This document shows positions 1 to 64,000 of a DNA stretch of 64,000 nucleotides, piece after piece. The stretch is from Nitrospirota bacterium (GTDB taxonomy: Bacteria; Nitrospirota; Nitrospiria; Nitrospirales; Nitrospiraceae). Positions within the stretch are counted from its first letter, which is position 1. The number at the start of each line of letters is the position of its first letter. Position numbers and translations under genes: made by a program. Where the stretch lies: positions 8,158 through 72,157 of the forward strand of contig NSIK01000016.1 of assembly GCA_002737345.1 (NCBI GenBank), read 5' to 3'. The notes below the pieces were generated by a model. That model did not search any database, had not been told where the DNA came from, and was given only the letters and a program-made list of their open reading frames with translations.

Positions 1-68
1 CCTCAGGGGCACGTTGAGGATTTCGATCAGCCGAGAACGAAGCGGGCGGGCTGTTTCAGCAGCCTGTT
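1..68 (-). repeat. Long-hairpin intergenic repeat, copy A (partial, cut by window start)
   Basis: Reverse-orientation copy of the dispersed repeat seen complete at 50575-50696. Its reverse complement carries the same ordered blocks: GCTGAAACAG, a GTTCTCGGCT block, ATCGAAATCCTCAACG, then CCCCTGAGG. Only the left arm and part of the tip lie in the window. The copy ends about 10 bases before the hisH start codon. Confidence 0.75.
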
Positions 69-78
69 GAAGGCGGAT

Positions 79-687
79 ATGATTGCGATTATCGACTACG
101 GCATGGGCAACCTCCGCAGTGTCTCTAAGGCCTTTGAGGCGGTGGGGCATCAGGCGGTCGCGACTCGTGATCCGCTCATGATCGGGAATGCGAGTCATGT
201 GGTGTTGCCTGGGGTCGGAGCTTTCGGCGATTGCATGGCGAATGTTGAGCGGTACGGGTTGGCGGAGCCGATTCGCGCCGCAATTCAATCGGGGAAACCG
301 TTTCTGGGAATCTGTTTGGGGCTCCAGTTGTTATTTGAGGAGAGCGAGGAGTTCGGGACTCACAAAGGTCTCGGCATTATTCCAGGCAAAGTCAGGCGCT
401 TTCCCGCGGGCCAGGGATTGAAGGTGCCGCATATGGGCTGGAACAACGTGACGATGGAGAAGTCCTGTCCCCTATTCGACGGAATTCCTGACGGGTCCTA
501 TTGGTATTTTGTCCATTCTTATTATGTCGATCCCTCTGATAAGACCGTGGTGGCAACTACGACGGATTACGGGACGACGTTTGCGTCGAGCATCTGGCGG
601 GATAATGTGGTGGCCTGTCAGTTCCATCCTGAAAAGAGTCAGGCCGTCGGGTTACAGTTGATCAACAATTTTGGATCATGGAAATGA
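79..687 (+). CDS. hisH: Imidazole glycerol phosphate synthase, glutaminase subunit HisH
   Basis: Class I glutamine amidotransferase that releases ammonia from glutamine for the HisF cyclase in histidine biosynthesis (cytoplasm). The N-terminus begins IAIIDYGMGNLRSV, the nucleophile Cys sits in GICLGLQLL, and the catalytic His/Glu pair sits in QFHPEKS near the C-terminus. At about 202 residues it is normal length. An in-frame TTG lies upstream at 67, but the ATG at 79 has AAGG close upstream and gives the usual family N-terminus. It heads the visible part of a his cluster; hisA and hisF follow on the same strand, separated by a lipoprotein gene. A copy of the hairpin repeat ends just upstream, so any earlier his genes lie outside the window. 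Confidence 0.96.
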   Translation: MIAIIDYGMGNLRSVSKAFEAVGHQAVATRDPLMIGNASHVVLPGVGAFGDCMANVERYGLAEPIRAAIQSGKPFLGICLGLQLLFEESEEFGTHKGLGIIPGKVRRFPAGQGLKVPHMGWNNVTMEKSCPLFDGIPDGSYWYFVHSYYVDPSDKTVVATTTDYGTTFASSIWRDNVVACQFHPEKSQAVGLQLINNFGSWK

Positions 688-1421
688 GCATGATGAACAA
701 CAAGGGATGGTCGATGGCCTTGGTGGGATTGGCTCTGTTGGCAACGGCCGGCTGTAGCGGGTCCAAGGTGACTTCGAAGTCGTCTGCGGAATTGCCGCGC
801 TATCAGGTGCGCACCATTGCGCTGGTCCCGTTTACGACGCTGACGACGCCACAGGTGAGGGATGTTGTCGCTCAGACCTTCTCGGCCCCGCCAGGAGCCC
901 GTCGGTCTGATATGGCGCTCGCGGTGCCGCCGCAAATCGAACAGCTTCGGAGTCAGACCTCCATCGTGCCGATCGGCGCGGGGGGCAAGGTCACACAGTT
1001 GCTTTGGAGCCGGTTGAAGTCCCAGCAGGGCGTGACGGTGCTGTCGCCTGGTGATGCAGCGAAAGTCTTGGCCTCCCAGGCGGTGCAATCTCCCGCTGGC
1101 CCGGCACAGGCCATGCTGGTGGCAAAACAGCTGAAGGTAGATGCTGCATTGATTGGCCAGGTGCTGGTCTATCAGGAGCGGGTCGGGAGTCGCTTTGGCG
1201 CCAATCCCCCAGCTACGGTGGGGTTTGAAGCCAAGCTGGTGGCGGCGGATGGGCAAGTGCTCTGGGAGGGGAACTACTACGAGCGGCAGAGGCCGATGAT
1301 TGAAGACATGCTGGGATTTTTTGAGCGTTGGGGCATGTTCGTCACAGCGGATGAGCTGGCGGGCTACGGGGTTGACCATATGCTCCTCAAGTTTCCGTTT
1401 GGCACGGCAGGGGAACGTTAG
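678..1421 (+). CDS. Putative lipoprotein inside the his cluster
   Basis: About 247 residues, or 242-243 if the ATG at 690 or 693 is used; these starts overlap or abut the hisH stop. A short basic N-terminus, a hydrophobic stretch (WSMALVGLALLATAG) and a lipobox ending at Cys (TAGC) predict a signal-peptidase II lipoprotein. The mature part has alternating beta and helical segments (RTIALVPF, GVTVLSPGDAAKVL, DAALIGQVLVY) reminiscent of the LpoB/TolB-N/GNA1162-type lipoprotein fold, and it ends with an amphipathic C-terminal segment. No enzyme motif is visible. It is tightly packed between hisH and hisA, so it is probably co-transcribed with histidine genes although nothing links it to that pathway. 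The fold comparison is inference; the lipoprotein call is firm. Confidence 0.8.
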   Translation: MEMSMMNNKGWSMALVGLALLATAGCSGSKVTSKSSAELPRYQVRTIALVPFTTLTTPQVRDVVAQTFSAPPGARRSDMALAVPPQIEQLRSQTSIVPIGAGGKVTQLLWSRLKSQQGVTVLSPGDAAKVLASQAVQSPAGPAQAMLVAKQLKVDAALIGQVLVYQERVGSRFGANPPATVGFEAKLVAADGQVLWEGNYYERQRPMIEDMLGFFERWGMFVTADELAGYGVDHMLLKFPFGTAGER

Positions 1422-1438
1422 CAGGGGCGGTTTTTTCT

Positions 1439-2164
1439 ATGCTCGTGATTCCTGCGATTGATTTAAAAAATGGTCGCTGTGTGCGGTTGCGACAGGGCGA
1501 TATGGCCGCCGAAACGGTCTATTCCGATGACGTGCCGGCTATGGCGAGGCAATGGCAGCAGGGCGGCGCAACGTTGATCCATGTGGTGGATCTGAACGGA
1601 GCGGTGGAGGGTGAGCCGCGCAATCTTCCCCAGATTGAAGCGATCATCCGCACCGTGAGCGTGAAAGTGCAGGTAGGGGGAGGAGTCCGGTCGATCGAAA
1701 CCGTGCGCCGTTATCTCGGCGCCGGTGTGAGCCGAGTTGTGCTTGGTACCGCTGCCTTGACCGATCGGTCGTTTCTGGAGAAGGCCTGTCTGGAGTTTCC
1801 TCGTCAGATTTTGTTGGGATTGGATGCGAGGGACGGGAAGGTGGCGGTCAAGGGCTGGACCTCGGTCTCGGAGACCAAGGCGACCGATCTACTCAAGGAG
1901 CTGGCGGGCCATGCCTTGGGCGCCGTGATCTATACAGACATTGCTTGCGATGGCATGTTGGGCGGGCCGAATCTGGCGGCCTTGCGGGAGATGGTCGAGT
2001 TGTCGTCCTTTCCCGTGATCGCTTCCGGCGGAATCTTTCGGGTCGAAGATTTGCTGGCCGTGCAGGCGCTCGGGCCCAAGGTCGAAGGTGCGATTGTCGG
2101 GAAGGCCCTTTACGATGGCAAGTTAGACTATCGGACCGCAGTCGCGGCTCTTGGCCATCAGTAA
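1439..2164 (+). CDS. hisA: Phosphoribosylformimino-5-aminoimidazole carboxamide ribotide isomerase HisA
   Basis: Fourth step of histidine biosynthesis: Amadori-type isomerisation of ProFAR to PRFAR, a cytoplasmic TIM barrel. The first strand carries the HisA signature MLVIPAIDLKNGRCVRL with the catalytic Asp in AIDL. The second catalytic Asp is in YTDIACDGML, and phosphate-binding glycine motifs occur at VQVGGGVRS and VIASGGI. At 241 residues it is normal length. It lies 17 bases after the lipoprotein gene and 63 bases before hisF. Confidence 0.96.
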   Translation: MLVIPAIDLKNGRCVRLRQGDMAAETVYSDDVPAMARQWQQGGATLIHVVDLNGAVEGEPRNLPQIEAIIRTVSVKVQVGGGVRSIETVRRYLGAGVSRVVLGTAALTDRSFLEKACLEFPRQILLGLDARDGKVAVKGWTSVSETKATDLLKELAGHALGAVIYTDIACDGMLGGPNLAALREMVELSSFPVIASGGIFRVEDLLAVQALGPKVEGAIVGKALYDGKLDYRTAVAALGHQ

Positions 2165-2190
2165 GGGCCTGACGTAAGGGATCCCAGGCT

Positions 2191-2221
2191 GATTTCACGT
2201 TTTGCTTTTCATGTTTCACGA
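2191..2221. repeat. GTGAAACGT-like short repeat cluster in the hisA-hisF gap
   Basis: The 63-base hisA-hisF gap contains TTTCACG twice, around a TTTTGCTTTTCATG spacer. On the minus strand this reads as CGTGAAACATG and CGTGAAAT units. Similar units occur at about 49624-49668 and 51700-51783. Confidence 0.45.
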
Positions 2222-2227
2222 GCTGCC

Positions 2228-2989
2228 ATGTTGACCAAACGTATTATTCCCTGTCTCGATGTCAAAGACGGCCGCGTCGTGAAGGGCGTGAGCTTTGTGA
2301 ATTTGCGTGATGCGGGAGACCCGGTCGAAGTGGCCACGGCCTACGACCGCGAAGGAGCCGATGAGCTCTGTTTCCTGGACATCACAGCCTCCCATGAAAA
2401 TCGCAAGACCATTTTGGATGTGGTCGAGCAGACAGCGGCACGGGTGTTTATGCCTTTGACCGTTGGAGGGGGCGTGCGGACGCTTGAGGACATCAGGGCT
2501 CTCTTGAACGCGGGAGCCGATAAGGTGAGCATCAATACGGCGGCGGTTCAGCGGCCAGAATTTGTGAAGGAAGCGGCGGAGCGATTCGGGACGCAATGTA
2601 TCGTCGTGGCGATCGATGCCAAGCATCGCCCTGCTTCGGCAACCGGGTGGGAAGTTTTCACCCACGGAGGCCGCAAGGGGACCGGTCTGGATGTCGTCGA
2701 ATGGGCGAAGCAGATGGCCCAGTATGGAGCAGGTGAGATTTTGCTCACGAGCATGGATCAAGACGGGCAACAGCAGGGCTATGACCTTGCGCTGACGGCT
2801 GCCGTGTCGGAAGCCGTCTCGATTCCGGTGATTGCATCCGGAGGCGTGGGGAATTTAGACCATCTCTATGACGGATTTGTCAGGGGGAAGGCTGATGCGG
2901 TCCTGGCTGCGTCGATTTTTCACTTCCGGACTCACACGATTCCTGAGGCGAAAGCCTATCTTCGTCAGAAGGGAGTAGCGGTTCGATGA
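2228..2989 (+). CDS. hisF: Imidazole glycerol phosphate synthase, cyclase subunit HisF
   Basis: Uses ammonia delivered by HisH to convert PRFAR into imidazole glycerol phosphate and AICAR. The TIM barrel starts [20 protein letters not shown] with the first catalytic Asp; the second catalytic Asp is in VVAIDAKH. The C-terminal phosphate site is VIASGGVGN. At 253 residues it is normal length. Its stop overlaps the hisIE start (ATGA), so the two are translationally coupled. Confidence 0.97.
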
Positions 2990-3642
2990 TGGATATAGGG
3001 AAATTAAAATTCGATGGGCAGGGGCTGATTCCGGCCGTTGTGCAGGATTGGCGGGATGGCACGGTGCTGATGGTCGCCTTCATGAGCCAGGAGGCCTTGC
3101 AGAAGACCATCGAGACCAAGTCGGTGCATTTCTGGAGCCGTTCGCGCAAGGCATTATGGAAGAAGGGCGAGACCTCCGGCCATACGCTGCAGCTCAAAGA
3201 CTTGTTTTTCGATTGTGATGGCGATGCCCTCCTCGTCAAGGTCGAGCCGGTCGGTCCGACCTGCCATACGGGAGAACGGTCCTGTTTCTTTTCCCGGCTA
3301 GATTCGCCTGAGACGAAGACCTCCGAGTCCTGGGGGGGAATTCTTGAGCGTCTCTATCAGATGATCCAAGAACGGAAGCAGCAGCCGTCGAGCGAGTCCT
3401 ACACCTCCAAGTTGCTGGAAGGCGGAGTCGATCGCATCTTGAAAAAGGTCGTCGAGGAAGCAGGCGAGGTGGCGATTGCTGGGAAGGGTGGGAAGAAGGA
3501 GGAGATCGTTTATGAAACGGCGGATCTCCTATTCCATACCCTGGTGGCGCTGGGATACCAGGGCATCACGCCGCAAGAAATTTATCAGGAGTTGGCGACT
3601 CGGTTCGGGAAGTCCGGATTGAGAAAAGAAACTGCCCCGTGA
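2986..3642 (+). CDS. hisIE: Bifunctional phosphoribosyl-AMP cyclohydrolase / phosphoribosyl-ATP pyrophosphatase HisIE
   Basis: Fusion catalysing steps two and three of histidine synthesis. Residues about 1-110 are His[19 protein letters not shown], an Asp-rich metal site [10 protein letters not shown], and Zn ligands in [11 protein letters not shown]. Residues about 120-205 are HisE, an all-alpha MazG-like domain with the acidic metal site [13 protein letters not shown] and YETADLLFH. The start overlaps hisF, and the stop overlaps the following GTG start. The fused form is common in many phyla. Confidence 0.96.
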
Positions 3643-3983
3643 GTGACTGTCTATTTTGCAAAATCGTCGCGAGGACTATTCCGGCACCCCTCGTCTATGA
3701 GGACGATCTGGTGGTCGCATTCGACGATATCAATCCTCAGGCGCCGATCCATGCGCTGGTCATTCCCCGAAAACATGTGGTCTCGCTGGCTGCGCTGCAA
3801 GATTCTGATGCTGAGCTGCTCGGACGGCTGCTGCTGGTTGGCAGTAAGATCGCGAAACTGAAGGGGATTGCCGAATCCGGGTACCGGGTCGTCGTCAACA
3901 CCGGATCTCACGGAGGCCAAAGCGTATTTCATCTCCATCTTCATGTCTTGGGCGGGCGTCATCTCGCCTGGCCTCCTGGCTAA
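3639..3983 (+). CDS. HIT family (histidine triad) nucleotide-binding protein, HinT-like
   Basis: A 114-residue cytoplasmic hydrolase of AMP-lysine or AMP-amine type conjugates. The N-terminal CLFCKI motif can bind zinc, as in HinT-like proteins. The histidine triad is FHLHLHVLGGRH near the C-terminus, the nucleotide-binding His-x-His-x-His signature. The GTG start overlaps the hisIE stop (GTGA), so it is probably the last gene of the his operon. The next gene has its own promoter. Physiological substrate not deducible from sequence. Confidence 0.93.
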   Translation: MSDCLFCKIVARTIPAPLVYEDDLVVAFDDINPQAPIHALVIPRKHVVSLAALQDSDAELLGRLLLVGSKIAKLKGIAESGYRVVVNTGSHGGQSVFHLHLHVLGGRHLAWPPG

Positions 3984-3998
3984 CGTAGTTTCACCACA

Positions 3999-4028
3999 TT
4001 GACAGATTTCTTCCTCGTCTGTTACCAT
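3999..4028 (+). promoter_or_regulatory. Sigma-70 promoter for dnaG-rpoD
   Basis: A perfect -35 hexamer TTGACA (3999-4004) and a -10 TACCAT (4023-4028) with an 18-base spacer, in the gap between the HIT gene and dnaG. Transcription would start near 4035, about 70 bases before the dnaG start. Confidence 0.6.
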
Positions 4029-4104
4029 ACACCTTAAATTTTTCGACCACTTACGTTTATCTTCCTCGCCGCTACAGGTGGGGGAATTAGGAGCCGAGAC
4101 TCCC

Positions 4105-5919
4105 GTGGGCCGAGGTTTGATTTCTGAAAATGTGATCAATCAGGTCAGAGATCGGGCCGATATTGCCGAGGTGGTTGGACATCATGTGAGTCTGACCAGG
4201 GCAGGCCAGAACCTGAAAGGTCTCTGTCCCTTCCATCAGGAAAAGTCGCCCTCCTTTACGGTCAGTCCTTCCCGCCAGATTTTTCATTGTTTTGGCTGCG
4301 GCTCGGGCGGCAACGTGTTTACGTTTTTGATGCGGATTACCGGCGCGAACTTTCCTGAGACGGTTCGTGAGCTCGGGCAGAAACTCGGGATCGATGTGCC
4401 GGACAGCGGGCCTAGTTCAGGGCCTCAGGCGGCGCAGGCGAGTCGTCTGGAACCGCTTAATCGTGCGGTGACGGCCTGGTTTCAGCAGAATTTGCGGGAC
4501 AGTGCGACCGGCGCGACGGCGCGAGACTATTTGGCCAGCCGTGGTATTCAGGCCGGGACGATCGAACGGTTTGAAATCGGTTGTGCGCCGGCTGAATGGG
4601 ATGGGCTCGTCAGGGCGCTGAGCAACCAGGGTTTTTCTCCGGATGATTTAGCCGTTGCAGGATTGACGATCGCGCGGGAGCAGGCGTCCGGGTCCTACGA
4701 CCGTTTTCGCTCACGCGTGATGTTCCCCATTACGGACTTGCGCAAGCGGGTCGTCGGTTTTGGCGGGCGTATTCTTGGCGAGGGGAATCCAAAGTACCTG
4801 AATTCCCCGGATACCCCCCTATTCAAGAAGGGGCAGACGCTCTATGCCTTGGATCTGGCGCGGGAAGCCGTCGCCAGGCTGAAGACCGTGATTGTGGTGG
4901 AAGGGTATTTCGATGCGGTTGTCCTGCATCAGGCTGGTCTGACCCATACGGTTGCGACGTTAGGGACCGCGCTGACGTCGGAGCATATTCAGGTGTTGAG
5001 GCGGTTTACCTCGAAGGTCGTGCTCTTGTTCGATCCGGATCAGGCCGGGGTTCGTGCCGCATTGCGAGGGCTTGATCTGTTCGTGAATAGCGGGCTTGGC
5101 GTGAAAGTGGTCACGTTGCCGACTGGCGAGGATCCCGATACCTATGTGCGGAAAGAGGGGCCGGAGGCCTTTGCGCGGTTGGAAGAACAGGCGCCGAGTC
5201 TTTTGGACTTTTCCCTCGAGCATAGTTTAAGCACGGCGGAGTCCAGTACGATCGAAGGTCGTATCCGTAGCGTGGACGATGTGTTGCGGATTCTACAAAA
5301 AAGCGAGCATCCGATCGAGCGGGAAGAGCGGATTCGTGTGGTCGCCGAACGGCTAAGGATTAGCCAGCAGCGATTGATCGAGCGGTATCCGGCGTTGGTG
5401 CAAGCCGAGGGGCGGCGCTCGGTGGCCGTACCACCGGCCGGTGTGACCCCAGCGATGTTCAAGGGTGCGAACGAAGAGCGGGATCTGGTCTATTTGCTAC
5501 TGCACGGGCATTTGATGCCCGCCGATGTGCAGCGATTGAAGCCCGCGGCCTTCTCGGTTCCGGCTTGCCGGATCCTCGTCGAGGCGGCGCTGACCCATCT
5601 CGAGCAAGATGGCCGGGTTGGACTCAGATTGTTGTTGGATGCGGTGGCTGATCATCCGGATTGCGGGTCGTTGGCGACCGAGCTCTCCATGCGGGAAGAC
5701 CATTTCGACGACGTGCCGGCCCATGTTGCTGGCTGTTTGGACACGTTAGAGCGGAAGCGGGCCGAGGCCCTGTTTCGGGATTTGATCGCACAACTCAAGG
5801 CCGCCGAACGGGAAGGTCGTGTGGAGGATGCGCGGGCGTTGAATGCACAAGTGAATGAATTGCGAATGCAAAAGGCCAGGCGGCCTGTTGCCGGGATGTT
5901 GTCTTTAGTGAAGGAGTAG
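4105..5919 (+). CDS. dnaG: DNA primase DnaG
   Basis: Makes RNA primers at the replication fork. The N-terminal CHC2 zinc-binding domain has [11 protein letters not shown] followed by HCFGCGSGG. The central TOPRIM core has the metal-binding Glu in VVEGYFDA and Asp residues in LLFDPDQAG. The C-terminal part is the helicase-interacting region. Translation could begin at GTG 4078, but AGGAG at 4089-4093 is correctly spaced for the GTG at 4105, giving about 604 residues. Two bases separate it from rpoD, the classic dnaG-rpoD arrangement that couples primase and sigma factor expression. Confidence 0.96.
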
Positions 5920-5921
5920 TC

Positions 5922-7754
5922 ATGGCGAAAAAAGAGTTGCTCAGCGAAGTCAAAAAGCTCATTGCAATCGGCAAAGAGAAGGGTTTTTTGACTTACGGCG
6001 AGTTGAATAGCACCTTGCCTGCTGCGGTGGTGTCGTCCGAACAGTTCGGCAGCATCATGACGATGTTCGGCGAAATGGACATCGAGATCGTCGATGCGCC
6101 TGAGGGGGAGCGAATCACAAAAGCCCGTGATGCCGAGGAGGCGAGCGACAAATCCGAGGAATCCGACTCCGGCGGCGGAGATGAGAACGAGAAGGAAGAG
6201 AAAGAAGAGAAGGAAATCGATTTAACGCCTGGCGCGCTCAGCCGGACCGATGACCCGGTCCGCCTTTATCTCAAAGAGATGGGGAGCGTGGCTTTGTTGA
6301 GCCGCGAGGGGGAAATCGAGATCGCGAAGCGCATCGAAGAGGGGAAGAAGGACATCTCGGCGGTTATCTACGGGATGCCGATGACGATCGAGTTTGTCCT
6401 TGCGCTGCGTGATCAGCTTAAAAACGGGACGATCAATGTGCGGGAGATCGTCCCGATCATCGAGACCGAAGAGGAATTCGAGGAAGAACAGATCCAGCGG
6501 GACTATGAAGAGCTGCGGGTCAAGACGCTCGAAGGGTTGAACTCCGTCCGGAAAATTTCGACCTCGCTCAAGAGCCTCTATCAAGTGGCGCGTTCGGCTA
6601 ATCGCGATCCTGTGAAACAGAAGAAGATCAAGAAACAGATCGATACGATTCGCGATCAGGTTGTGGAGAAGATGGAGTCCGTCAACCTGCATGGCGTGCT
6701 GAAGGACCGGATGGTGCAGCGGGTGCGGGAGTTGGCTATTCAGATCCGCACGGCGGAGCGGGAGATCCTCAGTTGCCAGCGTCGGATGGGGCTCAGCGGC
6801 GAAGCCGGCGTAGAGGCTCTGAAGAAACTCGCCCGGAGTGACGAAAAATATTTTCTTGCCGTCAAACGCAAGACGAGTTGCACGGCAGACGCGCTGCGCG
6901 AAATTAAGAAAGTCTACCAGGCGGCGAAGAGCCGGATTCGAGCCCTTGAGACCAAAGAAGCGCTGGTGTCCGCGGAGGAGATCAAGGACGCGGTCAAGCA
7001 TCTGGATGTGGCGGAGGAAAAGGTCAAGCGAGGGAAAGCCGAGCTAGTCGAAGCGAACCTTCGTCTCGTCGTTAGCATCGCGAAGAAGTACACGAACCGG
7101 GGTCTCCAGTTCCTGGATTTGATCCAGGAAGGCAATATCGGCTTGATGAAAGCCGTGGATAAGTTCGAGTATAAGCGCGGTTACAAGTTCAGTACCTATG
7201 CGACTTGGTGGATTCGCCAGGCCATTACCCGTGCGATTGCCGATCAGGCCCGGACGATCCGTATCCCGGTGCACATGATCGAGACGATCAATAAGCTGAT
7301 CCGGACGTCCCGCCATCTGGTTCAGAAGCTCGGCCGCGAACCGACGCCGGAAGAAATCGCCGAGCGCATGGATTTGCCGCTGGACAAGGTGCGGAAGATT
7401 TTGAAGATCGCGCGCGAGCCGATTTCGCTAGAGACCCCGATCGGCGAAGAAGAAGACAGCCATTTGGGCGACTTTATCGAGGACAAGAAGGCCGTCTCTC
7501 CTCTGGAGGCGGCGATCCGTTACGATCTCCAGCGCCAGATTAACAGCGCATTGGGAACGCTCACGCCGCGAGAAGAGAAGGTTCTGCGGAAGCGGTTCGG
7601 CATCGGCGAAGCCACCGACCATACCCTCGAAGAGGTCGGTCAGGATTTCGAAGTGACCCGCGAACGTATCAGGCAGATCGAAGCCAAAGCCTTGCGGAAA
7701 TTACGCCATCCGAGCCGGAGCAAGAAGCTTCGGAGCTTTGTGGAAACGCTTTAA
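5922..7754 (+). CDS. rpoD: RNA polymerase primary sigma factor RpoD (sigma-70)
   Basis: Primary housekeeping sigma factor, 610 residues. Region 1.1 occupies about the first 80 residues. A very acidic linker rich in Glu and Ser (residues about 75-105) leads into region 1.2 ([20 protein letters not shown]). A long non-conserved region follows to about residue 365. Regions 2.1-2.4 include [16 protein letters not shown] and the -10 recognition helix [14 protein letters not shown]. Region 3 is next, then region 4.2 with the -35 recognition helix around [20 protein letters not shown]. The start ATG follows AAGGAG. The region 4 and 2.4 motifs are of the usual type, which fits the TTGACA/TATAAT-like promoters found here. 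Confidence 0.97.
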
Positions 7755-7776
7755 CGCGGGAGGCGCTGCCTGAGAT

Positions 7777-7806
7777 TTGACTCCGTTCCCTGGGGCAGCC
7801 TAGAAT
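7777..7806 (+). promoter_or_regulatory. Promoter for tRNA-Ile and the downstream zinc-ribbon gene
   Basis: TTGACT at 7777-7782 and TAGAAT at 7801-7806, spaced by 18 bases. Transcription would start about 40 bases before the tRNA. Confidence 0.6.
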
Positions 7807-7855
7807 TGTCTGTTCGTGTCTGCAGATCAGGCGCGAGAGAGTCATCCGCCTGACC

Positions 7856-7932
7856 GGGCCCATAGCTCAGGTGGTTAGAGCGGCTGACTCATAATCAGCT
7901 GGTCCTAGGTTCAAGTCCTAGTGGGCCCACCA
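7856..7932 (+). tRNA. ileX: tRNA with CAU anticodon, probably tRNA-Ile2 (lysidine type)
   Basis: 77 bases with encoded CCA. The acceptor stem GGGCCCA pairs with TGGGCCC, with discriminator A73. The anticodon stem is GCTGA/TCAGC around loop CTCATAA (anticodon CAT), and the T-arm is CCTAG GTTCAAG TCCTAGG-like. A CAU anticodon could be Met, fMet or Ile2. The C4-G69 and C5-G68 pairs, which the TilS lysidine synthetase recognises, together with the tRNA-Ile-like 5' half, favour Ile2 decoding AUA. It sits between rpoD and the zinc-ribbon gene. Confidence 0.9.
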
Positions 7933-7991
7933 GCACGCCGCAGAGCTCAGCGACTGTGAACGTTGTGTCGAGCAACAGCTAGAGGAGTTCG

Positions 7992-8768
7992 TTGAAGCAT
8001 AATCTTTCCCCCCTCATTGCGCTGCAAAAGTTGGATCTCCGCTGCATGGAGATTAATACTCAACGCCGGAAAATTCCGGAACGACTTCAAGTAGTTGAAA
8101 CACCTCTCCGGGAAGCCCAACAGCTGCTCCAGCAAACCAGTGCCGGCATGGAGGCACTGGTCAAAGAGCGGCGGTCACACGAAAAAGATCTTGAGGCGCA
8201 CGAAGCCCACACGGAAAAGATGAAGTCGCGGCTATCTGAGTTGAAATCCAACAAGGAATACCAGGCGCATCTGTTCGAGATTGAAGTGTCGAACAAGAAG
8301 AAGGGCGACTTTGAGGAAAAGATCCTGCTGTGCATGGAGAAGATTGAGCAGCTCCAGCAGACTGCAAAAGAGGCGCAAGCGAAGGTGAATGTTGTCGAAA
8401 ATGTCTTTGCGCAGGAGAAGCTGGTGCTGGACGAACTCGAGAAGAAGCTTGCAGCTGAGCTGGCCGATCTCGAATCGCAGCAGCAGACCTATTCAGCTGA
8501 TGTCGACAAGGGGCTGTTCGTCCGCTATAACTCGATCAAGGCGGCGCGGAAGGATCAGGCGCTTGCGGAGATCAAAGAGAGGACCTGCTCCGGTTGCCAG
8601 CTGCAGCTTCCGCCGCAATTGATTTCCGAAGTGAAGCGCGGGGAAGATCTCTTGACCTGTCCCTATTGCCGTCGGATGCTCTATTGGGGTGGGCAAACTC
8701 CTGTCGAAACAGGGTCAGTGCCCGAGCTTGATAAGACGTCGGTCCTTGAGATCGGCGAATCACTCTAG
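7992..8768 (+). CDS. Coiled-coil protein with C-terminal C4 zinc ribbon (zf-RING_7 / DUF164 family)
   Basis: 258 residues starting at TTG 7992 after a GAGGAG ribosome site. Residues about 20-190 form a long charged coiled coil of the type seen in this family. The C-terminal zinc ribbon has CSGCQLQLPPQLI and CPYCRRMLYW, four Cys in two CxxC knuckles. Members are widespread and often implicated as nucleic-acid-associated factors of uncertain role; no function is asserted here. It follows tRNA-Ile and probably shares its promoter. Confidence 0.88.
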   Translation: MKHNLSPLIALQKLDLRCMEINTQRRKIPERLQVVETPLREAQQLLQQTSAGMEALVKERRSHEKDLEAHEAHTEKMKSRLSELKSNKEYQAHLFEIEVSNKKKGDFEEKILLCMEKIEQLQQTAKEAQAKVNVVENVFAQEKLVLDELEKKLAAELADLESQQQTYSADVDKGLFVRYNSIKAARKDQALAEIKERTCSGCQLQLPPQLISEVKRGEDLLTCPYCRRMLYWGGQTPVETGSVPELDKTSVLEIGESL

Positions 8769-8904
8769 TCTATTTTCTCCGTTTTCCCCAGCACTGCCTG
8801 CGTCGTTTTGCAGTGCAGCTTTGCGACTGATCCCAACCGTTCCTCTCCGTGCTTCTTCACGATCATATGTCCGGCTAGTTCGACGGCAGGCGAGTCGAAA
8901 CTAT

Positions 8905-9098
8905 GCCGTGTAAGGCTATGGCAAGGATGGGACCGGATGGGGCAGATGTCCAAAGGCGTCGGCCCGGCCGAGTTTCTCTCCACCTACCCGCGTCATGAGA
9001 CCAGAATTGACCAGCTGAAACAGTGGATGCCGCAGGCGATGGGTCTGTATCAAGCCAAACAGGCGGTGCCGGCTGCGGCCTTGCCTTCGCTGCACTAA
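8905..9098 (+). pseudogene. Remnant of an M48 family metallopeptidase (C-terminal fragment)
   Basis: A reading frame from about 8905 encodes LWQGWDRMGQMSKGVGPAEF followed by LSTYPRHETRIDQLKQWMP and a short tail. This is the typical C-terminal end of periplasmic M48 (LoiP/BepA-like) peptidases, which end with a Glu-Phe-Leu-Ser-Thr-His-Pro element. The HExxH active-site helix and the rest of the catalytic domain are absent. The preceding bases (8769-8900) give no continuation in any frame, and no start codon with a ribosome site is apparent. Interpreted as a deletion remnant between the zinc-ribbon gene and rnpB. Confidence 0.6.
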
Positions 9099-9112
9099 TT
9101 CCGCGGGGCTGG

Positions 9113-9141
9113 TTGCAACCGCTCCCGTTCCTTTCTATACT
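9113..9141 (+). promoter_or_regulatory. rnpB promoter
   Basis: TTGCAA (9113-9118), a 17-base spacer and TATACT (9136-9141). Predicted transcription start near 9148, a few bases before the P1 helix of RNase P RNA. Confidence 0.65.
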
Positions 9142-9154
9142 CAAGCTGCGCGAG

Positions 9155-9578
9155 GGAGAGGATCGGGTGATCGCTTGGGGCGGCAACGCTCTTAGAGGAA
9201 AGTCCGGACTTCATGGGCAGGGCGCTGGGTAACTCCCAGGCGGAGCGATCCGACACCAGCACCACAGAGAACAAACCGCCGATGGCCGAGGCAATGAGAT
9301 GCAAGTCTTGTCGCTGCGGATCAGGTAAGGGTGAAACGGCGGGGTAAGAGCCCACCGCGGTGGTGGTAACATCACTGGCACGGTAAGCGTCGCCTGATGC
9401 AAGGCCAAATAGGAAGACGCCTGTCGGCTTTCCTTGGAAAGCCGACGACCGGCTGGCCCGGCCGAGGTCTTCGGGTAGGTCGCTTGAGGTTCGAGGTGAC
9501 TCGAATCCCAGAGAAATGATCACCCCCGTGTGGGACCATATCCCATGCGGGACAGAATCCGGCTTATAGGTCTTCTCC
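9155..9578 (+). ncRNA. rnpB: RNase P RNA (bacterial type A)
   Basis: Catalytic RNA that matures tRNA 5' ends. The P1 helix forms between GGAGAGGATC (9155-9164) and GGTCTTCTCC (9569-9578). The conserved 5' core GAGGAAAGTCCGGACTTC is at about 9194, and the later conserved blocks are GGTAAGGGTGAAACGGCGGGGTAAGAGCCCACCG-like and ACAGAATCCGGCTTATAGG near the 3' end, which pairs with tRNA-recognition elements. Length about 424 bases. The final roughly 60 bases are antisense to the C-terminal codons of the glutaredoxin-like gene on the minus strand. Confidence 0.95.
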
Positions 9579-9828
9579 ACCGCGCTTTTTTTATTGCTCG
9601 ACGCAGGTCCCCTTCCGTCATTTTCCCCGAGCAATACTCTACCTCATCGAGTAGCACGACGGGAACCCTCGACCCATAGCATTCCATCAGGGCCTGGTCT
9701 CCCTCAATTCTCACTTTGCTTGTTGTGATGTTCATTTCTGACTGGAGATGGGTCGCAATCCGGTAGATGACATCGCAGAGATGGCATTCGTCGCGGGACA
9801 GGATGGTGATATGGACCGGCAGGCTCAT
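9520..9828 (-). CDS. Glutaredoxin family protein (DUF836-like)
   Basis: A 102-residue small thioredoxin-fold protein starting LPVHITILSRDECHLC. The active-site pair is CHLC at about residues 15-18, and the cis-Pro loop is SRVPVVLLDE with Pro at the expected place. The basic C-terminal tail (residues about 80-102) is encoded within the 3' end of rnpB on the opposite strand. It may be an accidental extension of the reading frame past the usual domain end. Role probably thiol-disulfide exchange; no partner is evident. Confidence 0.8.
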   Translation of the reverse strand: MSLPVHITILSRDECHLCDVIYRIATHLQSEMNITTSKVRIEGDQALMECYGSRVPVVLLDEVEYCSGKMTEGDLRRAIKKARWRRPISRILSRMGYGPTRG

Positions 9829-9922
9829 ATTGTCGCGACTCAGACCAATGGACGAGGGTGGGGACGAAGGATATCATGCTGAGCGCGGGACTGTCAGGGG
9901 AGGGGCCCGCGCCTCGGCACTA

Positions 9923-9952
9923 TTGACGCGGTGAAATATGTGGTGATAGGAT
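9923..9952 (+). promoter_or_regulatory. Candidate promoter for ilvB operon
   Basis: TTGACG (9923-9928), an 18-base spacer and TAGGAT (9947-9952). This would give a leader of about 135 bases before ilvB that contains the palindrome at 9976-9989. Confidence 0.45.
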
Positions 9953-9975
9953 TATGCATCTTTATCCCTGATTTT

Positions 9976-9989
9976 TCAGAACGTTCTGA
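9976..9989. promoter_or_regulatory. Perfect 14-base palindrome in ilvB leader (operator-like)
   Basis: TCAGAACGTTCTGA is a perfect dyad about 17 bases downstream of the predicted ilvB transcription start. It could bind a repressor dimer. A second small hairpin, TGGCCT-GTT-AGGCCA (10010-10024), follows; neither has a U-tract. Confidence 0.35.
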
Positions 9990-10094
9990 GATGTCGAGGG
10001 GCTCGTGTCTGGCCTGTTAGGCCAAGCCGTTTCGTTGCTATTGTATCGATTCCTCCGCTTGATTTTTACGGGCGGGATGGATGGAGGTTCTGTC

Positions 10095-11870
10095 ATGAAG
10101 CTCACAGGCGCTGAAATCCTCATCGAATGTCTCAAACGGGAAGGCGTGAAGACGATTTTTGCGCTTCCTGGCGGTGTCGTGCTGAAGATTTTCGACATGC
10201 TGCACCAACAAAAGGATATTGAAGTGGTCCTGACGCGCCATGAGCAGGGCGCCGGCCATATGGCGGAAGGTTATGCCAAGGCGACCGGGAAAGCCGGAGT
10301 CTGCCTGGTGACCTCAGGGCCAGGCATGACGAACGTGATTACGGCATTGGCCGATGCCTATATGGACTCTGTCCCGCTGGTCTGTTTTACGGGCCAAGTT
10401 CCGACCAGCCTGATCGGGAACGATGCGTTCCAAGAGGCGGATAATATCGGTTTGAGCCGCCCCTGCACCAAGTATAACTTTCTCGTAAAAGACGTGGCCG
10501 ACTTGGCGACGACGATCAAGGAAGCCTTCTACATTGCGACGACGGGGCGTCCCGGTCCTGTGTTAGTGGACATTCCGAAAGACGTTTCTATGGATAAGGC
10601 GGAGTTTACCTATCCGAGCTCCGTCTCCATCCGCAGCTATAATCCTGTGTATGAAGGCAATAAGTGGCAGATCAAGCAGGCGGCTGAGGCTATGGCGAAG
10701 GCGAAGAAGCCGGTGCTGTATGTTGGCGGCGGCGTCATCTTCTCCGGTGCCTCGCAAGAGTTGATGGAGTTGGCCGAACTGACTCATATGCCGGTCGACA
10801 TGACCTTGATGGGACTCGGGGCCTTCCCCGGAGAACATCTCCAGTCCATGGGCATGCTGGGCATGCATGGCACCTATTGGGCCAACATGGTCATGCATTA
10901 CTCCGACCTGGTCGTGGCGATTGGCGCGCGGTTTGACGATCGCGTGACCGGTAAGGTTTCCGAGTTTTGTCCCCATGCCAAGGTTATTCATATCGATATC
11001 GATCCGACCTCGATCAGGAAGAATGTCAATGTCGACATTCCCATCGTCGGCGACTGCAAAATGGTGCTGCGCGAGTTGCTCCAGATTTTGCGCGCCACAG
11101 TAAACGGCGATCAGAAGAAATTACGCAAGCCCTGGTGGGATCAGATCCGCGAATGGCAGCAGGCGAATCCTCTGGCCTATCAGCAGGCAGCGGACGGGCC
11201 GATCAAGCCGCAGCATGTTATCAAGCGGCTCTATGAACTGACGAAGGATATGGATCCGATCGTCTCGACCGATGTCGGGCAACATCAGATGTGGGCCGCC
11301 CAGTACTTTAAGTTTGCCAAGCCCAATCGCTGGTTAACCTCGGGCGGGCTCGGAACCATGGGCTTTGGATTTCCGGCCGCCATGGGGGCGCAAGCCGCCT
11401 TCCCTGGCAGGCTGGTCCTCTGTATTGCCGGTGACGGCAGTATCCAGATGAATATGCAGGAAATGGCCACGGCTGTGGTGCATAAGCTTCCGGTCAAGAT
11501 CATTGTGCTTAATAATCGATTCCACGGGATGGTTCGGCAATGGCAGGACCTTTTCTATGAAGGGCGGTATGCCTCGAGCGATCTGGAAACGACGCCGGAC
11601 TTTGTGAAGTTGGCCGAGGCCTATGGAGCGGTGGGACTCAGGGCCAGCAAGCCATCAGAGGTCGATGACGTCCTCAAGGAAGCCATTGCAGTCAACCGGC
11701 CGGTGATCGTTGATGTGCCGACCGACCGCTACGAAAACGTCTATCCGATGATTCCGGCCGGCGGCAGCAATCATGAGATGATTTTGGAAGATCCGCCGCA
11801 TTTGAAGACGAAGCAGGCTGGATCGGGGCAAGTGACTCCGCAGGATTCGGACACGATTCTCACGGCCTAA
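10095..11870 (+). CDS. ilvB: Acetolactate synthase large subunit IlvB
   Basis: TPP- and FAD-dependent first common enzyme of valine, leucine and isoleucine synthesis. The catalytic Glu that activates TPP is in VVLTRHEQGAGHMAEGYA; FAD-domain motifs follow. The TPP-Mg motif is GDGSIQMNMQEMAT with the downstream VLNN. From ATG 10095, preceded by GGAGG, it has 591 residues. The frame stays open to 10005, but that Leu-rich extension is not part of the family. ilvN follows after 21 bases. Confidence 0.97.
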   Translation: MKLTGAEILIECLKREGVKTIFALPGGVVLKIFDMLHQQKDIEVVLTRHEQGAGHMAEGYAKATGKAGVCLVTSGPGMTNVITALADAYMDSVPLVCFTGQVPTSLIGNDAFQEADNIGLSRPCTKYNFLVKDVADLATTIKEAFYIATTGRPGPVLVDIPKDVSMDKAEFTYPSSVSIRSYNPVYEGNKWQIKQAAEAMAKAKKPVLYVGGGVIFSGASQELMELAELTHMPVDMTLMGLGAFPGEHLQSMGMLGMHGTYWANMVMHYSDLVVAIGARFDDRVTGKVSEFCPHAKVIHIDIDPTSIRKNVNVDIPIVGDCKMVLRELLQILRATVNGDQKKLRKPWWDQIREWQQANPLAYQQAADGPIKPQHVIKRLYELTKDMDPIVSTDVGQHQMWAAQYFKFAKPNRWLTSGGLGTMGFGFPAAMGAQAAFPGRLVLCIAGDGSIQMNMQEMATAVVHKLPVKIIVLNNRFHGMVRQWQDLFYEGRYASSDLETTPDFVKLAEAYGAVGLRASKPSEVDDVLKEAIAVNRPVIVDVPTDRYENVYPMIPAGGSNHEMILEDPPHLKTKQAGSGQVTPQDSDTILTA

Positions 11871-11891
11871 CGTTCTTGGCAGGAGTACAGA

Positions 11892-12416
11892 TTGGGCATG
11901 GAACATATTATTTCGGTGACCGTCGAGAATAAATTTGGGTCCTTGTCTCGCGTTGCAGGTTTGTTCAGCGGCCGCGGATTCAACATTGAAAGTCTCTCGG
12001 TGGCGCCGACGCTGGATCCCTCCATGTCGCAGATGACCATCGTCACGTCCGGAGACGACCGGATCATCGAGCAGATCGTGAAGCAGCTTAATAAGCTGAT
12101 CGATGTCATCAAGGTTGTGGATTTGAACGAGAGCAATTTCGTGTCGCGAGAGACGGCGCTCATCAAAGTGCATACGAGGCCGGAAGATCGCGCGGAAGCG
12201 TTGCGGATTGCCGATATTTTCCGGGCCAATGTCATCGACTCCACGCCGACGACCTACACGATTGAGGTGACCGGCGATCCTCAGAAGATCGAAGCGATCA
12301 TCAACCTGCTGCAGCCCCTCGGCATCAAAGAGCTCACGCGGACCGGACGTGTTGCGGTCGCCCGCGAGTCGATTCGCGCGACGAGCGTGCCGGCGAAAAA
12401 AGCTGTCCGCGAATAA
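11892..12416 (+). CDS. ilvN: Acetolactate synthase small regulatory subunit IlvN/IlvH
   Basis: Regulatory subunit that activates IlvB and confers valine feedback. The N-terminal ACT domain (residues about 3-75) begins HIISVTVENKFGSLSRVAGLFSGRGFNIESLSV, and the C-terminal small-subunit domain ends GIKELTRTGRVAVAR. At 174 residues it is typical. AGGAG at 11881-11885 fits TTG 11892 best; ATG 11898 is an alternative two codons later. Confidence 0.96.
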   Translation: MGMEHIISVTVENKFGSLSRVAGLFSGRGFNIESLSVAPTLDPSMSQMTIVTSGDDRIIEQIVKQLNKLIDVIKVVDLNESNFVSRETALIKVHTRPEDRAEALRIADIFRANVIDSTPTTYTIEVTGDPQKIEAIINLLQPLGIKELTRTGRVAVARESIRATSVPAKKAVRE

Positions 12417-12476
12417 GCGTCATCCCAGACGCAACGTCCTAACAGTTTCTTGTTACGGCCATTACCCAAGGAGTGA

Positions 12477-13493
<1,017 letters not shown>

Positions 13494-13507
13494 GAAACGA
13501 GGTTTCT

Positions 13508-14158
13508 GTGGCAGATCGTGCCGTCGGCATCCCGTTTGCCAAAGAAGGAATTCCCTTCATCGGGACTGCTGTGGGCGCTACACTGCTAGCAGGTTGGTGG
13601 GGTGGAATTGTCGCGGCGGTGGGTGGGGTGCTCCTGACGCTCTTCGTCGCCTGGTTTTTTCGCAATCCTTCTCGAGTGGTGCCGCAAGGGCCTGGTCTCA
13701 TCGTGGCGCCTGGTGACGGGAGAGTCATCGCCATCGAAGAAGAGTTCGAGCCTCGCTTTATCAAGGATCGCAGCATTCGCGTCACGATATTTTTGAACGT
13801 GTTCGATGTGCATATCAATCGGATTCCCTGTGAAGGGGTCGTCGAGGATGTGCAGTATCAGCCGGGCTTGTTTCTCGTGGCCAGCAGGCCCGATGCGACG
13901 TTGCGGAACGAGCAAAATGCTTTGATGATCAGGACGGCGCAGGGGGCGAAGGTGCTCTGTGTGCAGGTGGCAGGACTGATTGCCAGACGGATCGTCTGCT
14001 GGATCTCGCCGGGCGCCCGGGCCGCTTGTGGTGAACGATACGGGTTGATTCGATTTGGGTCGCGGATGGATACGTTTCTGCCGGTCGGAACGGCGATCAG
14101 AGTCGCACTCGGCGATCGAGTGAAGGGTGGAGAGACCATCTTAGGAGCGCTGCGATGA
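13508..14158 (+). CDS. psd: Phosphatidylserine decarboxylase, short (PSD-A) type
   Basis: Makes phosphatidylethanolamine from phosphatidylserine at the inner membrane. 216 residues from GTG 13508. An N-terminal double membrane segment (residues about 18-50) is followed by FFRNPSRVVPQGPGLIVAPGDGRV, the conserved VFLNVFDVHINRIPCEG block, and the autocleavage Gly-Ser in LIRFGSRMDTFLP, where Ser becomes the pyruvoyl cofactor. The ATGA overlap with pssA couples it to its substrate-producing partner. Confidence 0.95.
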   Translation: MADRAVGIPFAKEGIPFIGTAVGATLLAGWWGGIVAAVGGVLLTLFVAWFFRNPSRVVPQGPGLIVAPGDGRVIAIEEEFEPRFIKDRSIRVTIFLNVFDVHINRIPCEGVVEDVQYQPGLFLVASRPDATLRNEQNALMIRTAQGAKVLCVQVAGLIARRIVCWISPGARAACGERYGLIRFGSRMDTFLPVGTAIRVALGDRVKGGETILGALR

Positions 14159-14961
14159 AAACCACCGGACTTCGTGAATCGTTCGGGCGCGATGGGAAGC
14201 GGCGCAAAGCCGCCATGCATCTCATTCCGAATTTGTTCACGACAGGGAACCTCTTCTGCGGCGTCTTTTCGATCCTGTCCGTGTTCAAGGGGGATTACTT
14301 GATTGCAGCCATCACCATCCTGGTGGCGATGATTTTTGACGTGCTCGATGGAAAATCGGCGCGATTGACGAATAGCACCAGCCATTTCGGCCTCGAGTAC
14401 GACTCCCTGTCCGATGTGGTGTCCTTCGGAGTCGCTCCCGGTCTGTTGATTTATTCCTGGGCGCTGAGTGGACAGGGGACATTCGGTATTGCCGTGATGT
14501 TTGCCTATGTCGCGATGGGTGCGGTGCGGTTGGCCCGGTTTAATTCGACGGTGGCCGTGGCGGATGGCAAGTACTTCACTGGCTTGGCGATTCCTGCTGC
14601 GGCAGGGGTCGTGGCCTCGCTCGTGGTGTTCGACCATTACAGCATGAAGATTGCGGCCGACGTGAAGCCACTTCTCGTTCTGGTGATGACGTTGGCCCTG
14701 TCGTTCTTGATGGTCAGCACCATTAAGTATCGTAGCTTTAAAGATATGAAGTTCAGCGGAGACCGTCATATTACCTATCTCGTGTGGGGAATCTTGGCCG
14801 TCATGCTTGTGGCCGCCTGGCCCCAAGTCATGCTATTTGCCATTTTTGCCGGCTATGCGCTGCTCGGTCCGGCAGAACGGCTCGTCGGGTTTCTGCCCAA
14901 GATGGCCGGGAAACGGTCGCCGAGCAAGACCGAGCAGTCCGTGAAAGAATCGAATTCCTAG
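14155..14961 (+). CDS. pssA: CDP-diacylglycerol--serine O-phosphatidyltransferase
   Basis: Integral membrane CDP-alcohol phosphatidyltransferase producing phosphatidylserine. The family signature is present as FDVLDGKSARLTNSTSHFG followed by LEYDSLSD, giving the D-G-x2-A-R-x8-G-x3-D-x3-D pattern at residues about 63-88. It has around seven or eight hydrophobic segments; the short soluble C-tail is Lys/Ser rich. 268 residues. Overlaps psd by four bases, so the two make phosphatidylethanolamine together. Confidence 0.96.
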   Translation: MKTTGLRESFGRDGKRRKAAMHLIPNLFTTGNLFCGVFSILSVFKGDYLIAAITILVAMIFDVLDGKSARLTNSTSHFGLEYDSLSDVVSFGVAPGLLIYSWALSGQGTFGIAVMFAYVAMGAVRLARFNSTVAVADGKYFTGLAIPAAAGVVASLVVFDHYSMKIAADVKPLLVLVMTLALSFLMVSTIKYRSFKDMKFSGDRHITYLVWGILAVMLVAAWPQVMLFAIFAGYALLGPAERLVGFLPKMAGKRSPSKTEQSVKESNS

Positions 14962-14964
14962 AAG

Positions 14965-15217
14965 GCTGCGACGAGGAGTCGTAGACAATTCGCATGGAAA
15001 TCGAGAGCGCTGGTAGATGGTGCAACCCAGCCTGTGAGTTGCCGAACTCGCCCCTGAGCCAGAGTCGTGGAACCCGCGTAATGGATTCCGTTTCGCCCCC
15101 GTGATAAGGCGGAATGAATGGTTGTGGACAGCACGACGTTGTTCATGGCTGAATCAGGGTGGTACCACGGAGCTTCTCGAGCCTCCGTCCCTGGGCGTGG
15201 GGATGGAGGTTTTTTTC
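14965..15217 (+). promoter_or_regulatory. T-box riboswitch (leucine, CUC specifier) upstream of leuA
   Basis: A leader RNA that senses uncharged tRNA-Leu. The Stem I distal part is around GAGAGCGCTGGTAGATGGTGCAACCCAGC (15003-15031). The specifier loop contains GAACTCG with codon CTC at 15047-15049. The T-box antiterminator sequence AGGGTGGTACCACGG is at 15156-15170. The terminator stem CCTCCGTCCC / GGGATGGAGG (15182-15209) is followed by a run of seven T. Leucine starvation should favour antitermination and leuA expression. A copy of the long-hairpin repeat follows between terminator and leuA. Confidence 0.92.
15182..15216 (+). terminator. T-box intrinsic terminator
   Basis: The CCTCCGTCCC arm pairs with GGGATGGAGG (one G-U pair) around a TGGGCGTGG loop, followed by TTTTTTT. 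It is the regulated terminator of the leuA T-box. Confidence 0.88.
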
Positions 15218-15220
15218 ATT

Positions 15221-15347
15221 TGAGATCGCTGAAAATGCTTTCCTGTGGCGTTCTCGGTTGCGTGCCTCCCTGCGACGTACCGTGCGGGTATGCCTCGGTC
15301 GTCCCGCTTCTTGCGGCCTTGCAGGAAAAAAATTTTCAGCAATCTCA
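15221..15347 (+). repeat. Long-hairpin intergenic repeat, copy B
   Basis: Outer arms TGAGATCGCTGAAAATG...TTTCCTG (15221-15245) and CAGGAAAAAA...TTTTCAGCAATCTCA (15322-15347) are inverted repeats over about 25 bases. Inside are the family blocks GTTCTCGG, GACGTACCGTGCGGGTATGCCTC and TTGCGGCCTTG. The copy lies between the T-box terminator and the leuA start, so it is part of the antiterminated mRNA. Confidence 0.75.
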
Positions 15348-15368
15348 CAGGATAAGAGAGGTGAAACC

Positions 15369-16916
15369 ATGACCAGAATGATCAAGATTTTCGATACGAC
15401 CCTGCGCGATGGCGAGCAATCGCCTGGCGCCAGCATGAATGTGGAAGAAAAGATCATGGTGGCGAAGCAGCTGGCTCGCCTGGGGGTCGATATTATCGAA
15501 GCGGGGTTTGCCTACAGTTCGCCGGGAGACTTCGAAGCGGTGCGGCGGATCGCCCAGGAGGTCGAGGGGCCGACGATCTGCAGTTTGGCGCGGGCAAGGC
15601 CAGAGGATATCGATCGGGCCTGGGAGGCCTTGAAGGGGGCGCCCAAGGTCCGTATCCATACGTTTCTCTCGACCTCGGATATCCATTTGAAGCACCAGTT
15701 CAGAATGACGCGCGACGAGGCGAAGAAGCGCGCGGTCGAGATGGTGCAACGGGCGAGGGGCTACGTGGACGATGTGGAATTCTCGCCCATGGATGCCAGC
15801 CGTTCGGACCCCGCCTACCTCTATGAAGTGATCGAGGCGGTGATTGCCGCGGGAGCCGGGACGATCAATATTCCCGATACAGTCGGCTATGCGGTGCCGC
15901 AGGAATTTGGCAAGCTCATTCGCAACATTCGCGAACAAGTGCCGAATAGTTCGCAGGTGGTGATCTCCGTCCATTGCCACAACGACCTTGGCCTCGCGGT
16001 GGGGAACAGCTTGGCGGCGGTGTTCGAAGGAGCGGGCCAGGTTGAATGCACGATCAACGGAATCGGCGAGCGGGCGGGGAATACAGCGTTGGAAGAAATC
16101 GTCATGGGGCTTCGGACCAGGAAAGATTTCTATCAAGCCGATACGAAGATTCATACCGAAGAGATCGCGAAAACTAGCCGATTGGTCAGCAAGATCACTG
16201 GCATGGTGGTGCAGCCGAACAAGGCGATTGTCGGGGCGAACGCGTTCGCCCATACCTCCGGCATCCACCAGGACGGGCTGCTGAAGGACAAGACGACCTA
16301 TGAAATCATGAAGCCAGAGACGATCGGGCTGGTCGAGAGCAAGATGGTAATGGGGAAACTCTCTGGGCGGCATGCGTTTCGTCAGCGGCTCGTGGAATTG
16401 GGCTATACCCTCTCGGACGAGGAGGTTAATCGCGCGTTCGAGCGGTTCAAGAAGCTGGCCGATCAGAAGAAAGAGATCTACGAAGAGGACCTCGAAGTCA
16501 TTGTCTCCGAAGAACTGGCCAAAATGGCCGATCGGATCACCTTGAAGTCGTTCCATGTCGCCAGCGGGACGGATCAGGTGCCGACCGCCACGGTCGAGCT
16601 CGAGTTCGACGGACGGACCGTCAGGCAGACTGGAAACGGCGATGGGCCGGTGGATGCTATTTATCGGACGATTGCCGCTATCACGCAGACGAAGAGCACG
16701 CTCCTCATGTATGCCGTCAAGGCGATCACGGGAGGGACTGATGCGCAAGGCCAAGTCTCGGTCCGGGTGCAGGAAGAGGGCCGCACCGTGTCAGGCCATG
16801 GGGCGGATACGGATATCATTATGGCTTCGGCGCGGGCTTATCTGAATGCACTGAACAAGCTCTCCTATTTAGCGGGAAGGCAGGTGCAGGGCGAGCAGAA
16901 GGTAAACTTGATTTAG
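15369..16916 (+). CDS. leuA: 2-isopropylmalate synthase LeuA
   Basis: Condenses acetyl-CoA with 2-oxoisovalerate, the committed step of leucine synthesis. The N-terminal TIM barrel begins [19 protein letters not shown] with the catalytic Arg-Asp; the metal-binding [14 protein letters not shown] and the [14 protein letters not shown] motif follow. The C-terminal regulatory LeuA dimer domain (residues about 370-510) binds leucine for feedback inhibition. From ATG 15369 it has 515 residues. The frame is open upstream to 15159, but that region is the T-box and repeat. Expression is thus controlled by tRNA-Leu charging and by allostery. Confidence 0.97.
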
Positions 16917-16988
16917 CGAAAGTGGCCACGGTAGAGTCACCCGCTCCGGTCTTGGGGCGGGAACATCTTGTTGGCTGGGAGGCGCTCT

Positions 16989-17351
16989 GTGGTGCATGTC
17001 ACCCTGGCAGATCGGCCGGAGTTTCTGGCCGGAGACCATACCGTTCTGCGAGAGTTGCTGCATCCGGCCAAACAACCGCTCGCGCTCGGCTATAGCCTGG
17101 CGCAGGGGACCTTGGCGCCCGGCGCCCGCTCGAAATGGCACAGGCTGACATCTTCAGAGGTCTATTACATTATTGCCGGATCTGGACGATTGACTGTGGA
17201 TAACTCAGTCGTTTCGGTGGGACCTGGCTCCGTCGTCTATGTGCCTCCCGGAGGCAAGCAGTCTCTGGAAAATAGCGGATCCACTGCCATCGAGTTCCTT
17301 TGTGTGGTCGATCCAGCTTGGCGGCTGGAGGATGAGGAAGTCCTGGAGTAG
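16989..17351 (+). CDS. Small cupin-domain protein
   Basis: About 120 residues from GTG 16989 (or 16992), both well placed after GGGAGG. A single cupin fold is indicated by [21 protein letters not shown] (motif 1, with one His and Glu-like metal ligands) and [17 protein letters not shown] (motif 2, with the usual His replaced by Lys-Gln). Metal binding may be weak. It lies between leuA and leuB and is likely co-transcribed; the substrate is unknown. Similar single-domain cupins are often sugar or small-molecule binding proteins, but no assignment is justified here. Confidence 0.82.
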
Positions 17352-17392
17352 AGGCCCCTGCGGTCATCACTTACAACGAGGGAGAGTGGTCT

Positions 17393-18466
17393 GTGAAGGC
17401 GAAGATTGCCGTACTAGCTGGTGATGGAGTGGGTCGGGAGATCGTGCCTGAAGCGGTGAAAGTATTGAAGGCTGTCGCGGAGAAGTTCCAGCACCAGTTC
17501 GAGTTTGTTTTCGGCGATGTCGGAGGCCAGGCCCTCGACAAAGTGGGAGTGCCCCTTCCTCAGGAGACCTTGACCCTAGCCAAGCAGAGCGATGCCGTGC
17601 TGCTCGGCGCGGTCGGCGGTCCCAAGTGGGAGGGGTTGGAATATAGCTTGCGTCCGGAGCGAGCCCTGTTGGGACTGCGCGAGCATCTGGGCCTCTACGC
17701 GAATTTACGCCCGGCAAAGTTATACCCGATGTTGGCTGATGCCTCCACGTTGAAGCGCGAAGTGATCGAAGGGATCGACATTCTCGTGATTCGTGAATTG
17801 ACCGGTGGTATCTATTTCGGAAAACCCAAAGGGGTTGAGAAGCTACCGAACGGGAGTGAGCGAGCGTTCAATACCGAGGTCTATACCACGGAAGAAATCC
17901 AACGGATTGCGAAAGTAGCGTTCGAAGCAGCCAGAAATCGGCGGAAGAAGGTGATGTCAGTCGACAAGGCGAACGTGCTGGAATCGTCCGAGCTCTGGCG
18001 CCGTGTGGTTATCGAGACCCATAAAGATTATCAGGATGTGGAGTTGAGCCATATCTATGTCGACAATGCGGCGATGCAGCTCGTACGCAATCCGAAGCAG
18101 TTCGATGTGATGCTTTGTAATAATATCTTCGGCGACATTCTAAGCGATGAAGCGGCGATGTTGACCGGCTCCATCGGCATGTTGCCGTCTGCCAGCATCG
18201 GGTCGCAGGTCGGACTGTTCGAGCCGATTCACGGCAGCGCGCCGGACATTGCCGGGAAGAATGTGGCGAACCCCATCGCGACGATCGCGTCGGTAGCCAT
18301 GCTGTTGTCCTATGCGTTCAAGTTGGATAAGGAAGCGGAAGCCATCGAGCAGGCGATCGTGAAGACCCTCGAGCTCGGTTATCGCACGAAAGATATTCAT
18401 AGCCCAGGGACTCGCCTCGTCGGTACGACTGAAATGGGCGAGGCCATTCTGAGAAATCTGAACTAG
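17393..18466 (+). CDS. leuB: 3-isopropylmalate dehydrogenase LeuB
   Basis: NAD-dependent oxidative decarboxylase, third step of leucine synthesis. It starts [18 protein letters not shown]. Substrate-binding Arg residues are in [23 protein letters not shown]; the catalytic Tyr is in [13 protein letters not shown] and the Lys in [12 protein letters not shown]. The metal-binding Asp residues are in [15 protein letters not shown]. 357 residues from GTG with GAGGGAGAG upstream. leuC and leuD are not in the window. Confidence 0.97.
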
Positions 18467-18484
18467 CTAGGCCTGTCGACGTTG

Positions 18485-19690
18485 ATGAGTACGAACCTCA
18501 CAGCAGTTGAGATCAAGACCCTGGCTGGCACCGGAGACCCAGGCTGGTCTGGTGACGGAGGGACGGCTTTGGCTGCCTGCCTGAACGAGCCTAAGAGTCT
18601 TACTCTCGATGCAGAGGGTAACCTGTTCATCGCCGACTCGGAGAACCATGTCGTCCGGAAGATCGACCGGAAGACCAACTGCATCAGCACGGTCGCGGGC
18701 TTCATTCATGGAGCTGCGCCAGTCGCACCCCCAGTTGCGCCAACCCCCGTGACGGATGGAGTGGAGGACGACCCATTTGCGGAAAGCGACTCGGTCGCAT
18801 CACATGCCTTCACGCAACAGACTGACTTGAGCGGGACCGTTCGATATGTGGTGGCAGGGACTGCCACGGCCAAACGGTTTAGCGGCGATGGCGGCCCTGC
18901 CGATCAAGCATTGTTGAATTTTCCGACTGCGGTGGCGGTCGACCGAGCCGGACATCTTTATATTGCGGACACGTTGAACCATCGGGTGAGGCGGTTAGAT
19001 GCGAAGACAGGGGTGATCATGACCATCGCAGGCCTGGGGTTGCCTCGCTATTCCGGTGACGGAGGCTTGGCGGTCGAGGCTGGGTTGAATGAGCCGGCTG
19101 CTTTGGTGGTGAGTGATGGCGGCGTCCTTTATATTGCCGACCAAAGCAACAACCGAGTGAGGGCGGTCGATTTGGCGACTGGGATGATTCACACGGTCGC
19201 AGGGACTGGTACGGCTGCGTATAATGGAGATGGCATGGCTGCGACGGAAACCGGCTTGGCCGGTCCCGGCGGATTGGCACTCGCGTCAGACGGCACCCTG
19301 TTCATTGCGGATAGCTTTAGCGGAAGAATTCGCGCCGTTGATCCCGTCACCGGTTTCATCAGGACTGTTGTGGGCGGCAGCGGTGAATATCGATATCAAG
19401 GGCCGGACGAACCGCCCAGCAACAGTCTCTCCCGGCCATCCGGAATGGCGCTGGATGGGGATGGGAATATATTTTTCACCGACTCGGATAACCATCTGGT
19501 GCGACGATGGGATCGGGCCACTAAGCTGATTGAGCGTATCGCCGGTGTCGGTGTGGCCAGTTACGGGGGCGACGGGGGAGCGGCCCGCGACGCCAGTTTG
19601 AGTTATCCATTTGGAATCGTGATGGATCGGTCTGGGCATCTGCTCGTGGCCGATACCTTCAATCATCGTATTCGTGAGATCTCGCTGTAG
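18485..19690 (+). CDS. NHL-repeat beta-propeller protein, apparently cytoplasmic
   Basis: About 401 residues with six recognisable NHL repeats: LFIADSENHVVRKID, LYIADTLNHRVRRLD, LYIADQSNNRVRAVD, LFIADSFSGRIRAVD, IFFTDSDNHLVRRWD and LLVADTFNHRIREIS. Each is preceded by a GDGG- and AGLNEP-like loop. This predicts a six-bladed propeller. A Pro/Val/Ala-rich loop (residues about 78-105) interrupts the first blades. No signal peptide is visible at either ATG 18485 or TTG 18482, unusual because many proteins of this kind are exported. Located 18 bases after leuB and 15 before asd. Ligand unknown. Confidence 0.85.
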   Translation: MSTNLTAVEIKTLAGTGDPGWSGDGGTALAACLNEPKSLTLDAEGNLFIADSENHVVRKIDRKTNCISTVAGFIHGAAPVAPPVAPTPVTDGVEDDPFAESDSVASHAFTQQTDLSGTVRYVVAGTATAKRFSGDGGPADQALLNFPTAVAVDRAGHLYIADTLNHRVRRLDAKTGVIMTIAGLGLPRYSGDGGLAVEAGLNEPAALVVSDGGVLYIADQSNNRVRAVDLATGMIHTVAGTGTAAYNGDGMAATETGLAGPGGLALASDGTLFIADSFSGRIRAVDPVTGFIRTVVGGSGEYRYQGPDEPPSNSLSRPSGMALDGDGNIFFTDSDNHLVRRWDRATKLIERIAGVGVASYGGDGGAARDASLSYPFGIVMDRSGHLLVADTFNHRIREISL

Positions 19691-19705
19691 ATAGGATCAA
19701 GGCTT

Positions 19706-20722
19706 ATGTTGAAAAAGAAAACAGGCTATGTCGTAGCGATCGTCGGCGCAACCGGGGCTGTCGGGACCGAAATGATCGATGTGCTTGAGGAACGAAAGTT
19801 CCCCGTGTCACGTCTGGTTCCCCTCGCCTCCACCCGGTCCGCTGGCGGGATGGTGACATTCGACGGAAACGAGGTGCCGATCGAGGTCTTGACGAAGGAC
19901 TCGTTCGCGGACGTGGATATCGCGCTTTTCTCAGCCGGGGCGGATCTCAGCCGGGAGTTTGCGCCGATTGCGGTGAAGGCCGGGGCAGTGGTGATCGATA
20001 ATAGCGCCGCATGGAGAATGACCCCCGAGGTGCCGCTCGTGGTGCCGGAAGTGAATGCGCAGGACATCTCACAGCATAAGGGCATCATCGCCAACCCCAA
20101 CTGTTCCACGATTCAAATGGTCGTGGCGTTGAAACCCCTGCATGATAAGGCCAGGATCAAGCGGATTGTCGTCACGACTTTTCAGTCCGTGTCCGGTACG
20201 GGGAAAGAGGCGATGGATGAGTTGATGGAGCAGTGTCAGGACTTGCTCAGCTTCAAGCTGCCAGATCCCAAGGTCTATCCCTATCAAATCGCCTTCAACT
20301 GTTTGCCGCAGATCGACGAGTTTCTTCCGTCCGGTTATACGAAGGAAGAGATGAAGATGGTTGACGAGACCAGGAAAATTATGGGCGACCAGTCGATCCA
20401 TGTGACAGCGACGACGGTGCGGGTCCCGGTCTATGTCGGCCATTCTGAAGCCATCAACATCGAGACGGAGCGGAAGCTCACGGTCAACGAGGCCCGCGCG
20501 ATTCTGTCGACTGCGCCAGGCGTATTGCTCTACGACGATCCGGCACATAAGATCTATCCGATGCCGCTGGAGGTTGCGGGGAAAGACGAGGTCTACGTTG
20601 GCCGTATTCGTGAAGATGAGTCGATTTCGAACGGTCTGAATCTCTGGGTGGTGGCGGACAATTTGCGTAAAGGGGCCGCTCTCAATGCGGTGCAAATCGC
20701 AGAACATTTGACTCAAGGCTAA
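19706..20722 (+). CDS. asd: Aspartate-semialdehyde dehydrogenase
   Basis: NADP-dependent reduction of aspartyl phosphate, the branch point to lysine, threonine, methionine and diaminopimelate. The N-terminal Rossmann motif is VAIVGATGAVGTEMIDVL. The active-site Cys is in GIIANPNCSTIQMV and the catalytic His in IRVPVYVGHSEAINIE-like sequence. 338 residues. Its stop overlaps the next ATG (TAATGG). It links the amino-acid cluster with the envelope genes that follow. Confidence 0.96.
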   Translation: MLKKKTGYVVAIVGATGAVGTEMIDVLEERKFPVSRLVPLASTRSAGGMVTFDGNEVPIEVLTKDSFADVDIALFSAGADLSREFAPIAVKAGAVVIDNSAAWRMTPEVPLVVPEVNAQDISQHKGIIANPNCSTIQMVVALKPLHDKARIKRIVVTTFQSVSGTGKEAMDELMEQCQDLLSFKLPDPKVYPYQIAFNCLPQIDEFLPSGYTKEEMKMVDETRKIMGDQSIHVTATTVRVPVYVGHSEAINIETERKLTVNEARAILSTAPGVLLYDDPAHKIYPMPLEVAGKDEVYVGRIREDESISNGLNLWVVADNLRKGAALNAVQIAEHLTQG

Positions 20723-20976
20723 TGGCTGAGTGGGGGAGTCTCGGCAAAGTCTTCATCGGAATTGGGCTCTGCGTGGCCCTGGTCGGTCTGTTGTTGCTGA
20801 TGGCAGACCGTGTTTCGGGAGTAGGACATCTCCTGGGCTGGTTCGGTAAGCTGCCAGGCGACATCTCCATTCGGCGAGAGAACTTCAGCTTCTCATTCCC
20901 CCTTGCTACTAGCCTGCTCCTCAGTATCATCTTCAGTCTGGTATTCTATTGCATCACATGGATCTTTCGCCGATGA
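20722..20976 (+). CDS. DUF2905 family membrane protein
   Basis: 84 residues with two membrane helices (about 9-28 and 58-80) around a conserved loop LGWFGKLPGDISIRRENFSFSFP, diagnostic of DUF2905. Function unknown in the family. Overlaps asd by one base and the SpoIID gene by up to 28 bases, so it is part of the same transcript. Confidence 0.9.
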   Translation: MAEWGSLGKVFIGIGLCVALVGLLLLMADRVSGVGHLLGWFGKLPGDISIRRENFSFSFPLATSLLLSIIFSLVFYCITWIFRR

Positions 20977-22190
20977 CACAACGAGAGACAGGACTGTGCC
21001 GCGCCATGATTATGGTAGGGGCCTGTCTGTTCAGCTTGGTTCCAGGAGTCGAGGCGGCACAGTCGATCCGGGTCATGCTCTCGGTCGATGTGGCACAGCT
21101 CAATGTCCGCGCCGACCGCTCTCTCTGGATGACGGATGCAACGGGCCGTGGTCAGGCGCTGCGCGCCTCGGTTCATGTGTCAGCGGAGGGCACGGGGTTT
21201 GTGCTGAACGGCGTCTTCATGCGGACGGATCGGCTGACGCTGGGGGGCGGAGAGAGCGGGCTTACGTTGACGTTCCCACGGCCTGCCAAAAAGCCTGATG
21301 GGGGGGCCGGGCTATCGGGGGACTTCGGCACGGAGATTTCGGTGAGCGGCCTCGTATCTCTTGTGCGAAAGGGGAAGGGGTTCCTCGTTATCAATCGGGT
21401 AGACCTTGAGGAGTACATCAAGGGGGTGGTTCCCGCCGAAGTCAGTTCGACCTGGCACCCGGAGATGCTGAAGACGCAAGCAGTTGCTGCCAGGACCTAT
21501 GCGCTTTATCAGCAGATGCTGAGTGGGAAGCGTGAGTATGACGTGGCGGCCACGGTGCAAGACCAAGTCTATCGCGGGAAGCAGGGGATCGATGCCGGGA
21601 TCCTGCACGCGGTCGAAGAGACTAGAGGCCTGGTCGTGACCTATCAGGATGCCCCGATCTATGCCGCCTTTTCCTCGACAGCCGCGGGGTTGACGGAGGA
21701 TGCCATGAATGTCTGGTCGAAAGAATATCCCTATCTCAAGGGGGTGGAGTGCCCCTTTGATCTTGCGTCGCCCAACTATCAATGGAAGTCTTCGTTCAGA
21801 GTCGATACCCTTGAACTGAATCTGCGGCAGCAGGGCTTCTCTGTGGGGAGGATCACCGCGATGGCGCCCATCGCGTTCAGCCGTGGGGGGCGAGTCGCGA
21901 AGCTGCGTATTCTCCATTCCGGCGGAGAATTGATCCTTCGCGGAGAAGAGTTGCGGAAAGCGGTCGGGTATACCATCATCCCCAGCACGCAGTTTGCTAT
22001 CGAATCCATGGCCCGCGACGTGGTGTTGTCTGGCTATGGCGCGGGCCATGCCGTCGGGATGTGCCAGTGGGGTGCCAAGGAACTGGCGGAGCGGGGCTAT
22101 CACTTCTCGACGATTCTTCAGTATTATTATCCCGGCACCGAAGTGCAGAATATGACGCTGGTCAAACCTCCGATTCTCCCTTCTTCCTGA
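20949..22190 (+). CDS. SpoIID/LytB domain protein, exported
   Basis: About 413 residues (alternative ATG starts at 20958 and later). A hydrophobic segment (AMIMVGACLFSLVPGVEAAQS) looks like a cleavable signal peptide. The SpoIID core is clear: LEEYIKGVVPAEVSSTWHPE, LKTQAVAARTYALYQ, and the terminal SGYGAGHAVGMCQWGAKELA and ILQYYYPG motifs. In spore formers SpoIID is a peptidoglycan lytic transglycosylase; in diderms homologues are presumed cell-wall remodelling enzymes. Its stop overlaps the queA start (ATGA). Confidence 0.92.
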   Translation: MHHMDLSPMTQRETGLCRAMIMVGACLFSLVPGVEAAQSIRVMLSVDVAQLNVRADRSLWMTDATGRGQALRASVHVSAEGTGFVLNGVFMRTDRLTLGGGESGLTLTFPRPAKKPDGGAGLSGDFGTEISVSGLVSLVRKGKGFLVINRVDLEEYIKGVVPAEVSSTWHPEMLKTQAVAARTYALYQQMLSGKREYDVAATVQDQVYRGKQGIDAGILHAVEETRGLVVTYQDAPIYAAFSSTAAGLTEDAMNVWSKEYPYLKGVECPFDLASPNYQWKSSFRVDTLELNLRQQGFSVGRITAMAPIAFSRGGRVAKLRILHSGGELILRGEELRKAVGYTIIPSTQFAIESMARDVVLSGYGAGHAVGMCQWGAKELAERGYHFSTILQYYYPGTEVQNMTLVKPPILPSS

Positions 22191-23209
22191 TGCAGCTCTC
22201 CGAATTCGACTTTCCATTCGATGCCTCGCTGATCGCTGCGCAGCCGAGGATTCCGCGTGACCAAGCCAGGCTGCTGGTGCTGCAGCCGCTTGACCGTTCG
22301 CTGGCCCATCGCCGAATCGACGCGCTGCCGGATCTGTTGCAGCCAGGCGATCTTCTCGTGGTCAACAATACTAAGGTGGTGGCTGCGCGCGTGGCAGGGC
22401 GAAAACGTCCGTCCGGCGCGAAGGTCGAGGTCCTCTTTGTGAAGGATCTGGGCGAGGCAGTCTGGGAAGTGTTGCTCAAGGGCACGTTCCTTCCTGGCCA
22501 GGTGATTGAGATCGGGCCGGATGCTTCCGCGGTAGTGGTCGAGCGTGGCGCGGACGGAACGAAGGTTCGGGTGGAGAGTCCGATTCCTTGGCCTGAATGG
22601 TTGCGGCAACATGGCCAGATGCCACTGCCTCCCTACTTGAAACGGGCGCCGACCGACCAAGATCGCGAGTGGTATCAAACTCTCTTTGCGCAACATGAAG
22701 GGGCGATTGCGGCGCCGACCGCCGGACTCCATTTCACGCCGGATTTATTGGCGCGGCTGCAACAGCGAGGGATCGGTTTGACAACCGTCACGCTACATGT
22801 GGGGATTGGGACCTTTAAGCAGGTGACGGCCGAGCAGATTGAAGGCCATCGGATGGGTGCTGAATGGATGGAGGTCGGAGCAGAAGCGGTCCAGGCCATG
22901 GAGCAGGCGCGCGCAGCGGGGGGCAGGATCGTTGCGGTCGGAACAACGGTCGTCCGTGCCCTTGAAACGGCGGCTCGTGCGGAGGGCCGGATTAGGCCTT
23001 ACCAGGGAGAGACGGATATCTTCATGACGCCGGGATTTTCGTTTCGGGCGATCGACGCGCTGCTCACGAACTTTCACTTGCCCAGGACGACTTTGTTGAT
23101 GCTGGTTTCCGCATTGGCCGGGACGGAGTTTCTTCGAGAAGCCTATGCAGAGGCGGTTCGCGAGCGGTACCGTTTTTACAGTTATGGTGATGCGATGTTG
23201 ATTATCTGA
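22190..23209 (+). CDS. queA: tRNA preQ1(34) S-adenosylmethionine ribosyltransferase-isomerase QueA
   Basis: Transfers and isomerises the ribosyl moiety of SAM to preQ1 in tRNA, giving epoxyqueuosine. It starts LSEFDFPFDASLIAAQPRIPRDQARLLV. Characteristic motifs are LLVVNNTKVVAARVAGRK, EGAIAAPTAGLHFT and the C-terminal LTNFHLPRTTLLMLVSALAG. 339 residues from ATG 22190. The frame is open upstream to 22061 within spoIID, but the coupled ATGA start is the family start. Confidence 0.97.
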   Translation: MQLSEFDFPFDASLIAAQPRIPRDQARLLVLQPLDRSLAHRRIDALPDLLQPGDLLVVNNTKVVAARVAGRKRPSGAKVEVLFVKDLGEAVWEVLLKGTFLPGQVIEIGPDASAVVVERGADGTKVRVESPIPWPEWLRQHGQMPLPPYLKRAPTDQDREWYQTLFAQHEGAIAAPTAGLHFTPDLLARLQQRGIGLTTVTLHVGIGTFKQVTAEQIEGHRMGAEWMEVGAEAVQAMEQARAAGGRIVAVGTTVVRALETAARAEGRIRPYQGETDIFMTPGFSFRAIDALLTNFHLPRTTLLMLVSALAGTEFLREAYAEAVRERYRFYSYGDAMLII

Positions 23210-23230
23210 GAAGGTCGGAACGTCGTCAGG

Positions 23231-23285
23231 TCTTCAAGTCAGAACGTTCAGGACGAAGATCGTCCGAGACATTGGGACTTGAAGA
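23231..23285. terminator. Nested hairpin between convergent queA and SurA_N genes
   Basis: The outer arms TCTTCAAGTC (23231-23240) and GACTTGAAGA (23276-23285) are perfect inverted repeats. An inner hairpin GGACGA-AGA-TCGTCC (23251-23265) sits between them. There is no U-tract, so bidirectional termination is plausible but unproven. Confidence 0.45.
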
Positions 23286-23306
23286 TGTGATGACATTTGA
23301 CGAGTG

Positions 23307-24005
23307 TTAAAGTAGTTCGCGGTGAATCGTGATCGGAAGCGAGGTCTTGAGAGCTTCCGTATAGGCCTGCAGTGCTCGTTGCTGCTTTTGAAAGAGGACG
23401 TCCTGGATGGCGCGGTCTTTGGCTGCGGCGGTCTTGGCCGGATCCGATTCCGTCTGCCGCAGGGTAAGGGTCTGGGCCTCGGCAATTTCGGCAGGGGTGA
23501 GAGCCACGGCGTCCCGGATGATCATCCGGGCTTTATTGCTGAGCACTTCTTTCGCTTCCATCGCTTCGAATAGCGCCGGCGTCAAATGGTTCGCGGCTAG
23601 GAGCCGCTGGTAGACTTCCGGGTCGAAGGTGCCATTCTTTTGGAAGTCTGGGATCTGCATGATGACGTCGCGCAGGTCGTCGTCTGCCACGGTGAGACCC
23701 ATGTTCTTTGCCACGATCAGCCAGGTTCGATTGTCGATCAGCTGCTCGACCACAAACTGCTTGATCGTTTCGTCTTTGAAATCTCCGGGGACTTTGTCTT
23801 TGTAGAAGCGGTAGGTATTTTCGTAGGCGCGCCGAAACTCATCGTGGGATACGGTGAGATCGCCGACGGAAGCGACGACGGTGCCGGTCTGCTCGCCGAA
23901 TCCCCACCAGCCCATGGTGATGACGAAGGCGATGGCGATGATCCCCATGATGGACTTGAGGAGCCAGGGATAGTTATGGGACGCGTCGCGCATCAATTTG
24001 ATCAT
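23307..24005 (-). CDS. Membrane-anchored SurA N-domain protein without PPIase domain
   Basis: About 232 residues from ATG 24005 with GAGGAG upstream. One N-terminal membrane anchor (residues about 14-36, WLLKSIMGIIAIAFVITMGWWGF) is followed by a SurA_N_3/PpiD-type chaperone domain: VASVGDLTVSHDEFRRAYENTYR and FVVEQLIDNRTWLIVAKNMGLTVADDDL. The parvulin (rotamase) domain expected in PpiD is absent, and the protein ends in a coiled helical tail. It probably acts as a periplasmic folding chaperone for secreted or outer membrane proteins. Convergent with queA. Confidence 0.85.
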   Translation of the reverse strand: MIKLMRDASHNYPWLLKSIMGIIAIAFVITMGWWGFGEQTGTVVASVGDLTVSHDEFRRAYENTYRFYKDKVPGDFKDETIKQFVVEQLIDNRTWLIVAKNMGLTVADDDLRDVIMQIPDFQKNGTFDPEVYQRLLAANHLTPALFEAMEAKEVLSNKARMIIRDAVALTPAEIAEAQTLTLRQTESDPAKTAAAKDRAIQDVLFQKQQRALQAYTEALKTSLPITIHRELL

Positions 24006-24171
24006 GGCCACTCCTCGGAAAATTCGTAGAGGCGGATTGTACTCAGGGATCTTGTGCAAAGGCAAGAGACGACCGTTTCGTCATACGATGTCTTAAGAAT
24101 CTGGTTGCGGGCCTGTTCTAGCAGGTGTGAAATCGCGCCGCCTTGTCGCTTTGCGGAAGAATGGTCTTTGT

Positions 24172-24200
24172 TTGTGCTGGATAGTTTGATTTGTTATACT
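24172..24200 (+). promoter_or_regulatory. Promoter for RDD-mre cluster
   Basis: TTGTGC (24172-24177), a 17-base spacer and TATACT (24195-24200), about 25 bases before the RDD gene start. Confidence 0.5.
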
Positions 24201-24225
24201 TTGCCATTGATTGCGAGGAGCGCGC

Positions 24226-24684
24226 TTGGCGGAAGAGCTTCGAGGGGTTCATTCAATCGGTGCCGAGATCTATCCCAAGGCGCAGGTCTTGAACCGCGGT
24301 ATCGCCAAGTTGATTGATCTGTTGATTGTGGCGGCAGCCGGTCAAGTGATCGTGCCGGTAGGTTTACTTGCTGGATTAGCATATATACTGATTGCTGATG
24401 GGCTTGCCGGGGGGCGGAGTATCGGTAAGCGATTGATCGGCCTCCAGACGGTAGTTCCTGCCCGGCATGAGGCCGCAGGGTTTCGGGAATCCATTATTCG
24501 CAATATGCCTTTTGCGGTCGCGCAGTTAGCTTTTGCCGTCCCCTATGTGGGATGGATTGTGTCGGTGGCAATTATTGCGTTCGAAGCGATCTTGATTTTT
24601 GGGAATGAACAGGGGCGGCGTCTTGGTGACGAGGTGGCCGGTACTCAAGTGTTGGATGTGGGGCGATTAGCGTTGCCCGGCTGA
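24226..24684 (+). CDS. RDD family membrane protein
   Basis: About 152 residues from TTG 24226, spaced five bases from GAGGAG. The RDD element is seen as KAQVLNRGIAKLIDLLIVAAAG (Arg and Asp-containing first helix) and the ADGLAGGRSIGKRLIGLQTV loop, with three or four hydrophobic segments and a GNEQGRRLGDEVAGTQVL tail typical of the family. Function unknown, possibly transport. It lies 37 bases ahead of mreB. Confidence 0.85.
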   Translation: MAEELRGVHSIGAEIYPKAQVLNRGIAKLIDLLIVAAAGQVIVPVGLLAGLAYILIADGLAGGRSIGKRLIGLQTVVPARHEAAGFRESIIRNMPFAVAQLAFAVPYVGWIVSVAIIAFEAILIFGNEQGRRLGDEVAGTQVLDVGRLALPG

Positions 24685-24703
24685 GCGCGTCGTCGGAGTC
24701 TGA

Positions 24704-25771
<1,068 letters not shown>

Positions 25772-25792
25772 GGTTCCGCTCCTAACTTCTTT

Positions 25793-26668
25793 ATGAGGAT
25801 GGCTAACTCGCGTTCTTCTTCCGGTTCCAGACGGCGGGCGTTCGCCTGCTTCGCACTTCTGCTGGCGGCTGTTTTTCTGTTCCACGGTGAAATCCAAGGA
25901 CTCTTGCAGTATCTCGGCGGGCCAGTCGGGCACGTCGCGAGTATTCCGCTCGAAGTGATTGCGTCCATCGATACGGGGATTGCCAATCGCTGGCAGCGTT
26001 ACGTCGTTTTGCAAGGCGTCTGGGACGAGAACCAGCAACTCCGGAAAGACATCGAATGGTTGCGCGGACAAAACAGCCAGTTGCATGAGCTGGCTGCCGC
26101 GACTGAGCGACTGACGGCCTTGCTGCAATTTAAGGAACAGGCGCTCCCCACGATGGTTGCCGCCCGGGTCATCGGACGCGACACTACTAACCGGTATCAA
26201 GCCCTCATCCTCAATAAGGGCGAGCGCGACGGGATCAAGCCGGACATGGGCGTGATTACGCCTGCCGGTGTCGTCGGGCGCATCGTGAAAACGACCGGGG
26301 CCTCCTCAGTGGTGCTCCTGGTAACGGACCCGAACAACGCGATCGCTGGTCTCATTCAGCGGACGAGAGACGAAGGGGTTGTGGAGGGCACCCAGCAGGG
26401 GCGGGCCCAGCTGAAATATCTTCCGTTGCTGTCAACGCTTCAACACGGTGATCGGGTTGTGACGTCGGGCCTCATCGGTGACTTCCCGCGGGGGCTCGCG
26501 ATCGGCACGATTATGCATATCGATAAGCAAGAAGGCGCCCTGTTCCAGTCTGCTGAGCTGATGCTGGAAGTCGATGTCGGTCGTGTGGAGGAAGTGTTGG
26601 TGATTCAGGCGTCGTCCGGACAGTCCACGAAGGCTGCAAGAGAAGTGGATCCGCCCGGGAAGCCGTAA
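25793..26668 (+). CDS. mreC: Rod shape-determining protein MreC
   Basis: Bitopic periplasmic scaffold linking MreB/MreD to PBP2. 291 residues: a cytoplasmic basic N-terminus, one membrane helix (residues about 15-32), a coiled coil (about 65-105, WDENQQLRKDIEWLRGQNSQL), then the beta-rich MreC core with VIGRDTTNRYQALILNKGERDGI and TSGLIGDFPRGLAIG. Two bases before mreD. Confidence 0.95.
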   Translation: MRMANSRSSSGSRRRAFACFALLLAAVFLFHGEIQGLLQYLGGPVGHVASIPLEVIASIDTGIANRWQRYVVLQGVWDENQQLRKDIEWLRGQNSQLHELAAATERLTALLQFKEQALPTMVAARVIGRDTTNRYQALILNKGERDGIKPDMGVITPAGVVGRIVKTTGASSVVLLVTDPNNAIAGLIQRTRDEGVVEGTQQGRAQLKYLPLLSTLQHGDRVVTSGLIGDFPRGLAIGTIMHIDKQEGALFQSAELMLEVDVGRVEEVLVIQASSGQSTKAAREVDPPGKP

Positions 26669-26670
26669 TT

Positions 26671-27162
26671 ATGAAACTTCTCCTCGGTCTGATTCTTGTA
26701 CTGCTGCTCGTCCCTGTTCAAGCGACGCTGCTGCCACATCTAAGCGTCTGGAATATTAAGCCGGATTTAGGGCTGGTGGCTGCCGCGTTTGTCGGGCTGT
26801 TTGCCGGTGAAATGGAAGGCCTGCTCGTGGGGCTTGCGATCGGCTGGGTGTTGAATCTGTTCTCTGCCAGCGAACTGGGGCTCAGTCTCCTGACGAACGG
26901 CGGCGTGGGGCTCTTAGCGGGATTCTTGGGACGGCAGGTATCGCAAGTGACATCGATCTCAGTGGGTGTGGGATTGCTGGCGGTGTCCCTGGCGAGCGGA
27001 TTGCTCGAAGCGGCAACCTCCAAGAATATTGATCTCGCGCAGGTCTGGCAGATGGTGGGAGCGATCGTTCTGCCTCAAGCCTGTTTTGACGGGCTCGTCG
27101 GAACAGGGCTTTATTGGCTGCTCTCGCAACGGTTTCAGTTAGCCCGTCTGAGGACCGAATAA
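26671..27162 (+). CDS. mreD: Rod shape-determining protein MreD
   Basis: 163 residues, almost entirely hydrophobic with about five membrane helices. It contains the family-like WNIKPDLGLVAAAFVGLFAGEMEGLLVGLAIG segment with the conserved Pro-Asp. Assigned from length, hydropathy and position directly after mreC. Partner of MreC in the elongasome. Confidence 0.9.
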   Translation: MKLLLGLILVLLLVPVQATLLPHLSVWNIKPDLGLVAAAFVGLFAGEMEGLLVGLAIGWVLNLFSASELGLSLLTNGGVGLLAGFLGRQVSQVTSISVGVGLLAVSLASGLLEAATSKNIDLAQVWQMVGAIVLPQACFDGLVGTGLYWLLSQRFQLARLRTE

Positions 27163-27206
27163 TGGTCTCAGTGATGGGCTCGGCGGAATAATAGTAACTG
27201 TGAGTT

Positions 27207-29087
27207 ATGGCAACAGCTGGCCTACACGATTCTGAACTGGGTGAGCTCCAACGCCGGCTGATCATTCTGCGCGTGGGGCTGCTGCTTGTTGTGGCCCTTT
27301 TGGGGTTGCGGCTTTGGCACTTGCAGATTCGTGAGGGGCTCTACTACCTCGATCTCTCCGAGAATAATCGCACCCGCTCAGTCATCATGGAGCCGGCGCG
27401 AGGGCTGATCTATGACCGCAATGGGGTGTTGCTGGCAAACAATGTTCCCAGCTTTACGCTCTATGTGTCGCTCGAGGACGTCAAGGATCGTAATGTGCTC
27501 ATTGATCAGCTGACCAACCTATTGGGGCTGGATCCTGTATTTGTCCGGAAGAAGATCATGGCAAAAGGCAGCAAACAATTGCCGCGCAAGGTGAAGGGCC
27601 GTTTAAGCCTCCGTGAAGCGACGTTAATCGAATCCCATCGTTTAGATATGCCCGGGGTCATGGTGCAAGTCGAATCCCAGAGGAATTATCCCGGTGGTGT
27701 GGTGGCGTCGCATCTGTTGGGCTACGTCGGGGAAGTCTCGCCCGAGCAGTTGGAGCGGCCGGAGTTTTCAGATCTGCATCAAGGCAGCATTGTCGGCCAA
27801 TATGGCGTGGAGAAGTTCTTTGACCGGTTCGTGCGGGGGCAGGCAGGGCAGAAAAGTATTGAAGTCGACGCGGTGGGCCACGAGAAACGCACGGTAGTCG
27901 TGGAACCGCCCCATGCCGGAGATAATTTATATTTGACGATCGACGTGCGGCTGCAAAAGGTGGCAGAAAATCTGTTGGGAGATGAGTCTGGTGCGATCGT
28001 TGCGCTGGATCCCAGGACGGGCGACGTGCTGGCTATGGCGAGTCGGCCAGGCTTTGATCCGAACATCCTTTCGCGGGAACTTACTCCGAAGCAATGGGCC
28101 GAGATCGTGCAAAATGAAGGACGTCCGTTGAATAATCGCGCCTCGCAAGGCCAGTACCCGCCCGGCTCGGTCTTTAAAGTGATGATGGCCGCTGCCGCGC
28201 TGGAGACCAATACGGTAACGCCTGCGACCACCATCCACTGCAATGGAGGCTATCAATTCGGTCGCCGCCTGTACCATGACTGGAAGGCCGGTGGGCATGG
28301 ATCGGTGGATCTTCGGCGCGCCCTGGTGCAATCCTGTGACGTGTATTTTTATACGGTCGGGCAGCGGATGGGCATCGAGACGATGGCCTTCTTTGCCCAT
28401 CAGTTCGGGTTGGGAGAGGAGACGGAGGTCGAGCTGCCGTCTGAACGGATCGGGATTGTGCCCTCCGCAGCTTGGAAACTGAAGGCCAAGAATGAACCCT
28501 GGTTGCCAGGTGAAACGATTTCGGCTTCGATCGGACAGGGTTATGTGAATGTGACTCCGCTGCAGATGGCGAGTCTGATCGGCACAGTGGCCAACGACGG
28601 CGTAGCCTTTCGTCCGCGATTGGTCCAGGCGGTGATGGACCGAGCGACCGGAGAGCTGCAGGCGCGGCCGACAGTTCCCAAGCGCACGTTGAAGCTGAGG
28701 CCTGAGATCTTGCCGTTGATTAAAGAGGCGCTGGCCGGGGTGGTGAAAGAGGGGACTGCCACGCGGGCGAAGTCGGCGTTGATCACGATTGCCGGGAAGA
28801 CCGGTACGGCTCAGACGACGGCTTTGGGGAAAGAAAAAAGGGCCGAGAAGGATATTCCGAAGAAGTTGCGCGACCATGCCTGGTTTGTGGCCTTCGCGCC
28901 GGTCGACGCGCCGACCATTGCCGTCGCGGTGCTGGGGGAACATATGGGCCATGGAGGGTCCGCCGCGGCGCCTCTTGCGAAAGAACTGATCGAGACCTAT
29001 GTGAAGCTGATGCCGCCGATTTCTGCCAGCGCCACGAATGGCATGGTTACGCGGGACAGTGATGCCGGAGGCCCGGGCCCACGATGA
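27207..29087 (+). CDS. mrdA: Penicillin-binding protein 2 (peptidoglycan DD-transpeptidase MrdA)
   Basis: Elongation-specific class B PBP. It has a single N-terminal membrane anchor (residues about 17-37), the dimerisation domain beginning NRTRSVIMEPARGLIYDRNG, and the transpeptidase domain with the Ser-x-x-Lys active site in YPPGSVFKVMMAAAAL, the SxN-like QSCDVYFYTVG and the KTG motif in IAGKTGTAQT. 626 residues. The last four bases overlap rodA, its SEDS glycosyltransferase partner. Confidence 0.97.
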   Translation: MATAGLHDSELGELQRRLIILRVGLLLVVALLGLRLWHLQIREGLYYLDLSENNRTRSVIMEPARGLIYDRNGVLLANNVPSFTLYVSLEDVKDRNVLIDQLTNLLGLDPVFVRKKIMAKGSKQLPRKVKGRLSLREATLIESHRLDMPGVMVQVESQRNYPGGVVASHLLGYVGEVSPEQLERPEFSDLHQGSIVGQYGVEKFFDRFVRGQAGQKSIEVDAVGHEKRTVVVEPPHAGDNLYLTIDVRLQKVAENLLGDESGAIVALDPRTGDVLAMASRPGFDPNILSRELTPKQWAEIVQNEGRPLNNRASQGQYPPGSVFKVMMAAAALETNTVTPATTIHCNGGYQFGRRLYHDWKAGGHGSVDLRRALVQSCDVYFYTVGQRMGIETMAFFAHQFGLGEETEVELPSERIGIVPSAAWKLKAKNEPWLPGETISASIGQGYVNVTPLQMASLIGTVANDGVAFRPRLVQAVMDRATGELQARPTVPKRTLKLRPEILPLIKEALAGVVKEGTATRAKSALITIAGKTGTAQTTALGKEKRAEKDIPKKLRDHAWFVAFAPVDAPTIAVAVLGEHMGHGGSAAAPLAKELIETYVKLMPPISASATNGMVTRDSDAGGPGPR

Positions 29088-30199
29088 TCGACCGGGCAAT
29101 CAAGAGCCGAGGCTTTGACAGTTTTGATCTCCGCTTTATCGGACTGATTGTGGCCATCCTGGGGATCGGCGTGTTGTCGATTTATAGCGTGACGCGCGAC
29201 CAGAATGCGGCGTTCCCCTTTTATGCCAAACAGGTTGTCTGGATTCTGCTCGGCGCGGTCGCGTTCCTGGTCATGTGGCTCTCGGACTATCATCGAATCG
29301 CCCGGTTAGCGTATCCTGCCTATGCGATTATCCTGGTCCTTTTGGTGGTTGTGCTGTTTGAAGGCAAGAGCAGCCGGGGGGCGCAACGGTGGATTCCCAT
29401 GGGACCCTTTGCGTTTCAGCCATCGGAGTTTGCTAAGTTAGTTCTTATCCTGACTTTGGCGCATTACTATTCAAGGGCGCCAAGGGTCGGATGGCTCCAG
29501 CGGGTGGTGTTGCCGGGGCTTTTGGTCTTTCCCGGGCTGCTCCTGATCCTCAAACAGCCGGATCTCGGGAGTGGGCTGAGCTTCTTGGCGGTCTATGCGG
29601 CGATGTTGCTAATGGTGAAGATGAGGTCGAAGGCCCTGGGCGTGATCCTCTTGTCTTCGCTGATGTTGTTTCCCTTCGCCTGGGAGGCGATGTGGGGGGC
29701 ATTGCATGATTATCAGCGGCAGCGCATTATGGCCTTTGTCGATCCGACGCATGATACGGGCGGTAAGGGATACCATGCGCTTCAATCTAGGATTGCCATC
29801 GGTGCGGGAGAATTGACGGGGAAGGGACTCTACGGAGGGACCCAGAGCCAATTGAAGTTTTTGCCCGAAGGGCACACAGACTTCGTTTTTTCGGTCTTTG
29901 CCGAGGAATGGGGATTCTTAGGAGTGTTGGCGCTATTGTCGTTGTTTGCGGCCTTGATCTGGCTGTCGTTGGAAATTGCGTCGCGCGCGAAGGACCAACT
30001 CGGGGCGCTGCTGGCGGTCGGCATTACCTGCCTGTTGAGTTTTTGCATCGTGGTCAATATCGGGATGACGGCGGGCATGTTTCCCATCGTAGGGATTCCC
30101 CTTCCCCTTATGAGTTACGGGGGGAGCGCGACGGTGATGACGCTGGCGTCGCTCGGTCTGCTCTTGAATGTCAAACGTCGTCGATTGAGCTTTCTTTAG
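29084..30199 (+). CDS. rodA: Peptidoglycan glycosyltransferase RodA
   Basis: SEDS family polytopic protein that polymerises lipid II during elongation. 371 residues with about ten membrane helices. Signature segments: ARLAYPAYAIILVLLV followed by GKSSRGAQRWIPMGPFAFQPSEFAKL, the extracellular QSRIAIGAGELTGKGLYGGTQSQLKFLPEGHTDFVFSVFAEEWG block, and the final IGIPLPLMSYGGSATVMTL-like motif. Overlaps mrdA. Confidence 0.97.
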   Translation: MIDRAIKSRGFDSFDLRFIGLIVAILGIGVLSIYSVTRDQNAAFPFYAKQVVWILLGAVAFLVMWLSDYHRIARLAYPAYAIILVLLVVVLFEGKSSRGAQRWIPMGPFAFQPSEFAKLVLILTLAHYYSRAPRVGWLQRVVLPGLLVFPGLLLILKQPDLGSGLSFLAVYAAMLLMVKMRSKALGVILLSSLMLFPFAWEAMWGALHDYQRQRIMAFVDPTHDTGGKGYHALQSRIAIGAGELTGKGLYGGTQSQLKFLPEGHTDFVFSVFAEEWGFLGVLALLSLFAALIWLSLEIASRAKDQLGALLAVGITCLLSFCIVVNIGMTAGMFPIVGIPLPLMSYGGSATVMTLASLGLLLNVKRRRLSFL

Positions 30200-30367
30200 T
30201 GAACAGGTGATTGCGCGGTCTCGGATGAATTGGGATAGAGGTCTAGGGAGCTATGTATGGTGGCAACCGTTGGTCGACGAGGTGTTGAGAGGAGCTCAGA
30301 ACCTGGGGATTCCCCGCGTTCGTCCTCCCCATCGGTTCGACGGTTCGCCTGAACGGAAGGAGTTGGT

Positions 30368-31888
30368 ATGGGAGTAGAAATTGCCATTACAGTCGCACGC
30401 GAAGAAACTCGCGTCGCGGTCTTGGACGGCGGAGTCGTGACGGATCTCTTCGGGGATCGGGTAAAGCACAAAGACTTCGTCGGGAATATTTATAAAGGAA
30501 AAGTGGCGAAGGTGCTGCCTGGTATGCAGGCGGCCTTTGTGGATATCGGCCTCGAGAAAGCGGCCTTCATGCACGTCTCGGATTTGTCGCTGGACGCCGA
30601 GCCTGGCGATACCCTCGTCGATGTGGATGAGGATGCCAAGGATGCCGATAAAGACGGGGACATGATGGGCCCCAGACGCCAAAGCTCCAAGCCGATCGAA
30701 CAGCTGCTGACCGAAGGGCAGGAGCTGATGGTCCAGATTTCCAAGGGGCCGATCGGGACGAAGGGCTCGCGGGTCACGACCTATGTGTCGCTCCCTGGCC
30801 GGTATCTCGTGTTCATGCCTAACGTGGAGCACATCGGCGTCTCCCGCCGCATCGCCCATGACGAAGAGCGAGCCAGGCTCAAGGACATCATGAAGCGGGT
30901 ACGGCAGCCAGGCTGCGGTTACATCGTCCGCACGGTCAGCGACGGGGTTAAAGAAGACGAGTTGCGGTCCGACGTCGAATTTTTGCATGTGCTCTGGCAG
31001 GACATCTTGTCGAAGCGCGAGCAGAAGAGGGCGCCAGCCTTGCTCCATACCGACTTGAGCCTGAGCTTTCGCGTCGTGCGCGATCTCTTCGGGAAGAAAG
31101 TCGATCGGCTCTGGATCGACTCGCGCGAGGAGTATCAGGCGATTCGTGATTTCGTGCAGCGGTTCTCTCCTGAGCAAACCTCCCGCATCCATTTCTACGA
31201 CAAGGACGAAAGTCTCTTCGATCACCTGGGCGTCGAGCAGGAGATGGCGCGGGCCCTCAGTCGTAAGGTCTGGCTCAAGTCCGGCGGGCACCTTGTGATC
31301 GACCATACCGAAGCGATGACCGTCATCGACGTCAATACCGGACGGTTCGTCGGGAAACGCGATCAGGAAGCGACCATCCTCCAGAACAATCTGGAGGCCG
31401 CGAAAGAGGTGGCCTATCAGATGAAGTTGCGCGGGATCGGCGGGATCATCATCGTGGACTTCATCGATATGGAGCGGGAGAAGAACCGCGATAAGGTGTA
31501 TCACGCATTGCTCGATGCTATGTCGACCGACAAGGCGCGAACCAGAGTATCCAGAATTTCCGATCTGGGATTGATCGAGATTTCCCGTGAGCGGGTGCGC
31601 GAAGATCTCCTGCGTTCGCTCTCTGAGCCCTGTCACTATTGCGAAGGCCGTGGCTATACGAAGTCGCCCACCACGGTGGTCTATGAAATTTTCCGCGATG
31701 TTCGTCGGATCGGCAGCAGCCCCGAGCCCCACAAGATCGTCGTCGGCGCCCATCCCTCGGTCGTCGGGCTGTTGCAAGATGAAGAGCGGCAGGGCCTTGA
31801 GGCGGTGGAGCGGGAATGTTCCGTGAAGATCATTGTGATGCCGGACGCGCAGTTGCATTTGGAACAATACGATTTGGCGGTGCTGTAG
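30368..31888 (+). CDS. rng: Ribonuclease G (RNase E/G family)
   Basis: Endoribonuclease for rRNA and mRNA processing. 506 residues. The S1-like RNA-binding domain is at residues about 35-130 (GNIYKGKVAKVLPGMQAAFVDIGLEKAAFMHVSDL), interrupted by an acidic insert. The catalytic DNase I-like region carries metal-binding Asp in MTVIDVNTGRFVG and IIIVDFIDME. The zinc-link Cys pair is CHYCEGRGYTKSP. The long RNase E C-terminal scaffold is absent, hence RNase G. ATG 30368 follows GGAAGGAG. Confidence 0.95.
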   Translation: MGVEIAITVAREETRVAVLDGGVVTDLFGDRVKHKDFVGNIYKGKVAKVLPGMQAAFVDIGLEKAAFMHVSDLSLDAEPGDTLVDVDEDAKDADKDGDMMGPRRQSSKPIEQLLTEGQELMVQISKGPIGTKGSRVTTYVSLPGRYLVFMPNVEHIGVSRRIAHDEERARLKDIMKRVRQPGCGYIVRTVSDGVKEDELRSDVEFLHVLWQDILSKREQKRAPALLHTDLSLSFRVVRDLFGKKVDRLWIDSREEYQAIRDFVQRFSPEQTSRIHFYDKDESLFDHLGVEQEMARALSRKVWLKSGGHLVIDHTEAMTVIDVNTGRFVGKRDQEATILQNNLEAAKEVAYQMKLRGIGGIIIVDFIDMEREKNRDKVYHALLDAMSTDKARTRVSRISDLGLIEISRERVREDLLRSLSEPCHYCEGRGYTKSPTTVVYEIFRDVRRIGSSPEPHKIVVGAHPSVVGLLQDEERQGLEAVERECSVKIIVMPDAQLHLEQYDLAVL

Positions 31889-32226
31889 GGTCGTAGCTTC
31901 CGTGCGGCGAGATCTGTGGATAGCCAATCTGTAGATGGCAGTCCCTCCGTTGAAGCCGCAGAGCCTTTGGGCCATCGTATGGCCTTAGTGCAACGAGAGG
32001 TTGGGCTTCGCTTGCGAGCGATCGAGGGAGGAGGGGGACCCTCTTCCACTCTTCTCCTCACCGGCACATTGACGGACAGAATGAGTTGGCTGTGGCGATC
32101 GTGGGGGCAGGCGTGCGACGGCTGCCGAGGCAACGTTACTTTCGAGTGTAATCGAAGAACAGTTGCAGAGATGAATATTATTGCATACGGCTGTGAAGGA
32201 TAGCCTCACAGCGAACCGGAGTTTTC
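31889..32226. other. Gene-free stretch between rng and topA
   Basis: 338 bases. A plus-strand frame (31916-32203, 95 codons; internal ATG 31979) stays open. Its piece TLLLTGTLTDRMSWLWRSWG looks faintly like the start of a STAS-type domain, but the rest does not match. No ribosome site is evident. It could be a decayed small gene plus the topA leader. No terminator or strong promoter was found. Confidence 0.4.
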
Positions 32227-34584
32227 ATGGCCAAGGCATTGATCATTGTTGAGTCTCCGACGAAAGCCCGTACTATCGGCAAGTATTTGGGGCGTGGCTA
32301 TACCGTCATGGCGTCGGTCGGGCATATTAAGGATCTACCCACCAGTAAGCTAGGCGTCGATGTGGAGCACGATTTCGAACCGCAATATGTGACGATCAAA
32401 GGCAAAGCGAAAATCCTATCTGAGATTAAAGCCAAGGCGGAAGCCTGCGACAAAGTGTTCCTGGCGCCGGACCCTGATAGAGAAGGGGAAGCAATCGCCT
32501 GGCATCTCGAACAGGAATTGCTCGGGAAACCTAAATCCAAGTCCAAGAAAAAGACCGAGAGCAGTAAGATCTTCCGTGTGCGTTTCAACGAAATTACGGA
32601 AGCGGCTATCAAGCGCGCGTTGCAGTCGCCCGGACAGGTCGATATGCAGCTGGTGAATGCGCAGCAGGCCCGACGGGTGCTTGACCGGATCGTCGGATAC
32701 CAGGGCAGCCAATTGCTCTGGACCAAGGTGCGCCGTGGCCTCAGCATGGGCCGGGTCCAGTCCGTGGCGATGCGGTTGATTTGTGAACGAGAACAGGAAC
32801 GAGAAGCCTTTCGCGCCGAGGAATACTGGTCCATTGCGGTGACGTTGTCCGGGGCCAATCCTCCTCCATTCCAAGCTACGCTGCATAGCATCAATGGCGA
32901 GGAGGCCTCGATTGCGACAGAGACCGAGGCGCAGCGCGTCGTTGATGCGATTCAAGGGAAAGAGTTTGCCGTCGACTCGATTGACCGGAAAGAAAAGAAA
33001 CGGAATCCCGTCGCCCCATTTATTACCAGCCGACTTCAGCAGGAAGCGGCGCGGAAGCTGCATTTCTCCTCGAAGAAGACGATGACTTTGGCGCAGAAGC
33101 TGTACGAAGGCATCGAGATCGGGGCGGAGGGCCAGACCGGTCTCATTACCTATATGAGAACTGACTCGCCGCGCATTTCGAATGAAGCGATGGAGGAAGC
33201 GCGCCAGGTCATTCAGGCGCGCTTCGGCGCAGAATACCTGCCGGCCACGCCGAACGTGTACAAGATACAAAAGGCGGCGCAAGAGGCCCACGAAGCGATT
33301 CGCCCCACAGCAGCATCTCGCGACCCTGAGTCAATCCAACAGTATCTCGAGCCGGATATCTATAAGTTGTACCAGCTGATCTGGAATCGGTTTATTGCGT
33401 CGCAGATGGTGCCGGCCATTTTCGATGTGACTCGCGTGGTCTCGAGCCCCGTCAAGACGACTGGCAAATACCTGTTCCGCTCGACCGGCACCGTGGTGAA
33501 GTTTCCCGGCCATACGATCGTCTATATGGAGGGGAGCGACAAAGAGCTCTTCGCCCAGAAGCAAAAAGGCGAACAGGAAGTCGAAGACGAGGCGGAGCGC
33601 CAGTTGCCCTTGCTCAACGAGGGCGAGAAGCTGCAGCTCGTCTCTTTGGATGGCCAGACGGTTCCCGGCGTCCTTTCAAAGCAACATTTCACCCAGCCTC
33701 CGCCCCGGTACAACGAGGCCTTACTGATCAAGGAATTAGAAGAAAAAGGTATTGGCCGGCCGTCTACCTATGCGAGCATCATTTCGACGATCCAGGATCG
33801 CAAATATGCCGAGAAGGTGGATGGACGGTTCGGTCCCACCGAAACAGGGCGGACGGTGAACGACTTCCTGATGAAGGGATTCCCTGACCTGATTAACGTC
33901 GACTTCACCTCGCATATGGAGGAGGAGTTGGATGCAGTGGAAGAAGGTAGCAAGCCCTGGGTGATGGCGGTGCGCGAATTTTACGGGCCCTTTACGGCGG
34001 ATCTGGAGAAGGCGAAGACGATCCCTGGGCCCAAGGATATCGTAGAGCCTCCCACGGATATTCCCTGCGAGAAGTGCGGCAAGATGATGGAGATTAAATG
34101 GGGCCGCAATGGCAAGTTCCTCGCCTGTCCGGCTTATAAGGATAAGCCGCCCTGCAAGAACACGCAGAACTTCGAGAAGCTCGAAGACGGCACCATTAAG
34201 ATTGTCCCGAAGATCGAGATGACGACGGATGAGAAGTGTGAGAAATGCAGCAGCCCAATGGTGGTAAAGACCGGGCGGTTTGGCAAGTTCATCGCCTGCT
34301 CCGCCTATCCTGAGTGTAAAACGACTAAACCGCTCTCGCTGGGCGTGAGATGCCCGCAGTCGGGTTGTGGCGGCGATCTCGTTCAGAAACGCACGAAGAA
34401 AGGGGCTAGGGCATTTTTCGCTTGCAGCAAGTATCCAGCCTGCGAATATGCCATGTGGGATCGCCCGATCAACAAGGCCTGCCCGACCTGCAGCGCCCCG
34501 TTTCTTATCGAGAAACTCAGCAAGCAGGTTGGCCGCAGCGTGCAATGCCGCAGCGAAGAATGCGGCTATCGCGAGGCAGGCTAA
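32227..34584 (+). CDS. topA: DNA topoisomerase I TopA
   Basis: Type IA topoisomerase relaxing negative supercoils. 785 residues. The N-terminal TOPRIM domain has LIIVESPTKARTIGKYLGRG and the acidic PDPDREGEAIAWHL. The active-site Tyr is in GLITYMRTDSPRIS. The C-terminus has four tandem topoisomerase zinc ribbons with Cys pairs at CEKCGKMMEIKW, CEKCSSPMVVKTG, CPQSGCGGDL and CPTCSAPFLIEK, each closed by a second Cys pair. Length and layout are normal. Confidence 0.97.
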   Translation: MAKALIIVESPTKARTIGKYLGRGYTVMASVGHIKDLPTSKLGVDVEHDFEPQYVTIKGKAKILSEIKAKAEACDKVFLAPDPDREGEAIAWHLEQELLGKPKSKSKKKTESSKIFRVRFNEITEAAIKRALQSPGQVDMQLVNAQQARRVLDRIVGYQGSQLLWTKVRRGLSMGRVQSVAMRLICEREQEREAFRAEEYWSIAVTLSGANPPPFQATLHSINGEEASIATETEAQRVVDAIQGKEFAVDSIDRKEKKRNPVAPFITSRLQQEAARKLHFSSKKTMTLAQKLYEGIEIGAEGQTGLITYMRTDSPRISNEAMEEARQVIQARFGAEYLPATPNVYKIQKAAQEAHEAIRPTAASRDPESIQQYLEPDIYKLYQLIWNRFIASQMVPAIFDVTRVVSSPVKTTGKYLFRSTGTVVKFPGHTIVYMEGSDKELFAQKQKGEQEVEDEAERQLPLLNEGEKLQLVSLDGQTVPGVLSKQHFTQPPPRYNEALLIKELEEKGIGRPSTYASIISTIQDRKYAEKVDGRFGPTETGRTVNDFLMKGFPDLINVDFTSHMEEELDAVEEGSKPWVMAVREFYGPFTADLEKAKTIPGPKDIVEPPTDIPCEKCGKMMEIKWGRNGKFLACPAYKDKPPCKNTQNFEKLEDGTIKIVPKIEMTTDEKCEKCSSPMVVKTGRFGKFIACSAYPECKTTKPLSLGVRCPQSGCGGDLVQKRTKKGARAFFACSKYPACEYAMWDRPINKACPTCSAPFLIEKLSKQVGRSVQCRSEECGYREAG

Positions 34585-34656
34585 TATTTTCGAGCAAGAT
34601 GTGTCGTGGCGTGAGTTGCTTTGAGGCGAGTGTCTGCCGGAGAACCGTCTATCAGT

Positions 34657-35175
34657 CTATTCCTGCCCCCCGTGCTTGCCTCCCATCAACGGCTGCTTTA
34701 AGACCCACATCTCGTAGAGGGGGATCACCATCATGATGAGGAATCCCACGGTCATGAGGGTGTCGCCCGTCAGCATCGTGATCACGAATACCGGCGAGAT
34801 ATAGCTGATGAGCCAGGGGGACAAGAGGTCCAGCGTCACGCCGCCAAAGGAGATCCAGGTTGTGACGACTTTCAGCCTGCTGCTAACGTTGGTGAGGTAG
34901 AGCACGTGGACCAGGATCATGAACACGACCGGCATCGTAAAGAGGTGGAAGTGGGTGATTTCTGCCAGCTCTCTGAACGACATCGGCTCGCCGAATGTGA
35001 TGTCCGAGCCTCGATAGTGCTTGGCGATTCCTTCCGGCGACAGCCCCGTCATGCTGTGGGCCCAGAAGAAGGAAAAGGTAAAGCCGACCAGCATGAGGAA
35101 GAGGAAAAAGGTGTAGACCAGCCGGATGTGCCGGTCTGAGTCACGGAGTTTGAATCGTTGATTGAAGTTTCTCAT
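34657..35175 (-). CDS. Four-helix membrane protein with conserved histidines (unknown)
   Basis: 172 residues with four hydrophobic helices at about 18-40, 73-97, 103-126 and 130-158. Helix 2 contains three His (ITHFHLFTMPVVFMILVHVLYL), a spacing that could ligate b-type heme, and helix 1 is closely followed by another (FFWAHSMTG). No named domain is recognised. It is the last gene of a minus-strand operon, 24 bases after the FMN-binding protein, so a redox partnership is plausible: an electron conduit through the inner membrane to the periplasmic flavin. That role is inference only. Confidence 0.75.
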   Translation of the reverse strand: MRNFNQRFKLRDSDRHIRLVYTFFLFLMLVGFTFSFFWAHSMTGLSPEGIAKHYRGSDITFGEPMSFRELAEITHFHLFTMPVVFMILVHVLYLTNVSSRLKVVTTWISFGGVTLDLLSPWLISYISPVFVITMLTGDTLMTVGFLIMMVIPLYEMWVLKQPLMGGKHGGQE

Positions 35176-35199
35176 ACGGGGACACTCGGTCCGCTTATC

Positions 35200-35886
35200 T
35201 TAGTTGCCGAAAATTGATGTGAATAAGCCCTTGTCAGTCTTGCGAGATGAGACAGTATCGCTCCCCAATCCTGCCGGTTTCAAATAGAATTCGTCGATGA
35301 GGACCAGCACGCGTTTGACGCCAGCGCTCATGGAGCGCACAGACATGGTGGCCCCGCTGATGTTAATGATGTCCTTGTTGATCCTGATCGGGTCCGACAC
35401 GGTCTTGCCGTCGTACTGAGCGTTGAAGCGTTTTGTCCTGACTTCACCGCCCTTGGCGTCCCGAAACACGAGGAGTTCCACGTCGGTACAGGTTCCCTTG
35501 GTATCGACGCCGACCATATAAGTCATGGGCTTGTACTTGCCGATGGTATGCTGAATCATGGCGTAGCCGTCGATTTTGTCACCGGTTTGACCGATGTAGA
35601 GTTCGAACGAATCCTCGGGGAACTTCCATCCGATCCGCTGTTCGATCAGTTCCTTCTTCTCTGAGGTAAGTCTGATCAGTTCCTTGCGAACCTGCTGAGT
35701 CTTTGGCATGACGGCCTTCAGCGCTTCTTCTTCCGTCATGAACTCTTCATACTTGAAATCGTCATCTTTAAGAAATCGGCGCAACTCATTATCCCAGATC
35801 TTCTCGCCGGCCAGGACGGGAAGTGTTGAGGATGTCAACAGGACTGCAAGGGCGACGGTGCGAAACGCACTCAGGGTAGTGAGCAT
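35200..35886 (-). CDS. Periplasmic FMN-binding domain protein (RnfG/NqrC-like flavinylation target)
   Basis: 228 residues. A signal peptide (residues 1-26, ends LPVLAGEK) is followed by a helical segment and an FMN-binding domain with VGVDTKGTCTDVELLVFRDAKGGEV and the flavinylation motif INISGATMSVRSM, the SGAT sequence in which Thr is esterified to FMN by ApbE. An apbE gene lies three kilobases away in the same island. The FMN-binding protein overlaps the upstream lipoprotein gene by 16 bases and is followed by the four-helix membrane protein. Expected to be a periplasmic single-electron carrier; its electron donor and acceptor are unknown. Confidence 0.88.
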   Translation of the reverse strand: MLTTLSAFRTVALAVLLTSSTLPVLAGEKIWDNELRRFLKDDDFKYEEFMTEEEALKAVMPKTQQVRKELIRLTSEKKELIEQRIGWKFPEDSFELYIGQTGDKIDGYAMIQHTIGKYKPMTYMVGVDTKGTCTDVELLVFRDAKGGEVRTKRFNAQYDGKTVSDPIRINKDIINISGATMSVRSMSAGVKRVLVLIDEFYLKPAGLGSDTVSSRKTDKGLFTSIFGN

Positions 35887-36323
35887 CCATGCTCCTTTAA
35901 TTTGGCGTCAAGACGACGTTGTACATCGTTCATGACATCTGCTGACGGATCGGTGTCGGCCCAGCCGAAGAGGCGGGAGCCCCCTCGAAAGGCCCAGCGC
36001 TGCCGCTCCTCTATAAAACTAACTTTCGTCACGTCGTCGAGTCGTTTCACTGTGAGGGTAATACGGGACCGATCTTTGCTGTTCGCCAAGTCACGTTGAA
36101 GCGCACCAAAGGTCCGTCCCGGCATCGGGATTTCCAGCCAGCCGGTCACGATTAGGCCCACATCCTTATCCTGCGTGTTGATCGCGCGATCTTTTGCTGC
36201 ATCGAGCGCTGCCTCCCAAGCATGGTCGTAGCGGCACACTGCATACCGTTCCTGCATGCCGCTGGTGGACACACAGGCCGTCAGGAGTCCAGTTGTCAAA
36301 AAGAGACTGAGATGGCGATACAT
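35871..36323 (-). CDS. Small periplasmic lipoprotein of unknown function
   Basis: 150 residues from ATG 36323. The signal YRHLSLFLTTGLLTAC has lipobox LTAC. The mature domain has alternating helices and strands (YDHAWEAALDAAKDRAINTQDKDVG, GWLEIPMPGRTFGALQ, SRITLTVKRLDDVTKVSFIEERQ) resembling general secreted lipoprotein folds with no catalytic motif. Overlap with the next gene's start (16 bases) shows translational coupling with the FMN-binding protein, so a role in the same complex is likely. Confidence 0.82.
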   Translation of the reverse strand: MYRHLSLFLTTGLLTACVSTSGMQERYAVCRYDHAWEAALDAAKDRAINTQDKDVGLIVTGWLEIPMPGRTFGALQRDLANSKDRSRITLTVKRLDDVTKVSFIEERQRWAFRGGSRLFGWADTDPSADVMNDVQRRLDAKLKEHGCSLP

Positions 36324-36381
36324 TCGTAACCGTCCTGTTTTTGGGCAGGTGCTTCCACCATGGCGCAAAGCACCTGCCTAA

Positions 36382-37863
36382 CTAAAAGTACGTTGCGCCT
36401 TGAATCAACAACCCGTTCCCATTCATCGGGTTCCCTGCGGTGGTCGCGTTACCTCCGCTAGCATAATCTTGACCCGACGTGAGACCCTGCGCGTTTTGCT
36501 GTGTATTAAACTGCCAGTCAAACTTGAACACCACGTCCTCAATCGGTCTGAAATTGAGGCCAAGGGTGAGCCGCTCAAGCTCCCGCCGATTTCCAATTGT
36601 ATTCGGCGCATTCCGAGTGCGGTTATCTGTGTCGGTGTCGACACGTTCCCAGCGAACAACCGCCGTAAAGGTCGAGGCATTCGAGAAGTGACTTGGCGCC
36701 CATTTCTTGAGGAAATCAGGCATGAAATGATAGTTCCCCTGAATGTAATAGCCCTGCATGCCGGCAGGCCCGATCCCGTTGCCGGTGGCGCCGGTTGCGT
36801 TATTATTGCTGATCCTTGCCCAGGCTGATTCACCGATCACCTCGAAGGGGCCTCGCTGGAGAGTCCAGTCGAGTGCGAATAGGCTGATGCGCCCGGCCCC
36901 GACGTCCCCAGCTGCTTGTTTGTATGCGCCATGATAACCGGACCCAGCGACTTCGATGCCCAGCCTCGGGCTGAAGGCGACACGGCCTACGACAGCTTTG
37001 TTGTCGTCGCGATCACGGGAGACGCTGCCGCGCGCGTCTCGGACTCCCCGGTCGGTGATTGCGCCTGCTTGCGAGCTCATGCCGTTGACCGCGTAGATTT
37101 CATAGTCCAGCTTGGACTGGGAGGATGGGTAAAGTGTGCCGTAGAATCCAGCCCCCGATTCATACCAGGTGCTGGGGATGACAATCCTGGATACCATAGG
37201 CCGATCAACTAGATCGTTCAATGGCGAGTCGTGCAGCAAGTTAAACTTGCCGACCGGCATCAGGAGGATGCCGGCGCGAATATTGATCGCTTCCTTTACG
37301 AGGTAGTCTATTTGTGCGAATTCGATCTGCATGGAGCCATCGCCGGTTTGTGGAGCATTCGACCCGCCGCGCTCCATCTCGATTTCCGTCGCAAATTTCA
37401 CATGGTCGGTGATATCCGCAAAGATGAAGGGCACCATCCGCTGTTGGCCAAAGCTATTGCGGCTTGGATTGTCCAGGTTTTGACGCGACAGGTTATTGTA
37501 CATGACATCTGCGTAGCCACCGACCATGGCCTTCGGCGCGCTCAAGAAGGGCTTGGCATAGATCAGTTTGCCTGATCCGGTTGAGCCGAATCCTAGGGGG
37601 ATGTTTTCCTCTCCCTTTCGTTCGACTCTGATGTCGGTTATGGGGCCTGCCGGGGTGGGGTAGGGAGTCGTACCGGGCTGACCCTCTTGCTTTTCCACGG
37701 CTCGTTCCATGGGGCTTTCGCGCCGTTCATGCTCCTGCATCTTTTTGTTGACGGCTTCGTCGACGAGTTTCTTAATGTCCTCCTGGGTCATGTTTTCCGC
37801 CAAGGCCGGGATAACCTGCAGGCTGGCGAGTACGAGAACCCCAAGGATTGACCAAACTTTCAT
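36382..37863 (-). CDS. Outer membrane porin-like beta-barrel protein
   Basis: About 493 residues from ATG 37863 after GGAGGATACCG. It has a signal peptide (KVWSILGVLVLASLQVIPALAEN), then a charged coiled-coil segment (residues about 24-60, DIKKLVDEAVNKKMQEHERR) as in OprO/P-like or Fe-related porins with an N-terminal trimerisation helix. The rest is a barrel with many amphipathic strands, Asn/Gly rich, ending with the aromatic Phe (GATYF). Most likely a selective channel for an anion or chelate; substrate not deducible. The open frame runs to 37989, but that part has no ribosome site. It is the second gene behind a Fur-box promoter. Confidence 0.85.
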   Translation of the reverse strand: MKVWSILGVLVLASLQVIPALAENMTQEDIKKLVDEAVNKKMQEHERRESPMERAVEKQEGQPGTTPYPTPAGPITDIRVERKGEENIPLGFGSTGSGKLIYAKPFLSAPKAMVGGYADVMYNNLSRQNLDNPSRNSFGQQRMVPFIFADITDHVKFATEIEMERGGSNAPQTGDGSMQIEFAQIDYLVKEAINIRAGILLMPVGKFNLLHDSPLNDLVDRPMVSRIVIPSTWYESGAGFYGTLYPSSQSKLDYEIYAVNGMSSQAGAITDRGVRDARGSVSRDRDDNKAVVGRVAFSPRLGIEVAGSGYHGAYKQAAGDVGAGRISLFALDWTLQRGPFEVIGESAWARISNNNATGATGNGIGPAGMQGYYIQGNYHFMPDFLKKWAPSHFSNASTFTAVVRWERVDTDTDNRTRNAPNTIGNRRELERLTLGLNFRPIEDVVFKFDWQFNTQQNAQGLTSGQDYASGGNATTAGNPMNGNGLLIQGATYF

Positions 37864-37955
37864 CGGTATCCTCCACGGTGAGTAAAATGGTTGTGGTCTG
37901 ACTCGGGACTCGCAGGTCTCTGGTCGTGTTGATAATTCATGGTGACCGCCTCTTT

Positions 37956-38159
37956 TCATGATGTGTAACCGGATGTAAGCGCTGTCCACCCCTCAATGGC
38001 TGTGAAGGGGATCACAACAATCCTTTTGCAACGTTTGCACTTCAGATCGAGACCTTGTCCGCGAACTTTGGCAATTAGCTGTCCGCATTCGCATCGAGTT
38101 TCTTTGCTAGTACAGAGCCCCGCCGCGGGAGTTTTTGTTGCCGTCATGGTGCGAACCAT
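37956..38159 (-). CDS. Small zinc-ribbon protein (Com-like)
   Basis: 67 residues. The core ETRCECGQLIAKVRGQGLDL plus KCKRCKRIVVIPF has CxC and CxxC knuckles like the Mu-phage Com family of zinc-finger translational or transcriptional regulators. ATG 38159 or a second ATG four codons in. It is the first gene after the Fur-box promoter at 38175-38216 and runs into the porin gene after about 92 bases, so it may regulate this operon. No phage genes are nearby. Confidence 0.65.
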   Translation of the reverse strand: MVRTMTATKTPAAGLCTSKETRCECGQLIAKVRGQGLDLKCKRCKRIVVIPFTAIEGWTALTSGYTS

Positions 38160-38174
38160 TTCCGTAAATGAAAT

Positions 38175-38216
38175 TGAGAACGATTATTAATATCTTAATT
38201 TCATTCTCATTGTCAA
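38175..38216 (-). promoter_or_regulatory. Promoter with overlapping Fur-box-like operator, porin/FMN operon
   Basis: On the minus strand: TTGACA -35 (38211-38216), an 18-base spacer and TATTAA -10 (38187-38192). The inverted repeat TGAGAATGA...TCGTTCTCA (38175-38209) covers the spacer and -10. It resembles A/T-rich Fur boxes (TGAGAAT...ATTCTCA type). Expression would rise when iron is scarce. The position upstream of the small zinc-ribbon gene, with divergent 38307 on the other side, makes it a likely Fur-controlled control region. Confidence 0.6.
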
Positions 38217-38272
38217 GAGGGGGCTATCCCCCAGATGGCAAGGAAGAACATGCAATCAGGCCAGGGTTTGCC

Positions 38273-38278
38273 TATAAT
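38273..38278 (+). promoter_or_regulatory. Consensus -10 box for the 38307 gene
   Basis: TATAAT at 38273-38278, about 29 bases before the start codon. No good -35 is seen, so an activator or a weak promoter is possible. Confidence 0.4.
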
Positions 38279-38306
38279 TCAAGCACGATAAAAGTGGGGT
38301 GGTCGA

Positions 38307-38909
38307 ATGTGGACTAATTTTGCCTGGATCGCTGGAATTGCATTCATTTCTGTGGGGTGCGCAGCGGACTTGCCCTCGCTCGTTGAATCTCCTGACCCTG
38401 ACGGACCATTGGTCGTGGGACGGGTCGTTACGGTTGTGACTGGTGAACGAGGCAGAATGTACGCAGCGGAAGTGCGCTTTTTCGAGATGGAAGATCAACG
38501 AACTCACGAACGGTTTAATGTGGAGATCAAGTCCGCGGATCGGCATTTTGCGATTGCGTTGCCTGTCGGAGACTATCGCCTCAATCGCGTGCAGATCAGC
38601 GAGGGGCCCTTTATGTCCATGGCGGACGTGAGCGCGGCTTTCTCAGTTAGCCAAGATAGGGTGACCGATGTGGGGACCTGGCGGTTTGCTGTTGATTCGC
38701 CCCGCTATGGGCGCATGGTGGTCCTGTCGATGGTGATGGACAGTGATGATCGGTGGCTGACCGATGCCTTCCTTACGAAACAATATCCTGCATTGCAAGG
38801 AGTTCCCGTCACGTCCGTCCTCCCTGAGCCCTCGACGATGGAAACGCGCCTCTATGAAGTGCTGCCATATCCGCGCTATTCACGATACTTTCAGCGACAT
38901 GTTTGGTAG
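38307..38909 (+). CDS. Lipoprotein of unknown function, apbE neighbour
   Basis: 200 residues. N-terminal WTNFAWIAGIAFISVGC contains a lipobox (SVGC). The mature part resembles a beta-sandwich secreted protein (VVGRVVTVVTGERGRMYAAEV, FAIALPVGDYRLNRVQIS), similar to carboxypeptidase-regulatory or lipoprotein beta domains that bind peptides or glycans, and ends in a Tyr-rich tail. No enzymatic motif. It ends 10 bases before apbE, suggesting a shared transcript. Role unknown. Confidence 0.8.
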   Translation: MWTNFAWIAGIAFISVGCAADLPSLVESPDPDGPLVVGRVVTVVTGERGRMYAAEVRFFEMEDQRTHERFNVEIKSADRHFAIALPVGDYRLNRVQISEGPFMSMADVSAAFSVSQDRVTDVGTWRFAVDSPRYGRMVVLSMVMDSDDRWLTDAFLTKQYPALQGVPVTSVLPEPSTMETRLYEVLPYPRYSRYFQRHVW

Positions 38910-38919
38910 GAGCCTATTG

Positions 38920-39975
38920 ATGAGCTCGAGTCAGGCTGGCGTACTTATCTGGTGTTTCTCTCTCAACCTTCTCGTGGGATCTGGTTGCGCAGCTCTCTCA
39001 TCTGGTGGTCCGGCTGTGGTGGTGAAGCGGACACAGATGCATATGGGAACGCTCGTTTCCGTCACCGCTGTGGCGCTAACTCATGAAGATGCGAACAAGG
39101 CAATCAATGCCGGGTTTATGGAAATCAAGCGGCTTGAGCAGTTGCTGAGCACCTGGATTCCAACGAGCGAGCTTTCTCGCGTGAATGCTGCGGCGGGAGT
39201 CATGCCGGTCTCTGTAAGTCCCGAAACGTTGACGGTCGTTCAACGCGCGATGCAGGCAGCGGCCATGACCGGTGGCGGTTTCAATATTGCCATTGGCCCT
39301 GCGGTCGATGCCTGGCGCGTGACCGAAGGCCAACGGATACCGACCGCATCTGAACTGGAGGCCCTCCGTCCTTTGGTGGATCTGCAAGCTGTCTATATCG
39401 ACGCGCGGGGGCGGACGATCTATCTTGAGAAAATAGGTATGAGGATCGATGTGGGAGGGATCGGCAAGGGTTACGCAGCCGATCAAGCCGTGACGGTCAT
39501 GCAGAAGGCCGGGGCTGTTGCCGGAGTCGTGGCGCTTTCAGGGGATATCAAAACATTCGGCCGGTTGCCTGGCGGGAAGATGTTTCCCGTCGGCATTCAG
39601 CATCCGCGACAGGACGGAGCGGTATTGGCCTGGATCGATTTACAAGACGAAGCCATTTCTACCGCCGGAGATTATGAGCGGTTCTTCGAGCGTGACGGTG
39701 TCCGCTATCATCACATTCTCGATCCGCTCACGCTCCAGCCGGCGCGCGGTTGCCAGAGCGTGACGGTGATTGCCAAGGAAGGGGTTTGGGCCGATGGCCT
39801 CGATACAGGCATTTTTGTGATGGGACCGAAACGGGGCATGGAACTGGTCGAACAGCTGCCGGACGTCGAGGCTATTATTGTCGGGCACGACGGCCGCGTG
39901 TTTGTCTCATCCGGGCTAAAGACCCGCGTCCTGTTTCCGTCTGATTCCGACGCGAAAGGACAGGCTCAACATTGA
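38920..39975 (+). CDS. apbE: FAD:protein FMN transferase ApbE (lipoprotein form)
   Basis: Transfers FMN from FAD onto a Thr in exported proteins. About 351 residues from ATG 38920 with TAGGAG upstream. A signal peptide with lipobox (GSGCAAL) anchors it to the outer face of the inner membrane. Key motifs: MGTLVSVT-like N-terminal strand, IDVGGIGKGYAADQAV for FAD binding, YHHILDPLTLQPARG, and the metal-binding Asp motif ADGLDTGIFVMG. The obvious substrate in the window is the SGAT protein at 35200-35886. The stop overlaps the next gene. Confidence 0.93.
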   Translation: MSSSQAGVLIWCFSLNLLVGSGCAALSSGGPAVVVKRTQMHMGTLVSVTAVALTHEDANKAINAGFMEIKRLEQLLSTWIPTSELSRVNAAAGVMPVSVSPETLTVVQRAMQAAAMTGGGFNIAIGPAVDAWRVTEGQRIPTASELEALRPLVDLQAVYIDARGRTIYLEKIGMRIDVGGIGKGYAADQAVTVMQKAGAVAGVVALSGDIKTFGRLPGGKMFPVGIQHPRQDGAVLAWIDLQDEAISTAGDYERFFERDGVRYHHILDPLTLQPARGCQSVTVIAKEGVWADGLDTGIFVMGPKRGMELVEQLPDVEAIIVGHDGRVFVSSGLKTRVLFPSDSDAKGQAQH

Positions 39976-40277
39976 GGACCCTGCAGCAACTCGTACTTAT
40001 CTGTGCCCTAGGGGCAGTCAGTGCTTGTTCGGAGTTCGAAGCCCAGCACTTCAAAGGTCGCATTAATGAAGCCACGACCGAGCAAGTGGCCAAGCGCTAT
40101 GGCCCGCCCCATGAGATTGAGCAGCGTGAGGGCCATCGAATGGTCTGGACCTATTTTGACCGGGGAAGTGCCACTTCAGGCTACACCGGCACAGCCCGTT
40201 CAGCCTTTTGCCGCGCCTACGTGCTGACATTTGATCGACAGGAAATTCTGAGAGATTGGCAGCAACAGGAGTGCTGA
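39972..40277 (+). CDS. Small lipoprotein, BamE/SmpA-like
   Basis: 101 residues from TTG 39972 overlapping the apbE stop. It has an N-terminal signal with lipobox (VSACSEF). The mature part has TTEQVAKRYGPPHEIEQREGHRMVWTYFDRG, resembling the BamE/SmpA beta-alpha fold. Two more Cys residues occur near the C-terminus. Its function is unknown; it is probably co-transcribed with apbE. Confidence 0.75.
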   Translation: MRTLQQLVLICALGAVSACSEFEAQHFKGRINEATTEQVAKRYGPPHEIEQREGHRMVWTYFDRGSATSGYTGTARSAFCRAYVLTFDRQEILRDWQQQEC

Positions 40278-40304
40278 AGTTAGCAGAATACGTTCCGCTT
40301 CAGC

Positions 40305-41141
40305 CTACGAATCCAATCGATAGCTGATGGGAATCTTAATCGTCAATTGTGGTCGGCCCAGTGGATGGGGCAGGTGGAAAGGGGCTGCCTGCCTGATGGT
40401 TTCAATCGCAGCCTTGTCGAGGCTGGGGAATCCTGAACTCTGAACCACCTCAATCTCGCCGACGCTGCCATCTTCACTGAGCACTATTTTAACCATCACC
40501 CTTCCTTCGGCTCGCTCGATTCGGGCTGCAGCTGGGTAGCGTTTCAGTTCTTCCACTCGCCGTATAATCGCTTCAGCGAGCCATCCATAGTCTCGTTTCG
40601 CCGGTTCGTTTGCTGGCGCAGGGGCGATCCCGGCAGTTTGCGCTGGCACTGCGTCAGGTTTGGCTGTCGGCTCCAGGAGTGCCGGAGGCCTGGGCGGAGG
40701 CGTCTGTGCCGTAGGTTTCGCAGGAGCGGCCACCGGCGCTTCGCTTGGGTTTTCGACGGCTGGGGCCTTTGTGACCACCGGGGCTGCAGTTTCATGTTTG
40801 ATCGGCTGAGCCGGTTGTGGTGGAGGCGGTACAGGAGTTTTTGGGGCCACTGGAGTGACGGTCTGTTCAGTAATCGATGGAGTGGTCTGTGGCGACTGGG
40901 TTTGCGGTGCAGGCTGGGCCTGGGCCTGGCTCGGGGGTGACGAGTCCCGTGTCACTAGTTCTGTCGGGGAGACGAGCAAGGCGTCCCACTTGAACGGCTT
41001 TTCTTGCGGCCCGAGTTGGATCTCCTTTACGAGCAGGACTGCGCCGAGCACCACTGCTCCATGTAAGAGGAGAGAGACGACCCAGCCTTGTACGTGAGAA
41101 CTCTTCTGGCTTTCGAAGTGCTGTGGTCCGGCAGCGGTCAC
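40305..41141 (-). CDS. tonB: TonB energy transducer
   Basis: 278 residues. Layout: cytoplasmic basic N-terminus, one membrane helix (residues about 17-40), a long periplasmic Pro/Ala/Gln/Thr-rich linker (about 60-170), and a C-terminal TonB domain with YGWLAEAIIRRVEELKRYPAAARIERAEGRVMVK and SSGFPSLDKAAIETIRQAAPF. It couples inner-membrane proton motive force to outer-membrane receptors. The start overlaps the exbD stop by four bases. Confidence 0.95.
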   Translation of the reverse strand: MTAAGPQHFESQKSSHVQGWVVSLLLHGAVVLGAVLLVKEIQLGPQEKPFKWDALLVSPTELVTRDSSPPSQAQAQPAPQTQSPQTTPSITEQTVTPVAPKTPVPPPPQPAQPIKHETAAPVVTKAPAVENPSEAPVAAPAKPTAQTPPPRPPALLEPTAKPDAVPAQTAGIAPAPANEPAKRDYGWLAEAIIRRVEELKRYPAAARIERAEGRVMVKIVLSEDGSVGEIEVVQSSGFPSLDKAAIETIRQAAPFHLPHPLGRPQLTIKIPISYRLDS

Positions 41142-41512
41142 AGCCGAACGACCTCCAGGCTGATTTGTTGAAATCCCAGCCCCCGCACTTCATCCACCAC
41201 GGATACGAACCGTTCGAGCTGGATGACTTTATCCGCCCGCACGACGACCGTCGATTCTCGAGGCTCCGACGCCAGGGCGCCCGAGAGCCCCCCTGCAGGA
41301 ATGGCATGGTCGTTGAAGAAGAGCGCGCCCTCGGCAGTTAGGGTGATCACAACCGGGGCATCCTTACGGTCGCCGACTTCTTTCGCTTTAGCCAAATTGA
41401 CCGGAATCTGGCCGCTGCTGATAAAGGTGGCGGTGGTCAGGACGATGACCAGGAGGACCAGCATGACGTCCACGAGGGGAATGACGTTGATCTGATCAAT
41501 GTCGCGCTGCAT
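41138..41512 (-). CDS. exbD: Biopolymer transport protein ExbD
   Basis: 124 residues: cytoplasmic N-terminus, one membrane helix with the conserved Asp-containing segment NVIPLVDVMLVLLVIVLTTA, and a periplasmic domain. Part of the TonB-ExbB-ExbD motor. It overlaps exbB by 17 bases and tonB by four. Confidence 0.95.
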   Translation of the reverse strand: MQRDIDQINVIPLVDVMLVLLVIVLTTATFISSGQIPVNLAKAKEVGDRKDAPVVITLTAEGALFFNDHAIPAGGLSGALASEPRESTVVVRADKVIQLERFVSVVDEVRGLGFQQISLEVVRL

Positions 41513-41927
41513 GCTGTTCCTTGTGTAGCGCGAGGAGCTCGGTGACTTTTCTCCGAAGCACGTTGTTCATGACGACGCAGGGAATCGCGACCAGCAGTCC
41601 GACCGCCGTCGCTTTCAGCGCCAGGCTGAGCCCGATCATGATGGCATTGACGGCCATGGTGCCGGAGGTGCCCATCGTATGGAAGGTGAGCATGATGCCC
41701 AGCACGGTGCCTAGCAGGCCGATATAGGGGGCGTTTGCGGCGACCGTGCCGATGACGACTAATCGTTTGGTTAGAGCCATTTCCAGCCCCAGGCTGCTGG
41801 GGTACTGGGCAAGATTGATGCGGCGGTAAAAAATCCACCGCTCGACCGCCACGGCCATAGTCCAGAGGCTGAGCGCCAAGAGGAGCCCGATGATGCCGTA
41901 ATCAACGACGTTTTGCAGTGCGTTCAT
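41496..41927 (-). CDS. exbB: Biopolymer transport protein ExbB (short)
   Basis: 143 residues with three membrane helices. It contains the conserved segment IGTVAANAPYIGLLGTVLGIMLTF and IGLSLALKATAVGLLVAIPCVVMNN. Shorter than the E. coli protein but normal for ExbB in many diderms. First gene of exbB-exbD-tonB; GGAG precedes the ATG. Confidence 0.94.
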   Translation of the reverse strand: MNALQNVVDYGIIGLLLALSLWTMAVAVERWIFYRRINLAQYPSSLGLEMALTKRLVVIGTVAANAPYIGLLGTVLGIMLTFHTMGTSGTMAVNAIMIGLSLALKATAVGLLVAIPCVVMNNVLRRKVTELLALHKEQHAARH

Positions 41928-42058
41928 GGAGGAGATCTCACTTTCGTTGCGTGACTCACGGACCGGTGGGGGCGGGACCCGTCGTACGTCTCTATCAATG
42001 CCAGATCGTGGGAAAGCCTGTCAATTTTTCGTACACTCGGTAGCCTCCGGTGCGACCT

Positions 42059-43135
42059 CTAGCCGGCTGACGTTTCTTGTCGAAAGAGTACTGTGTGGGT
42101 CGCCAGGACACGGAGCTCCACCGCCGTGCCTACCTGATAAATGCTCGTGGAGCCTTGACTGCTATGGACGATTTGACCGGAGGGAAGGCTGACCGTGTAG
42201 AGATTTTCCGAGCCGCGGAATTGGCGGGAAATGACGCGGGATCTGGCGCCTTCCGTCGGGACGAGGTGAATGTCGTCCGGTCTGATCATGACGACCACGG
42301 TTGTACCGTCCTGACATTCGAGGGTATCGGGAAATTCCCCCAGTTCGGTCTGGACCATGCCGTGCGATACGGTTCCAGGAATAAAGTCCGCCTGGCCAAC
42401 AAAGTCGGCCACGAAGGGTGTGGCCGGTAGGTGATACATCATTTCCGGCGTATCGAATTGCTCCAGGCGGCCCTGGTTGAGGACGGCAATCCGATCAGCC
42501 ATGGCAAAGGCTTCGTCATGGTCATGTGTCACGAGGATGGTCGTCGTCTTCGTCCGGCGTAGCAGGTCGTGGAGCTCCTGGCGCATGCGTCCCGACATAT
42601 CGGGGTCCAAATTACTGAAGGGCTCGTCGAGCAACAGGACGATGGGATTCTGGACGAGGGCGCGGGCCAGCGCGACACGTTGCTGCTGGCCGCCAGACAA
42701 TTCGTGCGGATACCGCCGCTCGAATCCCTCCAGCCCTGTGAGCCGCAGCATCTCCTGGACCCGTGTGGTGCGCAGGCTTTGCGTGGATTGGCTGAGCCCA
42801 AAGGCGATGTTGTCCTGCACGCGCAAGTGGGGGAAGAGGGCATATTCTTGAAAGACCATCCCGATGCGCCGGTTCTCCGTCGGGGTCATCACCTTCTGTG
42901 ACGACACGAGCTGGTCTGATAAAAAAATTTGCCCTGAGCGAACCGGTTCAAATCCCGCGATCGCCCGAAGAATCGTTGTTTTCCCGCAGCCGGATGGGCC
43001 GAGCAGGCAGAGGATCTCCCCTTCCTTAGCCGCAAACGAAATGTCCTGGACCGCGGGCCGCCCTGCTTCATAGGAACAGGAAACTTGCCGCAGCTCCAAG
43101 ACCGAGGAAACGGTTGTGGAATGGTCTGAGGTCAC
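42059..43135 (-). CDS. fbpC: Ferric-iron ABC transporter ATP-binding protein
   Basis: 358 residues. The nucleotide-binding domain has Walker A GPSGCGKTTILRAIAG, ABC signature LSGGQQQRVALARALVQ, Walker B VLLLDEPFSNLD and the switch His in VTHDHDEAF. The C-terminal TOBE-like domain (about 240-350) is typical of FbpC/PotA/CysA importers. It lies downstream of the matching permease and binding-protein genes in one minus-strand unit. Ferric iron is the inferred substrate from the fbpA partner and nearby Fur site. Confidence 0.93.
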   Translation of the reverse strand: MTSDHSTTVSSVLELRQVSCSYEAGRPAVQDISFAAKEGEILCLLGPSGCGKTTILRAIAGFEPVRSGQIFLSDQLVSSQKVMTPTENRRIGMVFQEYALFPHLRVQDNIAFGLSQSTQSLRTTRVQEMLRLTGLEGFERRYPHELSGGQQQRVALARALVQNPIVLLLDEPFSNLDPDMSGRMRQELHDLLRRTKTTTILVTHDHDEAFAMADRIAVLNQGRLEQFDTPEMMYHLPATPFVADFVGQADFIPGTVSHGMVQTELGEFPDTLECQDGTTVVVMIRPDDIHLVPTEGARSRVISRQFRGSENLYTVSLPSGQIVHSSQGSTSIYQVGTAVELRVLATHTVLFRQETSAG

Positions 43136-43168
43136 AGAGTCACAATCCTTTCTTTAGTATTCAATTTA

Positions 43169-44752
43169 TTAGGCGGCGCGCCAATCTTTCGAGACTAATA
43201 AGGCCAATGCCGGGAGACTCAGTAACACAATGAGGAGCGCGGCGGGGGCGGCGAGCTGAAAGTATTCTTCGCTCGCTTCCATCCAGACGCGAATGGCCAG
43301 GGTGTCGAATCCCACCGGCCGCAATAAGAGGGTCGCAGGTAATTCCTTCATCGTTTGTAGAAACATCAAGACCCAGGCAACGACAAATCCATTGCGGATC
43401 AGGGGCAGCGTCACTCGCCGCCAGGTTGCCCGCATGCCAAAGCCCAGCGTGCGCGAGACCTCTTCCAGGTTCGGGCTAATTTGCTGAAGTGCAGGCTCCA
43501 GCGATTGAAGGCCAGCCGGGAGAAAGTGGATTACGTAGGCCACGATGAGGATCAGGACCGAGCCGTAGAACACGGGAGCCAGTTGGGTAAAGAGGACGAG
43601 GACGGCCAATGCCGCCACCGGCCCTGGCAGCACGTAGCCGGCATAGGCTGCCTGCAGGCAACCCACGTTCAGCAGGGTTGGGCGGCGGCTCGCCAGGTAG
43701 GCGAGCGGCAAGCCGATCAAGACCCCGCCGGTAGCCGCGCTGGCGGCTAGGAGCCCGCTGTTCCAGATAAATCCAAAAAACCGGCGATCGAGTGTCGCTT
43801 GCGCTTCGGGAGACAGGCTCCATTGGATCAAGAGCGAGGCGGGCAGCACGAAGGCTGCCGCGACGATCAGCCCGAGATAGCTGGTGATGGCGACTGTGCC
43901 GAGCCACCCATACTGCTGCCGTTGCGGAGCTCGGTAGCGGCCGGTCGTTTGGTAGAACCGGCTCCGCTGCCGGAACCACCGTTCGGTAATCAGGAAAATC
44001 AGCGCGAGGGCAACCAGCAAGAGACTCAAGATGCTCGCGGCCGTATTGTCGGATCGTCCGGTCATCTGCTGAAACACGGCATAGGTGAGGGTCTGGTAGC
44101 GAAGCAAGGAGACTGCGCCAAAGTCCGACACGACATACAAGATGACGAGGGCGAGTCCTGCGGCAATCGAGGGGCGCATTAAGGGCAGGGTCACGCGCCA
44201 GAGGGTCGAGAGACGGGATGCGCCGCTGGCCCGCGCCACCTCTTCGAACGACACGTTCATGCTGAGGAGGGCGCTCCGGCTGAGGAGATAGACAAAGGGA
44301 AAAGTATCCAAGGCCATGACGAGCGTCGCGCCCCAATAACTATGGGGAGAGAAGATCCTGGCTTGAGGGCCTGCCAGGAGTTGCCAGAGATGCTCGACCG
44401 GACCGTCGAATCCTAAAAGATAGGAATAGACATAGGCCAGGACGTACGTCGGCATCGCCAGAGGAAGGACCAAGGCGCCCTCCCACATGCGGCGACCGGG
44501 AAATTCCGTGCGAGAGACCAGCCAGGCGGTCGAGACGCCCAGGAAGAGCGTGACGACCGCGACGCTGGCGGCTAGAGAGACGGTGTTGAATAGCAGTTCG
44601 GGAATGCGGGTGCTCCATAAACGGATCCAGACTGCCGGATCAGCCGAGAGGGCCTGTGCCGTGACATAGCCAAGCGGAAGCAGGATGAGGCCAGCAGTGG
44701 CGAGGGCAAGGAGTTGCAGCGGTGAGGCAAGTTGTTGGCGAATCGTGCTCAC
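43169..44752 (-). CDS. fbpB: Ferric-iron ABC transporter permease (fused double domain)
   Basis: 527 residues with about twelve membrane helices. There are two BPD-transport domains, each with an EAA loop: the first around SFEEVARASGASRLSTLWRVTLPLM and the second around NLEEVSRTLGFGMRATWRRVTLPLI. The fused two-domain form is typical of FbpB/SfuB. It lies 33 bases upstream of the ATPase gene in transcription order. Confidence 0.95.
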   Translation of the reverse strand: MSTIRQQLASPLQLLALATAGLILLPLGYVTAQALSADPAVWIRLWSTRIPELLFNTVSLAASVAVVTLFLGVSTAWLVSRTEFPGRRMWEGALVLPLAMPTYVLAYVYSYLLGFDGPVEHLWQLLAGPQARIFSPHSYWGATLVMALDTFPFVYLLSRSALLSMNVSFEEVARASGASRLSTLWRVTLPLMRPSIAAGLALVILYVVSDFGAVSLLRYQTLTYAVFQQMTGRSDNTAASILSLLLVALALIFLITERWFRQRSRFYQTTGRYRAPQRQQYGWLGTVAITSYLGLIVAAAFVLPASLLIQWSLSPEAQATLDRRFFGFIWNSGLLAASAATGGVLIGLPLAYLASRRPTLLNVGCLQAAYAGYVLPGPVAALAVLVLFTQLAPVFYGSVLILIVAYVIHFLPAGLQSLEPALQQISPNLEEVSRTLGFGMRATWRRVTLPLIRNGFVVAWVLMFLQTMKELPATLLLRPVGFDTLAIRVWMEASEEYFQLAAPAALLIVLLSLPALALLVSKDWRAA

Positions 44753-44770
44753 GGTGTGTTCCTTCGAGAG

Positions 44771-45811
44771 CTACCGGAGACCCACTTGTTCGATCAGCGT
44801 GAGGGTCGGCTCGCGTAATTCCGCCAGCTTGGTGAGGGGGACCAAGGCGGCACGGAAGCTCTTCCGCTCCACGAGGGCCGGGTCCGCTTTCACGTCCGGG
44901 TGAAGGGGATATTCCTTGTCGAGGTCCGCGAATAATTTCTGCCCTGCGTGGGCGACCAGGAATTCGACGAGGAGCTTGGCGCTCTCCAAATGCTTGGTCG
45001 ACTTGATGATGCCAACACCGGCGACGTTCATGATGGCCCCCATGCCGCCTTCAAATTGATCCGGCATCAAGGCGGCGATCGGCGCATTGGGCTGTGTGGC
45101 GAGGTGACGGTAGATGTAGTAGTGATTCACGATCCCCAGCGCGACCTGCCCCTTAGCGACGGCATCCACGATCTGTGAACTCTTCTGATAGACTTGGCCG
45201 TCCGCATTGGCCTTGAGGCCCTGCAGGAACTGTCGGGTCTTTTCGTCTCCATGAATGGCGCGAATGACCGACACGCCGGCTTGTAAATATTCGCTGCCGG
45301 AATTCGGAATGGCGATCTTATCTTTCCATTTCGGGTCGGCGAGGTCGAGAAGCGACTTTACCTGGTCCGGCTTCACCAGCGAGGTGTTGTAGACGACGGC
45401 CCAAAACCGTCCGGAGAGTCCGACCCAGGCATTGTCCGGCGCGCGGAATTGCGCTGGGATGGCCCGTTCGACTTCCCGCATGTTCAAGGGGCGGAGGAGG
45501 CCGGCGGTTCGGGCCAGCTCCAAGCTGCCTGCGTCGTTGGTGATCAAGAGGTCTGCCGAGGTGTGATTCCCTTCCGCTTTCAGCCGATTGACCAATTCCG
45601 TCGTGCCGGAGGAGAGGAGCTCGATTTGGATGCCAGTGCTCGCCGTAAAGGCGTCGAGGACCGGCTTGATGAGCCGTTCTCCGCGGCCAGAGTAGATCGT
45701 GAGTTTGTCCGCTGCTTGGGCGCAGGGTGCCAGGAGCCCGACGACCACAGCGAACATGAGACCAGCGAGGATCGCCCGGCGTAATGTTGGCAGGGAGCAG
45801 GTGAAGAACAT
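44771..45811 (-). CDS. fbpA: Ferric-iron ABC transporter periplasmic binding protein FbpA
   Basis: 346 residues with a signal peptide (ends PCAQAADKLTIYSGR). It starts as a class of transferrin-like periplasmic ferric-binding proteins (LTIYSGRGERLIKPVLDAF). The paired Tyr iron ligands are in GIVNHYYIYRHLA, with other ligands likely upstream. The promoter at 45836-45882 overlaps a Fur-box palindrome. First gene of fbpA-fbpB-fbpC. Confidence 0.95.
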   Translation of the reverse strand: MFFTCSLPTLRRAILAGLMFAVVVGLLAPCAQAADKLTIYSGRGERLIKPVLDAFTASTGIQIELLSSGTTELVNRLKAEGNHTSADLLITNDAGSLELARTAGLLRPLNMREVERAIPAQFRAPDNAWVGLSGRFWAVVYNTSLVKPDQVKSLLDLADPKWKDKIAIPNSGSEYLQAGVSVIRAIHGDEKTRQFLQGLKANADGQVYQKSSQIVDAVAKGQVALGIVNHYYIYRHLATQPNAPIAALMPDQFEGGMGAIMNVAGVGIIKSTKHLESAKLLVEFLVAHAGQKLFADLDKEYPLHPDVKADPALVERKSFRAALVPLTKLAELREPTLTLIEQVGLR

Positions 45812-45835
45812 GGAGGAGCCCTCATGTAATTGAAA

Positions 45836-45882
45836 TTGATAAGCCGTATCAAGATGATACTAAAAAAAAGCTAGTCCGTCAA
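45836..45882 (-). promoter_or_regulatory. fbpA promoter with Fur-box palindrome
   Basis: Minus-strand TTGACG -35 (45877-45882), a 17-base spacer and TATCAT -10 (45854-45859). Immediately downstream lies the dyad TTGATAAGCCGTATCAA (45836-45852), with 6-base arms around a 5-base centre in a Fur-like A/T-rich context. The -35 overlaps the fur stop codon. Iron-dependent repression is likely, with Fur itself encoded next door. Confidence 0.65.
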
Positions 45883-46313
45883 TGGCGGCAGCGGGAGCAG
45901 AGGCCGTAAAGCTCAAGCCGGTGGGTGGTGATGGTGAATTTGTTTTTGCTGGCCACTTCTTCTTGGAGCCGTTCGATTTCTTCGTTTTCAAATTCCACGA
46001 TCTTCTGGCAACCGGTGCAGATGAGGTGATCGTGGTGGCCCTTGTGCGTGATATTGTCGTATTGCGTCTGGGAGCCGAAGTGGCGGGCCTGCGCCAAGCC
46101 TGCATCGCAAAACAGGTTGAGCGTTCGGTAGATGGTGGCGAGCCCCAAGTGAGGATCAGACTTGGCCAACTGGTGATACATGGCTTCTGCCGTAATATGT
46201 TCTTGGCGAAGAAACGCGCTCAGGATCAATTCCCGTTGGCGGGTGAGTTTGAGCTGATGCTTGCCCAGGTGCTCCTTGAGCGCCTTCATTTCCTTCACAT
46301 GCGTATTCGCCAT
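45879..46313 (-). CDS. fur: Ferric uptake regulator Fur
   Basis: 144 residues from ATG 46313 with GGAGG eight bases upstream. The winged-helix DNA-binding domain covers residues about 1-85 (LTRQRELILSAFLRQEHITAEAMYHQL and LGLATIYRTLNLF). The dimerisation domain has metal-binding His in GHHDHLICTGCQKIVEFE and a second CxxC, CSRC, for structural zinc. It lies head-to-tail with the fbpABC unit, whose Fur-like operator it probably binds. A longer frame to 46367 exists but lacks a ribosome site. Confidence 0.95.
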   Translation of the reverse strand: MANTHVKEMKALKEHLGKHQLKLTRQRELILSAFLRQEHITAEAMYHQLAKSDPHLGLATIYRTLNLFCDAGLAQARHFGSQTQYDNITHKGHHDHLICTGCQKIVEFENEEIERLQEEVASKNKFTITTHRLELYGLCSRCRH

Positions 46314-46337
46314 ATCGATAGCCTCCGAACGGATTCC

Positions 46338-46367
46338 ATTAAAGACGAAACTAGTCCAACCGGTCAA
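46338..46367 (-). promoter_or_regulatory. fur promoter
   Basis: Minus-strand TTGACC (46362-46367), an 18-base spacer and TTTAAT (46338-46343), about 25 bases before the fur start. No Fur box is apparent in it, so autoregulation is not evident. Confidence 0.5.
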
Positions 46368-46404
46368 GGGGGTGTTGAACTGGAGCAGAGGCGGAGACGC
46401 GGAA

Positions 46405-46434
46405 TTGACTGAGATCTTCCGCGCTGTTTATAGT
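46405..46434 (+). promoter_or_regulatory. Promoter for the Panacea-like gene
   Basis: TTGACT (46405-46410), an 18-base spacer and TATAGT (46429-46434), about 39 bases before the start codon. Divergent from fur. Confidence 0.6.
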
Positions 46435-46472
46435 GCGCAGGCCCAAACATGGAACAAGCGAGGCATTAGCGC

Positions 46473-47051
46473 ATGCGGAAACCCAATCAGATTACGGTCG
46501 ACCGGGCTCTTCTTCTCTATGTGTTGCACCTGACGGAGCCCCACGGCCTGTTGAGCGACGTGAAGCTGCAGCAGCTCTGTTTTTTGTGCGAACTGCAAAT
46601 GTTCGGCAAGGGCTTCAAGGGCTTTCATTTCGAATTCTTCCGGTTCGCTTATGGAGCTTTCAGCAAGGATTTGGATAACGACCTGACTTCACTGCGCCGG
46701 AAGGAGCGGGTAGAAAACTTTACTCTTTCGGACCAGGCCAGGAAAGACGTCATCTTTTTGCTCGAGAAAAATATCGAAGGGGTGGAAACGAACGAGAAGA
46801 TCGTGGAGATTTTGAAGGCAGTCGTGACGGTCTATGGGCCACAGGATAGCGGTCAGATTACCCAGTCGGTCGAGTCAGTCGACTTGAGTACGCCTCAGGA
46901 TCTTGAGTTTAAAATTCCGATCCGCGATATTGTCTTTCACACGACGCTCCTCGTGCCGTCCCGGATCGAGGTGCAGGCGGAGTTCACGCTGCCGGCTCCG
47001 GTCCTGGCCAAGCTGAATGTTGGGATGGGTTACGAACCGGGCAGCCGGTAG
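46473..47051 (+). CDS. Panacea/DUF4065-like protein
   Basis: 192 residues. The segment HGLLSDVKLQQLCFLCELQMFGKGFKGFHFEFFRFAYGAFSKDLDNDL resembles the Panacea (DUF4065) domain, a general antitoxin and chaperone-linked domain found in TA modules. The C-terminal part (about 95-192) is helical then beta-rich and not recognised. No toxin-like gene is adjacent: the neighbours are fur and an M32 peptidase. Family assignment moderate; function not assigned. It has its own strong promoter, and its 3' end overlaps the convergent peptidase gene by 22 bases. Confidence 0.6.
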   Translation: MRKPNQITVDRALLLYVLHLTEPHGLLSDVKLQQLCFLCELQMFGKGFKGFHFEFFRFAYGAFSKDLDNDLTSLRRKERVENFTLSDQARKDVIFLLEKNIEGVETNEKIVEILKAVVTVYGPQDSGQITQSVESVDLSTPQDLEFKIPIRDIVFHTTLLVPSRIEVQAEFTLPAPVLAKLNVGMGYEPGSR

Positions 47052-48571
47052 ATCTCGCCGTATTTTTTCTCCACATAAGACAAAAATGGTTCCGGGTCGA
47101 GGCTCTTGCCCGTGACTCGCTTCGCCAGGTGATCCGGCGTGAACATCCGACCCCAGCGGTGAATCTTCTGTTCGAGCCAGCGCCGTAGCTCGAATAGTTG
47201 TCCTGCCGATATATTTTCTTCCAGCCGTGGAATTTCCAGTTTGGCCTGTTCGTAGAACTGGACAGAGTAGAGATTGCCCAGCGTGTAGGTCGGGAAGTAG
47301 CCAAAGGCCCCGAGCGACCAATGCACATCTTGCAACACGCCCTCTGCATCGTTTGAGGGGCGGATGCCGAGATAGTCCTGCATCTTCTGGTTCCAGATCT
47401 CCGGCAAGTCTTCCGGCTTGGTCCTGCCTTCGATGAGATCCTGCTCGATTTCGAACCGCAGCATGATGTGGAGATTGTAGGTGAGCTCATCGGCTTCGAC
47501 CCGAATCAGCGAGGGCTTCACGCGATTAATGGCCGCATAGAATTGTTCTCCGTCGAGAGCGCCTAATTGCTGCGGGAAGGTCTGTTGTAGTAGGGGGTAA
47601 AAGAAGCGCCAAAAGGATCGCGAGCGGCCCACGCAGTTTTCCCACATGCGCGACTGGCTTTCATGAATCCCGAGCGAGACCGACTCGCCTAGCGGGGTCC
47701 CGAAGTAGCGCGTATCGAGGCCCTGGTCATAGAGGCCATGGCCTCCTTCATGGATACAGCTGAAGAGGCAGGATTGCAGGTCATGTTCGAAGACGCGCGT
47801 GGTGACGCGCACGTCCGTCGGGTGGAAGGAAGTTGTGAAGGGGTGAGACGACAGGTCGAGGCGGCCCCGTTCGAAGTCATAGCCCATGGCGATCAAGACC
47901 AACCGGCCGAATTCCATTTGTCGAGCCGTATCGTAGCTACGAAAGAGCACCGAGTCGTCGACCTGAGTCTGACTGTTCTGAATCTTTTGCAGCAATGGAA
48001 CGAGCCGCGCCTTCACCTGGGCGAAGAGGGGACGGAGCGCGGCGATCGTCGAGCCTGGCTCGTAGACATCCAGTAACGCATCGTAGGGCGAGTTCTTGTA
48101 GCCGAGATATTGGGCTTCCTGCTTTTTGAGCGACAGGATAGTGCGCAGGTTCGGCAGGAACAGTGCAAAGTTGCTCGCCTTCTTCGCCTCGGCCCAGACT
48201 TGCTGCGCCAACGAACATTCTCGGCTGAGTGTGATGACGAAATCGGAGGGCAGCTTTTTGGCGCGGCTATAGTCCCGCCATACTTCGCGGAGCAGGGATC
48301 GCGAGGGTTCATCCCAGGCATCTCCTGGTGTGTCCTGGATAACGCTGGTCTGGGGATCGATCCAGGTGGCGAGCAGCCCTTCAATCTCCAGGGAGACTAG
48401 TTTTTGGTGCGCGATACCCTGGAGGGTCGAAATCTGTTCGGCTCGGGCTTCGCCTCCGCCAGCCGGCATATAAGTTTCCTGATCCCACGAGAGGAGAGAG
48501 GCGGCGCTGTTAATGCGCTGGATCTCCAAGAGTCTGGTCGTCAAATCTTCTACGGTTTTCAGGGTCTTCAC
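47030..48571 (-). CDS. M32 family metallocarboxypeptidase (carboxypeptidase Taq type)
   Basis: 513 residues. The zinc motif HEGGHGLYDQG (HExxH form, with the M32 Gly-Gly) is at about residue 268, with the third ligand Glu in ESQSRMWEN. Other M32 blocks: PFTTSFHPTDVRVTTR upstream and RVEADELTYNLHIMLRFEIE downstream. Cytoplasmic: no signal peptide. It probably trims C-terminal residues of peptides. Convergent with the Panacea-like gene. Confidence 0.94.
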   Translation of the reverse strand: MKTLKTVEDLTTRLLEIQRINSAASLLSWDQETYMPAGGGEARAEQISTLQGIAHQKLVSLEIEGLLATWIDPQTSVIQDTPGDAWDEPSRSLLREVWRDYSRAKKLPSDFVITLSRECSLAQQVWAEAKKASNFALFLPNLRTILSLKKQEAQYLGYKNSPYDALLDVYEPGSTIAALRPLFAQVKARLVPLLQKIQNSQTQVDDSVLFRSYDTARQMEFGRLVLIAMGYDFERGRLDLSSHPFTTSFHPTDVRVTTRVFEHDLQSCLFSCIHEGGHGLYDQGLDTRYFGTPLGESVSLGIHESQSRMWENCVGRSRSFWRFFYPLLQQTFPQQLGALDGEQFYAAINRVKPSLIRVEADELTYNLHIMLRFEIEQDLIEGRTKPEDLPEIWNQKMQDYLGIRPSNDAEGVLQDVHWSLGAFGYFPTYTLGNLYSVQFYEQAKLEIPRLEENISAGQLFELRRWLEQKIHRWGRMFTPDHLAKRVTGKSLDPEPFLSYVEKKYGEIYRLPGS

Positions 48572-48722
48572 GGTAGGGTGTTCCTCCAGAAATCGTCAGG
48601 CTATGATCGTGCTTCGTTATATCCGACTCTGTAGTCTACGCAACGGACTACCTGGTTTTCAAATTGGTCGCACAGACAATACTCCTTGACGGCAGACAAA
48701 AACGATTGTATCCACATAAGAC

Positions 48723-49625
48723 ATGACTCCTCCTTCTAATAACCTGGCCTACGGATCGGTTCTTCTCGCGGCGGCCCTCTGGGGCGGCTCGATCGTGGCG
48801 CAGAAAATGGCCCTCGGGTCCTTCTCCGCCGTCGAGGCATCGGTCCTGCGGGACATCGGCGGGCTGGCAATTCTCGTGACGGCCTGGTGGTGGCAGGAGG
48901 GCACATTGGCCAAGCTGACCAAGGCGGATCTGCGGTTGTTGGGGCTGCTAGGCCTCGGCGTCTTGGGGAACCACCTCCTCATTCTCATGGGCCTCAAATA
49001 TGTGAGCGGGGCCGTGGGCGGGGTGATCATAGGAGCGAGTCCTGTGGTGACATCGCTGCTCTCGGCCCTCTTGATTCAGGATGTTCCCTTGCGTGCTGTT
49101 TGGGCCGGCGGCCTCCTCTCATTTGCGGGGGTGGCGTTGGTGTCAGTGGCGGGATTCCAAGCAGCGGGCGATCAGCCTCCGCTCGGCAGCCTGCTGGTCT
49201 TTCTCGGTGTGGCGAGCTGGGCCCTCTATAGTATCGGCAGCAGACAGCTCATGGAGCGCCATTCGGCCCTCACCGTCAATTGGACGACATTGCTTGTCGC
49301 TACGGTGTTGCAAATTCCTCTCTTGTGGACGGACCGTAAGATGCTAGATGCGGGACTCGGGTCCGTGACGCAGGCAGATTGGATGGCGCTGGGCTATCTG
49401 GTTCTCTTTGCTACGGCCATCGCCCAACAGGCCTGGCTGTTCGGCGTGAAGGGCATTGGGCCGTCGCGCGCGTCGGTCCTGGGGAACCTGACTCCTGTAG
49501 CAGCCATCGTCCTATCCGCTGTGCTCCTGAAAGAACCTGTGGGCACGAGTGAAATCCTCGGCATCGCGCTGATTTTGGCGGGGGTTTGGGTGGTCGACCG
49601 GCAAACCTCCCAGCTCACAAGCTAG
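48723..49625 (+). CDS. EamA/DMT family transporter
   Basis: 300 residues with ten hydrophobic helices in two EamA repeats (LAYGSVLLAAALWGGSIVAQKMALG and SLLVFLGVASWALYSIGSRQLME starting the halves). Drug/metabolite transporter superfamily; substrate unknown. It begins about 70 bases after a TTGACG-containing gap. Terminal residues are polar. Confidence 0.88.
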   Translation: MTPPSNNLAYGSVLLAAALWGGSIVAQKMALGSFSAVEASVLRDIGGLAILVTAWWWQEGTLAKLTKADLRLLGLLGLGVLGNHLLILMGLKYVSGAVGGVIIGASPVVTSLLSALLIQDVPLRAVWAGGLLSFAGVALVSVAGFQAAGDQPPLGSLLVFLGVASWALYSIGSRQLMERHSALTVNWTTLLVATVLQIPLLWTDRKMLDAGLGSVTQADWMALGYLVLFATAIAQQAWLFGVKGIGPSRASVLGNLTPVAAIVLSAVLLKEPVGTSEILGIALILAGVWVVDRQTSQLTS

Positions 49626-49668
49626 TGAAACGTGAGGCGTGAAAGGTAAAACGTAGAACGTAGAACTG
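49624..49668. repeat. GTGAAACGT-like short repeat cluster
   Basis: Just after the EamA stop: successive units GTGAAACGTGAGGCGTGAAAGGT-like and AAAACGTAGAACGTAGAAC. Related units occur at about 51700-51783 and 2191-2221, all intergenic. Confidence 0.5.
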
Positions 49669-49727
49669 CTAAGAGTTCTTAGTTCAAAATATTTTACTTT
49701 TAACGATTCATCTCTCACGGATCGCTG

Positions 49728-49747
49728 GACAGGCTTTTGAGCCTGTC
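49728..49747. terminator. Hairpin between EamA and SnoaL-like genes
   Basis: GACAGGCT-TTTG-AGCCTGTC, an 8-base perfect stem with a 4-base loop. No clear T-run, so a terminator is only likely by position. Confidence 0.4.
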
Positions 49748-49848
49748 TGCAAGATTACAGTCTTTTCTCTCGTCTCTAGCTTCTTGTCTCTCGCCATTTT
49801 TCGATGATTGCAGTATGATACGCGACTTTTCTCAGGCAAGGAGTCCTC

Positions 49849-50241
49849 ATGCTGGAACAGCGTATTGAAGAAGTGAACAAGGCAAACCACGCATTCTATG
49901 CCGCGTTTGGCAATCTCGATATCAACCAGATGGATAAGGTCTGGGCGCATCAGGAATACGTGACCTGCATCCATCCCGGCTGGTCGTTGCGGTCGGACTG
50001 GCATGCGGTCCGCGACTCCTGGGTCTTGATCTTCAACAACACCTTTTCGATGACATTCGAGCTCAGTGACGTGATGGTGCAGGTGGCAGGCGATATGGCC
50101 TGGGTCGTCTGCGTAGAGCACATCACCTCCCATCAATCCGAGGAGCCGCAGGAGGCGCAGGTATTAGCCACGAATCTTTTTGAGCGGATCGGAGACGAGT
50201 GGTTGCTGATACATCATCATGGGTCGGCGGTGATGGGCTAG
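49849..50241 (+). CDS. SnoaL/NTF2-like fold protein
   Basis: 130 residues, cytoplasmic. The layout helix-helix-strands (EQRIEEVNKANHAFYAAFGNLDINQMDKVWAHQEYVTCIHPGW, LSDVMVQVAGDMAWVVCVEHITSH, NLFERIGDEWLLIHHHGSAV) fits the SnoaL_3/DUF4440 NTF2-like family. The His-rich end is typical. Function unknown; it may bind a small molecule. AAGGAG precedes the ATG. Confidence 0.82.
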   Translation: MLEQRIEEVNKANHAFYAAFGNLDINQMDKVWAHQEYVTCIHPGWSLRSDWHAVRDSWVLIFNNTFSMTFELSDVMVQVAGDMAWVVCVEHITSHQSEEPQEAQVLATNLFERIGDEWLLIHHHGSAVMG

Positions 50242-50316
50242 GGCCTGTGTGTGGTTCCGTGCTCGCTGAGTGCGCACGCAAAGATGATTGAATGAGAAAA
50301 TTATGAGCGGTGCGCC

Positions 50317-50556
50317 CTAGGACTTTGGCGCTGGCGCGGTGGGGGCTTCTTCGACTCGGATGGTGCTGGCCCATTCGGCAACGAGGGGATCCCGTTCTTC
50401 CATCGTCATCCCTGCATACTTCATGAACATTTGCGGGCCTTTGCGGCGGCGCCAGATGAGATAGGCGAGGAAGTGCTCGCGGCAGATACTGTGTGTGCCG
50501 GCTGGGGCATAGACTCTTGTTTGGCAGCCTTTGATCATGCAGGTTAGGTCGTGCAT
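50317..50556 (-). CDS. Small Cys/His-containing hypothetical protein
   Basis: 79 residues with a Cys/His set (LTCMIKGC...HSICREHF) that could form a small zinc site, then a basic region (YLIWRRRKGPQMFMKYAGM). No named domain recognised. The upstream side ends close to repeat copy C at 50575. A GGAGG-like ribosome site precedes the ATG. A real small gene by codon quality, but function unknown. Confidence 0.65.
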   Translation of the reverse strand: MHDLTCMIKGCQTRVYAPAGTHSICREHFLAYLIWRRRKGPQMFMKYAGMTMEERDPLVAEWASTIRVEEAPTAPAPKS

Positions 50557-50574
50557 TCATCCTCCGGTTCAGCA

Positions 50575-50696
50575 GGATGCTGAAACAGTCCGCCAGCGTC
50601 GCTCTCGGCTCATCGAAATCCTCAACGTACTCCTGAAGGGTACGCCTCTGGGTTCGAGTCGCTTGCGGCCTTGCTGGACGGCCTTTTTGAGCACCC
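50575..50696 (+). repeat. Long-hairpin intergenic repeat, copy C (complete)
   Basis: Complete copy. The outer arms GGATGCTGAAAC...GTCCGCCAGC pair with the 3' arm GCTGGACGGCC...TTTTTGAGCACCC. The tip is ACGTACTCCTGAAGGGTACG, near-palindromic around CTGA. It lies in the gap after the 50556 gene start. Confidence 0.8.
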
Positions 50697-50905
50697 TGAG
50701 TTCAGAGCCCATAGTATGCAGGACGGACGGACTGATTATCAACCTGGCCGCTTGCGAGCTCGAATTGGCTGGTCTCATTCGGCGTTTCGGTTGCTGCTGA
50801 GCTCGTAGTCCTGACCCTCTGGAAAATCCTCTTGAAATATGGGCTGGCGGCCAGTTACGGTACACGGTCATCTCTATGTGTGAATGGGCCTAGACGAGGC
50901 TTGTG

Positions 50906-51153
50906 ATGCTCTTGCAAGTAATTCCCGTGCTAGGTGCTTTGATGGTCCTGTCGGATTATAGTTTTATTTAGGGCGGGGGTTAGCGTGAATTGGATGCGGG
51001 CTACCTCGCGCTGAGCATCGTCGGTCGTTGTTGCTGGGGATTGTCGCGATTGCGGATCAGCGAGTGGGATTTATTTTTTTGGAGTTTGTGTGGGCCGGCC
51101 TGGGATTGGTCGGCGTAGCCAGGGCCGTAAAGGCTACTCGTACTGCGAGTTAA
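50906..51153 (+). pseudogene. Decayed CBU_0592-like small membrane protein
   Basis: Frame 1 reads from ATG 50906: MLLQVIPVLGALMVLSDYSF-I and then TAG at 50969. A different frame gives ELDAGYLALSIVG, and a third gives SLLLGIVAIADQRVGFIFLE followed by FVWAGLGLVGVARAVKATRT-AS with stop at 51151. Joined, they make a coherent small multi-helix membrane protein resembling the CBU_0592 family. This suggests at least one stop and two frameshifts. Alternatively, the coding order is only a remnant; no intact copy exists in the window. Confidence 0.55.
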
Positions 51154-51174
51154 CAGGGTTCGGATGAAAGGAAT

Positions 51175-51663
51175 ATGCACATGGCGGGTTTGATGTCGGC
51201 GGATGAGATTTTTGAAAAGGCGCAGAATGCCGCAGCGGCGGCCACGAATGCTGATGAAAAGCCCATGCAGATCGATTACCCGGCGTTGAAGGAAACGATC
51301 CGCACTGCCTTGGGTGATCGCAAAGTTGCACGCTGCCACATCAATAAATTTTTGCCCGAGGGTTATGAAGACCAGGGGCGCTTCAACTTGGTGCTGCTGA
51401 CCGCTGGGAACGTGGTGTTCGATATGGTCATCGGCGATTCCTATTTCCGCTACGATGTGGTCTCGGTCAGTCAGCTGGATAAAGTCCAGGTGATTGATGC
51501 CATGTGGGACAACAAGGAAAAGCGTAAGGAAGAGCCGTTCCTGAGCCTCCGCCTGATGCATGCCGAAGAGGCCCACCTCTTGTTGGCGTTGGAAGATGAA
51601 GAGCGGACGAGCCTCCTGGCCTTTGCCAGCGCCGTATCTTTGGTCAGGAATCCAGAGAAGTAA
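51175..51663 (+). CDS. Conserved hypothetical protein
   Basis: 162 residues from ATG 51175 (or 51181), preceded by AAAGGAA. An N-terminal Ala-rich helix precedes an alpha/beta domain (LKETIRTALGDRKVARCHINKFLPEG, RFNLVLLTAGNVVFDMVIGDSYFRYDVVSVSQLDKVQVI, LRLMHAEEAHLLLALEDEE). The strand-turn-strand pattern hints at a PH-like fold, but no family is recognised. No partner suggested by context. Confidence 0.7.
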   Translation: MHMAGLMSADEIFEKAQNAAAAATNADEKPMQIDYPALKETIRTALGDRKVARCHINKFLPEGYEDQGRFNLVLLTAGNVVFDMVIGDSYFRYDVVSVSQLDKVQVIDAMWDNKEKRKEEPFLSLRLMHAEEAHLLLALEDEERTSLLAFASAVSLVRNPEK

Positions 51664-51784
51664 AGTAGAAGGCCGCTCAAAAAGCCCGTTCACTAATCCG
51701 TGAGATGTGAAACGTAAAAGGTTACAGAGAGCGGCCTCCAGTATCCTTGCGTATCACCTTTCACGTCTTACGTTTTACGGTTAT
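51664..51784. repeat. Inverted repeat region with GTGAAACGT-like units
   Basis: AGGCCGCTC (51670) and GAGCGGCCT (about 51730) form a 9-base stem. Two arms with GTGAAACGTAAAAGGT-like units run in opposite orientation (51700-51720 and 51763-51783). Could be a transcript hairpin or part of a short repeat family; no gene. Confidence 0.45.
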
Positions 51785-51794
51785 TTAGAACGAC

Positions 51795-51820
51795 GCCGGC
51801 GGACTGTTTCAGCGTCCTGC
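51795..51820 (-). repeat. Long-hairpin intergenic repeat, copy D (terminal fragment)
   Basis: Reverse orientation GCCGGCGGACTGTTTCAGCG then TCCTGC matches the outer arm of copies A and C. Only about 26 bases survive, running into the ygfZ stop codon. Confidence 0.55.
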
Positions 51821-52911
51821 TAGGCGCGACGGTAAAAGGGGAGAGCCTGCACCGTCGCGTCATGACAAGCGCCATCGATTTCAACGGTGAGGATTGTGCC
51901 GGGGGCTGAGAAGTCCCGAAGCGGGAATGCCAGGGCGATAGGGGCTTTCATCTGAGGTGACCGGGTCGCACTACTGATCCAGCCGAGTTCGCGGTCTCCG
52001 CTGAAGAGCTTGGCGCCTCTCGGTGGAATGACCGATCCCGTCATGACCAGCCCGACTAAGTGCCGCCGCACGTTGCCATAGGTATCCATTCTCGCCACGA
52101 CTTCCTGCCCCGGGTAGCAGCCCTTACTCAAGCTAAAGGCTTTCCCTTCCAGATTCGCTTCCGGCGGGACGATCTCTTCATTGAGGTCCGGTCCTGCTTT
52201 GGGTAGACCTGCTTCGATGCGAAGGGCTTCGCGAGCGAGACTTCCGACGGCTTTGATGCCGTGGACCGCGCCCGCCTCGATGAGTCGCTCCCAGGCCCGG
52301 CTAAGGGCCTCGGCTGGCAGTAATACTTCAATGTCAGTCTCTCCGGTCTCTTCTGTGCGCAGGACGAACGAGGCATGCCCGCTGATCTGGGCTGCAACGG
52401 CACTCACCGGCTTGATGTCGCTCATCTCCACGCCGAATGCGGCGCTGACGGTGGCGCAGGCCTTGGGCCCGCTGATGAGCAAGAGCCCCCAGGATTCTGC
52501 GCAGTTTTCCATCTTCGCTTTGATCCCGTAGAGCAGGAACTTTTTAAGCGCTTGGATGGTGGCCTCGCCGACCTCGCCGACATCTTCCACCCACAGACTG
52601 TCAGCCAGGGCATAGACCCGGAAATAGCCGAGCATCTTGCCCTTATGAGTGAGAAAGCTCGAATAGCGGCCCTGGCCTGGCCGGAGCGGGAGAATGTCGT
52701 TGCTGATAAGGCCTTGCAGCCACTTCACACGGTCGTCGCCGGTGACGCGAATCTTGCCCCGGTGCGAGAGGTCGGAGAGGCCGACTGCCTGGCGCACCGC
52801 CTGATATTCCTCGACCCATTTACCATAGTGAGCGGGCATGTCCCAGCCTGCGGCCTCTTCAAATGTGGCGCCGAGATTCGTATGGTGATCGTGGAGGCGT
52901 GACTGTTTCAT
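51820..52911 (-). CDS. ygfZ: YgfZ/GcvT-domain folate-binding protein
   Basis: 363 residues of the GcvT-fold folate-binding family. The diagnostic YgfZ motif KGCYPGQEVVARMDTYGNVRR (Lys-Gly-Cys-Tyr-x-Gly-Gln-Glu) is at about residue 265. N-terminal WDMPAHYGKWVEEYQAVRQAVGLSDLSHRGKIRVTG is aminomethyltransferase-like. Implicated in Fe-S cluster maintenance with folate. It overlaps the next gene (52908) by four bases, so transcription runs 53315 to 51820. Confidence 0.92.
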   Translation of the reverse strand: MKQSRLHDHHTNLGATFEEAAGWDMPAHYGKWVEEYQAVRQAVGLSDLSHRGKIRVTGDDRVKWLQGLISNDILPLRPGQGRYSSFLTHKGKMLGYFRVYALADSLWVEDVGEVGEATIQALKKFLLYGIKAKMENCAESWGLLLISGPKACATVSAAFGVEMSDIKPVSAVAAQISGHASFVLRTEETGETDIEVLLPAEALSRAWERLIEAGAVHGIKAVGSLAREALRIEAGLPKAGPDLNEEIVPPEANLEGKAFSLSKGCYPGQEVVARMDTYGNVRRHLVGLVMTGSVIPPRGAKLFSGDRELGWISSATRSPQMKAPIALAFPLRDFSAPGTILTVEIDGACHDATVQALPFYRRA

Positions 52912-53315
52912 GCGTGACTCCCTGCGACTTCTTCGACCAGGTCTTTCAATCGAGCGGAGAACTCATTGCGCGAGACGATTTTGGTCACGCCCAGCGCTCT
53001 GGCCCGGTTAAAGGTATCGACTTCTTCGTGATTGGCGAAGGCCAGGATGGGAATAGTTTTGAGTTGTGCGTCGGCTGCAAACGTTTCCAAGGCTTGAAAG
53101 GCGTTCAGGGTCTCGTCGTTCATGTTTAAAATGAAGGCGGCAGGGTTGTTGGTGGATGCCTTCTCGGCGATGTCCTGTTGTGTGCGAGCCCGTTCGAACT
53201 TGTAGCCCTTCGCTATCAGGGCGTCGCGAACTTTGGTGTAAAAGAAAATATCGGTGACACCGACAAGGATAGTTTTCCGGTCTGTCTTGTCTGTCTGGTG
53301 CGAATGTGTGGTCAT
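52908..53315 (-). CDS. CheY-like pseudo-receiver domain protein
   Basis: 135 residues with a single receiver-like fold (KTILVGVTDIFFYTKVRDALIAKG...PAAFILNMNDETLNAF...PILAFANHEEVDTFNRARALGVTKIVSRNEF). The usual phospho-acceptor Asp in the third strand appears to be Asn (FILNMND), and the conserved Lys is Arg-Asn in the last strand. Phosphorylation is thus unlikely. It overlaps ygfZ, suggesting a regulatory or structural role; unknown. Confidence 0.75.
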   Translation of the reverse strand: MTTHSHQTDKTDRKTILVGVTDIFFYTKVRDALIAKGYKFERARTQQDIAEKASTNNPAAFILNMNDETLNAFQALETFAADAQLKTIPILAFANHEEVDTFNRARALGVTKIVSRNEFSARLKDLVEEVAGSHA

Positions 53316-53387
53316 TGTGTGGGGCTGCTTTCGGATCAGAGTTGATGGATTTTCTTCATGACTGAACAGACAGACGAGATAGACCGG

Positions 53388-53903
53388 TCAGTTGAGAGAA
53401 CTGATCAGTCGGCCTAGAGCCTTCTTCGCCAAAGAGTAATTGGGATTGAGGGCCAGGGCTTTCTTGTAGGAGTCGATGGCCTCGGTCCAGCGGCCCTTAC
53501 GCTCGTAGACGCGACCCAGATTGAGGTGGGGGAAGGCCGGGCTCTCATACCGTTTCGCCTGCAGAGCCTTCTCGAACCAGACAATCGCTTCGTCCAGTTC
53601 GCCTTTTTCGATCAGATAGGCCCCGATATCGTTGTAGGGGTTGCCGAAGTCCGGGTCCTGCGAGATGGCCTTGTGACATTCTTCGATGGCATCATTGAGC
53701 CGGCCCATGAAGCTGTAGGTCCAGCCGAGGAAGGTATGAGCCTCGGCGGTCGGGTGAGTCTCAAGCGATTGCTTGTAGAGAGAGACGGCGGCTTCCAGCT
53801 CGCCTTTCATCTGCCGTTCATAGGCCTGCTGGAATAGCTGCCACGCTTCACGCTTGTCTTCTTCGCGGCCGCCGCCTTGTATCAGAAAATCTTGTACATC
53901 CAT
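53388..53903 (-). CDS. TPR-repeat protein
   Basis: 171 residues with three to four tetratricopeptide units (AWQLFQQAYERQMKGELEAAVSLYKQ, AEAHTFLGWTYSFMGRLNDAIEECHKAI, NPYNDIGAYLIEKGELDEAIVWFEKAL, HLNLGRVYERKGRWTEAIDSYKKAL). No signal peptide. A cytoplasmic protein-protein interaction scaffold; partner unknown. Repeat copy E begins only four bases before its ATG (transcriptional upstream). Confidence 0.88.
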   Translation of the reverse strand: MDVQDFLIQGGGREEDKREAWQLFQQAYERQMKGELEAAVSLYKQSLETHPTAEAHTFLGWTYSFMGRLNDAIEECHKAISQDPDFGNPYNDIGAYLIEKGELDEAIVWFEKALQAKRYESPAFPHLNLGRVYERKGRWTEAIDSYKKALALNPNYSLAKKALGRLISSLN

Positions 53904-53906
53904 AAT

Positions 53907-54031
53907 CAGGCCGATGAAAAATGTCCCCAGCGTTATTCTCAGTCGTGAGAACTCCTCAACGTACCCCTGAGGGTATGCCTCCGGGGTCGCACTCCCTGCG
54001 GCCTAGCTGGATGACCTTTTCGATCAGCCTG
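53907..54031 (+). repeat. Long-hairpin intergenic repeat, copy E (complete)
   Basis: The outer arms CAGGCCGATGAAAA and TTTTCGATCAGCCTG are inverted. The core CTCAACGTACCCCTGAGGG and TATGCCTCCGGGG match the family tip. It fills the gap between the thi4 stop and the TPR gene start. Confidence 0.8.
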
Positions 54032-54050
54032 CCTGAGCCGCGGGAATTGT

Positions 54051-54854
54051 TTATGCGCCCTTCAGTTTCTTCTTGATCAATTCGGCTCCGTAGCGTCCTG
54101 AGAGTAACATCGAGCCGAAGGCTGGACCCATGCGTGGCGTCCCATAGACTGCCGCCACGGCCAACCCGATCACGAAACAGTTGGGGTAGACTTCGCCGGT
54201 CCGGTCCATGATTTCCTGTTCCGATTGCGCGACCCACATGGCTCCGTTGCCTGGCACGGCCTTGTGGAGGTTCCGCTTATGCAAGAGCTCCACGACGATG
54301 GCATCGTGGCCTGTCGCATCCACTACGATTTTGCTTTCGAGGGCGATCGGGTCCACATGGATGGCATCGTGGCCTGCCATTTCCGCCGTCGTGCTGTTGA
54401 CCACCACCCCTTCGAGTATCCCGTCGCGCCGGATGATTAGATCCACCACTTTGGTGAGGTTCATGATCTTCGCTCCGCCTCGATAAGCCGCGGCGATCAA
54501 GGCGCCGGTGGCATGAGGGGGATCGACCATGTACATGCCTGCGCATTCCGTGATCTTCTTGCAGGGCACGCCGATTTCTTCGAGGATTTCATTAGCCGGT
54601 TCGCAGATCGTGGCCTTGTTCATGAGGTAGCCGCCAGACCAGAAGCCGCCGCCCAGGGAGAGGCTTTGCTCGACGACGACGGTTTTGAATCCCATTGCAG
54701 CCAGGTCATGGGCGCAGATCAGGCCGGACGGCCCGGCCCCGACGATGATCACATCGCTTTCGATGAGCTGATCGAACTCTTTGTAGTACTCCCGCGCGAT
54801 GTGGCGCGTGATATCTCGTTCTCTAAGTGGAGCTGGGGTCGGTGGCTTTGGCAT
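54051..54854 (-). CDS. thi4: Thiazole synthase Thi4, sulfide-type (His active site)
   Basis: Makes the thiazole moiety of thiamine from NAD and glycine. 267 residues from ATG 54854 with GGAG upstream. The Rossmann motif SDVIIVGAGPSGLICAHDLA is near residue 35. In the active-site loop the position of the yeast sulfur-donor Cys is a His (GHDAIHVDPIAL). This marks the catalytic iron-dependent type that uses external sulfide rather than self-sacrificing Cys. The conserved GGGFWSGGYLMNK and PRMGPAFGSMLLSG motifs are present. It follows thiC with repeat F between. Confidence 0.9.
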   Translation of the reverse strand: MPKPPTPAPLRERDITRHIAREYYKEFDQLIESDVIIVGAGPSGLICAHDLAAMGFKTVVVEQSLSLGGGFWSGGYLMNKATICEPANEILEEIGVPCKKITECAGMYMVDPPHATGALIAAAYRGGAKIMNLTKVVDLIIRRDGILEGVVVNSTTAEMAGHDAIHVDPIALESKIVVDATGHDAIVVELLHKRNLHKAVPGNGAMWVAQSEQEIMDRTGEVYPNCFVIGLAVAAVYGTPRMGPAFGSMLLSGRYGAELIKKKLKGA

Positions 54855-54873
54855 CGTGTATTCTCCGTTCAAC

Positions 54874-54993
54874 GGATCCTGAAAACGATCAGCAACTTCG
54901 TTCTCGGCTCATCGAAATCCTCAATGTACCCCTGAGGGCACGCTCCCGGTTTCGATTCACCTCGGCCTCGTTGGATGACCGTTTTGAGTATCC
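54874..54993 (+). repeat. Long-hairpin intergenic repeat, copy F (complete)
   Basis: Arms GGATCCTGAAAACGATCAGC and GTTGGATGACCGTTTTGAG-TATCC are inverted. The core GTTCTCGGCTCATCGAAATC, CTCAATGTACCCCTGAGGG matches copies C and E. It occupies the thi4-thiC gap, so it lies within the thiamine transcript (minus strand). Confidence 0.8.
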
Positions 54994-55002
54994 TCGCTTG
55001 TC

Positions 55003-56949
<1,947 letters not shown>

Positions 56950-56963
56950 TTAGTAAGCAGAAA

Positions 56964-56995
56964 TAAAAAAACCGCACCGAGAGAAGGGGGTGCGG
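56964..56995 (-). terminator. TPP-riboswitch terminator of thiC
   Basis: On the minus strand CCGCACC (56989-56995) pairs with GGTGCGG (56972-56978) around a CCCTTCTCTC loop and is followed by TTTTTTT. It lies between the riboswitch aptamer and the thiC start, matching a transcription-attenuation switch. Confidence 0.85.
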
Positions 56996-57020
56996 CAGAG
57001 AGACCAACAGTGTGTGGTTG

Positions 57021-57118
57021 TTCTCGCTTCCCTACGCTGGTATTACCCAGGTCAGGTTCTGAGGGTCGTCCGTTCGGGCGGACTCTCAGCCACATGGCTC
57101 CCCTAGCTTCGAGGGGCA
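57021..57118 (-). promoter_or_regulatory. TPP (THI-box) riboswitch upstream of thiC
   Basis: On the minus strand: GGGGAGCC, GGCTGAGAGT, then GACCCTCAGAACCTGACC, and TGGGTAATACCAGCGTAGGG. These are the conserved P2/J/P4 elements of the TPP aptamer. High thiamine pyrophosphate would favour the terminator at 56964-56995. Confidence 0.95.
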
Positions 57119-57221
57119 ATCGTATCGCTGGCCCCCTCCGTTGTCAACGGGGTATTAGGCCTATCGAGGGCGAACCGAGTGGGCCATCGCCCGCGTAGGA
57201 CTTCCTTGCAGGGCCGGTTGA

Positions 57222-57250
57222 TTGATTGTAGGGGAGCCCTAACGTAGAAT
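57222..57250 (+). promoter_or_regulatory. nadA promoter
   Basis: TTGATT (57222-57227), a 17-base spacer and TAGAAT (57245-57250), about 30 bases before nadA. Confidence 0.6.
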
Positions 57251-57280
57251 GGTGCTGGATGTCATTTCACTAGGGACGCT

Positions 57281-58384
57281 ATGCAAATTATCTCGACACT
57301 TCCGAAGCCGATCACGGACTATCAGCAACTATCTGCGGAGGAGCTTTTCCGCCGGGCGGTTGAGGCGAAACGTGTGCTCGGTGACCGGGTTATGATCCTG
57401 GGCCATAATTATCAACGGGATGAAGTGATTGAACATGCGGATTTCCGCGGGGATTCGCTTCTCTTGTCGAAGCTGGCAGCCGAACGGTCAGAGCGACCCT
57501 ACATCGTGTTTTGCGGCGTACATTTCATGGCCGAGACCGCCGATATCCTGAGCCGTTCCAAACAAACGGTCATCCTTCCAGACATGGCGGCAGGCTGTTC
57601 CATGGCGGACATGGCGGCCATTGAGCAGGTCGATCAATGTTGGGAGGAGCTGGGACGAATCATCCCCGTAGAAAAGACGGTCATGCCGGCGGTCTATGTG
57701 AATTCTGCCGCGGTACTCAAGGCCTTTTGCGGGGAACATGGCGGGATTACTTGCACTTCTTCCAATGCGCGGGCTGTGATGGAATGGTGCTGGGCCAGGC
57801 GGGAGAAGATCCTTTTCTTCCCGGACGAGCATCTGGGCCGCAATACGGGCAACAAGATGGGCCTGCCGCGAGAAGAGATGATCGTGTGGGACCCCTATCA
57901 ACCCAACGGGGGGAATAGCCGCGAGGCGATCAAGCGGGCGAAACTCATTCTCTGGAAAGGCCATTGTAGTGTGCACCAGATGTTTCAGTCCGTGCACATC
58001 GACAATTTCCGCAAACAGTATTCGGAGGGGAAGGTCATCGTCCACCCGGAATGCCACGAGGATGTCGTCAACAAGGCAGACCTCTCAGGCTCAACCGAGT
58101 TCATCATCAAGACTGTCACGGCGGCGCCAGCCGGGTCAGTCTGGGCGGTGGGAACGGAACTGAACCTGGTTAATCGATTAAAACGCGATCTCACCGACAA
58201 GAAGATTTTCTTCCTCTCCTCCACGGTCTGCCAATGTGCGACGATGTTCCGAATCGATGGAGCCCATCTCTGCTGGGCTCTGGAGAACCTTGTCGAAGGC
58301 CACGTCGTGAACCATATCGTCGTTCCGGACGATGAGAAGCGCTGGGCGAAGATTGCGCTGGACCGCATGATGGCGGTCAGTTAG
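57281..58384 (+). CDS. nadA: Quinolinate synthase NadA
   Basis: Condenses iminoaspartate with DHAP in NAD synthesis, with a labile 4Fe-4S cluster. 367 residues. The three cluster Cys are most likely in FCGVHFMAETADIL, GGITCTSSNA and TVCQCATMFRI. Active-site blocks ILGHNYQRDEVIEHADFRGDS and HPECHEDVVNKADLSGSTEF are intact. The stop codon abuts repeat copy G, which may serve as its 3' hairpin. Confidence 0.96.
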   Translation: MQIISTLPKPITDYQQLSAEELFRRAVEAKRVLGDRVMILGHNYQRDEVIEHADFRGDSLLLSKLAAERSERPYIVFCGVHFMAETADILSRSKQTVILPDMAAGCSMADMAAIEQVDQCWEELGRIIPVEKTVMPAVYVNSAAVLKAFCGEHGGITCTSSNARAVMEWCWARREKILFFPDEHLGRNTGNKMGLPREEMIVWDPYQPNGGNSREAIKRAKLILWKGHCSVHQMFQSVHIDNFRKQYSEGKVIVHPECHEDVVNKADLSGSTEFIIKTVTAAPAGSVWAVGTELNLVNRLKRDLTDKKIFFLSSTVCQCATMFRIDGAHLCWALENLVEGHVVNHIVVPDDEKRWAKIALDRMMAVS

Positions 58385-58507
58385 CGGGATCGTGAAAAAC
58401 GTTTCCAGCGTCATATTCGCATCGCTCAGACCCTCAACACGCCCCCAGATACGCCTCGGCCCTTCGCTCGCTGCGGCCTTGCTGGACGACGTTTTTGACG
58501 ATCCCGC
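58384..58507 (+). repeat. Long-hairpin intergenic repeat, copy G (complete)
   Basis: Excellent inverted arms: GCGGGATCGTGAAAAACG...TCCAGC (58384-58407) and GCTGGACGACG-TTTTTGACGATCCCGC (58481-58507). Family core CCTCAACACGCCCCCAGATA replaces the usual tip. It starts at the last base of the nadA stop. Confidence 0.8.
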
Positions 58508-58605
58508 ACCAAGGCTATGGGCTGGTGCCCTGGCTGCCATTCCGGTATATTCCTACCTCTGATTCCCATCACGTGCGCAGATTCTCTAGAGAGACCAGAT
58601 AGCCC

Positions 58606-61416
58606 ATGGATTACAAGGCAACGCTCAATCTTCCCAAGACCGATTTCCCCATGAAGGCGAACCTGCCGCAGCGGGAGCCTGAGCTCCTGGCTTCGTGGGA
58701 ACAGGAACGGCTCTACGAACAGATTCAGGAAGCGGGGAAGGGCCGACCCCTGTATGTCTTGCATGATGGGCCTCCCTACGCCAATGGCCGCATCCATATC
58801 GGTCACGCGCTGAACAAGATCCTCAAAGACATCATCATCAAATCGAAGACGATGGCCGGCTTCCAGGTGCCCTATGTGCCTGGCTGGGATTGCCATGGTC
58901 TGCCGATTGAACATCAAGTGCTCAAAGAGCTCGGAGACAAGAAAAAGACGCTCGATACTTCGGCCATTCGGAAACTCTGCCGAGAATATGCGGAGAAGTT
59001 CTATGCGATTCAGCGGGAAGAGTTTCAGCGGCTCGGTATCCTGGGCGATTGGCAGCGTCCCTATCTCACGATAAGTCCCGGCTATGAGGCTACGATCATT
59101 CGTGAGTTCGGCAAGTTAGTGGAGCGGGGAGGCGTCTATAAGGGACTCAAGCCGGTGCTCTGGTGCACGGCGGACCAGACAGCTTTGGCCGAGGCGGAAG
59201 TCGAATATGAAGACCATACCTCTCCCTCGGTTTATGTGAAGTTCCCGTTGGTCACGTCGCCCACGGTGCTGAGCAAGACCTTCCCCGGCATTTCGTTCCC
59301 CGCCGACATCAAGCTGGTCTCCGTCGTGATCTGGACAACCACCCCCTGGACCCTCCCGGCCAATCAAGCGGTCTGTCTCCATGCCGATATCGACTATGCC
59401 TTCGTCCACGTCGGCGACGAGGTGCTCATCGTGGCGGAGAAGCTGGTCGAGAGCATGGCGAAGGCCTGTAAGCTTGAAGGGGCGCGAGTGTTCGGGGTGA
59501 AGAAGGGGAAAGAAGGGTTCGAAGGAATCGAGACCCAACGGCCCATGAGCACCGGCCTCTCGCCGATTCTGCTCGGTGATTTCGTGACGCTTGAGCAGGG
59601 AACCGGCTGTGTCCATATTGCGCCGGGCCATGGCATGGAGGACTACATCCTCATTTTGGAGCACAATGCCAAGGCGACAGCGGGAGAAAAATTGGAGATT
59701 CTGGCGCCGGTGGACAATGGCGGGCGCTTTACCGAGATCGTCAAGGAATTTGCCGGCCAGCATGTGTTGAAGGCCAATCCGAAGATCGTGGATTTCCTCC
59801 AGGCTAACGGGCGGTTGCTGGGCCATGGCTCGCTGAAACATTCTTATCCCCATTGCTGGCGCTGCAAGAATCCCGTCATCTTCCGCGCCACCGAACAATG
59901 GTTCGTGTCGATGGAGACGAACGATCTCAGGAAAGAAACGCTGGCGGAGATCGAACGAGTCCGGTGGATTCCCTCCTACGGCCGTGATCGGATCAACGGG
60001 ATGATTCAGAATCGCCCCGATTGGTGTTTGTCGCGGCAACGGGTCTGGGGCGTGCCGATTCCCGGTTTTACCTGTACCGGTTGCCGGTTTGTCTTGGCAG
60101 CTCCGATGGTGATCGAGCACCTGGCGGCCTTGGTGGCAACCAAAGGGGCCGATGTTTGGTTCGAACAATCGGCAGCCGATCTGTTGCCCAAGGGCACGGT
60201 CTGTCCGAAGTGCGGGGGAGCTGATTTCGAAAAGGAGAGGGATATTCTCGACGTCTGGTTCGAGTCCGGGGTCAGTTATGCGGCGGTACTGAAGCCGCGC
60301 AAGTGGTGGCCGGCCGATCTCTATCTCGAAGGGTCGGATCAGCACCGGGGCTGGTTCCACAGCGCCTTGTTGGTCGGGGTCATGACGGATCGCCGCGCGC
60401 CGTACAAGGCCGTGTTGACCCATGGCTTCGTCCTCGATGGGCAGGGCAAGAAGATGTCCAAGTCGGCGGGGAACGTCGTCGCGCCGCAGGATGTCATTAA
60501 ACAGTCTGGCGCGGAAATTTTGCGGCTGTGGGTGTCGGCGCAGGATTATCGGGACGATCTCAGGATTTCGCCGGAAATCCTCACTCATATGGTCGAGGCC
60601 TATCGGAAGATCCGGAATACCTGCCGCTTTCTGTTGAGCAATCTGTACGACTTCAATCCGGAGAAGGACCGCATCCCTTATGAACAATTGCCTGAATTGG
60701 ATCGCTGGGCCCTGCATCGGTTGAGTGAGCTGATCCCGCGAGTCAGAAAATCCTACGACGACTTCGAGTTTCACACGATCTTCCATGCACTCAATAATTT
60801 CTGTTCGGTGGATCTGAGTTCCGTCTACCTCGATATTTTGAAGGATCGTCTCTATACCTTCCGGGCCGACTCGCCCTTGCGTCGCGGCTCGCAGACGGTG
60901 CTCTTCGAGATCCTTGTGGCCATGACGAAGCTGATGGCTCCGGTTTTGAGCTTTACGGCAGAAGAGATCTGGCGGACCCTGGCGACTCAGCCAGGCGGCA
61001 ACCAGGGGGTGCGCAGCGTCCATCTGAGCACATTTCCGGAGGTCCAGCCTCAATGGCAGGATGCCGCATTGGCTCAACGGTGGGAACGGCTCCTGGGCTA
61101 TCGCACGCAGGTACAGGGTGTGTTGGAAGGGAGTCGGCGGGATAAGGTTATCGGATCTTCGTTGGAGGCATCGGTGGAGCTTCGTGCCGATGTCGATAGC
61201 TACGAGTTCTTGCAGCCGTATCACAAGGACTTAACCACCCTCTTCATTGTTTCGCAGGTGAAGCTGATCGCCAGTGACAAGGCGAAAAACTTTTTAGAAA
61301 TTGTGGCGGCGAAGTCCTCGTTTGGAAAATGCGAACGCTGCTGGAACTATCGCGAGGCAGTAGGGCGAAACGCGAGTCATGCCACCCTGTGCGAACGGTG
61401 CGTGGAGGCGGTGTAG
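58606..61416 (+). CDS. ileS: Isoleucyl-tRNA synthetase
   Basis: Class I aminoacyl-tRNA synthetase. 936 residues. HIGH motif in [19 protein letters not shown]1 editing domain (residues about 200-400) with [19 protein letters not shown] in [12 protein letters not shown]. The C-terminal zinc ribbon uses [10 protein letters not shown] and CERC at the end. Length and layout are of the bacterial type. Two bases separate it from lspA. Confidence 0.97.
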
Positions 61417-61418
61417 TA

Positions 61419-61940
61419 ATGCGACGGTCCTTTCGCTATCTGCTCCTCGCTTTGCTCGCCGGCACGATTATCGTGATCGATCAGGTCACAAAACTCTCCA
61501 TCATGCAGTCCATGCGGCTGCATGAATCCATTCCGATCATTCAGGATTTCTTCAGCCTGACCTATATCCGTAACCCCGGCGCCGCCTTCGGTCTGCTGGC
61601 CAGCAGCAGCAACGCCTTTCGCATGGTGTTCTTCGGGGTGACCTCACTGATTGCTCTGGGCTTGCTAGGGACGATTCTCTTCCGGTTGTCGGAAAAGGAT
61701 TGGGTGGGACAGCTCAGTATTGCCGGGGTCCTGGGAGGGGCGATCGGGAACTTGATCGACCGGTTACGGTATGGGGAAGTGATCGACTTCCTCGATGTCC
61801 ATGTGAACTCCTATCATTGGCCTGCCTTCAATGTTGCCGACTCCGCAATCAGTGTAGGCGTCGTCTTCTTGATTATCCACTTCGCTTTCGAAAAGAAAGA
61901 CGAAGTACTTCTCTCGCAAGAATTCCCTCCCGCTTCTTAG
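61419..61940 (+). CDS. lspA: Lipoprotein signal peptidase LspA
   Basis: Aspartic protease that removes signal peptides of lipoproteins in the inner membrane. 173 residues with four membrane helices. Catalytic Asp residues in GAIGNLIDRLRYG and FNVADSAISVG; the conserved NPGAAFGLL loop is present. The start is ATG 61419 immediately after ileS; the many predicted lipoproteins in this window depend on it. Confidence 0.97.
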   Translation: MRRSFRYLLLALLAGTIIVIDQVTKLSIMQSMRLHESIPIIQDFFSLTYIRNPGAAFGLLASSSNAFRMVFFGVTSLIALGLLGTILFRLSEKDWVGQLSIAGVLGGAIGNLIDRLRYGEVIDFLDVHVNSYHWPAFNVADSAISVGVVFLIIHFAFEKKDEVLLSQEFPPAS

Positions 61941-62015
61941 CCGGCCGTCAAGCAGGCGGAGAATAAATCGCAGCCCTCCAGGGCGATCTGTGGGGTTGGG
62001 GGACTGGCAAATCTG

Positions 62016-62044
62016 TTGACAAAGTGAGGGGCTTGGCATACATC
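62016..62044 (+). promoter_or_regulatory. Promoter for the HhH lipoprotein gene
   Basis: TTGACA (62016-62021), a 17-base spacer and TACATC (62039-62044). The perfect palindrome CTATACGTATAG (62049-62060) sits around the predicted start of transcription and could be an operator. Confidence 0.55.
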
Positions 62045-62153
62045 AACACTATACGTATAGGTGGAAGCGATCCTCTTTTCTCACCAGGGCTTTTTGATGA
62101 GGGCGATAGCCGGTGTCTCTTGCAGGTGCCACGTTTAGTGGATGGGGGGGTGC

Positions 62154-62858
62154 ATGAAATTAGCATGGATGGCGGCGGTCGTTATGATCGGCGCAGTATC
62201 AATGGCCGGATGTGTCTCGCAAAGTAAATATAATGAAGCGGTGGTCGATGTCGATTCGGTCCGGTCCGAGCTAGAGAAGCTTCGCACACAGAAGAACTCG
62301 CTGGAACAACAAGTCAAAACGCTCAAGGAGCTCAACTCGAAGTTCGGGAATGAGGCTCAGGCCGCCCACGATGAGCTGGAGCGTATTGAGCATGGGCGCG
62401 ACAAGGAGCGCGCAAGCGCGGAGAGCCGGATTAAGGAACTCGAAGATCGCTTCAGGCAATTTGCCCTGCAGAACCGGGCGGTGCATGAGGAATATGAGGA
62501 TGTGAAGCGGCACAATCAAACCCTCAAGTCTCTGGTCGCTCGCTACCAGAAAGAGCTCAAGGACCAGTCCCGCTCTGCGGCAGGAACACTCGAGCCAACC
62601 GTTCCGACTCCGAACGCCTCATCGGTTGCGGCCCCTGCGCCCCCTGTGAGGAACGTGCCTCAGGTCCTGTCGTCTTCCATGAATATCAATACGGCCTCTG
62701 TTGGGGACATCGTATTGGTGCTTGGTCTCCCCAAGGACGTGGCCGATCGTATCGTGGCCAACCGTCCCTACCGGGTGAAGGGTGAGTTGGTGGCGAAGCA
62801 CGTGGTAACCAAAGATATTTTCGACATGATCAAGGACCGGATCAGTCTCGGCCCTTAA
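62154..62858 (+). CDS. Coiled-coil lipoprotein with C-terminal helix-hairpin-helix
   Basis: 234 residues from ATG 62154. The signal peptide ends in lipobox SMAGC. Residues about 25-145 are a long charged coiled coil (EKLRTQKNSLEQQVKTLKEL, DELERIEHGRDKERASAESRIKE). A Pro/Ala linker is followed by NINTASVGDIVLVLGLPKDV plus ADRIVANRPYRVKGELVAKH, a ComEA-like helix-hairpin-helix repeat usually tied to DNA or backbone contacts. It suggests an envelope-anchored coiled-coil protein; the DNA role is inference. Followed by a strong terminator. Confidence 0.82.
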   Translation: MKLAWMAAVVMIGAVSMAGCVSQSKYNEAVVDVDSVRSELEKLRTQKNSLEQQVKTLKELNSKFGNEAQAAHDELERIEHGRDKERASAESRIKELEDRFRQFALQNRAVHEEYEDVKRHNQTLKSLVARYQKELKDQSRSAAGTLEPTVPTPNASSVAAPAPPVRNVPQVLSSSMNINTASVGDIVLVLGLPKDVADRIVANRPYRVKGELVAKHVVTKDIFDMIKDRISLGP

Positions 62859-62879
62859 CTGATGTCATGGGGCAACACT

Positions 62880-62917
62880 CCAACAGGCCGTCCGCCACAG
62901 GGTGGACGGCCTGTTGG
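62880..62917 (+). terminator. Strong hairpin terminator
   Basis: CCAACAGGCCGTCCGCC pairs with GGTGGACGGCCTGTTGG around an ACAG loop (17 pairs with one G-U). A weak TTGTTGG tail follows. It ends the lipoprotein transcript. Confidence 0.75.
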
Positions 62918-62971
62918 TTGTTGGAACCGTTAAGAGGCCGTTGCGACTAGATGATTCCCGTCGGCCTTGTT

Positions 62972-62979
62972 GCTACAAT
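62972..62979 (+). promoter_or_regulatory. Extended -10 promoter for the efflux adaptor gene
   Basis: TGCTACAAT (TG extended -10, TACAAT at 62974-62979). No clear -35. It lies about 38 bases before the start codon. Confidence 0.5.
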
Positions 62980-63016
62980 GTCATTGGCGTAGACGAGGGA
63001 ACTGGAGAACGAATTA

Positions 63017-64000
63017 ATGCGTCGTGCGATTGTAATCGTTGGGGTGCTAGTCATCGGAGCCGCCATCGGCGGCTATGTGTTCTTCAATGGGGAGCGGAAG
63101 GTCCCGGTCCGTTATCGGAGTGCCGTGGTTGAGCGAAGCTCTGTCGTGTCGCTCGTGACGGCGACAGGCACGATCAATCCGGTCGTGTCGGTTCAGGTCG
63201 GGACTCAAGTCTCCGGCATGATCAAAAGTCTGCATGCCGACTTCAACTCGGTGGTCAAGGCCGGCGACATCGTGGCCCTGATCGACCCGGAACCCTTCAA
63301 AGCCCGCCGCGATCAAGCGGCTAGCAATCTTGAAATGTCCAAAGCAAATGTCTCTCGGGCCAAAGCCGACCTGGCGCAACGCAAGCGCGAGCTGGACCGG
63401 CTTAAATCATTGGTGGCGCAGGAGTACGTGTCGCAGAACGACGTCGATTTGGCGACGACGAATTTTCAGTTAGCTGAGGCCCAAGTGAACGTGGCAGGGG
63501 CGCAAGTGAAACAGGCAGAAGCGGCGTTGAATGCCTCAGAGCTGGACTTGAAGTACACCGTCATTCGGTCGCCGGTGAACGGGATTGTGGTGGCGCGAAC
63601 GGTGGAGGTCGGTCAAACCATTGCAGCCAGCTTCGCCACACCGAACCTGTTCCTGATCGCACTCGATTTGACGAAGATGCAGGTCGATACCAACGTGAGC
63701 GAGTCCGATATCGGGGGGATCACCGAAGGGAAAGAAGCGACCTTTACCGTTGATGCTTATCCCGGCCATCAATTTTCAGGCACGATCCGTCAGGTCCGTC
63801 TTGCCCCGATCAATGTGCAAAATGTGGTGACCTATAACGTTGTGGTCAACGTCGATAATCAGGACCTCCGGCTAAAGCCTGGCATGACGGCAAACGTGTC
63901 CATCGTGGTGGCGCAACGAGACGCCGTGCTTAAGGTGCCGAATGCTGCTTTGCGATTTACGCCTCCGACCGCGGATAAGGTCGATCGCACGGCGTCAGGT
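63017..64000 (+). CDS. MacA/HlyD-type efflux RND/ABC periplasmic adaptor (truncated by window end)
   Basis: At least 328 residues; the frame is open at the window end. Starts at ATG 63017 after GGAG. One N-terminal membrane anchor (residues about 4-22) is followed by a lipoyl half-motif with VVSLVTATGTINPVVSVQVGTQVSG. A long coiled-coil hairpin follows (about 95-180), then the second lipoyl half (YTVIRSPVNGIVVARTVEVGQ) and the beta-barrel region (VDTNVSESDIGGITEGKEATF). This order is typical of MacA-like membrane fusion proteins that pair with MacB and TolC. Its partners probably lie downstream of the window. Confidence 0.9.
   Translation, partial: MRRAIVIVGVLVIGAAIGGYVFFNGERKVPVRYRSAVVERSSVVSLVTATGTINPVVSVQVGTQVSGMIKSLHADFNSVVKAGDIVALIDPEPFKARRDQAASNLEMSKANVSRAKADLAQRKRELDRLKSLVAQEYVSQNDVDLATTNFQLAEAQVNVAGAQVKQAEAALNASELDLKYTVIRSPVNGIVVARTVEVGQTIAASFATPNLFLIALDLTKMQVDTNVSESDIGGITEGKEATFTVDAYPGHQFSGTIRQVRLAPINVQNVVTYNVVVNVDNQDLRLKPGMTANVSIVVAQRDAVLKVPNAALRFTPPTADKVDRTASG

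Follow-up and report, generated by a model that had tools for sequence, protein, structure and literature searches.

A Fur-linked flavinylation locus of Nitrospirota with a possible role in periplasmic iron reduction

Introduction

Flavinylation has been linked in general terms to iron assimilation in the main text of PMC8238504, where flavinylation genes lie beside iron transporters, and a role of flavinylation in iron reduction has also been put forward in the literature. The PepSY/DUF2271/ApbE systems presented there, some of which are repressed by Fur, combine the flavin transferase ApbE, a flavinylated periplasmic protein and a membrane electron-transfer protein with a link to iron and Fur, and P19/FTR1 iron clusters presented in the same text contain an FMN-binding gene. 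The membrane classes named in PMC8238504 and PMC11334425 are NapH-, MsrQ-, PepSY-, DsbD- and NQR/RNF-like proteins and DUF4405. In the main text of PMC11334425, heme-b cytochromes are placed beside apbE, DUF4405 and FezC are membrane proteins with conserved histidines that occur near apbE and in ferrosomes, respectively, and homodimer models are given for FezC and MsrQ.

According to PMC5449479, an apbE mutant of Bifidobacterium breve is sensitive to an iron chelator, a trait that the authors put down to Fe-S repair. The SifABCDE operon of the same bacterium is induced by iron limitation, and its FMN-binding protein is described as a predicted ferric reductase (PMC5449479). A transferase fused to its own substrate is described in PMC12052999 for the ApbE-fumarate reductase of trypanosomatids. 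The FMN_bind subunits RnfG and NqrC share their fold family and an SGAT-type motif with the flavin protein analysed here.

Nitrospira are major nitrite-oxidising and comammox bacteria, and their respiratory enzymes need much iron. We analysed a stretch of 64,000 nt (the window; all positions refer to it) from a Nitrospirota bacterium, corresponding to positions 8,158 to 72,157 of contig NSIK01000016.1 in assembly GCA_002737345.1.

Gene order and distribution of the locus

A minus-strand operon in the window encodes a zinc-ribbon protein, a porin, the lipoprotein LP1, an FMN_bind protein with an SGAT motif and a four-helix membrane protein. The gene for ApbE lies divergently together with further lipoproteins, and genes for TonB-ExbBD, FbpABC and Fur follow further along; all of these parts, which the first-pass annotation had named, were found where it had placed them. 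As read from the sequence, the porin probably starts at 37863, LP1 at 36320 and ApbE at 38920, and all three carry a signal or lipobox of their own.

Among 198 sampled Nitrospirota genomes, 56 belong to the source organism's own order, and the four-helix and FMN proteins were both present in 51 of these and both absent from the other five. FeoB_C was found in none of the 21 relatives tested, and with this distribution the module is a concrete candidate for iron acquisition in Nitrospira. A shuffled neighbourhood in relatives had been set beforehand as an outcome that refutes the proposed association; we looked for it and found the order kept, near-constant across 80 named loci. Where the contig was long enough, the FMN protein was in place in 77/77 loci, the porin in 68/69, the zinc ribbon in 63/65, ApbE in 55/58 and TonB in 48/54. 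The best 80 of 186 confirmed loci are titled Nitrospira, Nitrospirae, Nitrospirota or Nitrospiraceae, save two titled Nitrosospira (L127 and L163). The co-location of the parts exceeds chance, as their arrangement persists throughout the order and partly between classes.

Comparison with described systems

In contrast to the PepSY/DUF2271/ApbE systems as PMC8238504 presents them, the flavin domain of this locus is FMN_bind and its membrane protein has no Pfam match; none of the ten window proteins that were scanned matched PepSY, DUF2271 or DUF4198 at E<=1. The likeness to the P19/FTR1 clusters of PMC8238504 is seen in two distant loci (L063 and L067), where FMN_bind stands in a row with FTR1, but the present gene set has in addition a porin, a zinc ribbon and a four-helix membrane partner. 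Neither P19 (PF10634) nor FTR1 (PF03239) was among the ten window proteins scanned, and the scanned proteins of L063 and L067 included FTR1 but no P19. Unlike the DUF4405 and FezC cytochromes of PMC11334425, of which FezC was compared by description only, the membrane protein gave no DUF4405 match and carries its three histidines in a single one of its four helices. The SifABCDE system of PMC5449479, likened by description only, differs in being Gram-positive and in having FtsX-like permeases.

The first-pass annotation had taken the set as undescribed. For the whole set this held within the literature matches listed, none of whose titles describes it and among which the four-helix partner, the porin set and the ApbE-FMN fusion do not occur; it did not hold for the general link between flavinylation and iron, which is published (PMC8238504). 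The main texts of PMC8238504 and PMC11334425 contain no mention of Nitrospira or of a porin.

Proposed mechanism

We propose, with a probability of roughly 0.6, that the products of the locus form an iron-starvation system, in which electrons would cross the inner membrane to a periplasmic flavin that reduces ferric iron for uptake. The proposal builds on the parts themselves, their near-constant order, a natural fusion of enzyme and substrate, iron-permease and Fur neighbours, the promoter element and invariant residues, and from these we infer flavinylation, heme binding, iron reduction and Fur binding. Fur would repress the operon when iron is plentiful, as the promoter suggests, and ApbE would attach FMN to Thr180 of the FMN_bind protein. 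The four-helix protein would take electrons from the quinol pool and pass them to this flavin, as a putative homodimer with paired helices 2 and heme b held between His75 or His77 and His90 of the two chains, an arrangement that can be likened to half of a cytochrome b. Iron chelates would enter via the porin and its lipoprotein partner, the reduced flavin would free the iron, and import would then proceed through FbpABC in Nitrospira or through FTR1 or FeoB in some distant relatives.

The promoter and the zinc-ribbon protein

The predicted promoter region of the minus-strand operon (38176..38216, minus strand) comprises TTGACA-16-GATATT (10/12) overlapped by a Fur-box-like dyad, GATATTAATAATCGTTCTC, at 38176-38194. 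Because promoter-like sites in the scanned region are no commoner than in shuffles (5 versus a mean of 3.2, sd 1.8), the argument for this site is its conservation in relatives. In 65 of 68 named loci, an exact copy of a 13-base promoter core lies 5′ of the zinc ribbon, and none of 60 control stretches 1 kb away came closer than 4 mismatches. Compared with the Fur consensus, the window site scored 15/19, and none of 200 shuffles was as good. The overlap of dyad and promoter proposed by the first-pass annotation is present, and Fur may control the operon. Two findings count against this: an exact core occurs only once in the source genome, which would be rare in a Fur regulon, and L062-L065 match the Fur consensus weakly, at 9 to 11 of 19.

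The first gene of the operon (37956..38159, minus strand) encodes a 67-aa zinc-ribbon protein, a possible regulator, with four cysteines conserved in 92 or 93 of 93 sequences. It is weakly Com-like, matching PHROG 6417 (translational regulator, E=0.0015) and PHROG 13819 (gpCom, E=0.003). The Mu Com family PF10122 gave no match to the window protein and 13.3 bits for the L063 member, with a cut-off of 22.9.

ApbE and the FMN_bind protein as a pair

The secreted FMN_bind protein (35200..35886, minus strand, 228 aa) carries the motif DIINISGAT and matches PF04205 with 34.7 bits (cut-off 22). It also matches the RnfG chain 9eri_G (E=8.8e-6), but differs from RnfG in reaching only 23 bits with TIGR01947, for which the rnfG cut-off is 102, and the genes read in the cluster include neither rnf nor nqr. 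T180 is present in 103 and G178 in all of 105 aligned sequences, and Thr180 is the predicted flavinylated residue.

ApbE (38920..39975, plus strand) has a lipoprotein signal, LVGSGC as read from the sequence, matches PF02424 with 275.2 bits (cut-off 25.6, E 7.8e-82) and is the sole ApbE match in the source genome. Of 21 relatives, 19 have ApbE, in single copy in 18 and with two matches in G208, and FMN_bind is single-copy in 19. Both occur in 17 relatives and lie on the same contig within 5 kb in 14 of these; that they are on separate contigs in G208, G210 and G211 counts against the proposed mechanism.

In all five same-class loci, ApbE and FMN_bind share one open frame. Of 18 genomes from another order of the class, ten have a full-length ApbE-FMN_bind frame, eight of these with a Tat-like motif, identified by regular expression, between the two domains; four of the 18 had a separate ApbE match only and two had no match, which counts against the proposed mechanism. 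Because of the motif, the fusion and the low copy number, ApbE probably acts on the FMN protein, and the enzyme-substrate pairing suggested earlier is backed by the last two. Unlike the trypanosomatid fusion as described in PMC12052999, this fusion is bacterial, has a Tat-like motif between its domains and has FMN_bind as its target; the main text of PMC8238504 contains no mention of a fusion or of Tat. A natural fusion of ApbE and its substrate can show where and when the flavin attaches.

A four-helix membrane protein as candidate electron donor

The inner-membrane protein at 34657..35175 (minus strand, 172 aa) was characterized by an AF2 model and an alignment. The model (mean pLDDT 83.3) has long helices at 15-43, 67-93, 99-125 and 128-157, and Glu72, His75, His77 and His90 all lie in helix 2. 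These four residues and Y54, G56 and W121 are identical in 101/101 distinct aligned sequences. No Pfam or NCBIfam model matched at E<=1, which places the protein outside the published membrane electron-transfer classes, and the flavinylation field is thereby offered a membrane partner without a family model. Among solved structures the model had chance matches only and no PDB fold at E<=0.001, which counts against the proposed mechanism. No plasmid record matched the protein at E<=0.1.

We propose that the four-helix protein is the quinol-side electron-transfer partner of the FMN protein. Because its three histidines lie in a single helix, heme binding would need a dimer, a further point against the proposed mechanism. 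The same residues could instead form a metal site (Glu72, His75, His77, His90) in a permease, chaperone or metal oxidase, with the FMN protein reducing metal at the periplasmic mouth. The invariant E-x2-H-x-H and third histidine (101/101), the lack of a match to any cytochrome model and the iron permeases that share the gene row in two relatives are consistent with a metal site, but these two relatives already have FTR1 or FeoB alongside. Moreover, the distant homologues L068, L071, L073 and L074 keep the HxH, lose the third histidine and carry a CxxCH c-heme motif, which indicates electron transfer; we consider a metal site an unlikely reading, still to be taken seriously. The electron-transfer proposal has to accommodate that no Fur was seen around the c-heme paralogues L068-L074, which counts against the proposed mechanism. 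A bolder version would make the protein the first of a new class of transmembrane electron carriers, a homodimeric 'half cytochrome b' whose chains each lend one helix to the ligation of two stacked hemes and which is dedicated to the reduction of a covalently flavinylated protein for iron uptake in Nitrospirota, with the ApbE-FMN protein of the other order flavinylated in the cytosol and exported folded by Tat; we put this forward tentatively, at less than even odds.

Iron genes beside the locus

The genes tonB, exbD and exbB (40305..41927, minus strand) follow the plus-strand lipoprotein genes; TonB matches TonB_C (PF03544, 4e-19), and exbD and exbB were assigned by reading the sequence. The ABC importer encoded by fbpC, fbpB and an fbpA-like gene (42059..45811, minus strand) probably carries ferric iron, as judged from the solved relatives of the FbpA-like protein. 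The closest is the Fe(3+) ABC substrate-binding protein 7li0 (E=1.3e-53), and most of 29 solved sequences at E<=1e-10 are named iron-binding, one being a 2-aminoethylphosphonate binder (3e-12). Against this, the best NCBIfam models for all three ABC proteins are 2-aminoethylphosphonate transporters, all far below cut-off. Because FbpA relatives usually bind ferric iron, prior reduction need not occur, which counts against the proposed mechanism.

The Fur-family regulator (45879..46367, minus strand) matches PF01475 (1.7e-32), and its nearest NCBIfam model is the ferric iron uptake regulator PRK09462 (110.3 bits, below the cut-off of 146). Among distant loci that hold the four-helix and FMN pair, Fur occurs in the stretch in 7/7, FTR1 stands in the gene row of L063 and L067, and FeoB is also present in L067, which makes the iron link stronger than the first-pass annotation had stated.

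A different use of the flavin chain has also to be weighed, namely that it serves another extracytosolic reduction, such as that of a di-heme MauG-like enzyme, of copper or for redox balance, and is merely co-regulated with the iron genes, with flavin standing in for heme carriers under iron scarcity. Near the operon of L090 there is a MauG/MbnH-like di-heme protein (NCBIfam, below cut-off), similar proteins were read in L088 and L099, and the saving of heme by flavin in iron-poor places is discussed in the main text of PMC8238504. However, no MauG-like gene was read in the window cluster, and the iron neighbours seen are Fur, FbpABC and, in two loci, FTR1, so that we find this use quite improbable.

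The source genome yielded a single TonB receptor, which is of the siderophore subfamily, and another iron route may thus exist. Its reading as a B12 receptor was rejected, with 230.7 for the siderophore-receptor model (cut-off 223.5) and 134.2 for the B12 model (cut-off 599.7).

The porin and the lipoproteins

The outer-membrane porin (36382..37863, minus strand, 493 aa) was modelled by AF2 as an N-terminal helix and a predicted 16-strand barrel (mean pLDDT 71.0), and in Foldseek it fits solved porins best, among them OprP (2o4v, E=1.1e-10) and DcaP (6eus, E=2.7e-10). Nine of 20 family members matched Porin_O_P (PF07396) at E<=1, the best with 7.2e-8, and the window member had no Pfam match. 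LP1 (35871..36320, minus strand; lipobox LLTAC as read from the sequence) matched no Pfam family over cut-off, and its type tracks the porin type in 85 of 86 distinct near loci with both typed.

That the flavin protein sends electrons through the outer membrane, with the porin as part of an extracellular ferric-reducing conduit, is very improbable, for although the porin is in place in 68/69 named loci and goes with the lipoprotein in type, it has a general 16-strand porin fold and no detectable similarity to the CxxCH-bearing protein beside the c-heme paralogue L074 (probability 1.4%), and the flavin-fed outer-membrane channel suggested earlier found no support.

The remaining lipoproteins flank ApbE on the plus strand. 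LP2 (38307..38909; lipobox ISVGC as read from the sequence) is present in 22 of the 61 loci that have space for it, and the small LP3 (39972..40277; AVSAC, likewise read from the sequence) was detected in 21 of the 80 named loci, some of which have no room for it.

Gene content and conservation of the locus

The minus-strand operon of the window comprises, in order, genes for a 67-aa zinc ribbon, a porin, the lipoprotein LP1, the FMN_bind protein (SGAT motif, predicted flavinylated Thr180) and a four-helix inner-membrane protein; LP2, ApbE and LP3, the outer two again lipoproteins, are encoded in the opposite direction, and TonB-ExbDB, then FbpCBA, then Fur follow in the row. A Pfam scan of ten window proteins confirmed FMN_bind, ApbE, TonB and Fur, and the remaining six had no Pfam match over the cut-off. 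The predicted porin model has 16 strands and matched solved porins. Among solved structures, iron-binding proteins were closest to the FbpA-like protein; the best NCBIfam models for all three ABC proteins were 2-aminoethylphosphonate transporters, with scores far below the cut-offs.

The locus is of a known kind, that of the ApbE-flavinylated periplasmic electron carriers, and the chemistry of its flavin system is what we infer. Links of such carriers to iron were proposed before (PMC8238504). Within the literature searched, the membrane partner, the ApbE-Tat-FMN fusion described below and the porin and zinc-ribbon set in Fur, FTR1, FeoB and FbpABC contexts are apparently new.

We searched 198 Nitrospirota genomes twice, with the four-helix protein and with the FMN protein (E ≤ 0.001), and found them in 72 and 105 genomes, respectively. 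Many of the distant four-helix matches are CxxCH-bearing c-heme paralogues, and the many weak distant FMN matches are probably general FMN_bind proteins. Within the window's order (here "order" and "class" are kinship labels, presumably Nitrospirales and Nitrospiria), 51 genomes contained both proteins and five neither (G105, G121, G165, G177 and G189). The window's own assembly is 1.67 Mb and 91.6% complete.

Gene neighbourhoods were drawn for 40 stretches, with L069 lacking an anchor, and gene content was counted in 80 named loci, picked by the four-helix protein as the best 80 of 186, wherever enough contig was available; the closest of these to the window were Nitrospira MAGs. The FMN protein was present in 77 of 77 loci, LP1 in 74 of 76, the porin in 68 of 69, the zinc ribbon in 63 of 65, ApbE in 55 of 58, TonB in 48 of 54 and ExbB in 47 of 53; LP2 was found in only 22 of 61. 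Among these named loci, no change of orientation was seen for FMN, porin, zinc ribbon or ApbE. The exceptions were L106 (no zinc ribbon or ApbE), L115 (no porin) and L158 (no zinc ribbon), and by best match ApbE was more distant in L128, L158 and L180 (7.2 to 8.0 kb). FMN, LP1, porin and zinc ribbon occur in two tandem copies in L076; an additional porin adjoins the four-helix gene in L078, L079 and L090, accompanied in L078 and L090 by an additional zinc ribbon.

ApbE is fused to its putative substrate in some distant relatives

Of 21 genomes near the window, 19 gave ApbE matches, a single one in 18 of them and two in G208, whereas G198 and G209 gave none; FMN_bind was matched once in each of 19 genomes and was not found in G200 and G212. 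Both lay less than 5 kb apart on the same contig in 14 of the 17 near genomes containing both, and on separate contigs in G208, G210 and G211.

Seven distant loci (L061-L067) contain the pair of FMN_bind and four-helix proteins, and in all five of the same class (L061-L065) ApbE and FMN_bind formed a single open frame. The L061 frame matched both Pfam domains, which are separated by a Tat signal (19.3 bits against a cut-off of 16.7). Across the 18 genomes of the order of G159, ten held a full-length fusion frame, G222 had it split into two frames, G224 had pieces on two contigs, G139, G213, G214 and G215 had a separate ApbE match only, and G185 and G223 had no match. A regular expression found a Tat-like motif between the domains in eight of the ten fusion loci L211-L220 (no match in L217 and L220), and the four-helix gene adjoined in all 12 loci examined (L211-L222). 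Because of this motif, the fused form suggests that flavin would be attached in the cytosol and the domain exported folded. Fusion of a flavin transferase to its own target is already published for trypanosomatids (PMC12052999).

The four-helix protein as a putative heme-binding partner

Residues Y54, G56, E72, H75, H77, H90 and W121 were identical in all 101 distinct aligned sequences, which came from 114 loci with paralogues left out. Because basic residues lie both at the N-terminus and in the segment joining helices 2 and 3, both ends are predicted to be cytoplasmic, which would place His90 towards the cytoplasmic side of the membrane and His75/77 towards the periplasmic side. Residues 72, 75 and 90 share one helix face at 100 degrees per residue, and the span from 75 to 90 is about the distance between the two heme ligands of a cytochrome b helix; we therefore propose that the protein may form a homodimer, with heme b bound between the paired second helices through His75 or His77 and through His90 of both chains. 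It has helices 2-4 in common with proteins of 240-270 aa from other parts of the phylum (for the L071 protein, hhalign gave a probability of 97.6%), and the paralogues in L068, L071, L073 and L074 keep the HxH, lack the third His and contain CxxCH. This kinship to c-heme proteins favours a role in electron transfer. In L074, the paralogue adjoins two more CxxCH proteins.

Porin and LP1 vary as a cassette

Porin identity among near loci was bimodal, and typing at 65% identity in 91 near loci, after removal of eight duplicated genomes, gave two large types. The LP1 type agreed with the porin type in 85 of the 86 loci with both typed (five had no porin assignment). Between L129 and L168, flanking proteins were 99% identical, whereas porin, LP1 and FMN were 50, 40 and 72% identical, respectively; DNA identity fell from approximately 95% to approximately 50% past the zinc ribbon and rose again over the final quarter of FMN. 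The cassette (approximately 35380-37863), which takes in the porin, LP1 and roughly three-quarters of the gene for the FMN protein, looks like an allelic replacement swapped between nearly identical backgrounds. Because the types agree and appear to be exchanged together, LP1 may work with the porin.

Regulation and iron-related neighbours

A promoter, TTGACA-16-GATATT, lies upstream of the zinc ribbon and is overlapped by GATATTAATAATCGTTCTC. The first-pass annotation had linked the locus to Fur. Against a Fur consensus, 21 of 30 loci matched at least 14 of 19 positions, and the other nine, including L062-L065, matched 9 to 13. The 13-base core was exact in 65 of 68 named loci, and none of 60 control stretches at a distance of 1 kb matched it with fewer than four mismatches; however, the exact occurrence of the core at one place only in the genome, with seven more sites at two mismatches, counts against Fur. 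A weak scan with a looser, 15-base Fur pattern (up to three mismatches) gave 31 sites per strand, including one before fbpA (45837-45851), and the reversed pattern gave 3. The zinc ribbon, which weakly resembles Mu Com, could itself be the regulator.

Fur was encoded inside the stretch in all seven distant loci with the pair, and none was seen around the c-heme paralogues in L068-L074. Scanning of unlabelled neighbour proteins covered L062, L063 and L067. The row in L063 holds Fur, a cupredoxin-like protein, FTR1, zinc ribbon, porin, ApbE-FMN and four-helix protein; L067, from outside the class, encodes Fur, FTR1, FeoB, a protein with DtxR-type and FeoA domains and a 51-aa FbpC-like frame, together with zinc ribbon, porin, FMN and four-helix protein. 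FeoB_C was matched in none of the 21 near genomes and, by the same search, in 7 of 14 controls. In the window's genome, the search turned up a single TonB-dependent receptor (contig C25, 99500-105100), adjoining a BtuC/FecD-like ABC transporter.

MauG/MbnH-like di-heme proteins occur near the operon in L088 (2572-5187), L090 (12981-15476) and L099 (10471-12327); the L090 protein had an NCBIfam match below the cut-off, and the other two were assigned by reading. L088 and L090 also contain what we take to be an HD-GYP-like protein. In L069 and L070, FMN_bind-like matches lie near genes that, from reading, we presume to encode CbiQ-like transporters, perhaps for nickel or cobalt uptake.
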